A stretch of 47,177 nucleotides of DNA from an uncultured Eubacteriales bacterium (lineage in GTDB: Bacteria; Bacillota; Clostridia; Christensenellales; Aristaeellaceae). Position 1 is the stretch's first letter. Every line of letters begins with the position of its first letter. A program made the translations under genes and the position numbers. The DNA lies in contig CADBVG010000035.1 of the NCBI GenBank assembly GCA_902798105.1, positions 1 to 47,177 of the forward strand, read 5' to 3'. Shown here in pieces: positions 1-47,177 of this stretch. The notes under the pieces were generated by a model, which was given only the letters and a program-made list of their open reading frames with translations, made no database searches and had not been told where the DNA came from.

Positions 1-106
1 TCCCTTGACTTAGCCCCACTAAGCCTGCGGAAAATCGCCTTGAAATGCAGGCAAATCCACTCGAAATTGCATCTCCCTGCATTTAGAAACACACTCTAGA
101 CATAGT
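1..106. other. Window-edge non-coding stretch, possible repeat remnant
   Basis: No open frame with a start is visible. The first 35 bases (a CTTGACTT core followed by AAGCCTGCGG) resemble the centre of the short mobile repeats found later in the window (for example near 25140-25175), so this may be a decayed piece of one. It lies just 3' of the minus-strand rsmG stop. Confidence 0.3.
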
Positions 107-817
107 TCACAGCGGCCTTTTTTCCGCCGCCCCCGCGCGTCTTGGGTACTTCTCCGGGGTGGGGGCGGTCTTTTTGATCCAGGCGGCGCGGTGGTCCCAG
201 TCCCGGCCGGGGATGGCCAACGGCTGCACGCCCTCGATTTCCCCGCCCAGCAGGGAAAGAGCGTTGTCAGCCCCTTTCAGCTCCTCGTCCAGTCCGGGGC
301 CCTTCAGCGCCAGCATGTGCCCGCCCACCTTCACCAGGGGCAGCAGGTATTCGCACAGCACGTTCATCGGGGCGACGGCCCGGGCTACGGCCAGGTCGAA
401 GCTCTCTCGCAGCGTGGATTGTCGGGCGGCGTCCTCGGCCCGCAGGTGCAGCGCCTCGGCGTTCAGGCCCAGGCACTCGATGACCGACCGCAGGAAGTCC
501 ACCCGCTTTGAAAGCGCGTCAATCAGCGTGAAGCGGGTGCCCGGCAGCATGATGGCCAGCGGTATACCGGGAAAGCCTGCGCCGGAGCCCACGTCCACGG
601 CGGTGGCCGCCGCCGGGAAGCCCCCGGCCAGCGGCGCGACGCAGTCCAGGTAGTTGCGGTCCACGGCCTCGGCGGGGTCGTCCGGCACCCGGGTCAGGTT
701 CATCCGTGCGTTGGCCGCGACCAGCATTTCGTGGTAGATATCGAATTGTTCGGCCTGCTCCCCGCTCACGGGAATCCCCATGGCGGCGGCGCGATGCATA
801 AGCAGTGTTGTAAACAT
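107..817 (-). CDS. rsmG: 16S rRNA (guanine-527-N7)-methyltransferase RsmG
   Basis: RsmG uses S-adenosylmethionine to methylate N7 of G527 in 16S rRNA. The 236-residue protein has the usual length (about 210-240). It shows the Rossmann SAM loop VDVGSGAGFPGIPLAI near residues 74-89, the preceding NLT segment (about residue 40) and the ARAVAP motif near residue 144, all typical of the family. The start at 817 is the most upstream ATG; no strong ribosome binding site decides between it and two later ATGs. In many Firmicutes rsmG follows mnmG, but here the upstream gene is a pyrophosphatase, so the usual synteny is absent. Confidence in the function is high. Confidence 0.93.
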   Translation of the reverse strand: MFTTLLMHRAAAMGIPVSGEQAEQFDIYHEMLVAANARMNLTRVPDDPAEAVDRNYLDCVAPLAGGFPAAATAVDVGSGAGFPGIPLAIMLPGTRFTLIDALSKRVDFLRSVIECLGLNAEALHLRAEDAARQSTLRESFDLAVARAVAPMNVLCEYLLPLVKVGGHMLALKGPGLDEELKGADNALSLLGGEIEGVQPLAIPGRDWDHRAAWIKKTAPTPEKYPRRAGAAEKRPL

Positions 818-863
818 GGGTTACATTAAATCCTGTTTCCAGCGAACTTTCGGGGAGGTATCG

Positions 864-920
864 GAGGGGCAGAGCCCCTCTGATGTTCAATCGTTCCCGG
901 CGGGGGAGCTTGCTCCCCCG
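864..920. repeat. Two GC-rich hairpins between rsmG and the pyrophosphatase gene
   Basis: GAGGGGC/GCCCCTC (864-880) and CGGGGGAGC/GCTCCCCCG with a 2-base loop (901-920) are perfect stems. They lie just after the pyrophosphatase stop on the minus strand. There is no U-run, so a role as terminator or RNA-stabilising REP-like hairpin is inference. Confidence 0.5.
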
Positions 921-930
921 TCCGAAGGGT

Positions 931-2547
931 TTATCCCCAGAACACCGACAGCGACGGTATGACCTGCTTCTTGCGGGAGAGTATGCCCGGCAGGAAGGCA
1001 CGGTTGTCCTTCGGGCGCACGTTGAAGGCCTGGGCGATCACGTCCGGCGAGCCCAGGAACAGCAGCTCGCTGCCCTCCAGCAGCATGTCGGTGACCAGGA
1101 ACAGCATCATGTCGTACTTGCGCTCGTCCATGCGCTTCTGCATGGCCTCCAGGAACGCCTTCTGGCGCTTGAGCACCCGGGCGGAATCCAGCGTCACCAC
1201 CTGGCCCACGCCCAGCGTGTGGCCGGAGATCATGAACTCCTTGTAGTCCTGGAACAGTATGTCGTCGGGGCTCTTGTCGTCGCTGGTGGAGGCGGAGAAG
1301 ATCATCTGGCCCAGGTCGTCCAGCGATTCGTGGGCGATGGAGGCCATGCGCTCGGCCATGTGCCGGTCCCGGGGGGTGCAGGTGGGGGACTTGAACATCA
1401 GCGTGTCGGAGATGATGGCGCAGGTGATCAGCCCCGCCATGCGGGCCGTGGGCATCAGGCCCCGCTCCATGAACATGCCGGCGATGATGGTGGCGGTGCT
1501 GCCCACGGGCTCGTTGCGCATGTAGATGGGGTTGCCGGTCTGTACGTCGGCCAGGCGGTGGTGGTCAATGATCTCCAGGATCTCGGCCTGTTCCAGCCCG
1601 GGTACGGACTGGGATACCTCATTGTGGTCCACCAGTACCACCCGCTTGCGCCGGGGCTTGAGCAGGTGGATGCGGCTGAGCATCCCTACCACGCGGTTGT
1701 CGTCGTCCACCACGGGGAAGGCCCGGTGCTTGTTGTCCTGGGCCATCTGGCGCACGTCGTCCACATAGTCGGTCAGCCGCGCCGGGCAAAGCTCGGTGGT
1801 GCGGCACACCCGCCACACCGGCACCGACTGGAAGATCATTCGGGCGGCGCGATAGGGCTCCTGGGGGGTGGAGATGACCAGACTTGCGCAGGGCATCTCC
1901 CGGGCCTCCTCCGGCACGGCGGCCTGGCACACCACCACGCAGGGCACCTTCGCCTTCAGGGCGTCCAGGATCACGTCCGGCTGGTTGCCGCACACCAGTA
2001 CCGTGTCGGCAGAGAGGTTGATGGCCTCCTCGCCGTTGGCCGGCAGGGCGATGGTCACCCGGCCGGACACGCTGTTGGTGGGGGCCTCGGCGTCCAGCAC
2101 GATGCTTCCTTCCAGGGCGCTGACCAGGTTGAACACGGGGATATCCTCAATGACCGGGTGCAACACCGATTTCATGTCCTGGGCGGCAATGGTGTTGGTG
2201 GACAGCATGCCGAACAATGTGCCGTCATCCTCCACCACGGGCAGGGCCACGGTGTTCTCGTCCCGGTGCAGCAGCTGCCAGGCCCGGTCTACCGTGGCGG
2301 CCTTGTTCAGGGCCGGGGGCTTGTCGTAATTCAGGTCGCTGACTTGGGTGCGCAGGTCGTGGATCAGGGCCGGGGGCTCAAAGCCGAAGCGGTCCAGCAC
2401 CAGCTGGGTTTCGTCGCTGATGCGCCCCAGCCGCGCGGCCACATAGTCCGGGTCGCCCAGGGCCGTGCGCAGCTGGGCGTAGGCCATGGCCGAGACGATG
2501 GAGTCGGTGTCGGGGTTGCGGTGGCCTGTGACATAGATGGGTTCCAT
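931..2547 (-). CDS. Mn-dependent inorganic pyrophosphatase with CBS and DRTGG regulatory domains
   Basis: Family II pyrophosphatase that hydrolyses pyrophosphate in the cytoplasm with Mn2+. The N-terminal DHH domain carries GHRNPDTDS (residues 8-16). It is interrupted by a CBS motif (about 71-130), a DRTGG-like domain (about 130-240) and a second CBS motif (about 250-297). The metal site then resumes with DHN (307-309) and DHH (328-330), followed by a DHHA2 domain to residue 538. In the family the CBS insert binds adenine nucleotides, with AMP inhibiting and diadenosine polyphosphates activating; that is family knowledge, not visible here. The length of 538 matches the CBS-containing class, compared with about 310 for the plain enzyme. 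A GGAGG lies close upstream of the ATG at 2547, and a TATAAT on the minus strand lies near 2575-2580. Confidence 0.93.
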   Translation of the reverse strand: MEPIYVTGHRNPDTDSIVSAMAYAQLRTALGDPDYVAARLGRISDETQLVLDRFGFEPPALIHDLRTQVSDLNYDKPPALNKAATVDRAWQLLHRDENTVALPVVEDDGTLFGMLSTNTIAAQDMKSVLHPVIEDIPVFNLVSALEGSIVLDAEAPTNSVSGRVTIALPANGEEAINLSADTVLVCGNQPDVILDALKAKVPCVVVCQAAVPEEAREMPCASLVISTPQEPYRAARMIFQSVPVWRVCRTTELCPARLTDYVDDVRQMAQDNKHRAFPVVDDDNRVVGMLSRIHLLKPRRKRVVLVDHNEVSQSVPGLEQAEILEIIDHHRLADVQTGNPIYMRNEPVGSTATIIAGMFMERGLMPTARMAGLITCAIISDTLMFKSPTCTPRDRHMAERMASIAHESLDDLGQMIFSASTSDDKSPDDILFQDYKEFMISGHTLGVGQVVTLDSARVLKRQKAFLEAMQKRMDERKYDMMLFLVTDMLLEGSELLFLGSPDVIAQAFNVRPKDNRAFLPGILSRKKQVIPSLSVFWG

Positions 2548-3031
2548 GGCGTTACCTCCTGTGTCTTATGACCCTATTATAACATAAATATCGGCTTCGG
2601 AGAAGGGGGAAGAGCCTAATCCCCGGAATATTCTCCGGCGGCGGGACGTCGGGATATTTCGCCAAAATACGACAGCGATGTGCGGGAAATATAACGGCAG
2701 GGTGATTTGTTTCGATATACAGATTAACAGACCGATGTCTTTTAACCGGAAACGGACAGGCCGCTGGGTCGGAGTACACGATATGTATCGACCCGTCGGC
2801 GTGGAACCGGGAAAACGGGCGACTGCCGATTGTTAAGAAGACCGGAGTCGTTTGTTAATTGCTGGCCGAGACAGCGCGTATAGGGATTATGACAGCAATG
2901 TGACGCCTTGAAATCGGGTGATTCGACGTCGCCCACGGGTATACAGCGGCGAAAAGCAAACCCCGGCATATCAATAATACAGACCGAAGTCTGTATCGCA
3001 AAACGGTGGATTTAATTGTCAGGCTATCGGA

Positions 3032-3057
3032 AAAAGGCGTATTTTCGCCCTTTTTCG
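3032..3057. terminator. Bidirectional terminator-like hairpin
   Basis: A short stem pairs AAAAAGGCG with CGCCCTTTTT around an ATTTT loop. It has an A-run on one side and a T-run on the other, so it could stop transcription in either direction. No annotated gene ends directly at it on the plus strand, which hints at an unannotated transcript in the preceding gap. Confidence 0.5.
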
Positions 3058-3104
3058 GGGAGCTGATTTTCCGGGCTTCCATCGCCTGCATTGGACTGCG
3101 TTAT

Positions 3105-3225
3105 GTATGGCGGCAGGTAGCCGCCGCCACAGGGGTGCGGCGGTTTGCGCGGCGGCAGGTTGCCGCCGTTATGTGGGCGCGGCATTTGTGTGTAGCGGCG
3201 GCCCCTGGGCCGCCACAGTACATTT
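3105..3225. repeat. Cluster of REP-like GC-rich palindromes
   Basis: Three adjacent imperfect palindromes built from GGCGGC.GCCGCC, ending in a GTAGCGGCGGCCCC-TGGGCCGCCACA unit. Related units lie at 3815-3970, 4815-4855, 36565-36630 and 44800-44829, always between genes. Confidence 0.65.
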
Positions 3226-3236
3226 GTGCCAACGCC

Positions 3237-3770
3237 CTATCCCTTGAACAGCTTCGGCCGCAGCTTATTCACATACAGCACGGCCATGATGTTCAGCAGT
3301 CGGTCGTACAGCAGCAGCGTGACGTTGGCCAGCAGTATGAACACCACCAGCATGGCCCGGCCCATCTCCCGGTATTCGGCGATGACCTGGTCCATGCGGA
3401 ACACGAAGAAGATCATCACCGCCATTGCCCCGGCGCAGGCGTTCCACAGCAAAAGCTTCACTGGTATGCCCTTCCACCCCGGCAGTTTCGCGTCCAATGT
3501 CCACTTCATCGGGGGGTACCAGCCCAGGAAGGCGAACAGCAGCGCCGCCTCCTTGTCCGCGCACAGGATCAGGCTCAGGGCGCTGATCGCCAGCCAGGCC
3601 CCCAGGGCCATGCGCCGTCCGCCCTCCATCAGCACGGGAATCAATACGATGCCCGCCAGCGCGGGGCTGACGAAGGTGGCCGCGGGGATCACGCCGCCCA
3701 GCAGCAGTATCGCTGTGGCCAACGCCACCATCATGCCGCTGACGGCGATGCGGCGGGTCTGTTTGTTCAT
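3237..3770 (-). CDS. Integral membrane protein, possibly ECF-transporter S-component-like
   Basis: From the ATG at 3770 (MNKQTRRIAVSG) the protein has 177 residues and about five hydrophobic segments. The basic N-terminus followed at once by a helix of small residues, and the phrase FLGWYPPMKW after the middle helices, resemble small vitamin or metal transporter S components and related uncharacterised Firmicutes membrane proteins. No substrate can be named. An upstream in-frame start eight codons earlier is possible but less typical. REP-like palindromes flank it on both sides. The family assignment is inference. Confidence 0.6.
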   Translation of the reverse strand: MNKQTRRIAVSGMMVALATAILLLGGVIPAATFVSPALAGIVLIPVLMEGGRRMALGAWLAISALSLILCADKEAALLFAFLGWYPPMKWTLDAKLPGWKGIPVKLLLWNACAGAMAVMIFFVFRMDQVIAEYREMGRAMLVVFILLANVTLLLYDRLLNIMAVLYVNKLRPKLFKG

Positions 3771-3814
3771 GCCGTTCACCCCTTGTTGTACCAATTCCTC
3801 GCATGTGTACCGGT

Positions 3815-3968
3815 CGCAATGGCGGCGCGGGCGCCGGCGCTACAATCGGTTAGCGCCGGTTGCATGTAGCGGCAAGCGATATCGCGCGCGCTTTCCGCGC
3901 ACGGAATGGTGCCGACGCTGCATGGACTTGCGACAGTTATATGTAGCTGCGGCCCTGGGCCGCCATGG
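3815..3968. repeat. REP-like palindromes between the membrane protein and SDR genes
   Basis: Imperfect GC-rich palindromes (ATGGCGGCGCGGGCGCCGGCG and GTAGCTGCGGCCCTGGGCCGCC) related to the cluster at 3105-3225. No gene is visible in the gap. The last unit abuts the SDR stop codon. Confidence 0.6.
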
Positions 3969-4760
3969 TCATTTTCCATAGAGCTGGTACAACAGCCAGC
4001 GCACCGCCCGGCAGGGCAACAGGTGGTCCAGCAGTACCAGGCACTTATAGGTCAGGCCGATGGTGTAGTAGGGCTTGACCCGGCCCGGCTTCAGCGCCAC
4101 CTTCGCGATGGCCTTCGCGGCGGCTTCGGGGGCCATGCCGTTTTGCTCGTCCTTCTCCATCTTCGCCACCGAGGCGCTGATGCGCCCGCCGTAAACGTCG
4201 TCCCCCGCGACGCTCTTTTTCCGGGCGGCGGTGAAGCCGGTGCGGATGTCCCCGGGCATCACGCTGGTCACCTGTATGCCGTAGGGGGCCACCTCGTTGT
4301 ACAGTGCCATGGTCAGCGAGCGCACCGCGGCCTTGGAGATGGAATACCAGGCCTGGAAGGGGATGGCGAACACCCCCGCCACGCTGCTGATGTTTACGAT
4401 GCGACCGGACCCGGCCCGGCGCATGTGGGGCAGCACGGCGCGGATGGCGTTGTCCATGCCGAACAGGTTGACCTCCATCAGCCGGTGGGCGTCGGCAGGG
4501 TCGGTGAATTCCATCGCGCCGGAGATGCCGAAGCCTGCGTTATTGATAAGTATGTCGATGTGCCCTTCCCGCGCATATACCTCGTCCACGGCGGCCTTTA
4601 CCGCCGTGCCGTCGGTCACATCTACGGATCGGTGCCAGGGGTCCTCCGGCGCGGGGCGGCGGCTGAATTCATATACCGTGCAGCCCTGCCCTCGCAGCAA
4701 TTCGACCGTGGCCCGGCCGATACCGCTGGTGCCGCCGGTGAGTATGACGACCTTGTTCAT
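3969..4760 (-). CDS. Short-chain dehydrogenase/reductase (classical SDR)
   Basis: A classical NAD(P)-dependent oxidoreductase of 263 residues from the ATG at 4760 (MNKVVILTGG). Visible motifs are the TGGTSGIG cofactor loop near residue 9, NNAG near residue 81, a serine in ISSVAG near residue 133, and the catalytic YSISK near residue 147. R-R-P after the second strand (FSRRP) favours NADP(H). A C-terminal tail with LLYQLYGK suggests membrane association, as in many bacterial SDRs of lipid or steroid type. The substrate cannot be assigned. It stands alone between REP-like repeats. Confidence 0.85.
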   Translation of the reverse strand: MNKVVILTGGTSGIGRATVELLRGQGCTVYEFSRRPAPEDPWHRSVDVTDGTAVKAAVDEVYAREGHIDILINNAGFGISGAMEFTDPADAHRLMEVNLFGMDNAIRAVLPHMRRAGSGRIVNISSVAGVFAIPFQAWYSISKAAVRSLTMALYNEVAPYGIQVTSVMPGDIRTGFTAARKKSVAGDDVYGGRISASVAKMEKDEQNGMAPEAAAKAIAKVALKPGRVKPYYTIGLTYKCLVLLDHLLPCRAVRWLLYQLYGK

Positions 4761-4814
4761 TCGCATTGCCTCCAAGGGTTGTTGATGCGCATTGGCAACG
4801 GCACCGCCGCAACG

Positions 4815-4855
4815 GCGCGCTTCGTCGGTGGCGGCGCGGGCGCCGCGGCTACAAC
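4815..4855. repeat. REP-like palindrome upstream of the SDR gene
   Basis: A GTGGCGGCGCGGGCGCCGCGGC unit related to the other REP-like palindromes in the window, lying just upstream of the SDR start. Confidence 0.5.
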
Positions 4856-4977
4856 TCGCGCGTTACGGGCGGGGCATTGCTTTCAATCCCTTTCATTATA
4901 CACGAAACCGGCGCGAAAGTGAACCGCCATTTGTCATTATTTAGTCAAGTTTTCTACGCACGGAGTGTGGAATGTGA

Positions 4978-5030
4978 TGTTATACTGTTAATTGAATAAG
5001 TATGCTCGGGGCAGAGTTCCTCGCCCCGTT
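4978..5030 (+). promoter_or_regulatory. Possible promoter and leader hairpin of the ZorAB-like operon
   Basis: TGTTATACT at about 4978-4986 fits an extended -10 box; no good -35 box is seen. A GGGGC/GCCCC stem follows at about 5008-5027 in the presumed leader. A second TATTAT lies at 5101-5106, closer to the gene. Confidence 0.4.
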
Positions 5031-5135
5031 GTCAGGATATGGAACCGCCGGGGCGCGCGCTGCGTCCAAGGGCGGACGAACTATGGCGCGGTTTGTTACC
5101 TATTATAGCGACCCGCCGTCCGACGGGAGGTGCCT

Positions 5136-6626
5136 ATGAACTTCTTTCAGTCATTCTTTCAAAACGCCCTCAGCGGCGTATCGAATCTGGTGGTCTACAT
5201 CGCCATCGTGGTGCTGTTCGTGGTGGGGCTGGTGCGCTGCATCGCGCCGGTGGTGCATACCCGGGGCACGCTGCGCCGGGCCATACGCAGCATCCGCTCG
5301 GACGGGGACAAGAAGTACGCCTGGCAACAGGACGATTTCCTGGGCAAGGGCACGCTGTATCCCCACTGGAGCGAGTACCTGAATAACCTGTTCTTCGCCG
5401 ACGGCGTGTACCACAACGCCAGCAACGTGGAGGACTACATCAACGAGGAGACCGTGATGTACGGCCCCGGCCGGGCGTCCTTTGCCGAATCCCTGCCCGG
5501 GCTGATGACCTCGCTGGGCTTTCTGGGTACGCTGATCGGCCTGGCTCAGGGCCTGTCCGGCTTCAACATGAGCGATTCCGCCGCGGTGCAGCAGTCCATC
5601 GTCACGCTGATCCCCGGCATGCGCTATGCCTTCACCACGTCCATATTCGGCGTGGTGGGCAGCGTGCTGTTTACGCTGATCACCCGGGCGGTGTACGGCT
5701 CCAGCGAGCACACGCTGAAGGCATTCTACGGGGCCATGAGCCGCCACGCCGGCGTGCTGAGCGTGGACCCGATGACCCAGATCGCCATCTACCAGCAGGA
5801 GCAGACCGCCCTGATCCAGACCATGGCCAAGGACCTGAACGGCGCGTTCACCGAGAACATGGCCGCCGCGGTCCACGACGCCATAGACCCGCTGAACCAG
5901 TCCTTCAAGAACTTCGTCAACGTCTCCACCAAGGAGCAGATGCGCTTCATGGACGCAGTGATGCAGCGCTTCGCCGACCGGCTGGACGAGACCATGCGGG
6001 GCCGTTTGCAGCGCTTCGGTGAGGTGCTGGACGAGACCAGCCGCCAGCAGCAGGAGAGCTGCGTGGTGGTGCGGGCGTCCCTGGCCGGGGCGAAGGACGC
6101 CCTGGAGGATTTGCAGAAGATGCAGGCGCTGTCCCGGGAGACCCTCGCCGGCATGTCCGAGTATGTCCGCCGCCTCAATGAGGCCAGCACCCAGACCAAC
6201 GACACCCTTACCCGGATGTCCGACGCCGTGGAGCAGATGGAGCTGGTCTCCCGCCAGCAGAGCAACTACCTGAAGACGGTCAGCTCCATGCAGGCCGACC
6301 TGAATCGCATCGTGGACGCCATGCAGAAGGCCACCGGCGACCTGCGCTCCTCCGCGGCGAGCATCGAAAAGGTGCACATCCAGGCCAACCGGCAGCTACA
6401 GGACGAGTTTAACAGCACCATGGACGCCTACCGCGACTACGTCAACCAGTTTACCCAACGGGTGGACTACCTGGCCGGGAACATCTCCTCCGCGCTGCAG
6501 GGGCTGCCCGACGCCGTCGCCGATACCAACAATCGCTTCCTGGATCAGGTGGACCGCCTGACCGACGCCATGGTCCAGGCCCAGCAGGCGCTGGAGGATA
6601 CGGCGGACCGGCTGTACCGGCAGTGA
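5136..6626 (+). CDS. ZorA/MotA/ExbB-type proton-channel stator protein with long coiled-coil tail
   Basis: A membrane ion-channel subunit of the MotA/TolQ/ExbB superfamily. Residues about 16-38 form helix 1. LPGLMTSLGFLGTLIGLAQG (120-139) and the segment 162-187 are the two conserved channel helices. Residues 190-496 are a helical, Gln/Asp-rich coiled coil with no further membrane span. Three helices plus a long cytoplasmic tail match ZorA of Zorya anti-phage systems better than flagellar MotA, which has four. The start is the ATG at 5136, with GGGAGG at 5125-5130. It is followed 34 bases later by its OmpA/MotB-like partner. There is no ZorC, ZorD or ZorE homologue nearby, so an anti-phage role is inference. 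Confidence 0.85.
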   Translation: MNFFQSFFQNALSGVSNLVVYIAIVVLFVVGLVRCIAPVVHTRGTLRRAIRSIRSDGDKKYAWQQDDFLGKGTLYPHWSEYLNNLFFADGVYHNASNVEDYINEETVMYGPGRASFAESLPGLMTSLGFLGTLIGLAQGLSGFNMSDSAAVQQSIVTLIPGMRYAFTTSIFGVVGSVLFTLITRAVYGSSEHTLKAFYGAMSRHAGVLSVDPMTQIAIYQQEQTALIQTMAKDLNGAFTENMAAAVHDAIDPLNQSFKNFVNVSTKEQMRFMDAVMQRFADRLDETMRGRLQRFGEVLDETSRQQQESCVVVRASLAGAKDALEDLQKMQALSRETLAGMSEYVRRLNEASTQTNDTLTRMSDAVEQMELVSRQQSNYLKTVSSMQADLNRIVDAMQKATGDLRSSAASIEKVHIQANRQLQDEFNSTMDAYRDYVNQFTQRVDYLAGNISSALQGLPDAVADTNNRFLDQVDRLTDAMVQAQQALEDTADRLYRQ

Positions 6627-6660
6627 GGAATGAGATATTAAAAAGAAAGGGGGGTTCTCC

Positions 6661-7683
6661 ATGCGCAGCGCTCGCGCCCATACCCATCGCAGGGCGGGCA
6701 ACAACGGCGTGCAATGGCTCAGCTTTTCAGACCTGATGAGCGCCCTTTTGCTGATATTCATACTGATCATGTTCTACATCATGTACCAGTATTTCGATAT
6801 GTATGAGATCAACATGGCGGAGATCGCCCGCCAGCAGTACGACCTTGACCAGGCCAACGCCAGTTTGGAGGAGCAGAAGACGAAGCTGAGCGAATCGGAG
6901 ACCCAGCTGATCGCCCAGCAGATCCGCCTGGAAGCGGCCCAGCGGGGCCTGGAGGACGCCCAGAGCGTGCTGGCCAGCCAGCAGGAGGAGCTGAGCAAGG
7001 CCCAGTCGCTGGTGCAGGAAAAGGAAAACGAGATCGCTGCCCAGAAGGAGCAGCTGGACGCGCTGAGCATACAGCTGGGCAACCAGCAGATCCAGATTGA
7101 CGAGCAGCAAAAGGCCCTGGAGGACCAGCAGGTGCAGATCGAGGCGCTGGTGGGCATGCGCACCCGCATCATTTCATCGCTGTCCAGCGCCCTGAAGGAG
7201 GCCAGCATATCGGCCCAGGTGGACCCCACCAATGGCTCCATCGCCCTGGAATCCGACGTGATGTTCGAGCTGGGCAGCTACGAACTGTCCGAGCGGGGCG
7301 AGCGGTTCATCGACCGCTTCCTGCCGGTGTACCTGGACGTGCTGTTCTCCGAGGAATACCGCAGCTATGTCTCCGAGATCCTCATCGAGGGCCATACCGA
7401 TTCCCTGGGCACCTACCTGGACAACCTGGCCCTGTCCCAGCAGCGTGCCCTGGCCGTGGCCGCCTATGTGCTGGATGACGGCTACCGCGGCATCAGTGCC
7501 GACCAGAAGCGTCGGCTGCGGGCGGTGGTGACCGCCAACGGGCGCTCCTTCAGCGACCCGGTGCTGGACGCCAACGGCTTCGAGGACATGGACGCCTCCC
7601 GCCGCGTGGTGTTCAAGTTCCGCCTGACCGACGAGCAGATGATCCAGCAGCTGAAGTCGATCCTGGAGGCCAATGAAACGTAA
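6661..7683 (+). CDS. ZorB/MotB-like OmpA-domain stator partner
   Basis: The predicted peptidoglycan-binding partner of the preceding channel protein. The basic N-terminus leads into WLSFSDLMSALLLIFILIMF, a single membrane helix carrying Asp24, the position of the ion-coupling Asp in MotB and ZorB. A Gln/Glu-rich coiled coil runs from about 55 to 165. An OmpA/MotB C-terminal domain (about 170-335) follows, with EGHTDSLG and NLALSQQRA, the usual peptidoglycan-recognition motifs. The roughly 110-residue coiled coil is longer than the short linker of typical MotB. The start is set by an AAAGGGGGG ribosome binding site ending 7 bases before the ATG. Together with the upstream gene it forms a predicted ion-driven motor. 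Confidence 0.87.
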   Translation: MRSARAHTHRRAGNNGVQWLSFSDLMSALLLIFILIMFYIMYQYFDMYEINMAEIARQQYDLDQANASLEEQKTKLSESETQLIAQQIRLEAAQRGLEDAQSVLASQQEELSKAQSLVQEKENEIAAQKEQLDALSIQLGNQQIQIDEQQKALEDQQVQIEALVGMRTRIISSLSSALKEASISAQVDPTNGSIALESDVMFELGSYELSERGERFIDRFLPVYLDVLFSEEYRSYVSEILIEGHTDSLGTYLDNLALSQQRALAVAAYVLDDGYRGISADQKRRLRAVVTANGRSFSDPVLDANGFEDMDASRRVVFKFRLTDEQMIQQLKSILEANET

Positions 7684-7704
7684 CTGGATAGGAGTAATGA
7701 AACC

Positions 7705-8268
7705 GTGCTGTACTTCCGAAGACTAATCTGGTTTATCGCCTCGCGGATGCTGCTGATCTGCGTGCTGCTGGGCATGCTGGTGTGCAGCTTCTTCATGGCC
7801 ATGAACGGCGCGAACATCTACGTGGTGCTCAACGAGGGCATGGAAAAGCGGGTGGACGTGATACTCACCCGCCAGCAGGCCGAGGAGCTGAACAAGTATT
7901 TCCACGCGGACTTCCTGATCGCCGACGAGGCGCTGGAGGGTGCGCTGAACGGCAACAGCGCCTATTCGGATTATATCATCACGGGCTTTGAATACGACCT
8001 TACCATCGAAAAGCTGTGGGCCTGGCCCTGGGACGAGTATGCCAACTGCACCGTGGTGGAGCGCGTGCCCACCATCACCGGCAGCGTCATATCCAGCCGC
8101 CGCAACGAGGTCTCCGAGCGCATCCCCCGCTGGCAGGGCGGCCGCTATGACATCACGCTGGTGAAGGTCGGTGGCCAGTGGAAGATCGTCGGTATGCAGC
8201 AAAAGACCGTGCTGGTCGAGCCCGAGGAGAACAACGAAGGGCTGGAGACCGAGGTACTGGTGCAGTAA
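7705..8268 (+). CDS. Third gene of the ZorAB-like operon: single-pass membrane protein with extracytoplasmic domain
   Basis: A protein of 187 residues with a membrane helix at about 12-34, then an extracytoplasmic domain of about 150 residues. The domain's end (RYDITLVKVGGQWKIVGM) looks like the closing strands of an NTF2/SnoaL-like fold; the fold is inference. I do not recognise the family. The start is GTG at 7705 with GGAG at 7691-7694; the nearby ATG at 7697 opens only a short frame. It begins 21 bases after the ZorB-like stop, so the three genes are probably one transcript. Its stop codon overlaps the first stem of the composite repeat at 8268. Confidence 0.75.
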   Translation: MLYFRRLIWFIASRMLLICVLLGMLVCSFFMAMNGANIYVVLNEGMEKRVDVILTRQQAEELNKYFHADFLIADEALEGALNGNSAYSDYIITGFEYDLTIEKLWAWPWDEYANCTVVERVPTITGSVISSRRNEVSERIPRWQGGRYDITLVKVGGQWKIVGMQQKTVLVEPEENNEGLETEVLVQ

Positions 8269-8487
8269 ATTCTGATTTATCGAGCTGTGCTCGATAAATC
8301 AGAATTGAGTGATTAGTGGTTAGTGGCTAGTGACTAGTGGTGGAGCAAATCCCTACGGGATTGTTTCAACGTTTCTCGGTCCTTTTATCAAAAGAAATCC
8401 GCAAGGATTTCCTCCTTCACTAGCCACTAATCACTAGCCACTAGCCACTCAAATTCTGATTTGTCGCTTCAGCGACAAATCAGAATT
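8268..8487. repeat. Composite hairpin repeat, copy 1
   Basis: A 220-bp non-coding element with a repeated architecture. It has an end hairpin with perfect 18-base arms (8268-8306) and then direct TAGTGGC/TAGTGA heptamers. Inside are two palindromes, AATCCCTACGGGATT and AAATCCGCAAGGATTT. The heptamers follow again in inverted form, and a second end hairpin with 16-17-base arms (8452-8487) closes it. The whole is itself an inverted repeat. Copy 2 at 11645-11837 has the same parts in reverse complement. Single hairpins of the same sequence family end other genes at 14644-14680 and 33866-33903. Confidence 0.85.
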
Positions 8488-8502
8488 CATAAGGAGGTTC
8501 CC

Positions 8503-9570
8503 ATGCGCGTAGTCGTGGGTATGTCCGGCGGCGTGGACAGTTCGGTTGCCGCGCTGCTGATGAAGCGCGCCGGTCACGAGGTGATCGGCGTGTTTATGAA
8601 AAACTGGGAGGAAAAGGACGAAAACGGCGTCTGCACCAGCGAACGGGACTGGGCAGACGTCCGTTCGGTGTGCGAGGCGCTGGATATCCCCTACTATTCG
8701 GTGAACTTCGCCAAACAGTACCGGGAGCGGGTATTCGAGCACTTCCTGTCGGAATACCGCAAGGGCCGCACCCCCAACCCGGACGTGCTGTGCAATCGTG
8801 AGATCAAGTTCAACGTGTTCCTGGATTTCGCCGAGCAGCTGGGGGCGGAGAAGCTGGTCACCGGCCACTTTGCCAACATCGACTGTGTGGACGGCGAATA
8901 CCGGCTGCTGCGCGCGGCGGACGAGAACAAGGACCAGACCTATTTTTTGTACATGCTGGGCCAGCGGGCGCTTTCAAAGGCGCTGTTCCCGGTGGGGAAT
9001 CTGACCAAGGCTGAAATCCGGGAAATTGCCCGGGACGCGGGGCTGCCCGTCAGCGAAAAGAAGGATTCCACCGGCGTGTGCTTTATCGGCGAGCGCAACT
9101 TCAAGCAGTTCCTGTCCGGCTTCCTGCCGGCCCAGCCGGGGGACATGGTCACCCCCGACGGTCGGGTGGTGGGCCGCCACGACGGGCTGATGTACTACAC
9201 CCTCGGCCAGCGCCGGGGCCTGGGCATCGGCGGCGGTGGCAACGGCCAGCGCTGGTTCGTGCTGGGCAAGGACCTGGAGCGCAACCGGTTGATCGTCAGC
9301 CAGGGCGAGGACGACGCCCTGTTCAGCCGCAGCGCCACAGGTTCGGAGCTGACGTGGCTGGCGCAGCGCCCGCCGGTGGCCGATGGCGAGCCCCTGGACT
9401 GCCAGGTGCGGCTGCGCCATCGCCAGCCGTTGCAGGATTGCCGCCTGACGCTGTCAAACGGGAAGGCACACATGGCCTTCGCCACGCCCCAGCGGGCGGT
9501 CACCCCGGGCCAGTCGGCGGTGTTCTACCAGGGCCAGGTCTGCCTGGGCGGCGCGATTGTGGACGGATAA
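8503..9570 (+). CDS. mnmA: tRNA-specific 2-thiouridylase MnmA
   Basis: Adenylates and thiolates U34 of Lys, Glu and Gln tRNAs using sulfur relayed from a cysteine desulfurase. The 355-residue protein has the PP-loop SGGVDSS (residues 8-14), the catalytic Cys97 in DVLCNREIKF, and the persulfide-forming Cys193 in GVCFIGER. The tRNA-binding QTYFL segment lies near 145 and the C-terminal beta domain starts near 210. AAGGAGG at 8491-8497 precedes the ATG. It is directly downstream of composite repeat copy 1, whose last hairpin ends 4 bases before the ribosome binding site, so the repeat sits in its leader. No cysteine desulfurase gene is adjacent. Confidence 0.96.
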   Translation: MRVVVGMSGGVDSSVAALLMKRAGHEVIGVFMKNWEEKDENGVCTSERDWADVRSVCEALDIPYYSVNFAKQYRERVFEHFLSEYRKGRTPNPDVLCNREIKFNVFLDFAEQLGAEKLVTGHFANIDCVDGEYRLLRAADENKDQTYFLYMLGQRALSKALFPVGNLTKAEIREIARDAGLPVSEKKDSTGVCFIGERNFKQFLSGFLPAQPGDMVTPDGRVVGRHDGLMYYTLGQRRGLGIGGGGNGQRWFVLGKDLERNRLIVSQGEDDALFSRSATGSELTWLAQRPPVADGEPLDCQVRLRHRQPLQDCRLTLSNGKAHMAFATPQRAVTPGQSAVFYQGQVCLGGAIVDG

Positions 9571-9629
9571 ACCTGCGAAATCCGCGTAAGCGCCTGACGG
9601 ATAATCCGCTCGCCGGCTGACCGCCTTAA
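9571..9629. mobile_element. 5'-truncated short mobile repeat (outer copy, left part)
   Basis: This stretch matches the second half of the short repeats seen elsewhere (CCTGCGAAAT..., GCCTGACGGA..., CTCGCCGGCTGACCGCC). It starts right after the mnmA stop, so its left half is missing. It continues at 9747-9761 (TTGTGCGATATTTCC) on the far side of an inserted second copy. The join is the internal TTAA of the element's own right end. Confidence 0.7.
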
Positions 9630-9742
9630 GGAAACACCGCACAATGCTCGCGGCCCATTAGCGGGTGAATTTCAGCCGCTTGCTGCCTGCAAAAATCTCG
9701 ATGACCCGCCAGGTAACCTTCGATCGATTATGCGGTATTTCC
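9630..9742. mobile_element. Short mobile repeat (113 bp) nested in another copy
   Basis: Ends are GGAAACACCGCACAAT and ATTATGCGGTATTTCC, flanked by TTAA at 9626-9629 and 9743-9746. Sequence on both sides (9571-9629 and 9747-9761) belongs to another copy of the same family, so this one inserted into the TTAA of an older element. It is non-coding and the shortest copy in the window. Confidence 0.8.
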
Positions 9743-9792
9743 TTAATTGTGCGATATTTCCTATATTTATTCGACAAAATGCTGCAAGGACC

Positions 9793-9822
9793 TTGTTAAG
9801 CATACCCTGTTCATGCTATAAT
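9793..9822 (+). promoter_or_regulatory. Promoter of the coiled-coil protein gene
   Basis: TTGTTA (9793-9798), an 18-base spacer and TATAAT (9817-9822), 34 bases before the ATG at 9857. It lies just downstream of the nested repeats. Confidence 0.7.
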
Positions 9823-9856
9823 ATAATCAGATATATGTACACAGGGAGGCCGTGTT

Positions 9857-11566
9857 ATGAATTCCAAGGGCAAGGTATGGCAAATCGTGCTGCTGGCGCT
9901 GCTGGTGCTCGCCATCATTGCGATACTGCTGTTCAACAACAAGCTGAACGCCAGCAAGGAATCCCTCTCCTCTACGATGGCCCAATTGACGGAGGAGCAG
10001 AACAATTCCGCAGCGCTGCAGAAGGACCTGGATGCGGCCAGGGCCGAATATGAAGCGGCCAGCGCGGAACTGACGCAGGCGAAGGCGCAGGTCGAGGACC
10101 TGAATGCCCAGGTGGAGAGCGGCAAGGCGACTGCCGAGCAGCTACAGGCGGACCTGACCGCAGCCAACGCCCAGGTGACCGCCCTGGAAACCGAGGTGGC
10201 TGAGACGAAGGCGCGGGTGACCGAGCTGGAGGGCCTGGTCAGCCGGAAGGATACGGCCATCGCGATGATGAGCAGCCTGTCTTCCGGGAAGGATTCGGTC
10301 ATCGAGGGCCTGAACAACGCGCTCAGCGAAAAGGACGCGGCCATCGAGGGCCTGAACAGTTCGCTCAGCGAAAAGGATGCAACTATTGAAGGCCTGAACG
10401 CGGCGATTGCCGAGAAGGACGCGACCATCGAGGATCTGACTGCGGCCGCGCAGAACGCGCAGGAAGTGAGCGCCGCGGCACCCGAAGCCGGACCGACGGC
10501 CCCGGAGAAGGACGAGGCCGGGACGGAAGCTGTGCCTGAGGCCCCTGCAAAGGAAGAAGCCGAACCCGCAGCGATGCCGGAGGGTGAAACCGAGGTGCCG
10601 GATGCGCTGACGGAGGCGTTCGCCAACCTGGAGCAGGCGATCGCGACGGTGGCTGGCGCCCAGGCCCAGGGTGAGGCCGTTCCTGAAGAGGTCGCCAACA
10701 TCGACTTGGACGCCGTTCGGGACGAGATGTTGGCCGTCGTGGAGGATGCCCCTGCAAACAGGACCGAGGAGGAGCGCATCGAAGCCCTGAATGCCCTGCG
10801 GGAGAGCCTGGAGGCCGCGCTGCCCGAGGCTGAGCAGGCTGTCGAGGACGCCCAGGCCCGATTGGATGCCGCCAATGATGAGCTGGACAGGCTTACCGTC
10901 GAGCTTCTGGAGAAGGCGGGCGATATCGCCACGCTGAACGAGGTCATGGCGGCCATGGACGCCCAGGCCGAGAGCGATGCCGCGAAGCTTCAGGATATGG
11001 CGGATCAGCTGGCCCAGGCCGAAGCCGATCTCGCGGCCAGGCAGCAGGCCCTCGAGGAAGCCCAGGCACAGGCCCAGGCCGACGAGGAGGCCCATCTGCA
11101 GGCGCTGGCCGAGGCTCAGGCCGAGTATGAGGAAAATATGGCCCAGGCTGCGGCGGAGATTCAGGCCCAGAAGGACGCCCTGGCGGACGCCCAGGCCGAG
11201 TACGAGGAAAACCTGGCCGAGGCGGAGGCCTATAAGCTGGAACGGGCGCTCGAAAACGGCGACGCCCACCTGGCCACCGCGGTGGACAGCGATATCCAGG
11301 TGGCTGCCGACGGCGTCACCGCCGCTTGCCAGTACACCAACAGCGATGCCAGCGGCAACACGGTCACCGTGGTGTTGGTGGTGGATGGCGAGACGGTGTA
11401 CACCCGCACGCTGAAGCCGGGCGAGTCCATCGACGGTATCACCCTTGAAAAGCCCCTCTCCGCGGGCTATTACGAGGCGATGGTCGTCTCCACCATAAAG
11501 GACAACGCCGGCGAAACCGTGATGACCACCCGCGTCCCCGTCACCGTGAGCGTGGCCGCGAAGTGA
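9857..11566 (+). CDS. Membrane-anchored coiled-coil protein with C-terminal beta domain
   Basis: A protein of 569 residues, function unknown. Residues 1-10 are cytoplasmic and basic, and 9-29 form one membrane helix. A long Ala/Glu/Lys-rich coiled coil (about 30-200) includes four tandem 14-15-residue units of the type SEKDATIEGLN (about 140-195). A Pro/Glu/Ala-rich stretch (about 200-250) is followed by a second coiled coil with Ala-Gln repeats (about 255-470). The last 100 residues have beta-strand character (CQYTNSDASGN, VVLVVDGETVYTRTL, VPVTVSV), like a small Ig-like surface domain. GGGAGG lies 7 bases before the ATG. It could be a cell-envelope spacer or division-associated protein; this is inference. 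Confidence 0.75.
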   Translation: MNSKGKVWQIVLLALLVLAIIAILLFNNKLNASKESLSSTMAQLTEEQNNSAALQKDLDAARAEYEAASAELTQAKAQVEDLNAQVESGKATAEQLQADLTAANAQVTALETEVAETKARVTELEGLVSRKDTAIAMMSSLSSGKDSVIEGLNNALSEKDAAIEGLNSSLSEKDATIEGLNAAIAEKDATIEDLTAAAQNAQEVSAAAPEAGPTAPEKDEAGTEAVPEAPAKEEAEPAAMPEGETEVPDALTEAFANLEQAIATVAGAQAQGEAVPEEVANIDLDAVRDEMLAVVEDAPANRTEEERIEALNALRESLEAALPEAEQAVEDAQARLDAANDELDRLTVELLEKAGDIATLNEVMAAMDAQAESDAAKLQDMADQLAQAEADLAARQQALEEAQAQAQADEEAHLQALAEAQAEYEENMAQAAAEIQAQKDALADAQAEYEENLAEAEAYKLERALENGDAHLATAVDSDIQVAADGVTAACQYTNSDASGNTVTVVLVVDGETVYTRTLKPGESIDGITLEKPLSAGYYEAMVVSTIKDNAGETVMTTRVPVTVSVAAK

Positions 11567-11580
11567 CCGATCGGTTCCCC

Positions 11581-11616
11581 AGCCCTTCGCGCCAGCCGCG
11601 AAGGGCTGTTGCGTTT
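11581..11616 (+). terminator. Rho-independent terminator of the coiled-coil gene
   Basis: AGCCCTTCGCG/CGCGAAGGGCT stem (11581-11607) with a 5-base loop, followed by GTTGCGTTTT. Confidence 0.8.
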
Positions 11617-11644
11617 TGGGAAGTGGTATGGTATGATATGAGTA

Positions 11645-11837
11645 AATTCTGATTTGTCGCGGAGCGACAAATCAGAATTTGAGTGGCTAGTGGCTAGTGA
11701 TCAGTGGCTAGTGAATGATGAAATCCTTGCGGATTTCTTTCAAATCCCGTAGGGATTTGTACCACCACTAGTCACTAGCCACTAGCCACTAATCACTCAA
11801 TTCTGATTTATCGAGCATCAACTCGACAAATCAGAAT
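11645..11837. repeat. Composite hairpin repeat, copy 2 (inverted relative to copy 1)
   Basis: 193 bp with the same parts as copy 1 in reverse-complement order. The end hairpin with 16-base arms (11645-11679) is followed by TAGTGGC heptamers, AAATCCTTGCGGATTT, AAATCCCGTAGGGATTT, inverted heptamers and an end hairpin (11799-11837) with one A-C mismatch. The two copies bracket mnmA and the coiled-coil gene. It ends 2 bases before the CGGAGG ribosome binding site of larE. Confidence 0.85.
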
Positions 11838-11851
11838 ATACGGAGGCAACT

Positions 11852-12619
11852 ATGACCCCATCGAACACCGTTCCCCAACCCCTGCGCGCCTTCTTCGACG
11901 CTCATCCCCGGATGGCGCTGGCCTTTTCCGGCGGCGTGGACAGCGCTTATCTGCTGTATGCCGCGAAGACCTGCGGCTGCGACGTGGCGGCCTTTTACGC
12001 CCAGTCGGCCTTCCAGCCGGAATTCGAGCGCCGGGACGCCCGGCGCCTGGCGGAACAGCTGGACGTGCCCTTGAACGTGGTGCCGTTGGATGTGCTGGCA
12101 GTGGCGGCGGTGCGATCAAACCCCGCCGACCGCTGCTACCACTGCAAGCAGGCGATATTCACCGCGCTGCTGGCAGCGGCAGGGGCACAGGGATACGAGG
12201 CTGTCATGGACGGCACCAACGCCTCCGACGACGCCGGGGACCGTCCTGGCATGAAGGCGCTCGTGGAGCTGGAGGTGCTGTCGCCGCTGCGGCTGTGCGG
12301 CATCACCAAGGCCCAGGTGCGGGCATACTCCCGGGCGGCGGGGCTGTTCACCTGGGACAAGCCCGCCTATGCCTGCCTGGCCACCCGCGTCCCCACGGGC
12401 ACGCCCATCACGGGTGAGGACCTCAATCGGGTGGAAGGCGCGGAAGCGGCGCTGTTTGCCCTCGGTTTTTCCGACTTCCGGGTGCGCCTGTTCCATGGCG
12501 CGGCCCGCTTGCAGCTGCCCGGGGCGCAGATGGCGGAGGCTGTCGCCCGGCGGGAGGAAATACGCGGGGCCCTCGCGCCCTGGTTTGAAAATGTCATGCT
12601 GGATTTGAAGGACAGGTGA
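11852..12619 (+). CDS. larE: LarE, sulfur-insertase for the nickel-pincer nucleotide cofactor
   Basis: ATP-dependent sulfur transferase that makes the dithio form of the pyridinium ring in nickel-pincer nucleotide (NPN) synthesis. The 255 residues include the PP-loop FSGGVDS (25-31), CYHCK with Cys95 and Cys98, and Cys175 in YACLATR. Some LarE proteins sacrifice a single cysteine as sulfur donor. Those with three cysteines in these positions are reported to hold a 4Fe-4S cluster and work catalytically; assigning this protein to the second class is inference. It is the first gene of larE-larB-larC with a 4-base overlap or close spacing to larB. No larA (lactate racemase) is in the window. Confidence 0.93.
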   Translation: MTPSNTVPQPLRAFFDAHPRMALAFSGGVDSAYLLYAAKTCGCDVAAFYAQSAFQPEFERRDARRLAEQLDVPLNVVPLDVLAVAAVRSNPADRCYHCKQAIFTALLAAAGAQGYEAVMDGTNASDDAGDRPGMKALVELEVLSPLRLCGITKAQVRAYSRAAGLFTWDKPAYACLATRVPTGTPITGEDLNRVEGAEAALFALGFSDFRVRLFHGAARLQLPGAQMAEAVARREEIRGALAPWFENVMLDLKDR

Positions 12620-12621
12620 AT

Positions 12622-13383
12622 ATGGACAGAGATCAAATGCTGGAGGCATTGCGGGACGTGCAGGCGGGGCGCATGACGCCGGAGGCGGCGCTGAAGCGGC
12701 TGGCCATGGCCCCCTATGAGGACATCGGCTACGCCAAGATCGACCACCACCGGGGCCTGCGCAACGGCACCGGCGAGGTGATCTACGGCGCGGGCAAGAC
12801 CGCTGCGCAGATCGCCGCCATCGCCGGTCACATGCTGGCGGCGGGGGGCGAGAATATACTGGTCACCCGCCTGGACGGGGAAAAGGCGGCGCAGGTGGAG
12901 CAGGCCGTGCCGCTGTTCTACGACCCTACGGCCCGGGTGGGCGTGGTCAACCGCGTGGCACGGCTCCTGGTGGGCAGCGTGGTGGTGGCCTCCGGCGGCA
13001 CCAGCGACCTGCCTGTCTGCGAGGAGGCGGCGCTGACCGCCGAGACCCTGGGCAGTCGGGTCACCCGCCTGTACGACGTGGGCGTGGCCGGGCTGCACCG
13101 TCTGCTGTCCCACCTGGACGAGCTGCAATCGGCCCGGGTGGTGGTGGCCGTGGCGGGCATGGAGGGGGCGCTGGCCAGCGTGATCGGCGGGCTGGTGGAC
13201 TGCCCCGTCATCGCGGTGCCCACCTCCGTGGGCTACGGGGCCAGCTTCGGCGGCGTATCCGCGCTGCTGTCCATGCTGAACGCCTGTGCCAGCGGCATAT
13301 CGGTGGTGAACATCGACAATGGCTTCGGCGCGGGGTACCTGGCCAACCGAATCAACCGAATGAAGGGGATTGACGAGGCATGA
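12622..13383 (+). CDS. larB: LarB, pyridinium-3,5-biscarboxylic acid mononucleotide synthase
   Basis: First enzyme of NPN cofactor synthesis: it carboxylates the pyridinium ring of nicotinic acid adenine dinucleotide and releases AMP. The protein has 253 residues from the ATG at 12622. A GTG at 12616 overlaps the larE stop (GTGA) and is a possible alternative start. The N-terminal region and the PurE-like core (VAVAGMEGALASVIGGL, VPTSVGYG) are typical. The stop overlaps the larC ATG (ATGA at 13380-13383), which indicates translational coupling. Confidence 0.93.
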   Translation: MDRDQMLEALRDVQAGRMTPEAALKRLAMAPYEDIGYAKIDHHRGLRNGTGEVIYGAGKTAAQIAAIAGHMLAAGGENILVTRLDGEKAAQVEQAVPLFYDPTARVGVVNRVARLLVGSVVVASGGTSDLPVCEEAALTAETLGSRVTRLYDVGVAGLHRLLSHLDELQSARVVVAVAGMEGALASVIGGLVDCPVIAVPTSVGYGASFGGVSALLSMLNACASGISVVNIDNGFGAGYLANRINRMKGIDEA

Positions 13384-14648
13384 AGACGCTTTACATCGAA
13401 TGCAACATGGGCGCGGCGGGGGACATGCTGATGGCCGCACTGAGCGAGCTGCTCCCCGACCCGGAGGCTTTTATCGCCCGTATGAACGCCCTGGGCATTC
13501 CCGGCGTGCGCTTCGAGCGCCAAAAGGCGGAGAAGTGCGGCATCACCGGCACGCACATCGCCGTGACGGTGGATGGGGAGGAGGAGCATTCCCACGATAT
13601 TGAGGGAACAGGGAACGGGAATAGCGGGCATGATCATTCCCACGACCACGGGCATCATCACGGGCATTTACATGACGATGCCGAAGCCGATCATTCTCAA
13701 TTACCCGCGCACGAACACCATCACCATCATGCCTCGCTCCACGACATCCGCGCCAGCATCGATGCCCTGGACCTGCCGGAGGCGGTGAAGGCTGACGCGA
13801 AGGCGGTGTACATGAGGATCGCCGAGGCGGAGTCGAAGGTACACGGCCATCCCGTCGATCAAATCCACTTCCACGAGGTGGGCGCGCTGGACGCCGTGGC
13901 TGACGTGGTGGGGGTCTGCGCGCTGATGCACGAGCTCGCCCCAGAGCGGGTGGCGGTGTCGCCGGTGCACGTGGGCAGCGGCCAGGTGCGCTGCGCCCAC
14001 GGCGTGCTGCCGGTTCCGGCCCCGGCCACGGCGCTGCTGCTGGAGGGCGTGCCGGTCTACGGCGGCGCGATCCGCGGGGAGCTGTGCACGCCCACCGGCG
14101 CGGCGCTGCTGAGGCACTTTGCCGACGATTTCGGCGACATGCCCGCCATGACCCTTGATCGCGTGGGCTATGGCATGGGCACCAAGGACTTCCCCTGGGC
14201 CAACTGCGTGCGGGCGCTGCTGGGGCAGACCCGGGAGGCCCCGGAGAGCGCGGTGGAGCTGTGCTGCAACCTGGACGACATGACCGGCGAGGCCATAGGC
14301 TTTGCGGTCCAGCACCTGCGCCGGGCCGGCGCGCTGGACGTGTGGACCCAGGCCATCCAGATGAAGAAGGACCGCCCCGGCGCGCTGCTGTGCTGCCTGT
14401 GCCCGCCCGAGCGGGAGGGGGAGTTCGCGGCCCTGATGCTCAAACACACCACTACCATCGGCGTGCGCTGCCAGACCCTTAGGCGGTATACCCTGGCGCG
14501 GGAGGCCGTCACCCTGGACACCCCCTACGGCCCCGTCCGCGCCAAGCGCTCCCACGGCCACGGCGTGGACCGGATCAAGCCCGAGTTCGACGATTTGATG
14601 GAAATCGCCGAGAGGGAAGGAATGGCGGTGGGGGAGATCAACCTCTGA
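13380..14648 (+). CDS. larC: LarC, nickel insertion protein for NPN cofactor
   Basis: CTP-dependent nickel insertase that completes the nickel-pincer nucleotide. The 422-residue protein begins YIECNMGAAGDM, as usual. In Lactobacillus plantarum larC is split and joined by a frameshift; here one uninterrupted frame encodes both halves. A strongly His-rich loop (residues 70-121, about 20 His with Asp and Glu) is inserted in the N-terminal half and could store or gather Ni2+ (inference). The C-terminal half keeps HTTTIGVR and RVKPEFDD-like motifs. It is the last gene of the operon, followed by a hairpin. Confidence 0.93.
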   Translation: MKTLYIECNMGAAGDMLMAALSELLPDPEAFIARMNALGIPGVRFERQKAEKCGITGTHIAVTVDGEEEHSHDIEGTGNGNSGHDHSHDHGHHHGHLHDDAEADHSQLPAHEHHHHHASLHDIRASIDALDLPEAVKADAKAVYMRIAEAESKVHGHPVDQIHFHEVGALDAVADVVGVCALMHELAPERVAVSPVHVGSGQVRCAHGVLPVPAPATALLLEGVPVYGGAIRGELCTPTGAALLRHFADDFGDMPAMTLDRVGYGMGTKDFPWANCVRALLGQTREAPESAVELCCNLDDMTGEAIGFAVQHLRRAGALDVWTQAIQMKKDRPGALLCCLCPPEREGEFAALMLKHTTTIGVRCQTLRRYTLAREAVTLDTPYGPVRAKRSHGHGVDRIKPEFDDLMEIAEREGMAVGEINL

Positions 14649-14740
14649 ATTATCAAGCTGATGCTCGATAATTCAGAAGTTATCAAACCCAAAAGCGATT
14701 CATCCGCACGGCGTCAGCCGTGCGGATGAATCTGTTTTCG
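14644..14740. terminator. Hairpin pair between convergent larC and deoC
   Basis: The first stem (about 14644-14680; CTGAATTATCAAGC/GCTCGATAATTCAG) belongs to the end-hairpin family of the composite repeats and overlaps the larC stop. The second (14697-14732, perfect 16-base arms, GTCA loop) is followed by TGTTTT and preceded by AAAAGC, so it can serve both larC and the converging deoC. Confidence 0.8.
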
Positions 14741-14746
14741 TCTGCC

Positions 14747-15418
14747 TCAATACGTTCCCGGGGCTGCGTTTTCGGCCTTCAGGATCTTGATGATGCGGCT
14801 GGTGCCCAGGCGGGTGGCGCCCAGCTCGACGAACTTCTCGGCGTCGGCGATGGATGAAATGCCGCCGGCGGCCTTGATGCGCACGTTGGGGCCGACGTGT
14901 TTGGCGAACAGGGCCACGTCGTCGAAGGTCGCGCCGCCCTTGGAGAAGCCTGTGGAGGTCTTGATGAAGTCCGCGCCGGCCTCGGTGACCAGGCGGCACA
15001 TGGTGACCTTCTCCTCGTCGGTGAGCAGGCAGGTCTCGATGATGACCTTCAGCACCAGCTGGCCGCAGGCGGCCTTCAGGGCCTTGATCTCATCCAGCAC
15101 GTAAGCGGTGTTGCCGGCCTTCAGCATGCCGATGTTGATGACCATGTCGATCTCGCCGGCGCCGTTGGCGATGGCCTCCTTCGCCTCGAAGACCTTGGTA
15201 CCGGTGGTGGTGTTGCCGTTGGGGAAGCCGATGACGGTGCAGATGGCCAGCCTGCCCTGCACGTAGTCCGCCGCCTGCTTCACATAGCAGGGCGGGATGC
15301 ACACCGAGGCGGTCTTGTAGGCCATCGCGTCGTCGCAGAGCTTTTGAATGTCCTCCCAGGTCGCGGTCTGCGCCAGCAGGGTGTGGTCAACCATGGAACA
15401 GAGCTTTTCAGTGGTCAT
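14747..15418 (-). CDS. deoC: Deoxyribose-phosphate aldolase
   Basis: Cleaves 2-deoxyribose-5-phosphate to glyceraldehyde-3-phosphate and acetaldehyde in deoxynucleoside breakdown. The 223-residue TIM-barrel protein shows the Schiff-base Lys153 in [10 protein letters not shown], Asp92 in [10 protein letters not shown], and the GGISS phosphate-binding loop near 188. TGGAGG precedes the ATG. It is a single gene with its own promoter, not linked to deoB, pdp or cdd here. Confidence 0.96.
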
Positions 15419-15453
15419 ATTGTATTCCTCCAGTTGCGTTGATTGTTGATTTT

Positions 15454-15482
15454 ATTGTACAGTTCAACGCTGCGTTTGTCAA
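15454..15482 (-). promoter_or_regulatory. deoC promoter
   Basis: On the minus strand TTGACA (15482-15477), a 17-base spacer and TACAAT (15459-15454), 36 bases before the ATG. Confidence 0.8.
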
Positions 15483-15538
15483 TGCAAAGGCGCTCCATCA
15501 GTTTTCAATTCGTTCACAAATCATAGAATGTTTGTTTA

Positions 15539-15567
15539 TTGACTTTGACCTTGTTCGATCTTATAAT
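15539..15567 (+). promoter_or_regulatory. htrA promoter with CtsR-like operator in the spacer
   Basis: TTGACT (15539-15544), a 17-base spacer and TATAAT (15562-15567). The spacer holds TTTGACC-TTG-TTCGATC (15544-15560). The CtsR heat-shock repressor site is two TTTGACC heptamers separated by three bases. The first heptamer matches exactly and the second matches 5 of 7. Repression by CtsR is inference; no ctsR gene is in the window. Confidence 0.65.
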
Positions 15568-15641
15568 AATTCCAGCAATCGGGAAGAAAACCCGATGCGC
15601 CGGAAATAATAAAAATCATCTGCGAGAGGAGAAGATAGATT

Positions 15642-16991
15642 ATGAAGACCACAAGCAATATCAAGCGCAACCGCAGGCACGCCCGGAAGAACAACGGCGT
15701 GATGCTGCTGATGTCCCTGGTGCTGGTGTCCGTGCTGGCGCTGGGCGGCCTGTTCACGCTGGGCAATGTCGCCAACCGGGCGGCGTCGGCCGAGGTCGGC
15801 GAGACCCAGCTGACCGTGCCCACGGTGGACGACAGCCCGGCCATCTACGTAGCCCAGAAGAACGCCAACTCGGTGGTGGGCATCATCACCAATACCGAGG
15901 GTTGGAGCCGCAGCAACGGCGTCCAGAACACGATGATCGCCCAGGGCAGCGGCGTCGTGATCGCCGAGGGCGGCTACGTGCTGACCAACTACCACGTCAT
16001 CGAAGAGGGCAGCGCCTTCCAGGTGCTGATGCCCAGCGGCGATAAGGTGGGCGCCACCCTGGTGGGCGCGGATTCCGCCATGGACCTGGCTGTCCTGAAG
16101 GTTGAGGAGCAGGCCGACAAGCTGGTGCCCGTCACCATCGGCGCCTCCGAGACCCTGCCCGTGGGCAGCACCGTCATCGCCATCGGCAACCCCGGCGGCG
16201 AGATCCTGGCTAACACCGTCACCCGCGGCATCATCTCCGCACTGGAGCGCAGCAGCGTGTCCAGCAACAACACCACCCGCAACGTCAACTACATCCAGCA
16301 CGACGCGCCCATCAGCAGCGGCAACTCCGGCGGCGGCCTGTTCGACTACCAGGGCAACCTGATCGGCATCAATACGCTGAAGTACGGCGGCAGCTTCTAC
16401 TCCTCCGGCAGCTATGAGGGCCTGGGCTTCGCCATCCCCGTGGAGACCGCCTATCCCATCGCCCAGCAGCTGATCGAGCACGGCAAGGTCATCCGTCCGC
16501 AGATTGGCGTGACCGTGAAGGATCAGGAGGGCCCGGACGAGCCCATGAACGACTACGCTCCCGCCAGCGTGTGCATCACCGGCGTCAACGAGAACGGTCC
16601 CGCCCAGGCGGCCGGCCTGAAGCAGTACGACTTCATTACCGCCGTCAACGGCGAGCGCGTCACCTCCACCCGGGAGCTGACTACCCTGCTGGATACCTTC
16701 AAGCCCGGCGATACCGTGACGCTGACCATCGTGCGCTACAACAACGCCGGCATGATGACCCCCAACAACGGCTATGACAGCTACTATTCCAACCCCTTCA
16801 GCTTTGGCTTCGGCTTCCCCTTCGGCGGCTATGGCTACGGCTACGGCAACAATGGCAATGGCAGCAATGGCAATGGCAGCAATGGCAACAACGGTAACGG
16901 CTATGATTACTACTATACCGATGGCACCGTGACCGTCGGCGGCGGCTATGACACCTTCGATGTGCAGGTCACCCTGGAGGAAAAGCAGTAA
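15642..16991 (+). CDS. HtrA/DegP-type trypsin-like serine protease with PDZ domain
   Basis: An envelope quality-control protease, 449 residues. A basic N-terminus and membrane helix (about 19-41) anchor it outside the cell. The catalytic triad is His118 (TNYHVIE), Asp148 (SAMDLAVLKV) and Ser229 (GNSGGG). A PDZ domain starts near residue 285 (QIGVTVKD) with GPAQAAGL near 325. A Gly/Asn/Tyr-rich low-complexity stretch (about 378-430) splits the last PDZ strand region, because FDVQVTLEEK follows it at the very end. That insert is unusual. The start ATG at 15642 follows GAGAGGAGAAGA. Confidence 0.93.
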   Translation: MKTTSNIKRNRRHARKNNGVMLLMSLVLVSVLALGGLFTLGNVANRAASAEVGETQLTVPTVDDSPAIYVAQKNANSVVGIITNTEGWSRSNGVQNTMIAQGSGVVIAEGGYVLTNYHVIEEGSAFQVLMPSGDKVGATLVGADSAMDLAVLKVEEQADKLVPVTIGASETLPVGSTVIAIGNPGGEILANTVTRGIISALERSSVSSNNTTRNVNYIQHDAPISSGNSGGGLFDYQGNLIGINTLKYGGSFYSSGSYEGLGFAIPVETAYPIAQQLIEHGKVIRPQIGVTVKDQEGPDEPMNDYAPASVCITGVNENGPAQAAGLKQYDFITAVNGERVTSTRELTTLLDTFKPGDTVTLTIVRYNNAGMMTPNNGYDSYYSNPFSFGFGFPFGGYGYGYGNNGNGSNGNGSNGNNGNGYDYYYTDGTVTVGGGYDTFDVQVTLEEKQ

Positions 16992-17032
16992 GCCCAATCC
17001 CCCCTTTCCCCGGGGTTGAAAAAAGCCCCATA

Positions 17033-17074
17033 GAGAAAAGCAGCCAAGCTGGAGACAGCGAGGCTGCTTTGTGG
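17033..17074 (+). terminator. Terminator after htrA
   Basis: An AAAGCAGCC/GGCTGCTTT stem with a 17-18-base loop that can itself fold, located about 45 bases after the htrA stop. Confidence 0.65.
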
Positions 17075-17077
17075 TAG

Positions 17078-17200
17078 AATGAAGGGGATGAAACAATAGA
17101 CTACCAAGAGCAATTATACACCAAAGCTGTTCAGTATGCCGGGGATGAGCCGACGCTGGAAGAGTTCATTTTGTGGATAGCGGGGCATGCTCAGCGGCAT
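17078..17200 (+). pseudogene. Possible gene remnant, no start codon
   Basis: One frame without a start reads as plausible protein (YQEQLYTKAVQYAG, then DEPTLEEFILWIAGHA) until about 17180. It then continues as Arg-rich noise in the frame overlapping the methyltransferase. It is preceded by a TAG at 17075-17077. I do not recognise it. It may be the end of a lost gene fused by deletion to the methyltransferase. Confidence 0.3.
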
Positions 17201-17765
17201 GAACTCCGGACACGCGAAGCTGGCGGACTGGGGATTCACGCACCTGCCCGCCATCACGCCGTCGAACGCGGTCGACCTCGGCTGCGGCGGCGGACGCAAC
17301 GCCGGTGAGCTGCTGAAAAAGTACCCGAAGGCGCATGTGACCGCCATCGATTATTCCGACCTGTCTGTACAAAAAGCGAGGGACTACAACCAGGATATGA
17401 TCGCCGCCGGACGCTGCACAGTGCAGCAGGGCGACGTATCCAATCTGAAGCTGCCTGCCGAAGCCTTCGATCTCGCCACGGCATTTGAAACCGTCTACTT
17501 CTGGCCGGGACTGGAGAAGTGCTTTGCGCAGGTGGCAAAGGTGCTCAAACCCGGCGGATATTTCATGATCTGCAACGAATCGGACGGCACGGACGCAACC
17601 AGCCTGAAATATGAGAAGATAATCGACGGCATGAAGAACCACACCGTTGAGGAAATAGAAGCGGCGCTGAGAGCCGCCGGATTCTCCGGGGTCAAGAGCG
17701 ACCATCATCCGTCAAAGCCGTGGATCACGGTTCTTGCGAGGAAAAATGCGCTTCAGGCATCTTAG
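17187..17765 (+). CDS. Class I SAM-dependent methyltransferase, probably N-terminally shortened
   Basis: A methyltransferase of 192 residues with the SAM motif VDLGCGGGRNAGELL (residues 29-43), an acidic IDYSD after strand 2, and LKPGGYFMICNE near 119. Relatives usually have a few tens of residues before the MNxGHAKLxDWG phrase that here starts at residue 5, and a stop (TAG 17178-17180) lies just upstream in frame. The substrate is unknown; small-molecule methylation is likely. Its TAG stop lies in the 4-base duplication (TTAG) of the adjacent mobile repeat. Removing the repeat would leave the same stop. The ribosome binding site is poor, so expression is uncertain. Confidence 0.75.
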   Translation: MLSGMNSGHAKLADWGFTHLPAITPSNAVDLGCGGGRNAGELLKKYPKAHVTAIDYSDLSVQKARDYNQDMIAAGRCTVQQGDVSNLKLPAEAFDLATAFETVYFWPGLEKCFAQVAKVLKPGGYFMICNESDGTDATSLKYEKIIDGMKNHTVEEIEAALRAAGFSGVKSDHHPSKPWITVLARKNALQAS

Positions 17766-17900
17766 GGAAATACCGCACAATACGGCGGCGCATCTGGCGG
17801 TGCCTTTTCCGACATCTGCTGCTTGCAGATTTCTCGATTTACCGCCAGTAAACCTTCGAATTCACTCGCCAGTTGACCACCTTAATTGCGCGGTATTTCC
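17766..17900. mobile_element. Short mobile repeat (135 bp) with TTAG duplications
   Basis: Ends GGAAATACCGCACAAT and ATTGCGCGGTATTTCC, flanked by TTAG at 17762-17765 and 17901-17904. It is non-coding and belongs to the same subfamily as the copies at 19603 and 21465 (ACGGCGGCGCATCTGG at one end). Confidence 0.88.
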
Positions 17901-18017
17901 TTAGAAACAAGCCCTGGGTTGAGATTGGTATTAAATAGGGATTGTATAAATGCCTGGGTTTATTGTGCGGTGGCGCAGTCACCGTCTCTCTCTTCCAAAT
18001 TCAGGAAGGAGGATGGG

Positions 18018-18092
18018 GATGCGCCTGGTTTATCCCGTCTGTTGCGGAGTCGATGTACACAAGACCTTTCTCGTCGCCACAATCATTCCTCC
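18018..18092 (+). pseudogene. IS110-family transposase remnant (N-terminus only)
   Basis: The frame starting at ATG 18018 reads MRLVYPVCCGVDVHKTFLVATI, the conserved start of IS110-type transposases with the first catalytic Asp in GVDVHK. Homology stops after about 24 residues, next to the convergent sirtuin stop at 18098. GGAGGATGGGG upstream is a good ribosome binding site, and 17905-18017 is probably the left non-coding end of the same IS. The other roughly 90 percent of the element is gone. Confidence 0.75.
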
Positions 18093-18097
18093 TGTGA

Positions 18098-18868
18098 CTA
18101 TTGCTGGGAATCCACTTCCGTCAGCACTTTTCCAATGCTTTCATGAAAGACAAGATCGGCTTCTCCGTCCATCAGCGTCTTGCTCTTGTTGATGATGACG
18201 ATGTGCCCGCCGCTGAATTGACGGGCCAATCCTGCGGCGGAGCCGACCTGCAGTGAAGTGCCGCCAACGATCAGAAGGTCGGCATTGCGGATCATCTTTT
18301 GCGCCTTATCATGCGCTTCTTTCGGCAGAAACTCGCCATAGAGGGTCACGTCCGGGCGCACCATGCCGCCGCACTTCGGACAGCGTGGCTTGCCGGTGCT
18401 TTCAAAGATGAAGTCCACGCCGTATGAAGCGTTGCAGACGGTACAGTGGTTTTTCCACGTCGTCCCGTGGATCTCCTGGACGTTGACGCTCCCGGCCTTC
18501 TGGTGCAGCCCGTCGATATTCTGTGTGATGACGCCAGTCAAACGGCCTTCCTTCTCCCATTGGGCGAGGATTTTGTGCGCCGCGTTGGGTTCTACAGATC
18601 TTGCGTCCAGATGGCTGCGATAGTAATCAAAGAATACATCCGGCTCATTTCGCAGACATTCGCAGCTCAGGAGATACTCCGGTTGATAGCGGGCAAAGCG
18701 CTTCTCGGTCTTATGGTATAGACCGTCCTTACTGCGGAAATCGGGGATGCCGCTCTCCGTGGACACGCCGGCGCCGCCGAGGAAAACGGCAGAGGAGGCG
18801 CTGTTGAGCATGACCCGAAAGGCGGAGAGCCTCTGCTCATCCGTCATGCGGTTGAAAGGGTGCTTCAT
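18098..18868 (-). CDS. Zinc-ribbon sirtuin, NAD-dependent protein deacylase
   Basis: A SIR2-family enzyme that removes acyl groups from lysines using NAD+. The 256 residues contain GAGVSTESGIPDFRS (about 33-47), the catalytic QNIDGLH (about 119-125), and HGT followed by a four-Cys zinc ribbon (CTVC and CPKC). GGTSLQVGSAAGL is the NAD-binding loop near 205. It is the last gene of a minus-strand train from 22330 downward. AGGAGGGG lies about 9 bases before the ATG. It runs convergent to the IS110 remnant, with only about 5 bases between. A second, very different sirtuin lies at 32856. Confidence 0.93.
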   Translation of the reverse strand: MKHPFNRMTDEQRLSAFRVMLNSASSAVFLGGAGVSTESGIPDFRSKDGLYHKTEKRFARYQPEYLLSCECLRNEPDVFFDYYRSHLDARSVEPNAAHKILAQWEKEGRLTGVITQNIDGLHQKAGSVNVQEIHGTTWKNHCTVCNASYGVDFIFESTGKPRCPKCGGMVRPDVTLYGEFLPKEAHDKAQKMIRNADLLIVGGTSLQVGSAAGLARQFSGGHIVIINKSKTLMDGEADLVFHESIGKVLTEVDSQQ

Positions 18869-18928
18869 TTCTCTTGCCCCTCCTGCGTCAGCAGAACTGT
18901 GCGGTATTCGCGGGAATCATGGATGGTA

Positions 18929-20124
18929 TCAGCCGTTATGGGTATCGTTTGCGACCTTCACCGGCGCGCCGCCCCGCGCGCAGCTTTCCTTTGCCGCCAG
19001 GCCGATCAATACCGGCTGGAGCCCGTCGTTGACGCCCACCAGGGTTTCCCGATCGTTCAGGCAGGCATCCACAAAACTCTGCTCCTCTGCGATGTAGGCG
19101 TCGTTGTACCTTTCCAGGAAGAACCACAGGGGCTTTTCGCGGGTTACGGCGTCCGCCGTATACAGCGTCGTGTTGTTGGCGGTCTCGTTGTCCGCCGTCA
19201 CGCATCCCTTCGAGCCAAACACCTCGATCCTCTGGTCATACCCATAGACCGCCTGGCGGCTGTTGTCGATGACGCCCAGTGCCCCGTTTTCAAACCTCAG
19301 CATGATGGTGCAGGTGTCCACGTCGCCCGCTTTTCCGATCTCCGGGTCGACCAGGCACGCCCCGAAGGCGCTGACCTCCACGACCTCGCTGCCGGTCAGA
19401 TAGCGCACCATGTCGAAATCGTGGATGGCCATGTCCAGGAACAGGCCGCCCGAGGACTTGACATAGGAGAGGGGCGGGGCCTCCGGGTCGCGGCTCGTAA
19501 CCTTCACGATGTGAACGTCGCCGACGCCGCCCGCCGTCACGACCTCATGGACGCGCTTGAAATTGCGGTCAAAGCGCCGGTTGAAGCCGACCTGGTATTT
19601 AAGGAAATACCGCACAATACGGCGGCGCATCTGGCGGTGCCTTTTCCGACATCTGCTGCTTGCAGATTTCTCGATTTACCGCCAGTAAACCTTCGAAACC
19701 TTCGAAATCTGCAATTGCATCTGTCGAAATATTCACTCGCCAGCTGACCACCTTAATTGCGCGGTATTTCCTTAACGCCAGACGCCTTGACGGCTTCTAT
19801 CACGGCTTTGATCTTATCCAGATCGTGATCGATGGGCTTCTCGCAGAAAATGTGCTTGCCCGCCCTGGCAGCTTCGATGGAAATGGGAGAGTGTGTGTCC
19901 GTGGACGAGCAGATGAAGACCGCGTCGACGGCGGGGTCGGACAGGATGTCGTGATAATCACTGTAAGCTGAGATGCCAAGGGAGGCGGCGACCTCCTTGG
20001 CTGCGGGCGCATAGACGTCGGAGATGGCGACCAGCTCCGCGCCAGGGACGCGGCTTTTCAGATTATTGGCATGGAGCCTGCCGATGCGGCCCGCGCCGAT
20101 GATTCCAATCCGGAGTGCTTTCAT
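18929..20124 (-). pseudogene. Gfo/Idh/MocA-family oxidoreductase split by a mobile repeat
   Basis: An NAD(P)-dependent sugar or inositol dehydrogenase of the inositol 2-dehydrogenase type. The N-terminal part (20124 down to about 19772) has the Rossmann motif GIIGAGRIGRLH and CEKPI. The C-terminal part (19598 to 18929) has GGLFLDMAIHDFDMVRYLTG. The two are separated by the short mobile repeat at 19603-19771. Removing the repeat and one TTAA (173 bases) leaves 1023 bases, exactly 341 codons, reading SGV-K-YQVGF across the join, so the gene was intact before insertion. As it stands the N-terminal frame ends after ...GVKEIPRN. AAAGGA precedes the ATG. Confidence 0.92.
19603..19771. mobile_element. 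Short mobile repeat (169 bp) inserted in the oxidoreductase gene
   Basis: Ends GGAAATACCGCACAAT and ATTGCGCGGTATTTCC, flanked by TTAA at 19599-19602 and 19772-19775. It is non-coding. It shares nearly all its sequence with the copy at 17766-17900 plus a roughly 35-base extra internal stretch. Because the host frame is restored by precise removal, the insertion defines the element ends and the 4-base duplication. Confidence 0.95.
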
Positions 20125-20211
20125 CTTGTTGTCCTTTCGCTTATGATAGCCATGTTCTCTTTATGAATCCATTTGCGCTGGATTTGAAGATGGCCTGGCA
20201 TTCGTTGCCAC

Positions 20212-20910
20212 TCAGGCCAAAGCCAGCGTGCGTCTCACATACTCCGCCACCGCTTCGCCCAGTCTCCGGTGGTTTTCCCCGTCCAGGTGGATGCCGTCCA
20301 GCTGGCTGCTCTCACAGTATTGCCCAGCGTCCATAAAGCCGATCCCGTAGCGCTGGGCCAGCTCTTCGTACCACTTCTTCAGCTCCTTGGATTTCTTCAA
20401 TCCCACCTCGTACTCAAACACATCCCCCAGCCATGAGGTCATCAGCCCCTCGTTCATGGGCGGCGGGGAAATGAGCAGAATGTCGTAATGGGTCGCTGAA
20501 CTGTACTGCCTGTGCGTCAGCACCGTCTGCAAAAAACGTTCCATCGACCAGGCGACGTCCTGGCTGGAATAGCTGAACTTTCGCTTGAGGTCGTTCGTCC
20601 CCAGCATGATGATGAGCATATCAAACGGGTTGTGGGTTTCAAGGCATGGCCGAATATATTTGATCCCGTTCTTCCCGCCCTCCGGGATGTCGTCGGTGGC
20701 GATATTCCGACCGCCCTGGCCCTCTTCTATGACCTCATAGCCGGGACCGAGGGTGGCTTGCAGGACCCGCGGCCAGCGGCCAGGAAGACGGTGGCCGCTT
20801 ATGGCCGGGTCTGATCCCCACGTCAGGGAATCGCCGAAGCAGAGAATGCGAGGCTTCATCTCATCGGGGATGAAGGAAGGGTGGGCATTGGAGTTCTCGG
20901 TAAAGATCAT
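20212..20910 (-). CDS. SGNH/GDSL-family hydrolase (arylesterase-like)
   Basis: A cytoplasmic SGNH esterase or acyl hydrolase of 232 residues. FGDSLTWG (about 23-30) carries the catalytic Ser in block I, a Gly follows in GGRN, Asn lies in MLGTNDLK (block III), and DGIHLDGENH near the C-terminus supplies Asp and His. Start at 20910 (MIFTENSN) because AAAGGACTGACC lies just upstream; an ATG 19 codons later (MKPRILCFGD) is a second option. It begins 5 bases after the end of the preceding broken SGNH gene, so they were co-transcribed. The substrate is not known. Confidence 0.88.
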   Translation of the reverse strand: MIFTENSNAHPSFIPDEMKPRILCFGDSLTWGSDPAISGHRLPGRWPRVLQATLGPGYEVIEEGQGGRNIATDDIPEGGKNGIKYIRPCLETHNPFDMLIIMLGTNDLKRKFSYSSQDVAWSMERFLQTVLTHRQYSSATHYDILLISPPPMNEGLMTSWLGDVFEYEVGLKKSKELKKWYEELAQRYGIGFMDAGQYCESSQLDGIHLDGENHRRLGEAVAEYVRRTLALA

Positions 20911-20915
20911 AGAGG

Positions 20916-21651
20916 TCAGTCCTTTCGTTTGTTCATGTCTGCTCGAATGGTCTCCCATATCATCTTCGCCGCGAAGTCGGAACCGGCTGGGGAAGCATGT
21001 GTGCCATCCTCGGCTTACATCTCCAAGCCAGGCCAGCTCTTTATATAGTCCCACCATCCTTCTCCAACCGGGGCAAGGAGGGCGTTGATATCTGCCGCTA
21101 CTTTCTCATGCACCTCGTTCATGTGGGGCTGGAGGTGCGGTTCATCCTTCTTCGCCCAGGTTTCGTAGATTACGGGCACCGCTTCCGTTTCGCGAATCCA
21201 GGCGCCCAGGCTGTGGGCGGCGGTGAAGAACCCTTCTTCCGGACCAAAGGGGTGTGCGTGCTCCTGCAACACCACATAATCATATCCCCCATGCAGGATG
21301 TTGAAACGCGCTTCCGGATCCTGGGCGTGCTGAGACAGGAACCAGCCCGGATGGGCGAGCATGGTCACGTGGCAGGTATAACCAATATTCTCAGCACGTC
21401 GCTTGACCAGCAGTGGCATATCGTTGTAATATGTGTGGCTGTTGTCGATAAAGAGAAGGTTTAAGGAAATACCGCGCAATTAAGGTGGTCAGCTGGCGAG
21501 TGATTTTTTCGTCAGGCGCTCTTGCAGATTTTGAAGGTTTACTGGCGGTAAATCAAAACAAAAAATCTGCAAGAGATGACTGGCGGAAAAGGCACCGCCA
21601 GATGTGCCGCCGTATTGTGCGGTAGTTCCTTAAGGATCGCTTTTTTGCCAT
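20916..21651 (-). pseudogene. Second SGNH-like hydrolase gene, broken by a mobile repeat and a stop codon
   Basis: The native start is ATG 21651 (MAKKRSL), overlapping the stop of the Smr gene (TGATG) with AAGGAG upstream. After seven codons the repeat at 21465-21629 intervenes. The frame resumes as NLLFIDNSHTYYNDMPLLV, a DUF4886/SGNH-like opening. It hits an in-frame TAA after ...SWPGLEM (about 21015) and is open again as AEDGTHASPAGSDFAA to a TGA at 20916. Without the repeat and one TTAA the gene is 567 bases (189 codons). The terminal D-x-x-H block lies beyond the TAA, so the product would lack its catalytic end. Two independent lesions suggest it is a true pseudogene. Confidence 0.88.
21465..21629. 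mobile_element. Short mobile repeat (165 bp) inserted in codon 7 of the SGNH-like gene
   Basis: Ends GGAAATACCGCGCAAT and ATTGTGCGGTAGTTCC, flanked by TTAA at 21461-21464 and 21630-21633. It lies in the opposite orientation to the copies at 17766 and 19603. One base change (TATTTCC to TAGTTCC) is seen in the right end. It is non-coding. Confidence 0.92.
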
Positions 21652-21899
21652 CAGTATAGCTCCTTCAGAATAAGAATGGTCACGCCGGGATTGTCGCCGG
21701 GCTGTATCCTCAGCACTTTCTCATGATACCTGTACTCATCCTGGATCATGCTCCGCAGACTTGTGCCCCTGTGAAACCCGTGGACGAGGCGCAGCTGGTA
21801 GGTGTAAGGTCCGGCATCGCGCAATGCGCGGTCGATCCTTCGCATCGCGTCATCCCGCATCATGCCGTGGAGGTCGATGGTCACAAAGGGGTCATTCAT
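21651..21899 (-). CDS. Small Smr-domain protein
   Basis: A stand-alone Smr (MutS2 C-terminal) domain of 82 residues, a fold linked to DNA or RNA endonuclease activity. DLHGM near residue 10 and LVHGFHRGTSLRSMIQ (about 39-54, in place of the classic HGxGxGxLR) are the signatures. The start at 21899 gives GGAGG a 7-base spacing; an ATG at 21905 overlapping the upstream stop (ATGA) is also possible. The TGA stop overlaps the ATG of the broken SGNH gene. A role in translation quality control is only suggested by the family. Confidence 0.83.
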   Translation of the reverse strand: MNDPFVTIDLHGMMRDDAMRRIDRALRDAGPYTYQLRLVHGFHRGTSLRSMIQDEYRYHEKVLRIQPGDNPGVTILILKELY

Positions 21900-21901
21900 A
21901 A

Positions 21902-22330
21902 TCATTCCTCCAGCAGCTTTTTCAGTGCCTTGTTGTATTTCTTCTGCCGTTCCACGTCCCTAAGCGTGACATATGGAATCCTGCTCAGGTTGCTGTTGTC
22001 GATCAGGTCGCTGATTTTGACCTGGCGGGCGATCGGATTGGCGGCCACACGGTCGATATAATCCGGCCAAGTCTCTCCATCCCTTCTGCTGATGGCATCC
22101 ACGGCCGCGGCAGTTTCCGGACCAAACCGTTCCCTGATATCGCCGATAGTCAGAGCGGTATCTTCAACCGTATCATGCAGCCAGCCAACCACCTGGGCCT
22201 CCGGGGCGTTCAGGCGAGAGGCGACTCTCTCCGGATGGGTGATGTAGGGAAGACCGGCTTTATCGGTCTGACCCTCGTGAGCTTTTGCCGCCAGAGCCTT
22301 GGCGGTTTCGACATCTGTACTGTAGGCCAA
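21902..22330 (-). CDS. HD-domain phosphohydrolase of the RelA/SpoT-hydrolase (MESH1-like) type
   Basis: A small HD-domain protein, 142 residues. AHEGQTDKAGLPYITHPERVA (about 17-37) supplies the first His, and GWLHDTVEDT (about 49-58) the HD pair plus acidic residues. KISDLIDN near 105 is the third metal-site region, as in (p)ppGpp hydrolases. There is no synthetase or TGS domain. The start is TTG at 22330 with ACGAGGA about 8 bases before it. It is the first gene of a coupled minus-strand train that overlaps the Smr gene. Its true substrate (ppGpp or NADPH in the family) cannot be read from sequence. Confidence 0.85.
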   Translation of the reverse strand: MAYSTDVETAKALAAKAHEGQTDKAGLPYITHPERVASRLNAPEAQVVGWLHDTVEDTALTIGDIRERFGPETAAAVDAISRRDGETWPDYIDRVAANPIARQVKISDLIDNSNLSRIPYVTLRDVERQKKYNKALKKLLEE

Positions 22331-22439
22331 CTGTTTATCCTCGTCGTGTAATTATGGATTCAGTTTACCACAGGCAGTATCGCATTGCAAGATAAGGTTT
22401 TACTGGCGTTTAAACGACTCTCAGGATTGAACAGCGAAA

Positions 22440-22515
22440 GCCGTGATGCAGGTTTTTCGTTCTGGCAAGGAAACCCCGCAGGCTTGCTGGCGGCAAGTCA
22501 AGGGGGCTTGACGGG
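22440..22515. repeat. Decayed internal piece of the short mobile repeat
   Basis: GCAGGCTTGCTGGCGGCAAG followed by TCAAGGGGGCTTGACGG matches the interior of the copy at 42393-42563 and a piece at 33998-34030. No end sequences remain. It supplies the TTGACG -35 box of the following TetR gene. Confidence 0.5.
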
Positions 22516-22553
22516 TGGCCTTCGGTTCGCTATAATGTGTGAACGTATGGTCA
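22508..22553 (+). promoter_or_regulatory. Promoter and possible operator of the TetR-MATE pair
   Basis: TTGACG (22508-22513), 17-base spacer, TATAAT (22531-22536). Directly after it lies GTGAACgtatGGTCAC (about 22539-22554), an imperfect palindrome placed where a TetR-type autorepressor could bind; binding is inference. Confidence 0.65.
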
Positions 22554-22574
22554 CTTGTTTTGACGGAGGTTTTT

Positions 22575-23174
22575 ATGGCGAAGGACACGAAGGAGAGAAT
22601 ACTGGCCACCGCGCTGGAAATGTTTTCGCGGAACGGTTACGTGGGTACGAATATCCGCGAGCTGACCGCTGCGCTGGGGTTGGTCAAGAGTTCGATGTAC
22701 AAGCATTTTGAGAGCAAGGAGGCCATCTGGAACGCGCTGCTGGACGAGATGATCGCCTATTATGGGGTGCGCTTTGGATCGGCGGAAAACCTGCCGCCCG
22801 TGCCGGATTCGCTGGAGGGGCTGGTCGAGATGACGATGAGGCTGGTAAACTTTACCGTCCACGACGAAAAGATCGTGATGACGCGGAAGGTGCTGGCCAT
22901 CGAGCAATTCCGGGACGAGCGGGCGAACATGCTGGCCAGCAAGCATTTCCTGACGGGGTTGACAGAGATGTTTACGCCCGTCTTTGCGGGGATGATGGAC
23001 AAGGGGCTGATCAAAAGGGACGACCCCGGGATGCTGGCCTTCGCCTATACCGCGCCGATTTCCGCACTGATTCACCAGTGCGACCGAGAACCGGAACATG
23101 CTGAGGAGGCCATCGCCAGGGCGGAGGCGTTCAGTCGGCATTTCATAAAGGTGTATGGGATGCAAAGCGCCTGA
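22575..23174 (+). CDS. TetR/AcrR-family transcriptional regulator
   Basis: A 199-residue repressor. The N-terminal helix-turn-helix spans about residues 6-50 (ERILATALEMF, GTNIRELTAALGLVKSSMYKHF), followed by an all-helical ligand domain. It starts at ATG 22575 with GGAGG 7 bases upstream. The MATE-ATPase fusion gene begins 95 bases downstream on the same strand and is the obvious target. Confidence 0.9.
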   Translation: MAKDTKERILATALEMFSRNGYVGTNIRELTAALGLVKSSMYKHFESKEAIWNALLDEMIAYYGVRFGSAENLPPVPDSLEGLVEMTMRLVNFTVHDEKIVMTRKVLAIEQFRDERANMLASKHFLTGLTEMFTPVFAGMMDKGLIKRDDPGMLAFAYTAPISALIHQCDREPEHAEEAIARAEAFSRHFIKVYGMQSA

Positions 23175-23268
23175 GGGACACCGGGCAGGATGCGATTCCG
23201 GGCGGCATTGCGGCAAGGTTGCCTGCCCGGCATACACGCCATGCGTTGTTTTTTTACCGGAGGTGCCG

Positions 23269-24987
23269 ATGGCAAAAATACAGAAAACCTTTATCTCGTC
23301 CAAGTTTTTCTCCATGCTGGGCAGCGGAACCGTGTTGATGGTGCTGACAGCCCTGATGGGGACTGCGGACACTGTGATCGCGGGTATCATGCTGGGGGAA
23401 AGCGCGGTCACGGGGGTCTGCCTCGTGCTGCCCATCTATGCCCTGGCCAGTTTCTTTGCCGTCTGTCTGTCCTATGGCGTGCCGATACTGTATGCCAGGG
23501 AGACAGGGGCCTTCCGCAAGGCAGAGGCGGATCGATGCTTTGGCGTCGGCCTGACGGTGAATTTACTGGCCGGCGTCCTCATGTTCGTTGCGGTCCTGAT
23601 CGGCGGAAACGCCTACCTGAAGCTGTTTATCCGCAGCGGTCCGGCGTATGAAAGCGGGTCGGAGTACCTGCGCTGGATGAAATACGCGGTTCTGGTCCTG
23701 CCCCTCAACGAGCTTTTGGATGGCATGGTGTTCGCGGATGGGGATGAAGGGATCACGCTTGTGGCAAACCTGACCCAGGGCCTTGTGAAGCTGGCGCTGT
23801 CTGTGGCCTTTTGCCGGATGATGGGGGCGAAGGGGCTTGCCATCGCCTCGCTGACCGGTTTTGCGGTCTCCATCGGCATATCGTGCCTGCATTTTAGCCG
23901 CCCGGGCAATACGCTGAGACTCAACCTGGCCTTTTCGCCGGCGTTGCTCCGGCGCATCGTGAAATTCGGCATTGTTGATGGCAGCACGCATCTGTTTGTG
24001 TCGCTGTTTACCTTCGCCGTCAGCTTATTCATGGCGGCCCATTTCGGCACAGAGATGGTGGTCCTGGTGTCCGTGATCACGCTGCTCAAGGAAGGCCAGA
24101 TCGTGTTTGAGGGTATCGGGGAGGCGATCACCCCGATCATCAGCGTCTATCTCGGAGAAGGAACCCACCCCGGCGTGCGGAAGGTCTGGCGGCTGGCCCG
24201 GTGGAGCCAGTGGGTCGAGAGCCTGCTGTGCACGGCCCTGTTGCTGGTTGGCGCGCCGCTGATCGTCGGCCTTCTGGGCATAGAAAACCCGGCTACGGCC
24301 CAATGCGCGGTGTGGGGGCTGCGCCTGATGTCCGTGACGCTGGTTTTTACCTGCGGAATGTTCCTGGATTCGTCCTACTTTATCCTGGTGGAGCGGATTT
24401 CGCTGGGGGTGTTCGATTCCATGCTCCGGGAGCTGTTTCCCGCCCTTCCCCTGGCCGTGCTCGGCGGCTTCGTCGGCGGCATCCATGGAATGTTCATCGC
24501 TCTGATGCTTTCCCCTCCGCTGGGATACCTGCTTTCATATCTGTACATAAAGCGCCGGTATGGACGGGAGAACTATCCGCTGTTCCTGGCGGACATGGAG
24601 CGGGAGAGAAAGGTGGCGTTGTTTGAATTCCAAGCCGCGCCGGATTCGATCGTGAAGGCCCGGGACCGGATTGGGGAAGCGCTGAAGGCAAGCGGCTGCC
24701 CGGACCGGCAGGTCAACCGGGCGATGCTGTTGTTTGAGGAGCTGTTCATGCTCGTCCATGACTGCAATCCCGGCCGGACCGTGCTGGCGGAGTGCGCGGT
24801 TGAAATCGGCGGCGTCATCCGCATGATCACAAAGGATGACGGACGGATCATCGATCTGACGGATTCCGACCGCGATGTGGGTTCCCTGCGGGCCTATACC
24901 CTGTCCAATCTGCTGGAAGCCCAGACGACACAGCGGGTGCATATGCTCGCGCTCAGCTATAATCGCAACGCGCTGGAGATTCGGTGA
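23269..24987 (+). CDS. MATE-like exporter fused to a C-terminal histidine-kinase-like ATPase domain
   Basis: A protein of 572 residues from ATG 23269 (GGAGG upstream). Residues about 10-440 form some twelve membrane helices of the MATE/polysaccharide-exporter fold. After a cytoplasmic linker (KRRYGRENYPL), residues about 465-572 resemble the small GHKL ATPase fold of RsbW-type anti-sigma kinases. The evidence is an N-box-like helix AMLLFEELFMLVHDCNP, then strands IRMITKDDGRIIDLTDSD with a D-x-G, then LSNLLEAQ. The ATP-grasping G-boxes are weak, so ATP binding is uncertain. A MATE transporter carrying a kinase-like tail is unusual and could sense nucleotide or bind a partner. It is paired with a TetR regulator. 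Confidence 0.85.
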   Translation: MAKIQKTFISSKFFSMLGSGTVLMVLTALMGTADTVIAGIMLGESAVTGVCLVLPIYALASFFAVCLSYGVPILYARETGAFRKAEADRCFGVGLTVNLLAGVLMFVAVLIGGNAYLKLFIRSGPAYESGSEYLRWMKYAVLVLPLNELLDGMVFADGDEGITLVANLTQGLVKLALSVAFCRMMGAKGLAIASLTGFAVSIGISCLHFSRPGNTLRLNLAFSPALLRRIVKFGIVDGSTHLFVSLFTFAVSLFMAAHFGTEMVVLVSVITLLKEGQIVFEGIGEAITPIISVYLGEGTHPGVRKVWRLARWSQWVESLLCTALLLVGAPLIVGLLGIENPATAQCAVWGLRLMSVTLVFTCGMFLDSSYFILVERISLGVFDSMLRELFPALPLAVLGGFVGGIHGMFIALMLSPPLGYLLSYLYIKRRYGRENYPLFLADMERERKVALFEFQAAPDSIVKARDRIGEALKASGCPDRQVNRAMLLFEELFMLVHDCNPGRTVLAECAVEIGGVIRMITKDDGRIIDLTDSDRDVGSLRAYTLSNLLEAQTTQRVHMLALSYNRNALEIR

Positions 24988-25072
24988 CGGGTTGAGGCGG
25001 GTTGCCGCGAATCGACGGCATGGCGCTGTTTCAGGGCGCTTCTCTATTGTAATTTTGCTGAATTTCATATAA

Positions 25073-25222
25073 GGAAATACCGCACAAACGGGCGGCATGT
25101 CTGACGGTGCCATTTCCGCCATGCACATTCTGCAAATTCCTTGACTTGCCGCCAGCAAGCCTGCGAAATTTGCAGGCGCGCATGACGGAAAATTCACTCG
25201 CCAGCCAACCACCCTTATTTCC
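25073..25222. mobile_element. Short mobile repeat (about 150 bp) with a damaged right end
   Basis: The left end GGAAATACCGCACAAA follows ATAA (25069-25072). It is of the second subfamily (ACGGGCGGCATGTC) shared with 42393-42563. The right end lacks about eight bases (CCCTTATTTCC instead of CTTATTATGCGGTATTTCC) and is not followed by ATAA, so the right junction was deleted or rearranged. Confidence 0.8.
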
Positions 25223-25356
25223 TGATCTACTGTCCCCACCGGAACAACTGCGACCAGCTGCCGCAAAGGTTGCCGACCGGCGTCTTTGTGGAAGAGGAGA
25301 CGGCCAACAAGGTCAGCCTGGGATATGGGCACTATGATTACAACAATCTCCATTGA
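25219..25356 (+). pseudogene. C-terminal remnant of an unknown protein gene
   Basis: From the damaged end of the mobile repeat one frame reads convincing protein: FLIYCPHRNNCDQLPQRLP, then TGVFVEEETANKVSLGYG, ending HYDYNNLH and TGA at 25354-25356. No start exists outside the repeat. It is the tail of a gene whose front was lost at the repeat junction. I cannot name the family. Confidence 0.6.
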
Positions 25357-25378
25357 ACCACAGACAGGAGGCATCAAG

Positions 25379-26359
25379 ATGAAAAAGATCGCTTTGATGG
25401 TTGCCGCACTCGTTTTCGTGTTGTCCGTGGTGGCGGCGCAGGCCGCGCACCCGGCCCGGGACTGGACGCAGTTCATGCCCTCTCCGACGCAGGAACAGCT
25501 CGCCCAGGGGGGAACATCCCGCTCGCCCTACATCGCCTTTTTCCCGGAGCCCGCCCGGGATGCCGGCATGACGGGCTTTGCCATGGATTATCGCATCGAC
25601 CATGATCCGGCGGGTACCTATATCTGCCCCATCGTCTGGGCGCTCGATACCGGCAGGCTGGAGGAGCAATACGCCCGCGTCGGTACGGATTATGGCGACG
25701 AGCTCACCGGGTATTTCGGCTTCCAGGTGCTGGAGGACGGCACCAAGGCGGTGATCATGACGCTCTGGAACGCCTTTTGTGAGGATGAGGCCGGCAATGT
25801 CACCCAGGTGAAGGCCAGCGTCCTGTTCCCGGAGAATGTGGGCGGAAAGGAATTCACCCCCGACAACAACGGGGAAGGCAGCTTTGTCCAGTGCATCTAT
25901 GCCTACGATTGGGAAGTGGGGAAGGACTATCGCTTTGTCCTCGAGCAGGCCACGGGCGAAAGCGGCACGGAGTGCTTCACCCTTTGGCTGATGGAGCCGG
26001 AGGCAGAAGCCCGCACGAAGCTGTTCTGCTTTGACAGCGGCATGAATGACATATGGATCAAGTCCGTATGTGGATTTGTGGAGAACTTTGTCCCGGAGAC
26101 GGCGCCGTGGCCGCGGTCGATGGAGTTCTGGAACGCCCGGGCGCGGATGCGGGACAGCGGCGAGTGGGAAAACGTGGGTTCCGTCTACTTCACCGTAAAC
26201 GGCAGCGTGGGCATCACTGACTATGAGGGCAGCTGGAATTACGGACAGGACGGGAACTGCGTCTGGATCGTCACCTCCGGCGTGCCCGGCCTGTGCGAAG
26301 CGCCCGAAAGCCTCGGGCCTTACGCGATCCCCGCCACCGAAAGCGGGGCGCCGGACTGA
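25379..26359 (+). CDS. Secreted DUF3472-like protein
   Basis: The 326-residue product of ATG 25379 (AGGAGG at 25366-25371) starts with a clear Sec signal peptide: MKKIALMVAALVFVLSVVAA, cleavage near AQA-A. The mature part has GYFGFQVLEDGTKAVIMTLWN, GEGSFVQCIYAYDWEVGKDY and a later FVENF, an order reminiscent of DUF3472 proteins, which are often carbohydrate- or phage-related surface proteins. Four or more Cys residues could form disulfides. No activity can be assigned. It probably has its own transcript, since the gene before it is a remnant. Confidence 0.72.
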   Translation: MKKIALMVAALVFVLSVVAAQAAHPARDWTQFMPSPTQEQLAQGGTSRSPYIAFFPEPARDAGMTGFAMDYRIDHDPAGTYICPIVWALDTGRLEEQYARVGTDYGDELTGYFGFQVLEDGTKAVIMTLWNAFCEDEAGNVTQVKASVLFPENVGGKEFTPDNNGEGSFVQCIYAYDWEVGKDYRFVLEQATGESGTECFTLWLMEPEAEARTKLFCFDSGMNDIWIKSVCGFVENFVPETAPWPRSMEFWNARARMRDSGEWENVGSVYFTVNGSVGITDYEGSWNYGQDGNCVWIVTSGVPGLCEAPESLGPYAIPATESGAPD

Positions 26360-26429
26360 CGCGGCGACCGGCGCGGGCTTCAACGGAGCGTGAGCGGGGG
26401 GATACCTGTAAAGTGTTGGGAACGATGTA

Positions 26430-26457
26430 GACTTTTCGATAGCGGCATGATATAATT
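26430..26457 (+). promoter_or_regulatory. Promoter of the leader and PglF-like gene
   Basis: TAGACT, a 17-base spacer and TATAAT (about 26452-26457). The -35 box is weak (4 of 6). Confidence 0.5.
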
Positions 26458-26470
26458 GAACAGGTGAAAT

Positions 26471-26500
26471 ATGGACAATTTTCGTGCCATGCGGAAATGA
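26471..26500 (+). CDS. Possible 9-residue leader peptide MDNFRAMRK
   Basis: CAGGTGAAAT precedes ATG GAC AAT TTT CGT GCC ATG CGG AAA TGA. It ends 5 bases before a strong terminator-like hairpin and lies just after the promoter, as expected of an attenuator leader. There is no run of one amino acid to name an effector. It is short, so chance is possible. Confidence 0.35.
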   Translation: MDNFRAMRK

Positions 26501-26505
26501 TGTGT

Positions 26506-26537
26506 GCCGGTCACCACTTTGTGGCGACCGGCTTTTA
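26506..26537 (+). terminator. Terminator/attenuator hairpin upstream of the PglF-like gene
   Basis: The GCCGGTC/GACCGGC outer stem with CCAC/GTGG inner stem and TTT loop (26506-26532) is followed by TTTTAT. It sits between the promoter near 26455 and the gene at 26598, so read-through must be allowed for expression. A weaker stem (GCCC/GGGC with A and T flanks) follows at about 26555-26578. Confidence 0.7.
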
Positions 26538-26597
26538 TAAACAGGAATACTCGAAAGCGCCCGGAAGGGCTTTTGTACCAAAGGACGGTAAAACAAC

Positions 26598-28607
26598 TTG
26601 GGACAGGAAACGAAGGTCAGGAATCATACGCAGTCAGGTGGTCGCGGTCGACGGATCGAGCAGTGGCAGATCATGTCGGTGGCGATGATGCTATACGACT
26701 TCGCGGCGGTATGCGGGGCCTATTTCCTGGCGCTCTACCTGCGCTTCGACTGTGTCTACAGCGCCATACAGGCGCGGTTCATGATTCCGTACAAGAGCTT
26801 CATACTGCCCTATGGCCTGGGCTGCATCGTGGTATTCAGGCTCATGAAGATGTACAACAGCGTTTGGCGCTACGCCAGCTATACCGAGTTCACGCGCACG
26901 CTGACCGGGTCGCTGGTGACATCCGCGGCCCACACGGTACTGATCACGGTGATCTTCCGGCGAATGCCCATCTCCTATTACCTGATGGGTGCGTTCTTCC
27001 AGTTCGCGCTTTTGATCGCGGCGCGGTTTGGGTCGCGATTTATTCATCTTTTCTCCCGGCACCACGACAACAACAGCTCCGGCAAGCGGATCATGCTCAT
27101 CGGCGCGGGCAACGCGGGGCAGATGATACTCAGGGAGATGTCCCAGGCCAGCGAGGTCAACGACCGGGTGGTGTGCATCATTGACGACGACCCCAACACC
27201 TGGAACCGGTACGTCGGCGGCATCCCCATCGTGGGCGGGCGGGACGACATCCTGGAGAACGTGGAGAAGTACCAGGTAGACGAGATCTTCCTGGCCATAC
27301 CCAGCGCCACGGCCCAGCAGAAGCGGGACATACTGGCAATTTGCAGCGAGACCGACTGCAAGCTCAAGCAGCTGCCCGGGCTCTACCAGTTCGTGGTGGG
27401 GCAGGCCACCGTCAGCGCCATGAAGGAGGTTTCTGTGGAGGACCTGCTGGGGCGCGAGCCCATCCGCACCGACATGCGGGAGGTCTTCGACTTCATCAAC
27501 GGCAAGACCGTGATGGTCACCGGCGGTGGCGGGAGCATCGGCTCGGAGCTGTGCCGCCAGATCGCCGCCCACCATCCGAAGCAGCTGGTCATATTCGATA
27601 TCTATGAAAACAGCGCCTACTCCATACAGCTGGAGCTCAGGGAGAAGTACCCCGGGTTGAACCTGGAGACCATCATCGGCTCGGTTCGGGACAGCCGGCG
27701 GGTGGACCAGGTGTTTGAGACCTATCGACCCCAGGTGGTCTACCACGCCGCGGCCCACAAGCACGTGCCGCTGATGGAGGACAGCCCCTGCGAGGCCATC
27801 AAGAACAACCCCATCGGCACGTACAAGACCGCCTACGCGGCCATGACCCACGGCTGCGAGCGCTTCGTGCTGATCTCCACCGACAAGGCCGTGAACCCCA
27901 CCAACATCATGGGGGCCTCGAAGCGGCTGTGCGAGATGGTGATCCAGTTCTTCGACATGAAGATCAAGGCCGGCCGGGCCGACGAGATTCCCCGGCTGTT
28001 CACCCACGAGGACGGGGATATTCCCCACGCTGCAATGCCGCCGGAGAACGTGAAGACCGAGTTCGTGGCCGTGCGCTTCGGCAACGTGCTGGGGTCCAAC
28101 GGCTCGGTGGTGCCCATCTTCAAAAAGCAGATCGAAAAGGGCGGGCCGGTGACCGTCACCCACCCGGATATCGTGCGTTACTTCATGACGATTCCCGAGG
28201 CGGTGAGCCTGGTGATGCTGGCGGGGGTCTACGCCAGGGGCGGCGAGATCTTCGTGCTGGACATGGGCAGCCCGGTGAAGATCGACACCCTGGCGCGCAA
28301 CCTGATCAAGCTGTCCGGCTTCAAGCCGGATGTGGACATCAAAATCGAATACACGGGCCTGCGCCCCGGCGAGAAGCTGTACGAGGAAAAGCTGATGGCC
28401 GAAGAGGGGATGCAGAAGACGGACAACGACCTGATACATATCGGCAACCCCATCAGGTTCGACCAGGACGCCTTCATGGCCAAGCTGGAAAAGCTGATGG
28501 CCGCGGCCTATGCCAACCGGGCGGACATAAGGGAGCTGGTGATGGACATGGTGTCCACCTACCACCCCGAGGAGGGCCAGGCCGGGGAAGAGAAGATCAG
28601 CGCGTAG
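26598..28607 (+). CDS. Membrane-bound UDP-sugar 4,6-dehydratase (PglF/CapD/WbpM-like)
   Basis: A polysaccharide or glycoprotein sugar-modifying enzyme, 669 residues. Four membrane helices (about 28-145) are followed by a CoA-binding-like Rossmann domain (GAGNAGQMIL near 169-178). An extended SDR domain with GGGGSIGSE (309-317), STDKAVNPTN (427-436) and MGASK (438-442) makes the rest. The usual Tyr of YxxxK is Met here, which is normal for this dehydratase family. The start is taken as TTG 26598 with AAAGGACGG upstream; ATG 26673 would remove the N-terminal tail. It likely makes a UDP-4-keto-6-deoxy sugar for bacillosamine- or QuiNAc-type residues, but no glycosyltransferases are adjacent. Confidence 0.92.
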   Translation: MGQETKVRNHTQSGGRGRRIEQWQIMSVAMMLYDFAAVCGAYFLALYLRFDCVYSAIQARFMIPYKSFILPYGLGCIVVFRLMKMYNSVWRYASYTEFTRTLTGSLVTSAAHTVLITVIFRRMPISYYLMGAFFQFALLIAARFGSRFIHLFSRHHDNNSSGKRIMLIGAGNAGQMILREMSQASEVNDRVVCIIDDDPNTWNRYVGGIPIVGGRDDILENVEKYQVDEIFLAIPSATAQQKRDILAICSETDCKLKQLPGLYQFVVGQATVSAMKEVSVEDLLGREPIRTDMREVFDFINGKTVMVTGGGGSIGSELCRQIAAHHPKQLVIFDIYENSAYSIQLELREKYPGLNLETIIGSVRDSRRVDQVFETYRPQVVYHAAAHKHVPLMEDSPCEAIKNNPIGTYKTAYAAMTHGCERFVLISTDKAVNPTNIMGASKRLCEMVIQFFDMKIKAGRADEIPRLFTHEDGDIPHAAMPPENVKTEFVAVRFGNVLGSNGSVVPIFKKQIEKGGPVTVTHPDIVRYFMTIPEAVSLVMLAGVYARGGEIFVLDMGSPVKIDTLARNLIKLSGFKPDVDIKIEYTGLRPGEKLYEEKLMAEEGMQKTDNDLIHIGNPIRFDQDAFMAKLEKLMAAAYANRADIRELVMDMVSTYHPEEGQAGEEKISA

Positions 28608-28620
28608 GACGGATCGGTTG

Positions 28621-28666
28621 CACAGGCAAACCCTGCATTCAGCGAAGGATGCAGGGTTTGTCTGTG
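28621..28666 (+). terminator. Terminator after the PglF-like gene
   Basis: CAAACCCTGCAT/ATGCAGGGTTTG arms extended by CACAG/CTGTG around a 10-base loop. There is a T-rich segment within the 3' arm but no separate U-run. Confidence 0.65.
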
Positions 28667-28672
28667 AGATAA

Positions 28673-28711
28673 GGTGACCCCGGACGCGCTTTCGAACGCC
28701 CGGGGTGTTTT
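28673..28711 (-). terminator. Terminator-like hairpin after the SH3 peptide gene
   Basis: ACCCCGG/CCGGGGT stem around 28674-28706, just beyond the minus-strand stop at 28716. There is no U-run in the minus direction; GTTTTG follows on the plus side. Confidence 0.45.
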
Positions 28712-28715
28712 GATC

Positions 28716-29006
28716 TTAGCCCACGATCTTGGTGTAGCGGGAGGAGACCCAGCCCTTGTGGCCGTGGAAGCTCACCTTGTACCACACCACGTCGCGGTCG
28801 TCCCAGCGCTTTTCCTCGAGGTAAGTCGCGGATTCGCCCTGGTACAGCACGCCGATGTCGGCGGCGTCCTTGTCGGGATGCTTGCGCACGTAGGTGTCGC
28901 CGCTGACGGCCTTCACGCGCCGGCCGGAGCCGCTCTTGCCGCCCGCGACCTCTTCCAGGTTTTCCTCGTTCAGCTCAACCGCATTCTTGATCTCGTTGTT
29001 ATCCAT
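28716..29006 (-). CDS. Small SH3-domain protein with a double-glycine export leader
   Basis: A 96-residue protein. The first 22 residues end in LNEENLEEVAGG, the form of leaders cut after Gly-Gly by peptidase-containing ABC exporters (bacteriocin and pheromone type). The remaining roughly 74 residues are a bacterial SH3 domain (TYVRKHPDKDAADIGVLYQG, then VVWYKVSFHGHKGWVSSRY), a fold that commonly binds peptidoglycan. The start at 29006 gives AGGAGG an 8-base spacing; the ATG at 29012 would be too close. No exporter or immunity gene is visible nearby. A secreted, wall-binding peptide is inferred. Confidence 0.78.
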   Translation of the reverse strand: MDNNEIKNAVELNEENLEEVAGGKSGSGRRVKAVSGDTYVRKHPDKDAADIGVLYQGESATYLEEKRWDDRDVVWYKVSFHGHKGWVSSRYTKIVG

Positions 29007-29125
29007 GTTCATTGCCTCCTGTCATTTGTGGTTTTTTATGTATCTGACGGCTTTGCCGTCGTCGTTGTCTCCCTGTCGACGTGGCCATTGTAGCATGGCC
29101 TCTGTCACACAACCGTCACAGCGCC

Positions 29126-29227
29126 CTAAGGCCTGTGGATTCGGTTGATGAAGCGGTCGATCCGTCCCATGAGCCAATAGCCGCCGACGGCGGGAAGGGG
29201 GACCAAGAGTAAAATCAATACCTTCAT
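29126..29227 (-). CDS. 33-residue single-span membrane peptide
   Basis: A short frame with a good ribosome binding site (AGGAGATACCACC before the ATG). It begins MKVLILLLVPLPAVGGYWLM, a membrane helix, followed by a basic amphipathic tail GRIDRFINRIHRP. It lies 119 bases upstream of the SH3 peptide gene on the same strand, so the two may be co-transcribed. I do not recognise a named family. Confidence 0.6.
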   Translation of the reverse strand: MKVLILLLVPLPAVGGYWLMGRIDRFINRIHRP

Positions 29228-29400
29228 GGTGGTATCTCCTGTGTTGTTTTCCAGTCCCTTGGACGGATGCGGGCCGGAGCCGGTTCCGAGAGGGGGAAAA
29301 GTTCACAGGGCCGCCCTGTTTTTGACAATAATTCAAAGCGCGTGCGGTTTTTCAGATTATTGGGAATATGATATACTGATGTGGAAAAGGATGGTTCAAT

Positions 29401-30366
29401 ATGAAGATGAGGCTTTTCGCGCAAATGCTGCTGTGCGCGCTTGCGGTGATGTGTGGCGCGCGGGCGGGCTGCGCCCAAGGGGTGGAGGAGAATATGGCGG
29501 AATACATCAGTCAGGAATATCCCATCGAACGCAACGGGTGCGCGCTGCATCTTGACTGCGTGTACCTGGCCGGAACCAGGCCGGAAAGGCATATCCTGCT
29601 TGTACACGGTTCCACGTATTCCTCCCATATCTTTGATGTCGATTATCAGGACTACAGCCTCGTGCGGCGACTGGCGCGGGAGGGCTACGGGGTGTGGCGG
29701 ATCGATATCGCGGGCTACGGGCGATCCGGGAAGGTGGAGGACGGCTTCATGCCGGATACCGCGTACGCCGCCGGGGACATCGACGCCGCCGTGGAGCGGA
29801 TCGTCCGGGAGACGGGGATGGAGAAGGTCGACGTCCTCGGCTGGAGCTGGGGCACCATGACTGCGGGGAAATTCGCGGGGCGACATCCGGAGCACCTCGG
29901 CAGGCTCGTGCTCTACGGGCCCGTGCTGTCCGGGCTCGAGGGGGATGTGGGCGATGCGCCGTTCAGTCACAACACCTGGGAGGGCGCGGCGGAGGACTTC
30001 CAGCGGAGGGCGGACGGCAGCTTCGATGACGCCATCGCGGACCCGGTGGTCGTGGATATGTTCTGCTCGGGCTGCTGGCGCTACGATGGGGATTCCAGCC
30101 CGAACGGCTGGCGGAGGGACGCCTTTGTCGGTCGCTCGGAAGCGCTGATCGACCTGGACGCGATAGGGGTGCCAACGCTCGTCATCTGCGGGAGCATGGA
30201 CCCCTATATGGACTGGGAGGCGATCGGCGCGTCCCTCGATCACCTGCCGAAGGGCTCGCGGCTCGAAGTTATCCCCGGCGGTTCCCATATCATGATGTAT
30301 GAAAAACCGTACTATCGCGCGTTCCAGGAGAAGGTCATCCGCTTTCTTGAGGGGGAGAATCACTGA
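29401..30366 (+). CDS. Exported alpha/beta-hydrolase
   Basis: A 321-residue hydrolase with a signal peptide (about 1-26, LLCALAVMCGARAG-CAQ). The core has LLVHGSTYSS (oxyanion region, about 67-76), nucleophile Ser149 in GWSWG, Asp in ICGSMDPY near 264 and His in GGSHIMMYE near 296, giving a complete triad. A lid-like insert with two Cys (DMFCSGCWRYDG) lies between strands 6 and 7. The substrate is unknown; esterase or lactonase activity is likely. AAAAGGATGG precedes the start. It converges on the amidohydrolase with only 10 bases between them. Confidence 0.87.
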   Translation: MKMRLFAQMLLCALAVMCGARAGCAQGVEENMAEYISQEYPIERNGCALHLDCVYLAGTRPERHILLVHGSTYSSHIFDVDYQDYSLVRRLAREGYGVWRIDIAGYGRSGKVEDGFMPDTAYAAGDIDAAVERIVRETGMEKVDVLGWSWGTMTAGKFAGRHPEHLGRLVLYGPVLSGLEGDVGDAPFSHNTWEGAAEDFQRRADGSFDDAIADPVVVDMFCSGCWRYDGDSSPNGWRRDAFVGRSEALIDLDAIGVPTLVICGSMDPYMDWEAIGASLDHLPKGSRLEVIPGGSHIMMYEKPYYRAFQEKVIRFLEGENH

Positions 30367-30376
30367 CAATCGCAGG

Positions 30377-31531
30377 CTATGCCTGGAAGACCCTGGTTCC
30401 GTCGATGAAGGTGGCCAGTATGCGGGATTGAAGCTCAAAGATATTGCCGCTGGCCAGCACGACATCGGCGTCCTTGCCCACCTCCAGCGACCCGACGCGA
30501 TCCCCCACGCCGATGTGGCGGGCGGGATTGATGGTGATGGCCCGCAGCGCGTCGAAGGGCGGCATGCCGTTCTCGATGGCCATGGCGGCGCAGAAGCGCA
30601 GGTGGCTCTGCTGGGTGACGGGGCTGTCGGTGATGATGGACACCCTGCAGCCCGCGGCGTTCAGTATCGCGGGGGTCTGCCAGCTCTTGTGCTTAAGCTC
30701 AATCTTGCTGGGCTGGCCAAAGGTGGGCCCGACGGCCAGGGGGACGTCCGCCCGGGCCAGCTCGTCCACGATCAACGCGCCGTCGGTCACGTGCTCCAGC
30801 GTGAGCTTCACGCCGAATTCCCGGGCGATGCGTATGGCGGTGAGGATGTCGTTGGCCTGGTGGGCGTGGGCCTTCAGGGGGATTTCTCCCCGCAGTACCG
30901 GCAGCAGCGCGTGCAGCTTCATGTCGAAGGCCGGCTTCCTGGCGGGGTCATCCCCGGCGGCTTCCAGTTTTTCCATGTATTCCCGGGCCTTGAACAGCGC
31001 CTCCCGCAGCAGCGCGGCGGTGTTCATGCGGCTGGAGATGCGCTTGTCCTTGTAGCAGCGCTTCGGGTTTTCGCCAAAGGCGCACTTCATGGCGGCCTGG
31101 GGCAGCAGGCACATATCGTCGATGCACGTGCCCACGGGCTTGAAGGCCGCGAAGGTGCCGCCCAGCACGTTGGAGCTGCCGGGGCCAGTGCACAGCGTGG
31201 TTACGCCGCCGCGAACCGCGTCCTGCAGCGCTTCGTCGAAGGGGTTGATGCCGTCGATGGCCCGCAGCTGGGGCGTCACCGGGTCGTTATATTCGTTGTA
31301 ATCCTGGCCTTCGTAGCCGACGGCCCAGCCGTCCAGGCCGATGTGGCCGTGGGCTTCCACCAGTCCGGGATAGACGTGCAGGCCGGTGGCGTCCACCACC
31401 TGCGCCTCCGCCGGCGCGTCCAGGCCCGCGCCAATGGCGGCGATCCTGCCGCCGTCGATCAACAGGTCGCCGACAAAAGGGGCTTTGTGCACCGCGTCGC
31501 AAATGAGGCCGTTTTGAATGATCGTATACAT
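30377..31531 (-). CDS. Metal-dependent amidohydrolase
   Basis: A TIM-barrel amidohydrolase of 384 residues from ATG 31531 (GGAG upstream). The beta-sandwich N-terminus (IIQNGLICDAV) is followed by EAHGHIGL, the H-x-H metal motif. HAHQANDI and LEHVTDG supply the further His residues, ITDSP the Asp, and NPARHIGVGDRVGSLEVGKDADVVL the C-terminal sandwich. Relatives include imidazolonepropionase-like and prolidase-like enzymes, and the exact substrate is unclear. A divergent M20 peptidase begins at 31678, suggesting related amide or peptide breakdown. Confidence 0.88.
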   Translation of the reverse strand: MYTIIQNGLICDAVHKAPFVGDLLIDGGRIAAIGAGLDAPAEAQVVDATGLHVYPGLVEAHGHIGLDGWAVGYEGQDYNEYNDPVTPQLRAIDGINPFDEALQDAVRGGVTTLCTGPGSSNVLGGTFAAFKPVGTCIDDMCLLPQAAMKCAFGENPKRCYKDKRISSRMNTAALLREALFKAREYMEKLEAAGDDPARKPAFDMKLHALLPVLRGEIPLKAHAHQANDILTAIRIAREFGVKLTLEHVTDGALIVDELARADVPLAVGPTFGQPSKIELKHKSWQTPAILNAAGCRVSIITDSPVTQQSHLRFCAAMAIENGMPPFDALRAITINPARHIGVGDRVGSLEVGKDADVVLASGNIFELQSRILATFIDGTRVFQA

Positions 31532-31677
31532 GGGTGTCGTCTCCTGCAAGAATATTGTTTGTTCCCGTTTCATATTAGCACAGAACCGCCGTTTTTTCAA
31601 CGGATTTTATAAAGCGCGCCGCCCTTGAAAACGGGCGCGCTTTGGTGTATGCTTTTGATAGAGAGGAGTGGATGCGC

Positions 31678-32859
31678 ATGGACGAGAAACGGCTGACGGA
31701 GGTGTTCCGCTGGCTGCACCGGAATCCGGAGTTGGCCATGGAGGAGCGCAAGACCACGGCATACATCCGGGGAATATTGGTTGAAAACGGCGTTCGCCTG
31801 CTGGAGACGGGCCTTGAAACGGGGCTGATCGCCGCGCTGGGAACCGGCGGGGGACCGACCGTGGCCCTGCGGGCGGACATCGACGCGCTGCCCGTCTGCG
31901 AACAGACCGGCCTGGACTACGCGTCCCGGCAGCCCGGCGTCATGCATGCCTGCGGCCACGACTTCCACGCCGCCTGTATGCTGGGCGCGGCGCTGCTGCT
32001 CAAGGCGCGGGAGACGGCGCTGCCCGGCACGGTGAAGGTGATCTTCCAGCCCGCCGAGGAGGTGAACCGGGGCGCGGCGCTGATGGTAGCCACGGGGCTG
32101 CTGGACGATGTGGCGCTGTTCCTCGCCGGGCACACCTATCCCTGGTATCCGGCGGGCACGCTGGGCGTGCGCCCCGGGCCGGTGATGGCCTCCGCCGACC
32201 GCTTTTCCGCGCGAATCATTGGCAAGGGCTGCCACGCCGCCAATCCCGAGCGGGGGGTCGACCCGATTCCCGCGCTGGCGGCCATCGTCACCGCGGCCCA
32301 GAGCGTTGTCAGCCGCCGGGTCGATCCCTTTGACAGCGCCGTGCTGTCCATCACCCGGGTGGCGGCGGGGAATACCTGGAACGTCACGCCGGAGGCGGCG
32401 GAGCTGGAGGGCACCGTGCGGGCCATGACCGAAGCGGTGCGCGGCGACATCCAGCGGCGGCTGGAGTCGCTGGTGTCGGACACGGCCCGGGCCTACGGCT
32501 GCGCGGCCGAATTCAGCTACGAGCGCGGCCCCGCCCCGGTAATCAACGACGGGGAGCTCTGCCGTCGAGCTGCCGCGCTGGCCAGGGCGCAGGGGTTCAC
32601 GGTCGAGGAGAATCCGCCCTCGATGATCGCCGAGGATTTCAGCGCCTACCTGGAAATCGCCCCCGGCGCCATGCTCCGGGTGGGCACCGGCGGCGGCTAC
32701 GACAACCACCACCCGCGCTTCACGGCCGACCCGGCGGCGCTCATGCCCGCGGCCAGGTTCTTCGCCGCGCTGGCCGAGGAGGAACTGCGGCGGCTGGCGG
32801 GGGAGCAGGGGAATCGGATGCAACATCAAAACCATGACATTATCCGGAGGAGCGAATGA
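31678..32859 (+). CDS. M20-family amidohydrolase (N-acyl amino acid deacylase type)
   Basis: A zinc/manganese metallohydrolase of 393 residues. Motifs are RWLHRNPELAMEE near the start, LRADIDALPVCE, HACGHDFHAACML and QPAEE, with the dimerisation domain between, and a final H in NHHPRFTAD. This set fits HipO/AbgB-like enzymes that remove acyl groups from amino acids or indole conjugates. GAGGAG is 9 bases before ATG 31678; an ATG two codons upstream is the alternative. The stop overlaps the ATG of the SirTM-like gene (ATGATGA at 32856), so the two are translationally coupled. Confidence 0.92.
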   Translation: MDEKRLTEVFRWLHRNPELAMEERKTTAYIRGILVENGVRLLETGLETGLIAALGTGGGPTVALRADIDALPVCEQTGLDYASRQPGVMHACGHDFHAACMLGAALLLKARETALPGTVKVIFQPAEEVNRGAALMVATGLLDDVALFLAGHTYPWYPAGTLGVRPGPVMASADRFSARIIGKGCHAANPERGVDPIPALAAIVTAAQSVVSRRVDPFDSAVLSITRVAAGNTWNVTPEAAELEGTVRAMTEAVRGDIQRRLESLVSDTARAYGCAAEFSYERGPAPVINDGELCRRAAALARAQGFTVEENPPSMIAEDFSAYLEIAPGAMLRVGTGGGYDNHHPRFTADPAALMPAARFFAALAEEELRRLAGEQGNRMQHQNHDIIRRSE

Positions 32860-33869
32860 TGAATACAAACGGCTATACCGAGACGATACAAAAGGGACTG
32901 GCGGGTGTGCGGACCCTTGGGGAGAGCGTGTCTTTTGGCGCCGGCAGTCCGGCGGAGCAGGTTGAAAGGCTGCGTGACGCCATCGCCGACGCCGAAGCCA
33001 TCGTGATCGGCGCGGGCGCGGGGCTGTCCACCTCCGCCGGGCTGACCTACAGCGGCGAGCGCTTTGAACGGTACTTCTTCGATTTCGCGGCGAAGTTCGG
33101 CATACGTGACATGTATTCCGGCGGCTTCTATCCCTTCCCGGACGATGAAACCCGCTGGGCCTGGTGGGCGCGGCACATCTACTTTAACCGCTACATCGAT
33201 CCACCGAAGCCGGTGTACCGGCAACTGCTGGCACTGATGGAGGGCAGGAATTACTTCGTCATCACCACCAATGTGGATCACCAGTTCCAGCGGGCGGGCT
33301 TCGACAAGGCGCGGCTGTTCTACACCCAGGGGGACTACGGCCTGTTCCAGAGCGTGAACCCCGCCATACGGCAGACCTTCGATAACGAGGCCTGGACGAT
33401 GCGGGCCATGGCGGCCCAGGGCTTCGTGAGGGATGAAAGCGGCGTGTTCCAGGTGCCGAAGGGCGGCAATATCGCCATGCGCCTGCCCTCGGACCTGGTC
33501 CCCAGGTGCCCCGTGGACGGCAGCGGCGTGATGATGAACCTGCGGGCCGACGACAGCTTCGTGGAGGACGACGGCTGGCACAGGGCTGCCGCCGCCTATG
33601 CCGATTTCCTGCGCAGGCACGAGACGGGCCGGGTGCTGTATCTGGAGCTGGGCATCGGCGCGAACACCCCGGTCATCATCAAATACCCATTTTGGCAGAT
33701 GACCGCGGAAAACCCGGCGGCGACCTACGCCTGCGTGAACTTCAGCGAGGCCTTCTGCCCGAAGCCGATCGAGGGGCGGAGCATCTGCGTCAACCGCGAC
33801 ATCGGCGCGGTGCTGGGAGAGATTGGAGAAAACAGGATGGATGTATATGATCAGTCGGGTAAATTCTGA
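32856..33869 (+). CDS. Class M-like sirtuin (SirTM type)
   Basis: A 337-residue SIR2-fold protein much longer than the deacylase at 18098. Conserved parts are GAGAGLSTSAGLTYSG (about 51-66), DMYSGGFYPF, ITTNVDHQFQRAGFDK, LFYTQGDYGL and LELGIGANTPVIIKYPFW. These fit microbial sirtuins of class M, some of which ADP-ribosylate a lipoylated GcvH-like protein and are reversed by a macrodomain. Only one Cys (RCPVDGSG) remains of the usual CPxCG zinc finger. Neither macrodomain nor GcvH-L/LplA genes are adjacent; instead it is coupled to an M20 hydrolase. Function beyond NAD use is inference. Confidence 0.88.
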   Translation: MMNTNGYTETIQKGLAGVRTLGESVSFGAGSPAEQVERLRDAIADAEAIVIGAGAGLSTSAGLTYSGERFERYFFDFAAKFGIRDMYSGGFYPFPDDETRWAWWARHIYFNRYIDPPKPVYRQLLALMEGRNYFVITTNVDHQFQRAGFDKARLFYTQGDYGLFQSVNPAIRQTFDNEAWTMRAMAAQGFVRDESGVFQVPKGGNIAMRLPSDLVPRCPVDGSGVMMNLRADDSFVEDDGWHRAAAAYADFLRRHETGRVLYLELGIGANTPVIIKYPFWQMTAENPAATYACVNFSEAFCPKPIEGRSICVNRDIGAVLGEIGENRMDVYDQSGKF

Positions 33870-33947
33870 ATTGTCGGGCTGGGCTCGATAAATCAGAATT
33901 TACGGACAGATATGCAGTTGCAGGGACGCCGATGCGGCGCCCCTGCA
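33866..33947 (+). terminator. Double hairpin after the SirTM-like gene
   Basis: First stem (33866-33903; AATTCTGAATTGTCGGGC pairing imperfectly with GCTCGATAAATCAGAATT) belongs to the composite-repeat end-hairpin family and overlaps the stop. Second stem (about 33914-33947; GTTGCAGGG.CGCC/GGCGCCCCTGCAAC) is followed by CGTTTTA and looks like the true terminator. Confidence 0.75.
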
Positions 33948-34071
33948 ACCGTTTTATGCGGCGATATTCAATTTATGACAGCCGCACCTGTTGGCGGCAA
34001 GTCAAGGAGGCTTGACGCAGTCAGGGCGGAAAAGATGCCCACAGAATCGCTGGTTTAAACTGAGAGGAGTA
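33948..34071. other. Gap with a repeat remnant
   Basis: No gene. Bases about 33990-34035 (TGGCGGCAAGTCAAGGAGGC and TTGACG) match interior sequence of the short mobile repeats; the ends are not present. Lon ends at 34072. Confidence 0.4.
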
Positions 34072-36456
34072 TTAGATGGCCCTGGGCATGGCGGGCGTCA
34101 CCGGGATGTCCAGCGCCAGCAGCACCTCCTCCACGGTGGAGACGGGCGTGATCTTCAGCGCCTGCCGGACCTCTTCGGCCACATCCTTCAGGTCGTCGAC
34201 ATTGTCCTTCGGGATGAACACCCGCTTGACGCCGCTGCGCTGGGCGGCCATCAGCTTTTCGGGCAGGCCGCCGATGGGGTTCACGTCCCCCTGGAGGGAT
34301 ACCTCGCCGGTCATGGCCACGCTGGGCGGCACGGCCACGCCTGTCAGCAGCGAAGCGAGCGCCGTGGTCAGCGTGATGCCCGCCGAGGGGCCGTCCTTGG
34401 GCGTCGCACCGTCGGGCACGTGGATGTGCAGGTCGCTCTCGTTCAGCGCCTGGGCCTGCTCCGGCAGCATGGCCTTCACCAGGCTCACGGCGATTTGGGC
34501 CGATTCCTTCATCACGTCGCCCAGCTGGCCGGTGACGGTGATCTTGCCGCTGCCTTTCGTGGTAAGCGTCTGGATATACAGTATGTCGCCGCCCACCGGC
34601 GTCCAGGCCAGGCCGGTGACGATGCCGGGCTTGGCGCGTTCCGGCACATGCTTGCGGTGGATGGGGTTGGCGTCCAGGTAGTCGGGCAGGGTGTCGGGGG
34701 TGATGGCCAGCTTCGCGTCGGCGTCGTCCACCAGTGCCACCGCCGCGCCGCGGCACAGCTGGTCCATGCGCTTTTTGAGCCCGCGCACGCCCGCCTCCCG
34801 GGTGTAGTTTTCGATGATGGCGTCGATGGCCTCGTCGGAGACGGTCAGCGCGCCCTCCGGGATGCCCACCGCCTCCATGGCCCGGGGCAGCAGGTGCTCA
34901 ATGGCGATCTGGTGCTTCTCGATGGGGGTGTAGCCCTGGAAGCGTATGACCTCCATGCGGTTCAGCAGCGGCTCGGGGATGGTGTCCAGCGTGTTCGCCG
35001 TGCAGATGAACAGCACGTCGGAAAGGTCGAAGGGCACGTTCAGGTAGTGGTCGGTGAAGGAGAAGTTCTGCTCCGGGTCCAGCACCTCCAGCAGCGCGCT
35101 GGCGGGGTCGCCGTTGTAGGACTGGGACAGCTTGTCCACCTCGTCCAGCACCATGACCGGGTTGTTCGCGCCGCACTTGTGGATGCCGTCGATGATCCGC
35201 CCCGGCATGGCCCCGATGTAGGTGCGCCGGTGGCCGCGGATGTCGGCCTCGTCCCGCACGCCGCCCAGGGAGACCCGCACGTATTCCCGACCCAGCGCCT
35301 TGGCGATGCTCTCGCCGATGCTCGTCTTGCCGGTGCCCGGCGCGCCCACGAAGCACAGGATCGAGCCGGACTGCCTGCCCAAGTGGCGCGCCTCAAACCT
35401 TTGATTTGAGCCGTCGCCATCCCTGACTGCGTCGGGGACCGCTTTGCTCAAGGCAAAGCGGCTTTTCAGGCGCATCACCGCGATCTGCTGGAGGATGCGC
35501 TTTTTCACCTTGTCCAATCCGGAGTGGCCCGCGTTCAGCGCGGCGCGGGCGTCGTCCATGGAGATCTGCTTCGCCTCGGCCTTCTTCCAGGGCAGGCTGG
35601 TCAGCAGGTCCAGCCAGTCGGTGAGCATACCCGCCTCGGGGCTGTTGCTGCCCTCGCCCTTCAACCGGTTCAGCACCTTGCGGCCCTCCTTCAGGGCCTG
35701 TTCGTTCATGCCGGCCTCCTCCAGCTTCAGCTCCAGCCGCCGCGCCTCGGTGACGTTTTCCGGGTGCATGGCGTCCAGCTCCTTCTGCAGATACTCGATC
35801 TGTTTTTTTATGGCGGATTCCCGGTACAGCTTTTCGTGGTCCTCCTTCTGGGCGGACTGGGCAGCCACCTGCACGTTCACCATCTCAAGCCCCTCCATCA
35901 GTATGCGCTCCAGCATGTCAAAGCGCCTTTGAAGGCTGTCCTCGGCCAGCAGCGCGTAGCGGTCTGCCTCCGACAGCCCGAGCCAGGGCGACATGGCCGC
36001 GCCCACTGTCCACAGGTTGTCCCAGTAGGCGATGAAGCCGCGCAGCATACCCTCCCACTGCTTGCCCTTTGAGAACGAGAGTATGCGGTCCTTTACCTCG
36101 GTGAGCCTGCGTTCGGCGTCGACACGGTCCAGGTCGTCCGTGTCCGGGCGGCGGGACAGGGTCATGGAGAAGCTGCCGCCGGGGAGTCGGGTGATCTCCT
36201 CAACGTTGACGCGGTTCTGAAGGTCGATGCACATGAAGCCGCTGTCGTTGATTTCGCTCACGACGCCCGCCACGCCGATGGGCTGAAAGCTGTCCGCCGT
36301 CAGCTGGGCGCGGGGCTTTTCCTCCTTTTGGGCCAGCAGCGTTACGCGCTCGCCCACGACCGGGGTTTTGTCGGAAAGCTCCCTGTACAGGTTGGTTTGC
36401 AGCCACAGCTTTGCGCCGGGCAGGGCGATGATATTGTAAATCGGCAGTATCGTCAT
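34072..36456 (-). CDS. lon: ATP-dependent Lon protease
   Basis: Degrades misfolded and regulatory proteins in the cytoplasm. The 794 residues run from an N-terminal substrate domain through a coiled coil (about 180-260) to the AAA module. Walker A is GAPGTGKTS, Walker B VMVLDEVDKL, and the module continues to the LonC domain with catalytic Ser in PKDGPSAGIT and Lys in GVKRVFIPKDN. About 30 extra residues (SKAVPDAVRDGDGSN...) precede the Walker A strand, where other Lon proteins are short. Start at 36456 (MTILPIYN) with GGAGG 7 bases upstream; ATG 36462 is the alternative. The promoter carries a palindromic operator shared with a divergent TetR gene, a control mode unlike usual heat-shock regulation. 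Confidence 0.94.
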   Translation of the reverse strand: MTILPIYNIIALPGAKLWLQTNLYRELSDKTPVVGERVTLLAQKEEKPRAQLTADSFQPIGVAGVVSEINDSGFMCIDLQNRVNVEEITRLPGGSFSMTLSRRPDTDDLDRVDAERRLTEVKDRILSFSKGKQWEGMLRGFIAYWDNLWTVGAAMSPWLGLSEADRYALLAEDSLQRRFDMLERILMEGLEMVNVQVAAQSAQKEDHEKLYRESAIKKQIEYLQKELDAMHPENVTEARRLELKLEEAGMNEQALKEGRKVLNRLKGEGSNSPEAGMLTDWLDLLTSLPWKKAEAKQISMDDARAALNAGHSGLDKVKKRILQQIAVMRLKSRFALSKAVPDAVRDGDGSNQRFEARHLGRQSGSILCFVGAPGTGKTSIGESIAKALGREYVRVSLGGVRDEADIRGHRRTYIGAMPGRIIDGIHKCGANNPVMVLDEVDKLSQSYNGDPASALLEVLDPEQNFSFTDHYLNVPFDLSDVLFICTANTLDTIPEPLLNRMEVIRFQGYTPIEKHQIAIEHLLPRAMEAVGIPEGALTVSDEAIDAIIENYTREAGVRGLKKRMDQLCRGAAVALVDDADAKLAITPDTLPDYLDANPIHRKHVPERAKPGIVTGLAWTPVGGDILYIQTLTTKGSGKITVTGQLGDVMKESAQIAVSLVKAMLPEQAQALNESDLHIHVPDGATPKDGPSAGITLTTALASLLTGVAVPPSVAMTGEVSLQGDVNPIGGLPEKLMAAQRSGVKRVFIPKDNVDDLKDVAEEVRQALKITPVSTVEEVLLALDIPVTPAMPRAI

Positions 36457-36475
36457 GTTCATACCTCCTCGCTGC

Positions 36476-36544
36476 CTTGACATTTGTCAAGTTTGTGGTT
36501 ATAATACAACCAACATTGACATCTGTCAAGTATTTTGCTATAAT
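36476..36544. promoter_or_regulatory. Divergent lon/tetR promoters with paired TTGACAnnTGTCAA operators
   Basis: Plus strand: TTGACA 36477-36482 with TATAAT 36500-36505, and TTGACA 36516-36521 with TATAAT 36539-36544, both with 17-base spacers. Minus strand: TTGACA 36529-36524 with TATTAT 36506-36501, spacer 17. Palindromes CTTGACATTTGTCAAG (36476-36491) and TTGACATCTGTCAAG (36516-36530) cover the -35 boxes, placing one repressor over promoters in both directions. Confidence 0.8.
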
Positions 36545-36564
36545 ATTTACAATCATTGGCGGGA

Positions 36565-36630
36565 ACAGTGGCGGCGCAGGCACAGCCGCTACAAAGGAAC
36601 AACCCGCAGCGGCGGCGCCTGCGCCGCCAT
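36565..36630. repeat. REP-like palindromes upstream of the TetR gene
   Basis: GTGGCGGCGCAGGCACAGCCGC and GCGGCGGCGCCTGCGCCGCC, members of the GC-rich palindrome family of this window, in the TetR leader. Confidence 0.6.
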
Positions 36631-36665
36631 ATAGCGAATGGATATGACCCACTGGAGGAAAAACA

Positions 36666-37214
36666 ATGTACTGCGGCACCAACAAGACGGCCCTTCAATC
36701 CCAGCGGCAGATCGCGGACGCGATGATGGCGCTGCTGGGGCGTAAGCCCTTTGCGCAGATCACCGTCAGCGAGCTCTGCAAGGCGGCGGGCATCTCCCGC
36801 CAGACCTTCTATACCCTGTTCACCAGCCGGGAGAACGTGATGGTATTCACCCTCCAGGCGGGGGATTGCGAGGGCCCCGAGCTCCAGGCGCCCCAGCGTC
36901 CCGCCTGCCGGGGGGACCAGCTTCGCTGGCTGTGCCGGGGCTACAGCGAATATATATTGCGCAACCGGGCGCTCATACGGCTGTTGGTGGACAACCACAT
37001 CGACCACCTGCTCTACGACAGCTTCTTCGAGGCCATGGACAGCTGCGATTGTTTCCTGCCAAAGGCCGATCCCTGCGCACGCAGCTACGCCGCGTCCTTC
37101 TACGCCGGGGGCATCGCCTGCGTGGCGCGGCGCTACGCCCAGGAGGGCTGCGCCAGCAGTGCCGGGCAGCTGGAATCGCTGCTGATGACGCTGCTGTCGG
37201 GAAGCCTGTTCTGA
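36666..37214 (+). CDS. TetR-family transcriptional regulator (divergent to lon)
   Basis: 182 residues. The helix-turn-helix is at about 12-55 (RQIADAMMALLG, QITVSELCKAAGISRQTFYTLF). The C-terminal part is rich in Cys (seven after residue 70), which could hint at metal or redox sensing (inference). GGAGG lies 8 bases before the ATG. It probably binds the double TTGACAnnTGTCAA palindrome in its own promoter and thereby also lon. Confidence 0.87.
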   Translation: MYCGTNKTALQSQRQIADAMMALLGRKPFAQITVSELCKAAGISRQTFYTLFTSRENVMVFTLQAGDCEGPELQAPQRPACRGDQLRWLCRGYSEYILRNRALIRLLVDNHIDHLLYDSFFEAMDSCDCFLPKADPCARSYAASFYAGGIACVARRYAQEGCASSAGQLESLLMTLLSGSLF

Positions 37215-37226
37215 TTTCGCCCGGAT

Positions 37227-38600
37227 TCAGATGACCCGCTTGTCCTTCCACTTGCCACTGAAAAAGCGCAGCACGTCAAGCAGCGCCTTCAGGCACCAAT
37301 CCAGCACCATGGCCCAGGCGATGCCGACGATGCCCATATTCAGCCACAGCCCCAGAACGAAGGACAGCGCCGTGCGGAAGACCACGGTGCACAGCAGCGA
37401 CGACCAGAGGCTGAAATGAACGTCTCCCGCGGCCCGCAGGCCGGAGGACAGCGGCATGGCGAAGGGCTGTACCAGCGCGGCGAAGATGTTATGGATGATG
37501 ACGATCACCCAGATCATATGCCGGGTTTCGGCGGTGACGGCATACAGCGGCAGGATCGCGGGCACCAGCAGAAGCACCAGCGCGTTCCACAGCGTGGAAA
37601 GCAGCAGCGACAGCCGCGTCAGCTTGCGCATGTACCAGGCCGCGGCTTCGGTGTCGCCCGCGCCCATGCACTGGCCCACCACGGTGATGAACACCGGGCT
37701 CATGGACGTACACATGCAGGCGGCCAGCGACCACAGTGTCTGCCCGATGCCGTTGGCGGCGATTTGGGAGGTGCCAAAGGTGGCGATCAGGCTGCCCAGT
37801 ACTACCTTCGCCAGCTGGAACAGCACCTGCTCGGCGGCGTTGGGCACGGCGATGTACAGTATGCGCCCGGCCATTTCCCTTTGTGGGCGCAGCATTTCCC
37901 TGAACCGGATGAACACGTCGTTTTCCCGGTTGAAGCACAGCGCGGTCATGACGATGGCGGCGAAGTACCACGAAATCGTCGTCGGCCAGGCTACGCCCGC
38001 GGCACCGGCCTTCAGCGCGAATACGCCGATGGCGTTTCCGATTACATTGATGAGGTTCATGCCCGTGGAGACCAGCATGGTGGTGCGCGTCCTGCCCATG
38101 GACCGGTACAGCGCCGCCCCGGCGTTGTAGATCGCGTTGGCGGGGAAGGACAGCGCCACGATGCGCAGGTAGACCTGGCAGGCGGACATCACCGCGCCGT
38201 CTACCCGGGGGTACAGGCTTGCCAGCGCAGCGTCGCCGAAGAGCAGCGTCAAAGCCATGCACGCAAGCGCCGTCACGCCGGCGATGTGGAAGCCCTGGGA
38301 GGCCGCGAGGTTGGCGCTGTCCCGGTCGTTCCTGCCGATGTACTGGGCCACGATCACCGACGCGCCGGTGGCCACCGCCGTGAACAGGTAGATGAATATG
38401 GTGTAGATCATCGTATCCAGCGATACGCCGGAAACAGTGGCTTCCCCCGCGTAGCTGACCATCAATGTGTCCGCGATGCCCACAACCAGCTGGAGCAGCT
38501 GCTCGATCAGCAGTGGCAAGATCATGGCCTTCAGGGCGCCGTCCGGGAAGATCTGCCGCGCCGGGGGCAGAACGGGCCTTGGATTGAGAATGCGCTCCAT
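37227..38600 (-). CDS. MATE-family multidrug exporter
   Basis: A cation-coupled exporter of 457 residues with twelve membrane helices. Features include MILPLLIEQLLQLVVGIADT in helix 1, DTMIYTIFIYLFTAVATGAS, VAQYIGRND in the first half and VVGQCMGAGD in the second, the paired MATE signatures. Start at 38600 with AAGGTGG about 8 bases upstream. It is transcribed divergently from a TetR gene, sharing an operator, and runs convergent to the TetR gene at 36666 (12 bases between stops). Confidence 0.93.
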   Translation of the reverse strand: MERILNPRPVLPPARQIFPDGALKAMILPLLIEQLLQLVVGIADTLMVSYAGEATVSGVSLDTMIYTIFIYLFTAVATGASVIVAQYIGRNDRDSANLAASQGFHIAGVTALACMALTLLFGDAALASLYPRVDGAVMSACQVYLRIVALSFPANAIYNAGAALYRSMGRTRTTMLVSTGMNLINVIGNAIGVFALKAGAAGVAWPTTISWYFAAIVMTALCFNRENDVFIRFREMLRPQREMAGRILYIAVPNAAEQVLFQLAKVVLGSLIATFGTSQIAANGIGQTLWSLAACMCTSMSPVFITVVGQCMGAGDTEAAAWYMRKLTRLSLLLSTLWNALVLLLVPAILPLYAVTAETRHMIWVIVIIHNIFAALVQPFAMPLSSGLRAAGDVHFSLWSSLLCTVVFRTALSFVLGLWLNMGIVGIAWAMVLDWCLKALLDVLRFFSGKWKDKRVI

Positions 38601-38640
38601 CGTCGAAACCACCTTCAGGAATGATGCTGTCATACAGTGT

Positions 38641-38710
38641 AGCACCGATGTGACTCCGTGTCAATATTGATGAAAATAATATTGACACGGAGTCACTATT
38701 CTGTTATAAT
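38641..38710. promoter_or_regulatory. Divergent MATE/tetR promoters within a 19-base inverted repeat
   Basis: The arms GTGACTCCGTGTCAATATT (38650-38668) and AATATTGACACGGAGTCAC (38678-38696) are perfect. tetR: TTGACA 38682-38687, spacer 17, TATAAT 38705-38710. MATE: TTGACA on the minus strand at 38664-38659, spacer 17, TACACT at about 38641-38636. Each arm holds a TGACtccgTGTCA-type site like those before the aldo/keto reductase operon. Confidence 0.88.
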
Positions 38711-38754
38711 GGCCGTATGATGCGGCCGCCGGGGGCGGCGAAGGGGGAAGGCAC

Positions 38755-39381
38755 ATGCCCAGGGGTTCCGTGGAATTGACGAACGCGCGCCGGGAGGAGA
38801 TCATCTCGGCCTGCGAAAGGCTCTACCAGACCATGAGCTTCAAGGAGATCACGCTGAAGGATATCGCCGCGGCGACCAGCTTCACGCGCACCTCGATATA
38901 CAATTATTTCCAGACCAAGGAGGAAATCTTCCTGGCACTGATGCAGAAGGAGTATGAGCGCTGGGTCGAGGCGCTGGACGCCATGGCGCAGTCGTATACG
39001 ACCATGAGCGCCGAGGCCTTTTCCAGCGCGCTGGCCCATACGCTGGAAAGGCGGGGTATGCTGCTGAAGCTGCTGAGCATGAACCACTTCGACCTGGAGG
39101 AAAACAGCCGTCCGGAATGCCTGCGGGATTTCAAGGTTGCCTACGGCGCGTCCATCGAGGCGGTGCGGCGCTGCCTGGTGAAGTTCTTTCCCCGGATGGA
39201 CGCAAGGGCGCAGCAGGACTTCCTGTACGCCTTTTTGCCGTTCCTCTACGGCGTATTCCCCTATACCACCGTATCCGAAAAGCAGCGCCGGGCGATGGCG
39301 CAGGCGGGGCTGAATTTCGTATACATGGGCGTGTATGACCTCGCCTTCAACTGCATCCGCGCGCTGCTGGCGGCGCAGTAA
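38755..39381 (+). CDS. TetR-family regulator of the MATE gene and redox operon
   Basis: 208 residues with an N-terminal helix-turn-helix (about 11-55; REEIISACERLY, ITLKDIAAATSFTRTSIYNYF) and a helical effector domain. It starts at ATG 38755 with GGGGGAAGG upstream. The divergent MATE promoter and the promoter at 39411 both carry the same 13-base operator type, so this protein is the likely repressor of both. The stop overlaps a CAGTAAAA/TTTTACTG stem (39376-39400), a weak terminator. Confidence 0.9.
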   Translation: MPRGSVELTNARREEIISACERLYQTMSFKEITLKDIAAATSFTRTSIYNYFQTKEEIFLALMQKEYERWVEALDAMAQSYTTMSAEAFSSALAHTLERRGMLLKLLSMNHFDLEENSRPECLRDFKVAYGASIEAVRRCLVKFFPRMDARAQQDFLYAFLPFLYGVFPYTTVSEKQRRAMAQAGLNFVYMGVYDLAFNCIRALLAAQ

Positions 39382-39410
39382 AAAAACGACTATTTTACTG
39401 CGATCAAGTA

Positions 39411-39458
39411 TTGACATCGTGTCAGAAATGGTGTATACTATGAATTGACACGATGTCA
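39411..39458 (+). promoter_or_regulatory. Promoter and two operators of the aldo/keto reductase operon
   Basis: TTGACA (39411-39416), 17-base spacer, TATACT (39434-39439). TGACATCGTGTCA (39412-39424) covers the -35 box and TGACACGATGTCA (39446-39458) lies at the expected start site. Both are near-perfect palindromes of the same type as the sites at 38651 and 38683. Confidence 0.88.
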
Positions 39459-39495
39459 ATTTATTATTTTCGATGTGCAGGAGGCCGACTGAACC

Positions 39496-40533
39496 ATGAA
39501 ATATGTAAGATTGGGCAACAGCGATTTGAACGTTTCCCGCATTTGCATGGGCTGTATGGGCTTTGGCGACGCGGGGCAGGGCCAGCACGCCTGGACGCTG
39601 GACGAGGAGCACTCCCGACAGATCATCAAGCGGGGCCTGGAGCTGGGCGTCAACTTCTATGACACCGCCATCGCCTACCAGTCCGGCACCAGCGAACAGT
39701 ACGTGGGCCGGGCACTGAGGGACTTTGCGAAGCGAGAGGACGTGGTGGTGGCCACCAAGTTCCTGCCCCGGACGCAGGATGAGATCGAGGCTGGCATCAC
39801 CGGCCAGAAGCACATCGAGCGGATGCTGAACAAGAGCCTTGAAAACCTGGGCATGGATTACGTCGATCTGTACATCTACCACATGTGGGACTGGCAGACG
39901 CCCATCGAGGACATGCTGGACGGCCTGAACCGCCAGGTGAAGGCAGGCAAGGCGCGCTGCATTGGCATCTCCAACTGCTTCGCCTGGCAGCTTTGCAAGG
40001 CCAACGCCATCGCCGAGCGGGAGGGCTGGGCGAAGTTCGTGTCCGTGCAGGGCCACTACAACCTGATCTTCCGGGAGGAGGAGCGGGAGATGGTGCCCTA
40101 TTGCGACGAGGAAAACATCGCCCTGACGCCCTACAGCGCCCTGGCCTCGGGCAGGTTGGCCCGCAAGCCGGGGGAGACGAGCAACCGCCAGGAGAAGGAC
40201 GCCTACGCGAAATTCAAGTACGACGCCACGAAGGATCAGGACGACGTCATCATCGGCCGCGTGGCGGAAATCGCCGAAAAGCGGGGCGTTTCCATGACGG
40301 AGGTGTCGCTGGCATGGCTTTTGACAAAGGTAACCGCGCCGGTGGTGGGCGCGACGAAGTTCCACCACATCGAGGGCGCGGCGAAGGCCGTGGACCTGGA
40401 ACTGACCGACGATGAAATAGCATATCTCGAAGCGCCCTACGCGCCCCATCCCCTGGCGGGCGTCATGGCGCAGAACAAACCCGTAAACGCAAAGGAAAAG
40501 CACGTTTGGTCGACCGGGAACCAGAAAATTTGA
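39496..40533 (+). CDS. Aldo/keto reductase
   Basis: An NADPH-dependent carbonyl reductase of 345 residues with the AKR (beta/alpha)8 fold. NFYDTAIAYQSGTSEQYVG carries catalytic Asp and Tyr, VVATKF the Lys, and IYHMWDW the His. C-terminal LTKVTAPVVGATKFHHIEGA is the cofactor loop. AGGAGG precedes the ATG by 10 bases or so. It is the first gene of a tightly packed redox operon under the TGACA-type operators. Confidence 0.93.
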   Translation: MKYVRLGNSDLNVSRICMGCMGFGDAGQGQHAWTLDEEHSRQIIKRGLELGVNFYDTAIAYQSGTSEQYVGRALRDFAKREDVVVATKFLPRTQDEIEAGITGQKHIERMLNKSLENLGMDYVDLYIYHMWDWQTPIEDMLDGLNRQVKAGKARCIGISNCFAWQLCKANAIAEREGWAKFVSVQGHYNLIFREEEREMVPYCDEENIALTPYSALASGRLARKPGETSNRQEKDAYAKFKYDATKDQDDVIIGRVAEIAEKRGVSMTEVSLAWLLTKVTAPVVGATKFHHIEGAAKAVDLELTDDEIAYLEAPYAPHPLAGVMAQNKPVNAKEKHVWSTGNQKI

Positions 40534-40546
40534 GGAGGAAAGCATC

Positions 40547-41479
40547 ATGAGCAAGCTGCCGAAAATCGCCCTCGGCGCGTGGGCCTGGGGCAACGATGGA
40601 ACCTTTGGGAACGACTTCACCGCCGAGACGCTCAGACCCATCTTCGACGCGGCGATGGCCAACGGCCTGAATCTGTGGGATACCGCCTACGCCTACGGCA
40701 TGGGCACCTCCGAGAAGGTGCTGGCTGGATTCATCAAAGACCTGCCGCGGGAATCTTACCTGATTTCCGACAAGTTCACGCCCCAGTGCGCCAACGGAAA
40801 GCCCACCGCAATGGCGGACATGATCGGGATGCAGCTTCAGCTGATGAACCTCTCCCGCTTCGACATCTACTGGATCCACAACGTCTGGAACGCGCCCCAC
40901 TGGACGGAGGAATTGGCGAAGTATTTCGAAAGCCGGGACGACGTGCCGCTGCTGGGCGTGTCGAACCACAACCTGGCCGAGATCAGGGAAGCGAATGAAA
41001 TCCTGAAGGCCCACGGCCTGAAGCTGTCCGCGGTACAGAACCACCTGAGCCTCATCAACCGCTCCTCCGAGGCGTCCGGCATACTGGACTATTGCAAGGA
41101 GAACGGCATCACCTTCTTCGCCTACATGGTGCTGGAGCAAGGCGCGCTGTCCGGCAAGTACGACACGAAGCATCCCATGCCCGAGGGTTCCGCGCGGGCG
41201 GAAACCTACAACCCGGTGTTGGACAAGCTGGAGGTGCTGAACGCAGAACTCAAGCGCCTGGCGGACAAGTACGGCGTGGGCCCCGCGCAGATCCCGGTGG
41301 CCTGGGCCATCGCCAAGGGCACGCTGCCCATCATCGGCGTGACGAAGGTCAGCCACGTCGAGGACGCGGTGAAGGCCGCGAACGTCACCCTGACCGACGA
41401 GGAGACGAAGGGCCTTGAAAAGCTGGCAGACAGTCTGAACCTCAATGTCATTCGCTTCTGGGAAAAGGAGATGAAGTAA
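40547..41479 (+). CDS. Aldo/keto reductase (second)
   Basis: 310 residues. NLWDTAYAYGMGTSEKVLAG holds Asp and Tyr, LISDKF the Lys and YWIHNVW the His. The C-terminus has IAKGTLPIIGVTKVSHVEDAVKA. It differs clearly from the first reductase (shorter, different loops), so this is not a recent duplication. GAGGAGG lies about 8 bases before the ATG and 13 bases separate it from the previous stop. The next gene begins 2 bases after its stop. Confidence 0.92.
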   Translation: MSKLPKIALGAWAWGNDGTFGNDFTAETLRPIFDAAMANGLNLWDTAYAYGMGTSEKVLAGFIKDLPRESYLISDKFTPQCANGKPTAMADMIGMQLQLMNLSRFDIYWIHNVWNAPHWTEELAKYFESRDDVPLLGVSNHNLAEIREANEILKAHGLKLSAVQNHLSLINRSSEASGILDYCKENGITFFAYMVLEQGALSGKYDTKHPMPEGSARAETYNPVLDKLEVLNAELKRLADKYGVGPAQIPVAWAIAKGTLPIIGVTKVSHVEDAVKAANVTLTDEETKGLEKLADSLNLNVIRFWEKEMK

Positions 41480-41481
41480 CC

Positions 41482-41814
41482 GTGAAAGAGAAGATTACAC
41501 AGACTGCCGGCAGGCAGCAGCTGGGCGCGTTCGCGCCGATGTTCGCGCACCTGAACGACGACGTGCTCTTCGGGGAGGTCTGGAACGAGGAGGCCATCGA
41601 CGTCAAGACCAAGTGCATTATCACCGTCGTTTCGCTGATGGCCTCGGGAATCACCGATTCCTCGCTCAGCTATCATTTGCAGAACGCCAAGGCCCACGGC
41701 GTGACAAAGGAAGAAATCGCGGCCATCATCACCCACGCCACCATGTATGTGGGCTGGCCCAAGGGCTGGGCGGTGTTCCGCCTGGCGAAGGAAGTCTGGA
41801 ACGAAGGCGAATAA
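41482..41814 (+). CDS. Carboxymuconolactone decarboxylase/AhpD-like family protein
   Basis: A 110-residue all-helical protein with KTKCIITVVSLMASGITDSSL and a later HATMYVGWPKGW. The CxxC-H redox motif of AhpD is not present; only one Cys is seen, so peroxidase activity is unlikely and a lactonase- or isomerase-type role is open. The start is GTG 41482, 2 bases after the preceding stop, with GGAG within that gene's last codons. Similar small genes commonly accompany flavodoxin and aldo/keto reductase genes in gut Clostridia. Confidence 0.88.
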   Translation: MKEKITQTAGRQQLGAFAPMFAHLNDDVLFGEVWNEEAIDVKTKCIITVVSLMASGITDSSLSYHLQNAKAHGVTKEEIAAIITHATMYVGWPKGWAVFRLAKEVWNEGE

Positions 41815-41836
41815 AAAACAGTAGGAGGATACTGAA

Positions 41837-42376
41837 ATGAAAAAGGCAATGGCAATGTTGATGGCACTGTGCCTGCTGCTGGGCGTGGGGGCGTTCGCCG
41901 AGGAAAAGGCGCTGGTGGTCTACTTCTCCGCGACGGGCACCACGAAGGGCGTGGCGGAGAAGTTGGCGAACGTGACCGGCGCGGACCTGTATGAAATCGT
42001 CCCCGCCGTGCCCTACACCGAAGAGGACCTGAACTACAACGACCGCTCCACCCGCGCCACCGCCGAGCAGGACAACCCGGAGACCCGCCCTGAAATCGGT
42101 GGCGAGGACATCGACCTGGCCGGCTATACCACCGTCTACATCGGCTATCCCATCTGGTGGGGCGAGGAGCCGAGGATATTGTGCACCTTCGTGGAGAGCC
42201 ACGACTTCACCGACAAGACGGTGGTTCCCTTCTGTACCTCGGGCGGCAGCGGCATCGGCCGCAGCGGCAAGGACCTTGCCGAACTGGCCGGAACCGGCAA
42301 CTGGCTGGACGGCGCGCGCCACAGCGGCAGCGTCTCCGAGGATGAGCTGCGCGACTGGGTGAACGGACTGAAATAA
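41837..42376 (+). CDS. Exported flavodoxin
   Basis: A flavin-mononucleotide electron carrier with an N-terminal signal peptide (MKKAMAMLMALCLLLGVGAFA, cut near residue 21), 179 residues. The phosphate-binding loop is YFSATGTTKGVAEKL near 31-45. GYPIWWGEEP and PFCTSGGSGIGRS are the later flavin loops. It acts on the outer face of the membrane, which fits the membrane-bound partner encoded next. AGGAGG lies about 8 bases before the ATG. Confidence 0.92.
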   Translation: MKKAMAMLMALCLLLGVGAFAEEKALVVYFSATGTTKGVAEKLANVTGADLYEIVPAVPYTEEDLNYNDRSTRATAEQDNPETRPEIGGEDIDLAGYTTVYIGYPIWWGEEPRILCTFVESHDFTDKTVVPFCTSGGSGIGRSGKDLAELAGTGNWLDGARHSGSVSEDELRDWVNGLK

Positions 42377-42392
42377 CAGAATAATACTATAA

Positions 42393-42563
42393 GGAAATAC
42401 CGCATAATAAGGGTGGTTGGCTGGCGAGTGAATTTTCCGTCAGGCGCGCCTGCAAATTTCGCAGGCTTGCTGGCGGCAAGTCAAGGACAAGTCAAGGAAT
42501 TTGCAGGATGTGCATGGCGGAAATGGCACCGCCAGACATGCCGCCCGTTTGTGCGGTATTTCC
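42393..42563. mobile_element. Short mobile repeat (171 bp) with ATAA duplications
   Basis: Ends GGAAATACCGCATAAT and TTTGTGCGGTATTTCC, flanked by ATAA at 42389-42392 and 42564-42567. It belongs to the second subfamily together with 25073-25222. It lies between the flavodoxin gene and the ribosome binding site of the next gene, so it now forms part of the operon's internal leader. It is non-coding. Confidence 0.93.
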
Positions 42564-42579
42564 ATAAGGAGGATGGATC

Positions 42580-44337
42580 ATGAAGACGCGACAGGGAAAT
42601 CTGCGGAGGATCATCGACATCGGCATGACCGTCCTCCTGCTTTTGCAGATGGCGTACCAGGCGATGGGAGAGGCGGCCCACGAATGGCTGGGCATGGGCA
42701 TGACCGCGCTGGTCATCGTTCACCAAGTCCTCAACCGGCGCTGGTACGGGGCGATGCTCAAGGGCAGGTACAACGCCTACCGCATCGTTTCAACCTGTGT
42801 GAACGTGCTCCTGCTCATCTCCTTCGCGCTGACAGCCTTCTGCGGCATGGCCATGAGCAACTACGCCGTGCCGTTTATGTACGGCGTCGCGCGGGTGTCG
42901 TTCGTGCGGGTGACGCATTTGTCCATGTCCCACTGGTCGTTCGTGCTGATGGGGCTGCACCTGGGCCTGCACGTGCCGGTGATGCTGGCGAAGCTGAAAT
43001 TAAAGGACAATGCGCGACGCATGCTCTCGGTGGTCTGCGCGGGGGTCGCAGGCGTCGGGCTCTGGCTGTTTTTGAAAAACGGCATGCCGAACTACCTGTT
43101 CTTCCGGGTGCCCTTCGCCTTCCTGGACTATGAAAAGGCCGGGGCGCTGGTGCTGTTGGAGAACGTGGCCATGCTGCTGTTTTGGGCCTTTGTGGGCTGT
43201 CAGCTTGCGCTGATGCTGCGCAGGAAGGGCAATCCGCTGATGCCGGTGGTGCTGGTGCTGGCTGCCGTCGTGATCGGTCTGGTATTGAACACGATTTGGC
43301 CGGACAACAATGACATCGGCTTTGATTCGGGCTGGGGCAGCGCCGCGGAATCCCCTTGGCAGGCGTCGGAACCGGAGCCCATGGTGGAATATGAAGTTGA
43401 GGGGGAATCGGGGATGGTTTCAACGACGGTTTCCGTCGACGACGGCTTCGTCCTCGTTGAAGGCGGCGCCTTCCAAATGGGCAGCCCGGAAGACGAGAAC
43501 TGGCGCATCGACGATGAGACACAGCACGAGGTGACGGTGGCGTCCTTCTACATCGACCCTTACGAGACCACCCAGGCCGAATGGGAGGCTGTGATGGGCG
43601 TAAACCCCAGCACCTTCACCGGTGAGAAGCTGCCCGTGGAAAACCTCTCCTGGCTGGACGCGGTACAGTATGCCAACGCGAAGAGCGCGGCGGCGGGCCT
43701 GACGCCCGCCTACGCCATCGACGGCGAGTCCGTCACCTGGAACCGCGCCGCGGACGGATACCGACTGCCCACGGAGGCGGAGTGGGAGTACGCTTGCCGG
43801 GCGGGCACGGCCACGCCCTTCAACCTGGAGCGCTCGCTGGACGCGGACGACGCCAACTTCTACGGCTACTACCCCTACGAGATCGAGGAGAACTACTTCG
43901 ACGATTCTGTCCTGGAGGCGAGACCTGGCGAGTATCGCGGCAAGACCGTGGAGGTGGGCAGCTTCGCGCCCAACGCCTGGGGACTCTACGACATGCACGG
44001 CAATGTCAACGAATGGTGCTGGGACTGGTACGGACCCTATGACCTTGGGCGTACCGACAATCCTACCGGCGCTGAAAACGGTACCCGCCACGTCTACCGC
44101 GGAGGCGGCTGGAACGACTTCGGCAAGAATATGCGCAGCGCCTATCGCGCGGCGGGACAAACGGACATGAAGAGCTACAACCTGGGCGTGCGCCTGGTGC
44201 GCAACGCCGGGGCGGGCATCGCGGGCTCGGTGGCCGTTTCGGGCGGCATTCCCTCCACGTCCGACGGCAGCAGGGTGCTGATCGCCTTCTTCTCCTGGGG
44301 TGGCAACACCCGGGGCATCGCCCATGAGATCCAGTGA
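42580..44337 (+). CDS. DUF4405 membrane domain fused to a SUMF1-like domain, ending at an in-frame TGA
   Basis: Residues about 10-240 form a DUF4405-type four- to six-helix membrane domain with several His (His34, His48, His113, His118, His127, His131) that could bind haem, as in cytochrome b-like proteins. Residues about 289-560 are a formylglycine-generating-enzyme/SUMF1-type domain (VEGGAFQMGSPEDENW, RLPTEAEWEYACRAGTATPF, DMHGNVNEWCWDWYG, YRGGGWN). The active-site Cys pair of true FGE is missing (GGGWNDFGKNMRSAYR). A flavodoxin domain then begins (RVLIAFFSWGGNTRGIAHEIQ) and is cut by TGA at 44335-44337. The same frame continues to 44760. AAGGAGG is set right behind the mobile repeat. Confidence 0.88.
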   Translation: MKTRQGNLRRIIDIGMTVLLLLQMAYQAMGEAAHEWLGMGMTALVIVHQVLNRRWYGAMLKGRYNAYRIVSTCVNVLLLISFALTAFCGMAMSNYAVPFMYGVARVSFVRVTHLSMSHWSFVLMGLHLGLHVPVMLAKLKLKDNARRMLSVVCAGVAGVGLWLFLKNGMPNYLFFRVPFAFLDYEKAGALVLLENVAMLLFWAFVGCQLALMLRRKGNPLMPVVLVLAAVVIGLVLNTIWPDNNDIGFDSGWGSAAESPWQASEPEPMVEYEVEGESGMVSTTVSVDDGFVLVEGGAFQMGSPEDENWRIDDETQHEVTVASFYIDPYETTQAEWEAVMGVNPSTFTGEKLPVENLSWLDAVQYANAKSAAAGLTPAYAIDGESVTWNRAADGYRLPTEAEWEYACRAGTATPFNLERSLDADDANFYGYYPYEIEENYFDDSVLEARPGEYRGKTVEVGSFAPNAWGLYDMHGNVNEWCWDWYGPYDLGRTDNPTGAENGTRHVYRGGGWNDFGKNMRSAYRAAGQTDMKSYNLGVRLVRNAGAGIAGSVAVSGGIPSTSDGSRVLIAFFSWGGNTRGIAHEIQ

Positions 44338-44760
44338 CAGACCGGCTTCGACCTGTTCGAGATCGAGCCCGTGCCCGCCTATTCCGACGACTACAACACC
44401 GTGCTGATGGAGGCCCAGCGGGACCAGCACGCCCAGGCGCGGCCCGAAATCGCCGGCCTGCCGGAGAACATCGACGACTACGACACCGTGCTGCTGGGCT
44501 ATCCCAACTGGTGGGCTTCGATCCCCATGCCCATCGCGTCCTTCCTGGAGGCGTTTGACTTCGCGGGCAAGCGCATCGTGCCCTTCTGCTCCCACGGCGG
44601 CGGGCGCTTCGGCCAGAGCCTGACGGCCATCGCCAAGCTGGCCCCGGAATCCGCCATGGGCCAGGGCCTGTCCATCCACTATTCCGGCGGCGCGACGCTG
44701 TCCGAGGATGTGGCCGCGTGGTTGGAAGCCAATCAACTCAGCGGTGAAGCGCGGGGATGA
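44338..44760 (+). pseudogene. Remainder of the flavodoxin domain after the in-frame TGA
   Basis: Same frame as the previous gene: QTGFDLFEIEPVPAYSDDYN, GYPNWWASIPMPIASFLEAF, VPFCSHGGGRFGQS and GGATLSEDVAAWLEAN complete a normal flavodoxin fold whose phosphate loop lies before the TGA. With the TGA read through, the protein would have 726 residues. A separate start (GTG at 44371) would give a flavodoxin without its flavin phosphate loop. The TGA most simply comes from a CGA codon by one transition; recoding or a sequencing error are alternatives. Confidence 0.8.
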
Positions 44761-44799
44761 GGCTTACTGTGAAAAGCGGTGGAATAGCGATCTATGGTG

Positions 44800-44829
44800 T
44801 GTAGGGGTGGCGCCTGCGCCGCCCCTACA
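44800..44829. repeat. REP-like palindrome between convergent genes
   Basis: TGTAGGGGTGGCGC/GCCGCCCCTACA, a 30-base nearly perfect palindrome between the redox operon and the converging anti-sigma gene. It may act as a two-way terminator. Confidence 0.7.
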
Positions 44830-44882
44830 ACGCCCGTTTTTCATTCAAGGTGTGCCACGTCGTGGGATGCCATTCAGGAGTA

Positions 44883-45629
44883 TTAGCCCCTGTTCCTGCC
44901 CTTCTCCTTCAGCATGAAGTTTACTACCAGCAGGGCGAGGGCCGCGACGATCAGCAGCGCGATGAGCATGGTGAAGCCGAAGCCCTTCTGGTGCCAGCTG
45001 ATCACGTTCATCATGTTTCCGAACAGTATGCAGTCCACGGCCAGCACCAGCAGCGCCTTGTTGTGGCCCTCGACCCACGGGCGCAGGGGCCTGGCCCTGA
45101 TGGCGAAGGGCAGGAAGACCACCGCAAGGCCGAATATGGACGCCGACGCGGCCACGAAGAACCAGTCGCCGTGGGTGTACAGGGCGCACACGGCCAGCAG
45201 TATCACCAGGCTGACGCAGAAGGCGCAGAGCGTCCAGAACAGCTTGTTTTCCGGCACCACGATCGGCACGACGATCAGCGAGGCCGCCACCAGCATCCCG
45301 GCGGCCACCACGAAGAACCAGTCCAGCGTGCGCCCGGAGGTCAGGTTCACGATCAGGCAGATCAGTATCGGGACCATGAAGAGCGCCGATATGACGCTGC
45401 CCACGGCGGCGGAGCGCCGCTTGAAGCGCTTGGCCTGGTTCCTGATGACCAGCGCCCGCTCCTGTTTGAGCTCGCCCTCGGCTTCGCTGGCGCGAATCTG
45501 CTCCAGGTACGCCGCGCATTCAGGGCAGGTCTTCAGGTGTTCACCGATGATTTCGCGGCTTGCCGCGCTGCACACGTCGTCGGCGTACAGCGGCAGTATG
45601 TCGCGCACAATTTCACATTCCCGGTTCAT
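44883..45629 (-). CDS. Membrane anti-sigma factor with N-terminal zinc-finger-like motif
   Basis: 248 residues. The start (CEIVRDILPLYADDVCS, then EHLKTCPECAAYL) is the HxxxCxxC anti-sigma zinc-finger domain that holds an ECF sigma factor. About six membrane helices follow residue 75. Its ATG overlaps the stop of the sigma gene (ATGA at 45629-45626), the classic arrangement for a sigma/anti-sigma pair. A stress signal at the membrane would release the sigma factor; the signal is unknown. Confidence 0.9.
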   Translation of the reverse strand: MNRECEIVRDILPLYADDVCSAASREIIGEHLKTCPECAAYLEQIRASEAEGELKQERALVIRNQAKRFKRRSAAVGSVISALFMVPILICLIVNLTSGRTLDWFFVVAAGMLVAASLIVVPIVVPENKLFWTLCAFCVSLVILLAVCALYTHGDWFFVAASASIFGLAVVFLPFAIRARPLRPWVEGHNKALLVLAVDCILFGNMMNVISWHQKGFGFTMLIALLIVAALALLVVNFMLKEKGRNRG

Positions 45630-46111
45630 TTTTCCTCCATCCTTTCCTTCAGCTTCGCGCGGGCGCGATGAAATGTGACGCGGGCCCAGTTCTCGGTCTT
45701 GCGGAAGATCTGTCCGATCTGCGCGAAGGACAGCTCGCCGAATACCCTCAGCTCGAATACCTCCCGGTAGGGCTCCTCCAGCGCGTGCAGCGCCATGTGC
45801 ACGCGGAAGGAATCGTCCTTTTCAATGGCGGCCTGCTCGACGCCCTTCCCGTGTGCGGCGGCGTCCTCCGGCATCTGGGCGAATCTGCCCTGCCGGCGCG
45901 TCTCGTCGGTGAACAGGTTCCTGGCGATCGCGCAGAGCCACGTAACCTCGTCGGATTCGCCCCGGAAGCTGCCCGACTTGGAAAACGCCCGGAAGAACGT
46001 CTCCTGGGTGATTTCCTCGGCCAGGTGTCGGTCCTTTGCCAGCGTCATGGCGTAGGAGAATACCCGCATGTAACAGGCCTCGTAGAGCTTGTCAAAGCCC
46101 GCGCTGTTCAC
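45626..46111 (-). CDS. ECF-type RNA polymerase sigma factor
   Basis: 161 residues with region 2 (FDKLYEACYMRVFSYAMTLA, EITQETFFRAF) and region 4 (LEEPYREVFELRVFGELSFA, ENWARVTFHRARAKLKE). It has no regions 1 or 3, as expected for ECF sigma factors. The start is GTG 46111 with AAGGGGGTGAT about 8 bases upstream. An ECF-type promoter is visible upstream, so it probably activates itself. Confidence 0.93.
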   Translation of the reverse strand: MNSAGFDKLYEACYMRVFSYAMTLAKDRHLAEEITQETFFRAFSKSGSFRGESDEVTWLCAIARNLFTDETRRQGRFAQMPEDAAAHGKGVEQAAIEKDDSFRVHMALHALEEPYREVFELRVFGELSFAQIGQIFRKTENWARVTFHRARAKLKERMEEK

Positions 46112-46148
46112 AGTTCATCACCCCCTTGCCGTTGATTTCTGCCGGTTG

Positions 46149-46174
46149 GACGGAGATTGCGTCAGTTCGTTACA
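46149..46174 (-). promoter_or_regulatory. ECF-type promoter of the sigma/anti-sigma operon
   Basis: Minus strand TGTAAC (46174-46169), a 16-base spacer and CGTC (46152-46149). This -35/-10 pattern is typical of ECF sigma targets and suggests positive autoregulation. Confidence 0.7.
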
Positions 46175-46205
46175 GCATATTTTGGATTTAACAAAAGAAT
46201 TCTAT

Positions 46206-46240
46206 CACAATGCGGCGTGGGTGTCCACACCGCTTTTTTT
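46206..46240 (+). terminator. Plus-strand terminator in a divergent gap
   Basis: A GCGG.GTG/CAC.CCGC stem (about 46211-46232) followed by TTTTTTT. Both neighbouring genes point away from it, so on the plus strand it ends no annotated gene. Confidence 0.65.
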
Positions 46241-46262
46241 GTCGGATATTGACCACAACCCC

Positions 46263-46309
46263 TTGACACGTGATCGACCGTTCTCTATAATATGAGAACG
46301 ATCGGTCAC
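46263..46309 (+). promoter_or_regulatory. Promoter with palindromic operator of the FMN-reductase gene
   Basis: TTGACA (46263-46268), 17-base spacer, TATAAT (46286-46291). GTGATCGACCGTTCTC (46270-46285) and GAGAACGATCGGTCAC (46294-46309) form a 40-base palindrome with 14 of 16 pairs matching around the -10 box, a TetR-type operator arrangement. No fitting regulator gene is in the window. Confidence 0.85.
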
Positions 46310-46352
46310 GCTTTGTGACGGTAGCGTTGGAGAACGAAAGGAGCAGACGGAT

Positions 46353-47036
46353 ATGAAGATACTGGTGTTGAACGGAAGCCCCAAGAAAAAGAGCGATACC
46401 TTCAGGCTGACGGACGCCTTTTTGAAGGGCCTGAACCGGGAGGGCCGTCACGAGGTGCGCGTCGTCAATGTGATCGACCGTAAGATCGCCCCCTGCCGGG
46501 GCTGCTTCGACTGCTGGCAGCGCATGGACGGGCACTGCGTCATCCAGGATGACCAGAACCCGATCCTCGACCTGTACCGGGAGGCGGACGTAATCATCTG
46601 GAGCTTTCCGCTGTACTGCTACGGCATGCCCTCCCACCTGAAGGCGGTACTGGACCGCACCATTCCGCTGGTGAAGATGAAGATGGTGCGCCAGAGCGAC
46701 GGGACCGTGCGCCATGAGGCGCTGGCGGATTTTTCGCGCATTCACACGGTGGTGATCTGTGGCTGCGGCTTTCCCCACTGGGAGGGGAACTTTGACAGCC
46801 TGAAGCTGATGTGCAGGACCTGCTTCGGGAACCCGGACGTGGTCTGCGTGCCGGAGACGCCGCTGATGAACGTGCCGGAGGCCGCCATTGTCGCCGATGG
46901 GCTGCTGGAGCGCTTTGAAAGGGCGGGGGAGGAATACGCCGGGCGCCTGTCCCTGTCCCCGGAAACGGTGGCGGCGCTGCAGACGCCCATGATCAGCGCG
47001 GAGGAATACATTCGCAATGTGAACGCAGGGGCGTGA
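46353..47036 (+). CDS. NADPH-dependent FMN reductase/flavodoxin-fold protein
   Basis: A flavin reductase of 227 residues. VLNGSPKKKSDTFRL (about 5-19) is the flavin phosphate loop. CRGCFDCW near 48 carries the Cys cluster seen in this iron-sulfur flavoprotein-like family, and FPLYCYGMPSHLKAVLDRT is the second flavin loop. Five or more Cys lie beyond it (CGCGFPHWEG, LMCRTCFGN). GAAAGGAG lies 9-10 bases before the ATG. It is repressible by an unseen regulator through the palindrome at 46270-46309; a role in quinone, nitro-compound or redox stress handling is inference. Confidence 0.9.
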   Translation: MKILVLNGSPKKKSDTFRLTDAFLKGLNREGRHEVRVVNVIDRKIAPCRGCFDCWQRMDGHCVIQDDQNPILDLYREADVIIWSFPLYCYGMPSHLKAVLDRTIPLVKMKMVRQSDGTVRHEALADFSRIHTVVICGCGFPHWEGNFDSLKLMCRTCFGNPDVVCVPETPLMNVPEAAIVADGLLERFERAGEEYAGRLSLSPETVAALQTPMISAEEYIRNVNAGA

Positions 47037-47076
47037 CACGGGTCAAGCCGGACGGCCCGGGGGCATATTCTATTTA

Positions 47077-47177
47077 GCAAATACCGCACAATACGGCGGC
47101 GCATCTGGCGGTGCCTTTTCCGACATCTGCTGCTTGCAGATTTCTCGATTTACCTCCGGGGGCTTGCCAGCCCGTTC
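47077..47177. mobile_element. Short mobile repeat, partial at the window edge
   Basis: Starts GCAAATACCGCACAAT (second base changed) and is then nearly identical to 17766-17830 of the first subfamily. After GATTTACC at about 47153 it departs from the other copies (TCCGGGGGCTTGCC). The right end lies outside the window or is lost. Confidence 0.75.

Follow-up and report, generated by a model that had tools for sequence, protein, structure and literature searches.

The short repeats of the 47,177-nucleotide window (the whole stretch of DNA that was analysed) are a MITE family. Taken as a whole, our data are best explained by MITEs that are moved by an IS5-type transposase, share a core at the tip of their hairpin and carry one-sided indels that may be traces of healed breakage; we hold this explanation to be highly probable, although no IS5 transposase was detected in the bacterium's own genome and a relative of the partner element in one sister genome has unequal flanks. 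The family is a new one of IS5 type and ordinary in kind; what is unusual is the shared tip together with the indel pattern, which is worth testing. Among the papers listed by literature searches, one of them for the sequences themselves, none could be tied to these MITEs, and this does not deny that reports exist. The copies in the window are as follows.

19603..19771, forward strand: MITE copy of type A1, 169 bp, flanked by TTAA at both ends; splits iolG and has a 9-nt duplication beside the core in the right arm.
19673..19691, forward strand: core palindrome GATTTACCGCCAGTAAACC of the 19603..19771 copy.
17766..17900, forward strand: MITE copy of type A1, 135 bp, flanked by TTAG at both ends; next to the core (17836-17854) the right arm is shortened.
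21465..21629, reverse strand: MITE copy of type A2, 165 bp, flanked by TTAA at both ends; next to the core (21536-21554) the left arm has 5 additional nt.
9630..9742, forward strand: MITE copy of a variant type, 113 bp, flanked by TTAA at both ends; inside a TTAA of an older copy.
9568..9761, forward strand: the older copy split by 9630-9742, read from the sequence as right arm and right end only, starting from the 3' half of the core.
25073..25222, forward strand: B-type copy with a degenerate right end and no visible duplication.
42393..42563, reverse strand: B-type copy, 171 bp, flanked by ATAA at both ends; its core GACTTGCCGCCAGCAAGCC spans 42464-42482.
47077..47177, forward strand: A-type copy ended by the contig end inside a core insert; insert model match at 47147-47177, minus strand.

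The original prediction had described a family of gene-free repeats with common ends and had read the duplications TTAA, TTAG, TTAA, TTAA and ATAA, which we see at 9630-9742, 17766-17900, 19603-19771, 21465-21629 and 42393-42563, respectively; no gene of their own was seen in the window's copies. Repeats are present at the loci that it listed, with the qualification that the locus at 25073 shows no duplication beside its degenerate right end and the one at 47077 runs into the contig end. Its nested pair at 9571-9761 holds for the two-ended inner copy, while the outer one has no left arm and only half its core. TTAA is present in the MITE's own right arm, and it is such a site of the older copy that the inner one occupies.

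The terminal inverted repeats are about 16 bp long (GGAAATACCGCRCAAT; the end form is also given as GGAAATACCGC). With up to 3 mismatches allowed, the window contains this end 14 times, compared with a mean of 0.58 and a maximum of 3 in 100 shuffles; one match without a partner (18896-18911, 3 mismatches) is taken as chance. The organism's own assembly (G000; 3.24 Mb in 146 contigs, 89.7% complete) yields 315 end matches (171 + 144) when up to 2 mismatches are allowed, and a reversed control pattern yields 0 + 1. From 142 of these 315 we obtained 71 distinct end-paired copies, most of them 108-213 bp long. The 4-bp flanks are identical in 62 of the 71, differing by one base in six copies and by more in three, whereas permuting the right flanks among copies 20,000 times gave a mean of 26.5 and a maximum of 38 identical pairs; among the 29 copies whose left flank is not TTAA, the flanks match in 23. 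With orientations merged, TTAA accounts for 39 of the 62 duplications, and the patterns YTAR and NTAN cover 48 and 59 of them. The target-site duplications of the paired copies are thus of constant length. The two predicted subfamilies stand, and the restriction of ATAA to one of them does not hold generally, since A-type copies occur with TTAA as well as with ATAA/TTAT flanks, and L033, of B type, is flanked by TTAA.

The copy at 19603-19771 lies in a gene for inositol-2-dehydrogenase (iolG), which it splits into two parts.

18929..19630, reverse strand: C-terminal part, TIGR04380 positions 113-326 of 330; its first codons lie in the MITE.
19753..20124, reverse strand: N-terminal part, TIGR04380 positions 2-117.

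Comparison of this one locus with two sister species gave the empty site that the original prediction had sought in relatives. In both, iolG is continuous and free of the MITE, with 90% and 94% identity on the two sides of the site in G009 and 76% and 81% in G014, and the empty site reads TCAA where the window has TTAA. MITE insertion therefore also disrupts genes, as the split iolG illustrates. The open reading frame of the C-terminal part has its ATG start inside the MITE (window 19603-19630), so the MITE might supply a restart for this half of the gene.

The interior of the MITE is a long imperfect hairpin, the tip of which is the 19-bp core GATTTACCGCCAGTAAACC or a variant of it; the core has 94 matches in G000 at up to 2 mismatches, 87 of them exact, and its control has none. 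To describe the arms on either side we counted the indels in the 55 copies of this genome that have both ends, a core and no N. Both arms are of standard length in 12 copies, the left arm is altered in 21 and the right arm in 21, none has both altered and one has a doubled core; the lack of the double-altered class gives a Fisher p of 1.2e-6. The sister genomes, with the palindromic copy L351 counted in both orientations, yield 16 unaltered, 7 left-altered, 6 right-altered and no double-altered copies, which is the same direction and is not significant (p 0.29). Next to the core, 20 of the 21 altered right arms keep 3-7 reference nucleotides, the remaining one being of B type, for which our A-type arm references are unsuited; 17 of the 21 altered left arms keep 2-9 nt (the exceptions keep 15, 20, 28 and 49), and some of the low left-arm values also reflect other subfamilies. 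Beyond the kept nucleotides, a loss or a small duplication extends outward over a variable distance. The full set of 71 end-paired copies comprises 56 that fit the core pattern, 12 with a whole or partial insert in the core loop, two with a diverged core and one (L201) that has lost it. At one orthologous site the copy in the sister genome G017 is unaltered and that in G000 has 5 additional nt beside the core; this difference fits an event after insertion, with the reservation that the two copies are of different subfamily.

The indel pattern suggests breakage of the tip followed by end joining, with a bias of short-read assembly also in play. We propose, at a confidence just short of even, that breakage near the tip and end joining left the indels as scars, a process that ceases once the arms no longer match. 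The extruded hairpin would be cut at the junction of the small tip and the long stem, the cut hairpin would be healed by end joining, and once one arm had been altered extrusion and cutting would stop. The alternative that short-read assembly produced the one-sided indels as an artefact has a lesser but real chance of being correct: copies that are identical over about 160 bp break an assembly, so that only copies interrupted near their middle would be read through, and such a filter favours changes near the middle. Several contigs do end inside MITEs, and some copies hold runs of N. However, an artefact would not predict that the core is spared (one of the 71 end-paired copies has lost it) or that no copy has both arms altered (p 1e-6); the matching flanks show that the two sides of a copy belong together, and the pattern is seen again in the sister genomes and in L285, a TACT-ended copy of G017. 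Assembly bias inflates the altered fraction, and alone it does not explain the spared core or the missing double class. If the one-sided indels hold up, these dozens of independent copies constitute a natural record of the fate of hairpin-forming repeats in a bacterium.

The core is common to MITEs of at least four end types. The other carriers have GTAGCCGCTGATT ends with YTAR flanks (read by eye), GRGYGTGTTTC ends with TA flanks, or TACTNNTCTCA ends with 3-bp TNA flanks, the flank lengths of the last two coming from a handful of copies. For two of these three end types there are IS5-family elements with similar ends, namely L123 in G004 (1,223 bp, CTAA flanks, NF033581 at 281 bits) and L126 in G006 (a single end within the contig, NF033580 at 288 bits). 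The MITE, or its interior with other ends, is present in 18 of 41 genomes, corresponding to 18 of the 25 of the genus and none of the 16 others; one matching locus comes from the record RUG340 of an uncultured Clostridiales bacterium. With its stem positions left free the core was found in 17 of the 25 genus genomes (188 times in G000), in none of the 16 other-genus genomes of the order and in none of 390 others of the class. The window also contains a one-armed relic of the TACT-ended type (window 22400-22500, reverse strand), with a core GACTTGCCGCCAGCAAGCC at 22481-22499 and a right arm but no left arm that can be recognised.

A single interior with at least four end types, three of them tied to IS5-family elements, suggests that the ends are exchangeable around a conserved tip. 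This could be taken further: the core would be a portable hairpin tip outliving the ends of its carriers, MITE lineages of the genus would have swapped terminal repeats and with them transposases, and the core edge would form a fragile joint, rejoinable and occasionally so with an arm from a different family, as in L175; we regard this extension as rather unlikely. Frequent shuffling of arms was rejected: among the 62 cores with both neighbouring arms classified, 59 have matching arms and three do not. Only one of the three is a clear chimera (L175, a left arm of the GTGTTTC-ended type and an A-type right arm, joined at the core), as the other two pair A3 with B for want of an A3 right-arm reference. 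One further copy, L030, looks mosaic by eye, with B ends and an A1 inside. These observations touch on two unsettled general questions, the origin of MITEs from insertion sequences and the conservation of parts of the MITE interior.

Pairing within the core was counted over the 180 cores that lie near a recognised MITE arm (the other 8 of the 188 being excluded, and related copies counted singly). Pair 3-17 is T-A in 126 cores, C-G in 52 and other in 2, pair 6-14 is A-T in 124, G-C in 47, C-G in 5 and other in 4, and at pair 2-18 a G-U wobble on one strand is seen in 169 of the 180; because up to 4 mismatches were allowed, the search did not force the stem pairs. The core region folds well as single-stranded DNA (z about -6). 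Such paired changes can result from selection on structure or from template switching between the arms. It is improbable, though worth weighing, that the core is retained as an RNA hairpin (GGYUURCUGGNGGYAARUC), for example as a cis-element or a small RNA; the co-variation of the stem pairs and the fact that the single mismatch is a G-U wobble on that same strand speak for such a role. Against it, paired changes are also obtainable by template switching, tandem sites divide 8 to 7 in their orientation to the neighbouring genes (n = 15, a crude test), and Rfam returned nothing above the gathering score for the window region 17000-22500 or for five long-form loci; hits to microRNA, snoRNA and sRNA families below that threshold are taken as chance. 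An orientation-dependent cis-element was rejected, as the 27 sites (15 tandem, 8 convergent and 4 divergent, with open reading frames called by a crude length rule) show no bias. Just upstream of one MITE copy, L187 has a weak match to an HDV-like ribozyme at 332-398 (RF02682, 27.2 bits against a gathering score of 44, E 0.098).

The insert carried whole or in part by 12 of the 71 copies is a multi-hairpin sequence of about 68 nt in the core loop, which starts with GGGTTCGAGCGCCCGG and ends with CCCCGGAGG. The full pattern occurs nine times in G000, seven times in G017 and has single occurrences in G002, G009 and G021. In an alignment of 16 sequences 96.9% of cells pair, and 34 cells are changed on both sides, where shuffles give 11.3 and slid controls no more than 2; further pair types are not in excess over shuffles (17 vs 17.7). 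Outside the genus, 9 of 390 other genomes have weak matches (E 2e-5 to 8e-4, a rough estimate), mainly to the middle hairpin. The middle hairpin, GAAAACAGTCC..GGACTGTTTTC followed by AGCGAG, recurs in distant relatives from other families of the class (L312-L316 and L318), and its A and T tracts make it resemble a two-way terminator. A different repeat, AAAGCCTTCCCCTT..AAGGTGG..GACGGATGAGG, was seen in several genomes (L003 at 2950-3160, L288 at 1400-1600, L120 and L126) and contains the insert of about 68 nt in two cases (L288 and L003); in L003 the first 42 bases of the insert are in tandem repeat.

One could suppose that this insert is itself a second small mobile unit, which targets the core loop and is moved by a hairpin-recognising enzyme, and we give this idea little credence. 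It would account for an insert whose place in the loop does not change between A-, GTAGCC- and TACT-ended elements (L052, L291 and L196) and also inside another repeat (L288, L003), and there is a precedent in the use of the QMITE2 palindrome as a target by IS1111, according to an excerpt of the published account (PMC10969869). However, the right junction reads AGG in 15 aligned core-borne inserts while most A cores have CGG, so one old insertion or an ancestral long form fits better, and the partial inserts show ongoing insert loss.

The original prediction had the MITEs moved by a transposase encoded elsewhere in the genome, for which the duplications, the empty site and an autonomous partner in sister genomes argue; in the window's own assembly the partner appears just as short pieces. 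We sought the partner by looking for MITE ends around PF01609 genes. The sister genome G008 has a complete element with a transposase and matching ends, of the kind that the original prediction had suggested looking for: an element of 1,129 bp (L122 1367-2495) with TTAA on both sides and ends GGAAACACCGCACAAY; the two ends, GGAAACACCGCACAAC and GGAAACACCGCACAAT, agree with the MITE at 14 and 15 of 16 bases. Its transposase of 330 aa scores 298.5 bits with NF033581 (IS5 family transposase; cut-off 140). A relative in G009 has unequal flanks (CTAA and TTAA). DNA matches to the element occur in 6 of 41 genomes, and in G000 they cover just 59 and 41 query positions. Two transposase families, PF13546 (DDE_5) and PF01609, were profiled across 25 genomes, of which 16 belong to the genus and 9 do not; PF01609 is present in 12 of them and was not found in G000 by this profile search, in an assembly that is 89.7% complete and often broken inside these repeats.

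The sister species thus hold the likely motor, an element whose ends match those of the MITE and whose flanks are TTAA, and YTAR is the target site of IS5 in the excerpted text of PMC10359306. Judged from sequence, the mover is likely an IS5-type transposase of the IS5 group. We infer that an IS5-family cut-and-paste transposase, acting in trans, would mobilise these copies; it would recognise the ends of about 16 bp, and its 4-bp YTAR-like target, mostly TTAA, would become duplicated on insertion. That the MITEs belong instead to IS701 or another family with 4-bp targets is very improbable, and IS701 was rejected as the mover: the target is indeed 4-bp and YTAR-like, but the link to IS701 came from the original prediction, PF13546 was found in none of the 25 genomes by a search that was positive in 2 of 14 control genomes, and the element with matching ends and flanks carries an IS5-family transposase.

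Comparison with known systems places the family close to IS5 of the IS5 group, with which it shares the transposase family of its partner (NF033581), the YTAR target and the 4-bp duplication; it differs in that the window MITEs carry no transposase and in that their interior, apart from the ends, is unlike the partner IS. The BrickBuilt, MITEPgRS, MITE293 and MITE700 elements of Porphyromonas gingivalis, as excerpts of their description present them (PMC4596501), are likewise high-copy, gene-free and endowed with extra internal repeats, and their ends match resident IS5-family insertion sequences. In the same excerpts their duplications are inconsistent (3 of 4 copies, with differing lengths) and different MITEs do not have their insides in common, whereas the duplications of the window family are constant and one core occurs with different ends. 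QMITE2 of Coxiella burnetii resembles the family in that, in the excerpted account (PMC10969869), many of its copies are shortened at one end and its internal palindrome is a target for another element; in the window family, by contrast, the shortening begins beside a spared core and affects one side only.
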